Assembly: GCA_001797815.1 (NCBI GenBank)
Contig: MGQK01000038.1
Location: forward strand, 1 to 5,019
Source of the DNA: Deltaproteobacteria bacterium RBG_13_61_14
GTDB taxonomy: Bacteria > RBG-13-61-14
Direction: 5' to 3'
Length of the DNA stretch: 5,019 nt
Shown: in pieces, positions 1-5,019 of the stretch
Layout of the letters: the number at the start of each line of letters is the position of its first letter
How positions within the stretch are numbered: the stretch's first letter is position 1
Program-made: the position numbers and the translations under genes
Notes under the pieces: model-generated
What the model was told of the DNA's origin: nothing
Database searches by the model: none
What the model saw: only the letters and a program-made list of their open reading frames with translations

Positions 1-1218
1 AAATGCCGGGACGACTCCGGCGCGCCGGCCCTGGCCATCACCGCCACCGGCGCGCAAAAGGGCGAGTTGACCCCGGATAAAATCTGTTATCCCGCGCTGG
101 ATCGGACCAACTACGGCTATTTCAAGGCTTCCACCGAGACCGACATCCACGCCCGCATCCTCCAGATCCCCGGGGTCAACGCCTCCATGCACGGCCACAC
201 CAAGATGGCGATGGTGGTGAGCATGGACGACGCGCCCCATCCCAAGGCCAACCCGCGGCCGCCGCTCGTCCCGGTGGACCCGCTTGGCGCCCGCTACCTG
301 GGCCGAGTGCCGGTGGTGTGGGTCAAGGTCCAGTCCGGCTCGCCCGAGATGATCGAGACCATCCCCAAACAACTGGAGACCTCGCCGGTGTGTCTGCTGG
401 AGGAGCACGGCGCTTTTGCCCGGGGCGCGAGCCTGGAGCAGGCGCTGTTTCACTTGTGCGTGCTCGAGCACTCCGGGCAGGTGATTTTTTTCTCCGAGAT
501 CCTGGGCGCGGACCTGGATGGGGCCCGAAACAAAGCGGAAGCGCTGAAGCCCGGATTGCAAAAGCTGCTGCCGGACTATTCTTCGGAACAGGACTCTCTG
601 CGCCAGTTCGCGGACGAGCCGGACACCGTCGAGACCTTCCTGCAAACCGGCTTCCGGATCTTCGAGTCCGGCTACAGCCCCTTCCACACCGGCTCCATGA
701 GCCTGCGCGGGGCCAAGACCTTGCTCTACCTGCCCAAGGCCGCGATGCCCCACGACCTGACCGGCCCCATGTTGGAACTTCCTTTGGATTCTTCCCAGGC
801 CGGGGAGAATTTCGGCTCCGAGCTGGAGTTGCACCGGAAGATTTACCGCGAAACGCCGTTCAAGGCGCTGGTGCACTGCTACGTGGCCGAAGCCCAGGCC
901 CAGGCGCTCGCGCTCACCGCAAAAGCCGGCGAAAAATTTCCGCGGGTCATCCCGATTGACGCAGAGGGCGGATTCCTCTACCCGGCCATCCCCGTCCTGC
1001 CGGCGTTCCCGAGCGTGGACGAACTCGGCCGCGCGCTCCTGGATTACCGCATGGCCATCGTGGCCTTTGGCGGGGTCTGGGCCGCGGCCGAGCAGTCGGT
1101 GGGCGAAGCGCTCCGCCACATCTCCTCGTGCAAAGATATCTGCTTCTACCGGATCATGGCCAAGCTGCGCGGGCTTAATGTCTCGGTCCTGGAGCCCAAG
1201 CGGGCCAAGAGCTGGTGA
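1..1218 (+). CDS. Two-domain class II aldolase/adducin family protein (5' end outside window)
   Basis: The frame is open from the left edge, giving 405 visible residues, so the gene is partial. The TTG at 67 is not the start, because the family-like stretch ITATGAQKGELTPDKI lies across and before it; I estimate roughly 40 N-terminal residues are missing. Two class II aldolase-like domains follow in tandem. Domain 1 (visible residues 1 to about 165) has STETDIHARI, then the metal-binding His64-Gly-His66, and LLEEHGAF with the third ligand His136. Domain 2 (about 215-395) begins with TGSMSLR, like the family GN-S-R loop, and repeats the pattern as SELELHRKIY. There the His pair is His292-Cys-Tyr294 and the EHG site is Phe-Gly-Gly (356-358), so metal binding is probably lost. 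Family members are usually zinc-dependent cytosolic enzymes that cleave or form sugar-phosphate-like aldols; the substrate here is unknown. The stop is followed at once by an AOR-family gene, suggesting joint work on an aldehyde. Family assignment is firm; catalytic role is inferred. Confidence 0.85.
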   Translation, partial: KCRDDSGAPALAITATGAQKGELTPDKICYPALDRTNYGYFKASTETDIHARILQIPGVNASMHGHTKMAMVVSMDDAPHPKANPRPPLVPVDPLGARYLGRVPVVWVKVQSGSPEMIETIPKQLETSPVCLLEEHGAFARGASLEQALFHLCVLEHSGQVIFFSEILGADLDGARNKAEALKPGLQKLLPDYSSEQDSLRQFADEPDTVETFLQTGFRIFESGYSPFHTGSMSLRGAKTLLYLPKAAMPHDLTGPMLELPLDSSQAGENFGSELELHRKIYRETPFKALVHCYVAEAQAQALALTAKAGEKFPRVIPIDAEGGFLYPAIPVLPAFPSVDELGRALLDYRMAIVAFGGVWAAAEQSVGEALRHISSCKDICFYRIMAKLRGLNVSVLEPKRAKSW

Positions 1219-1235
1219 GAGGCGCGAGCGGGAAA

Positions 1236-3044
1236 ATGCCATCCAAAGTGGTGGAAATTGACCTGAGCCGGCAGGAGGTCCGGGAATTCAGCATTGATTC
1301 GCGGCCCTGGCTCGGCGGTCGGGGTCTCGCGGTCAAGCTGTTCACCGATCGGGCCGATCCCGGCTGCGATCCGCTCTCCGCGGACAACGTGCTGGTGGCG
1401 GCCGTGAGCGCGATCACCGGAACCACGGCTCCCACCGCCGGCCGCGGCCACATCGTCTTTAAATCTCCGCTTACCGGCGCCATCGGGTCGTCCAACTCCG
1501 GCGGCCGCTGGGGCAAGATCCTCAAGAGCGCGGGCTACGACGCCCTGGTGATCAAGGGTGCTTCTTCTAATCCTGTATATATCCTCGTTACGGATCAAGG
1601 CAAAGACTTGGCGGAGAGAGTTTCCCTTCGGCCGGCGGAAGAGCTCTGGGGCAAGAGCGTGCCCGAGGTTTCCGATCTGCTCGCCGGCCGTCACGGCCAA
1701 GATTGCAGCGTGCTCGCCACCGGGCCGGCGGGCGAGAAGCTCGTCCGCTTCGCCTCGCTGATGAACGAGAAGAACCGGGCTTACGGCCGGGGCGGACCGG
1801 GCGCGGTGCTGGGCGCGAAGCGGGTGAAGGCGATCGTGGTCAAGGGCAGTGCCAAGACCGGGGTGGCGGAGCCGGAAAGGTTCAAGGACGCGGTGGAGCA
1901 GACCCGGCATATCATGAAGGCGCAGCCCATCACCAAGCGGGTGCTCCGCGACCTGGGCACGGCCGGCCTGGTCCACCTGATCAACGAGATGCGGATGCTG
2001 CCCCGCCGCAACTTCCAAGATTGCATACACGATTCCGACCTGATTGATAACATCTCGGGCGAGGCGATCAGCCGCACCATCCTCGAGCGGGCCGGCGGCT
2101 GCTTTAGCTGTCCCATCCTCTGCCAGCGCCACACCCGGGTTGGAGGCAAGAGCGGCGAAGGGCCGGAGTTCGAAACCGCGGTCTTGATGGGGCCGCTGCT
2201 GGATATCTATGACCTGGAAGCGATCACCCTGGGCAACTACCGGGCCAATGAGTTGGGCCTGGATACCATGTCCCTGGGCGGGACCCTGGCCTGCGCGGCG
2301 GAGTTGTTTGAGCGCGAAGCTATCACCCCGGCGGACGCGGGCGGGATTGCGCTGCGCTTCGGCGAGGCCTCGCTCTACCCGGAGATCGTGGAGAAGATCG
2401 GGAAGCGGGAAGGGATCGGGGACCTGCTGGCCGAAGGATCGCTCCGGCTGGCCGAGCGGTTCGAGCATCCGGAAGCGGCCATGCAGGTGAAGGGGCTGGA
2501 GATCCCGGCCTATGATCCGCGCGGCATGATGGCCCAGGCGCTGGGCTACATGACTTCCCCCACCGGCGCCTGTCACCTGCGCGGCGGCTACTCGATCGCG
2601 CTCGCTTTTTTCGGGGGCATCCGGGAGGTGCCGCGCTTCTCGGTCCGGCAGGCGGCCATGACCTGCAAGAACCAGCAGGACCTGGGGATCATCCAGGACT
2701 CGCTCGGGATCTGCCGCTTTATCGGATATGCCACCGGCGCGGAGCACTGGGCCCGGATTTATGGCGCGGCGATCGGGGAGGAAGTGAGCCGGGCGGAGTT
2801 GGAGCAGGCGGCGGAGCGGATTGCGAGCCTGGAGCGGCTCTTCAACCTGCGGGCCGGGTTTTCGCGGAAGGATGATGACTTACCGGCGCGGTTCAAGACC
2901 GAGGCGATCAGCATCGGCCGGCGCGACCGAATAATCTCGGAAGCGGACCGGGAGCGGATGCTGGATGATTATTACCAGGTGCGGGGATGGGATCGGGAGG
3001 GGGTGCCCCGGCCCGAACTTCAGGAACGTTTATCAATAAAATAG
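1236..3044 (+). CDS. Aldehyde ferredoxin oxidoreductase family protein (tungsten/molybdenum bis-pterin enzyme)
   Basis: This is a complete 602-residue protein with the full AOR layout. Family members oxidise aldehydes to carboxylic acids in the cytoplasm and pass electrons to ferredoxin, using a bis-pterin tungsten or molybdenum centre and one [4Fe-4S] cluster. The N-terminal domain shows WLGGRGLA (26-33), APTAGR (65-70) and KSPLTG (76-81), followed by SNSGG. RGGPGAVLGAKRVKAI lies at 185-200. The cluster ligands are Cys289, Cys292 and Cys296 (CFSCPILC) plus Cys493 (SLGIC). GPEFET (309-314) and His447 (GACHLRGG) match the active-site Glu and His of Pyrococcus furiosus AOR (Glu313, His448; cysteines 288, 291, 295, 494, from memory). 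The near-identical numbering favours the ATG at 1236. A GTG at 1215 would overlap the upstream stop by 4 bp and add 7 residues; a GAGAGG at 1217-1222 is a rather distant ribosome site for the ATG. Subfamily and substrate (AOR, FOR, GAPOR, WOR or BamB type) cannot be settled; length fits AOR proper. Confidence 0.95.
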   Translation: MPSKVVEIDLSRQEVREFSIDSRPWLGGRGLAVKLFTDRADPGCDPLSADNVLVAAVSAITGTTAPTAGRGHIVFKSPLTGAIGSSNSGGRWGKILKSAGYDALVIKGASSNPVYILVTDQGKDLAERVSLRPAEELWGKSVPEVSDLLAGRHGQDCSVLATGPAGEKLVRFASLMNEKNRAYGRGGPGAVLGAKRVKAIVVKGSAKTGVAEPERFKDAVEQTRHIMKAQPITKRVLRDLGTAGLVHLINEMRMLPRRNFQDCIHDSDLIDNISGEAISRTILERAGGCFSCPILCQRHTRVGGKSGEGPEFETAVLMGPLLDIYDLEAITLGNYRANELGLDTMSLGGTLACAAELFEREAITPADAGGIALRFGEASLYPEIVEKIGKREGIGDLLAEGSLRLAERFEHPEAAMQVKGLEIPAYDPRGMMAQALGYMTSPTGACHLRGGYSIALAFFGGIREVPRFSVRQAAMTCKNQQDLGIIQDSLGICRFIGYATGAEHWARIYGAAIGEEVSRAELEQAAERIASLERLFNLRAGFSRKDDDLPARFKTEAISIGRRDRIISEADRERMLDDYYQVRGWDREGVPRPELQERLSIK

Positions 3045-3105
3045 TTATCTATATCACTATTAAGATTAAAGTGTTAAATGTTAAGCTCTGACCCTCATGA
3101 TTTCT
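3045..3105. other. AT-rich convergent intergenic junction
   Basis: The 61 bp between the stop of the AOR gene (+) and the stop of the membrane-protein gene (-) are much richer in A and T than the flanking genes. The only pairing seen is a weak 6-bp AT stem, AATAGT (3040-3045) with ACTATT (3056-3061) around a 10-nt loop, and a direct repeat of TAAGCT (3082-3087 and 3107-3112). No GC-rich hairpin with a T-run is present on either strand, so the terminators of the two converging transcripts are not identified. Confidence 0.5.
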
Positions 3106-4140
3106 CTAAGCTTCTTCCACTTCCAGGGCTAATTTCCCCGACTCGGGTTCCGGCGCTTGGACCAGGGAGCTGATATCCTTGAGCGCGGGCCGTAGCGAGA
3201 CCAGGGCGATGAGGCCGCGGCAGAGGGCGCGGGCGAAGGGGAGGAAGAGGGAGAGGGCGGCGATATTTTCGGGTGAACCGTAGTGGCCGAAGAAAGTCAT
3301 CCAGGCCAGGGTGGCGGTGCCGAAGCCGCCGAAGGCGATGGGCAGGTCCATGACCAGCAAGGCCAGGGGCGCGACCACCAGGAACTCGGACAAGGGGACG
3401 TTCACGGCAAAGGCCCGGTTGAGGAAGTAGAAGCCGACCAGCATCAGGACAAAGGGCAGGGCCATCATGGCCCAGGTCAGGACCCATTGCCGGCGGGTAG
3501 CGAGGCGGAAGGCGGTCCAGAACTCGCTCTCGCGGTCGCGGACAATAATCCGGCCCAGGCCGGTGTAGTCGGTGCCACGGAACCAGAAGAACCAGCTCCC
3601 GAAAAAGAACAATACCCCGGGGAAAATCAAAATAAACCACCACACGTAGAGGTTGATCCTGGCTTTGTCCGCCAGCCCGTAATAGTGCAGAGCCAGGGTG
3701 ACCGGGATCATGAGGAACCCCATGCCCCACATGACCATGCCGAAGCGAAAGAGGGCGATGCCCAGGAGTTTGCGCCAACTGATCCGGGCCTTGCGCTGCT
3801 GGTAGAGGAGAAGCCCGCCGCCGCCCAGGGCGCTGTTAAGGAACATCAGGATGTAACTGGTGCCTTGGATCCAGAAAAAAGTCCAGAAGGGGAAAGGCCC
3901 GTGGAACCAGCGGATGGTCCGTTCCACCAAGAGCGCCGAGAAAAACCACATGACCAATTGAGGCAGGAAAATAGCGATCAGCGCCGGCCTAAGGTCGGCC
4001 TGGCCGCAGGCGGCGAGGAATTTTGGCCAGTCCTGGTCGTGGAAGTAGTAGTAGAGGATGCCGATGCTGACCAGGACCGGGACCGCCTGTTTGACCCAGG
4101 CTGGAATCCGGGGTGGCTTAATCGGGATCGTATCCCCCAT
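3106..4140 (-). CDS. Multipass membrane protein, lysylphosphatidylglycerol synthase TM/UPF0104-like
   Basis: This is a complete 344-residue integral membrane protein. About eight hydrophobic segments are visible, near residues 16-33, 53-73, 85-103, 126-151, 164-187, 219-241, 254-280 and 291-315. There is no cleavable signal peptide and the C-terminal tail is acidic. Two stretches resemble the conserved parts of the UPF0104/LPG synthase transmembrane superfamily: NSALGGGGLLLYQQRKARISW (its GG motif at 106-109) and DLPIAFGGFGTATLAW (265-280), followed by a helix with PFARALCRGL. In that superfamily related domains move or flip lipids or lipid-linked sugars, but no soluble transferase domain is attached here, so the function is unknown. 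The ATG start is supported by an AAAGGA ribosome site (4149-4154) 8 nt upstream. The gene lies downstream of gpsA on the same strand, which supplies glycerol 3-phosphate for phospholipids; a link to membrane lipid handling is only inference. The fold-level assignment is moderate, the membrane call strong. Confidence 0.8.
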   Translation of the reverse strand: MGDTIPIKPPRIPAWVKQAVPVLVSIGILYYYFHDQDWPKFLAACGQADLRPALIAIFLPQLVMWFFSALLVERTIRWFHGPFPFWTFFWIQGTSYILMFLNSALGGGGLLLYQQRKARISWRKLLGIALFRFGMVMWGMGFLMIPVTLALHYYGLADKARINLYVWWFILIFPGVLFFFGSWFFWFRGTDYTGLGRIIVRDRESEFWTAFRLATRRQWVLTWAMMALPFVLMLVGFYFLNRAFAVNVPLSEFLVVAPLALLVMDLPIAFGGFGTATLAWMTFFGHYGSPENIAALSLFLPFARALCRGLIALVSLRPALKDISSLVQAPEPESGKLALEVEEA

Positions 4141-4148
4141 CGTGGGTT

Positions 4149-4154
4149 TCCTTT
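4149..4154 (-). promoter_or_regulatory. Shine-Dalgarno site of the membrane-protein gene
   Basis: Read on the minus strand, AAAGGA lies 8 nt before the ATG at 4140-4138. It is the best-spaced ribosome site in the window and fixes the start of the membrane-protein gene. Confidence 0.7.
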
Positions 4155-4163
4155 CGGGATGTA

Positions 4164-4208
4164 TTTTTTTTCAGCGCCCCCGGACTGCGGCCGGCTGGAA
4201 GAAAAAAA
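4164..4208. repeat. Imperfect inverted repeat with T-tract and A-tract arms in the leader of the membrane-protein gene
   Basis: On the plus strand eight T residues and CAGC (4164-4175) are mirrored by GCTG, GAAG and seven A residues (4194-4208), around a GC-rich core that can itself partly fold. In the minus-strand transcript this could form a stem-loop ending 9 nt before the Shine-Dalgarno site at 4154-4149. It is not a normal intrinsic terminator, because in both directions the run after the hairpin is A rather than T. A role in leader folding or translation control is possible but unproven. Confidence 0.4.
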
Positions 4209-4234
4209 TTTCTTGCCCGCTACTATACCACGAA

Positions 4235-4246
4235 AATACTAATACT
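4235..4246 (+). repeat. Tandem AATACT hexamer at the outer edge of the left palindrome
   Basis: AATACT occurs at 4235-4240 and again at 4241-4246, so the first six bases of the left palindrome are duplicated directly outside it. AATACT also recurs at 4305-4310, just inside the right palindrome, where GAATACT (4304-4310) pairs with AGTATTC (4332-4338). These may be traces of slippage or of the element's insertion target, but the motif is too short to decide. Confidence 0.4.
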
Positions 4247-4337
4247 AGGGACAGTCCCCGGTATTCTTGGCGGCCGAGGATCGCGGGTGATAAGCTTATT
4301 TTTGAATACTGCAATACCGGGGGCTGTCCCTAGTATT
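4241..4337. repeat. REPIN/MITE-like element: two inverted copies of a 25-bp imperfect palindrome
   Basis: The left copy (4241-4265) and the reverse complement of the right copy (4313-4337) agree at 24 of 25 positions; the one difference (T4255 against G4323) would still pair as U-G in RNA. Each copy is also a palindrome by itself. The left one reads AATAC, TA, GGGAC, A, GTCCC, CG, GTATT, so 10 of 12 positions pair around A4253 with a two-base internal mismatch. The right one keeps 9 of 12 Watson-Crick pairs around T4325. A 47-bp spacer separates them. A short REP-type palindrome with an internal mismatch, arranged as an inverted doublet of about 100 bp, is the known form of REPINs mobilised by REP-associated tyrosine (Y1/IS200-like) transposases. 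No such transposase is in the window, so mobilisation is inferred. Copies elsewhere in the genome would settle it. Confidence 0.7.
4290..4299. repeat. Perfect 10-bp palindrome ATAAGCTTAT in the spacer of the REPIN-like element
   Basis: ATAAGCTTAT is fully self-complementary and is followed by further T residues up to 4303. With no loop it is unlikely to be a hairpin. It could be a dimeric protein-binding site or chance in an AT-rich part of the spacer. Confidence 0.3.
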
Positions 4338-5019
4338 CGATTTCAGATTTGAGTTTCCGGCCCATCAGGGTGGCGAGCGCGATGGCCGGGGTCTTGTCGG
4401 CGTAAAGGATGAGATAGACCTGCTCGGTGATCGGCATCTCCACGCCCACCTTCTGGCTGAGCTTGTAAACCGTCTCCGCGTTCTTGACGCCCTCGGCCAC
4501 TTGCTTCATCTCGGCCAGGATCTCTTTCAGCTTCTTGCCCTGGCCGATGGCCAGACCCACCTGGCGGTTGCGGGAGAGGTCGCCGGTGCAGGTCAGGACC
4601 AGGTCGCCCATGCCCGCGAGCCCGGCAAAGGTCATGGGGTTGGCGCCCATCTTGACGCCGAGGCGGGCGATCTCGACCAGACCCCGGGTGATGAGAGCGG
4701 CCCGGGTGTTGGTGCCGAAGCCCATGCCGTCGGAGATGCCGGCGGCGATGGCGATCACGTTCTTGACCGCGCCGCCCAGCTCCACGCCGATCACGTCATT
4801 GGAGGTATAGACCCGAAAATAATCGGTGGCGAGCGCCTGCTGGACCGCATCGGCCGCGGCCGGGTCGCGCGAAGCGGCGCTGACCGCGGTGGGCATGCCC
4901 TGGATGACTTCGCGGGCAAAGCTGGGTCCGGAGACCGCGACCATGCGGCTGGCGATGTGGTCCGGGAGCGCCTCGGCCATGACGCCGGACATGGTGAGGA
5001 AGGTTTCGTTCTCGATGCC
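4330..5019 (-). CDS. gpsA: NAD(P)-dependent glycerol-3-phosphate dehydrogenase (5' end outside window)
   Basis: The enzyme interconverts dihydroxyacetone phosphate and sn-glycerol 3-phosphate with NAD(P)H in the cytoplasm, providing the backbone for phospholipids. 229 C-terminal residues are visible; the ATG at 4992-4990 is internal, because the frame continues to the right edge as GIENETFLTM, a typical GpsA stretch. About 100 N-terminal residues, including the nucleotide-binding Rossmann motif, are missing. Visible landmarks are GPSFAREV (31-38) and GAVKNVIAIAAGISDGMGFG with its conserved Lys87, which together with the following TN fits the family signature. Then come AALITRGLVE, GLAGMGDL and SRNR (149-152). 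The C-terminus ends normally at LMGRKLKSE plus IEY. The final Tyr codon and the TAG stop lie inside the right-hand palindrome of the REPIN-like element. The next gene on this strand is the multipass membrane protein, 189 bp downstream. The identification is firm. Confidence 0.96.
   Translation of the reverse strand, partial: GIENETFLTMSGVMAEALPDHIASRMVAVSGPSFAREVIQGMPTAVSAASRDPAAADAVQQALATDYFRVYTSNDVIGVELGGAVKNVIAIAAGISDGMGFGTNTRAALITRGLVEIARLGVKMGANPMTFAGLAGMGDLVLTCTGDLSRNRQVGLAIGQGKKLKEILAEMKQVAEGVKNAETVYKLSQKVGVEMPITEQVYLILYADKTPAIALATLMGRKLKSEIEY

Follow-up and report, generated by a model that had tools for sequence, protein, structure and literature searches.

A palindromic doublet at the gpsA 3′ end as a probable miniature element of a resident TIRYT-type Y1/HUH transposase

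Architecture of the doublet at the end of gpsA

The window, i.e. the whole stretch of 5,019 nucleotides analysed here, derives from Deltaproteobacteria bacterium RBG_13_61_14. It carries the 3′ part of gpsA, a membrane-protein gene and, at the gpsA end, a doublet of imperfect palindromes with the following features:

3106..4140, minus strand: membrane-protein gene downstream of gpsA and codirectional with it (LPG_synthase_TM match weak, slightly below the cut-off)
4235..4240, plus strand: AATACT hexamer abutting the left arm on its outside, putative target or left cleavage motif
4241..4265, plus strand: left arm, a 25-bp imperfect palindrome, terminal repeat unit, AATACTAGGGACAGTCCCCGGTATT
4266..4312, no strand: non-coding interior of 47 bp, sharing homology with the interiors of two contig C8 elements
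4313..4337, minus strand: right arm, inverted copy of the unit (24/25), AATACCGGGGGCTGTCCCTAGTATT
4330..5019, minus strand: 3′ part of gpsA, encoding NAD(P)H-dependent glycerol-3-phosphate dehydrogenase (NF000942 and PF07479)

The original prediction, made from the letters of the window, had described two 25-bp copies, inverted to each other, identical at 24 of 25 positions and 47 bp apart; our measurements agree on every figure, with the arms at 4241-4265 and 4313-4337. Each arm is itself palindromic with mismatches, as also predicted, matching its own reverse complement at 20 of 25 positions in the left arm and 18 of 25 in the right, and folds into a 5-bp stem, a small internal loop, a stem of ~4 bp and a short loop. 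The symmetry lies far beyond chance, as had been claimed: when the window was shuffled 60 times with dinucleotides preserved, the best inverted pair of 25 bp within 300 bp reached at most 21/25 (mean 18.2), against 24 observed. The whole doublet measures 97 bp and is without coding capacity; the 107-nt region has a folding energy of -30.8 kcal/mol when treated as single-stranded DNA (z = -7.6).

The doublet lies beside both genes as predicted, but not strictly between them, because its right arm overlaps the 3′ end of gpsA. The last codons of gpsA, GAA TAC TAG, continue into this arm, the TAC TAG of which provides the final codon and the stop (TAG, complement of 4330-4332). The gpsA product ends in KSEIEY* in the window, compared to KSEFWV* and KSEFWS* in two order-level relatives (genomes G001 and G002); the element thus took the place of the last gpsA codons and provides the stop. 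The original prediction had counted conservation of the region at this place across distant relatives as an argument against it; the repeat is absent from the gpsA end in both G001 and G002, a comparison that covers the gpsA end in two relatives of the same order (three genomes of the phylum, including the source). The gene following gpsA in these two genomes also differs from that in the window. The gene adjoining a second doublet, on contig C117, likewise ends in the TAC TAG of an arm, and its homologues in G001 and G002 extend a few residues beyond.

A dispersed repeat family apparently private to the lineage

A search of the 4.74-Mb genome with 20 bases of the unit, allowing at most three mismatches, revealed 22 matches, compared to none for the reversed-pattern control; the unit is thus not unique, and several matches show the same inverted arrangement, as had been anticipated. 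When the pattern was made slightly degenerate, 15 of these 22 matches were exact, and 59 other genomes gave only four isolated hits, at two mismatches. Scanning 84,980 species genomes, a collection that may omit the source genome and very near ones, with a 21-base degenerate pattern returned two Prevotellaceae contigs, each with a single exact match, roughly the small number that chance predicts; a degenerate-pattern scan of viral contigs gave no match. As far as these collections reach, the family appears private to this lineage.

Six inverted doublets are free of genes, one on contig C38 (the window), two on C8 and one each on C60, C117 and C113, and a seventh inverted pair, on contig C40, encloses a transposase gene. 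The remaining matches are singlets in varying states of decay. The window element shares a homologous interior with both C8 elements, at 79-80% identity in alignment, and these three represent full-length copies; in the C60 and C117 doublets, the interior measures just 8 bp. Units within doublets mostly match the degenerate consensus at 24-25 of 25 positions, as do four singlets, the other singlets matching at 18-22, all among few units. Four units (L100, L102, L104 and L106, on contigs C67, C65, C67 and C117) are nearer to TAGGGACAGCCACCTATTTTTTA, the terminal repeat of a relative's transposase, than to the window family, and appear as remnants of another subfamily that has this core in common.

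These copies bear on whether the doublet might instead be an RNA element specific to gpsA, such as a terminator, an attenuator or an mRNA stabiliser, rather than a mobile repeat. Its location at the gpsA 3′ end and its strong RNA fold (-46.9 kcal/mol, z -3.65) would suit such a role. However, the same sequence occurs at many unrelated sites and around a transposase gene, the gpsA of relatives does without it, and neither a terminator-like site nor an Rfam match was found. We therefore consider an RNA element extremely improbable; as the sole explanation it is refuted by the dispersed family together with the enclosed transposase. A secondary effect of the hairpin on the gpsA transcript is possible, and any such effect on the transcript 3′ end would be a by-product.

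The window element, the doublets on C60 and C117 and the C40 unit each have AATACT or AATACC immediately next to one outer end and not to the other. The chance of finding at least four AATAC[TC] among 17 ends is ~1e-9 at the background hexamer frequency, a descriptive figure since the motif was picked post hoc. No target-site duplication is visible at the window (one locus), and AATAC[TC] is one-sided in all four doublets. By analogy with IS200/IS605 elements, the one-sided motif fits insertion beside a fixed sequence; alternatively, it could be an extra piece of the element that was lost from the other copies.

The C40 transposase and its terminal repeats

The genome contains 19 matches to Y1_Tnp (PF01797), and a gene of this family flanked by the same palindrome, for which the original prediction had advised looking, is present on contig C40. 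This C40 unit spans 762 bp (L032:1160-1921), and its sole gene encodes an intact Y1/HUH transposase of 227 residues between inverted copies of the palindrome at L032:1160-1184 and 1897-1921. Its upstream end reads GGGGACAG, the only place in the family with the full GGGGWSAS motif; the window arms, which read AGGGACAG, are one letter away from it. No near-identical extra copies of the C40 transposase were found.

The C40 protein carries the motifs NHVH, LWQ and YAERNP, and its resident relatives carry YIELNP and YLHLNP. N-H-x-H and Y-x-x-x-N-P are invariant among the C40 protein and its resident relatives, with Y119, N123 and P124 present in all ten aligned proteins. The nearest NCBIfam family is NF047646 (REP_Tyr_transpos), at 70 bits, below the curated cut-off of 80. 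A search of the PDB with the C40 protein as a single sequence gave no match; only the profile of the transposase set succeeded, matching E. coli TnpA-REP (4er8) with an E value of 2.7e-5. In the order-level relative G001, a transposase of 62% identity lies between inverted TAGGGACAGCCACCTATTTATTA repeats, which share the core TAGGGACAGCCACC with the window family and differ in the tail; a joint change of enzyme and repeat would produce this pattern. We rejected the remaining Y1_Tnp genes as candidates for moving the window family, since the longer ones each have a GGGGTCAG-type repeat of their own.

Parallel transposase-repeat pairs in the genome

Twelve further Y1 transposases of ~320 residues each lie between their own inverted repeats, in which a GGGGTCAG-like core is combined with a tail private to that transposase (loci L024-L030, L033-L036 and L038, on contigs C34, C21, C90, C79, C81, C27, C124, C41, C78, C68, C11 and C82). 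Many of these genes have their stop codon in or beside the right repeat. A genome-wide count of GGGGTCAGNNCTTNA gave 110 occurrences, compared to none for the reversed control. Among 47 units of this type, in 40 stretches, many agree letter for letter over 26 bases with the repeat of a single resident transposase, the repeats of the C21 and C79 transposases being examples. Judged from these sequences, the window family is one of several parallel enzyme-repeat pairs. A literature search for GGGGTCAG returned nothing relevant.

Several other repeats accompany these pairs. The window itself holds, at 3072-3094 on the minus strand, a lone degenerate unit of the GGGGTCAG superfamily (AGGGTCAGAGCTTAACATTTAACA...), which sits just past the 3′ ends of an oxidoreductase gene and the membrane-protein gene; no further exact copy of it was found in the genome. 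Identical copies of a dispersed repeat, GGGGTCAGAACTTTACTTTAAACTTT, lie at L138, L142, L159 and L174; this repeat forms an orphan family, as no resident transposase with such a terminal repeat was found. Another Y1 transposase gene, at L041:1384-2170 on contig C130, contains an unrelated palindrome, GGGGCACCCGCGCCCCTAAAG, in several in-frame copies between its HUH and tyrosine motifs, with more copies in the flanks; palindromes inside the transposase gene have been described for subclass 2.4 (PMC6006769).

Classification of the element

The original prediction had read the doublet as REPIN- or MITE-like. The dispersed inverted doublets and their cognate Y1 transposase support this reading, with one correction: the arm is not a REP of the canonical GTAG type, and the element belongs instead with the TIR/TIRYT branch. 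A GTAG foot is the defining feature of canonical REPs (PMC6006769). Scanning 4225-4350 on both strands showed GT[AG]G to be absent from both arms and from their feet; a lone CCAC at 4228 (GTGG on the minus strand) lies outside the element. Di Nocera et al. (2013) described transposases flanked by inverted repeats lacking GTAG, named TIRYTs or TIRtrons, and reported that the motif GGGGWSAS is common to many, though not all, of the published TIRs and that moderately abundant TIR families are arranged as dimers (PMC3733652). Most TIRYTs were placed in subclass 2.1 by Quentin et al. (2018), with the motifs NHVH or NH[YF]H, WQ or FQ, and YIELNP or Y[IV]HLNP, as against DHLH and YIHYNP in subclass 2.2 (PMC6006769). 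The resident proteins carry the subclass 2.1 motifs or very near ones and appear to fit 2.1 rather than 2.2, the tyrosine motif of the C40 protein agreeing at the level of YxxxNP only. On the basis of these motifs, the element fits best among the TIRYTs (subclass 2.1), as a doublet of palindromic terminal inverted repeats.

The same evidence weighs against a classical REPIN of the GTAG type that a canonical RAYT, similar to that of E. coli, would move. A hairpin-forming inverted doublet with dispersed copies and an associated Y1 transposase is what REPINs display (PMC3116915), and the succession of stem, internal loop and stem in each arm resembles that of E. coli REPs. Nevertheless, neither arm has a GTAG or GTGG foot and the transposase motifs suit subclass 2.1, not the DHLH / YIHYNP of 2.2, which makes a classical REPIN quite improbable. 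The window element represents a new family within a known kind, and it works like a REPIN or a MITE.

Proposed origin and movement

Altogether, we conclude with considerable confidence that the doublet of 97 bp represents a miniature element of the non-autonomous kind, in which two inverted terminal repeats of a resident Y1/HUH element of TIRYT type enclose a short non-coding interior. There is a precedent in the TIR dimers of TIRYTs with the motif GGGGWSAS (PMC3733652). Its autonomous partner would be the 762-bp C40 unit. Following the mechanism of IS200/IS605 and TnpA-REP, the palindromes would fold where the DNA is single-stranded, such as on the lagging-strand template, and the HUH tyrosine nuclease might recognise these hairpins in trans and cut at the CT-containing flank; the element would then insert beside a motif resembling AATACT and leave no long target duplication. 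The CT dinucleotide is the cutting site of TnpA-REP enzymes (PMC8266576), and AATACT contains one. From the shared ends and the known HUH/Y1 chemistry, the C40 enzyme probably moves the small elements. By eye, the interiors of the small elements are unlike the ends of the C40 unit's interior, suggesting that they are not simple deletion derivatives of the C40 unit.

The element may by now be immobile. In a stronger form, the TIRYT element would be defunct, its population no longer moving and its dispersed units decaying; this is compatible with the proposed origin. The low copy number, several degenerate singlets and a single cognate transposase point in this direction, as does G001, which holds only one dispersed copy of its own repeat version. 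However, the arms are near identical in most doublets and the C40 frame is intact with its catalytic motifs, which together suggest activity in the not too distant past, and we regard a defunct population as rather unlikely.

These findings bring a poorly sampled phylum into the range of the TIRYT branch of HUH/Y1 enzymes. They also offer a clear case in which TIRYT terminal repeats form miniature elements with a common interior, able to donate the stop codon of a host gene. A broader and tentative proposal, somewhat doubtful at present, is that a dozen or more TIRYT lineages here have private terminal repeats with a constant GGGG[AT]CAG-like core and a variable tail, several of them with dispersed repeats, and that subclass 2.1 enzymes are true mobilisers of miniature elements, the tail acting as the recognition code of each enzyme. 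If so, subclass 2.1 enzymes, described in 2018 as lacking a REP-like partner although the TIRYT link was noted there (PMC6006769), would mobilise miniature elements. With many TIRYTs, each with its own repeat, this genome makes a good natural data set for studying the recognition of DNA ends by these enzymes.

Comparison with known systems

Similar to IS200/IS605 elements (class 1.1), the family has palindromic ends, a candidate one-sided fixed motif and, by homology, HUH/Y1 chemistry. It differs in that the C40 protein has YxxxNP in place of the catalytic YxxxQ, and in that the C40 unit consists of the transposase gene only and has no near-identical extra transposase copies.

The window element also resembles bacterial MITEs (70-300 bp, with terminal inverted repeats of 15-30 bp), being non-coding, 97 bp long with 25-bp arms, present in several copies (three full-length) and accompanied by an autonomous partner in the genome. 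By contrast, its terminal repeats are palindromic, no target duplication is visible around it, and its partner is a single-strand HUH enzyme, not a DDE transposase.

With the REPIN/RAYT system of Bertels and Rainey (2011), the family shares dispersed, hairpin-forming doublets in which a spacer separates two inverted, imperfect palindromes, and a cognate Y1 transposase enclosed by the same units (PMC3116915). It is distinguished by the missing GTAG foot, an enzyme that fits another subclass and a copy number of ~22 units, compared to hundreds for REPINs.

Compared to the published TIRtrons and TIRYTs, the window family has its own repeat sequence and forms small elements with a common interior, and its host, from a sparsely sampled phylum (three genomes), holds many TIRYTs in one genome with a private repeat each. 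Nevertheless, the architecture is the same: a Y1/HUH transposase with the motifs NHVH, WQ/FQ and YxxxNP lies between inverted repeats that lack GTAG and carry a GGGGWSAS-type core, and these repeats, some of them self-complementary, are dispersed as singles and dimers.
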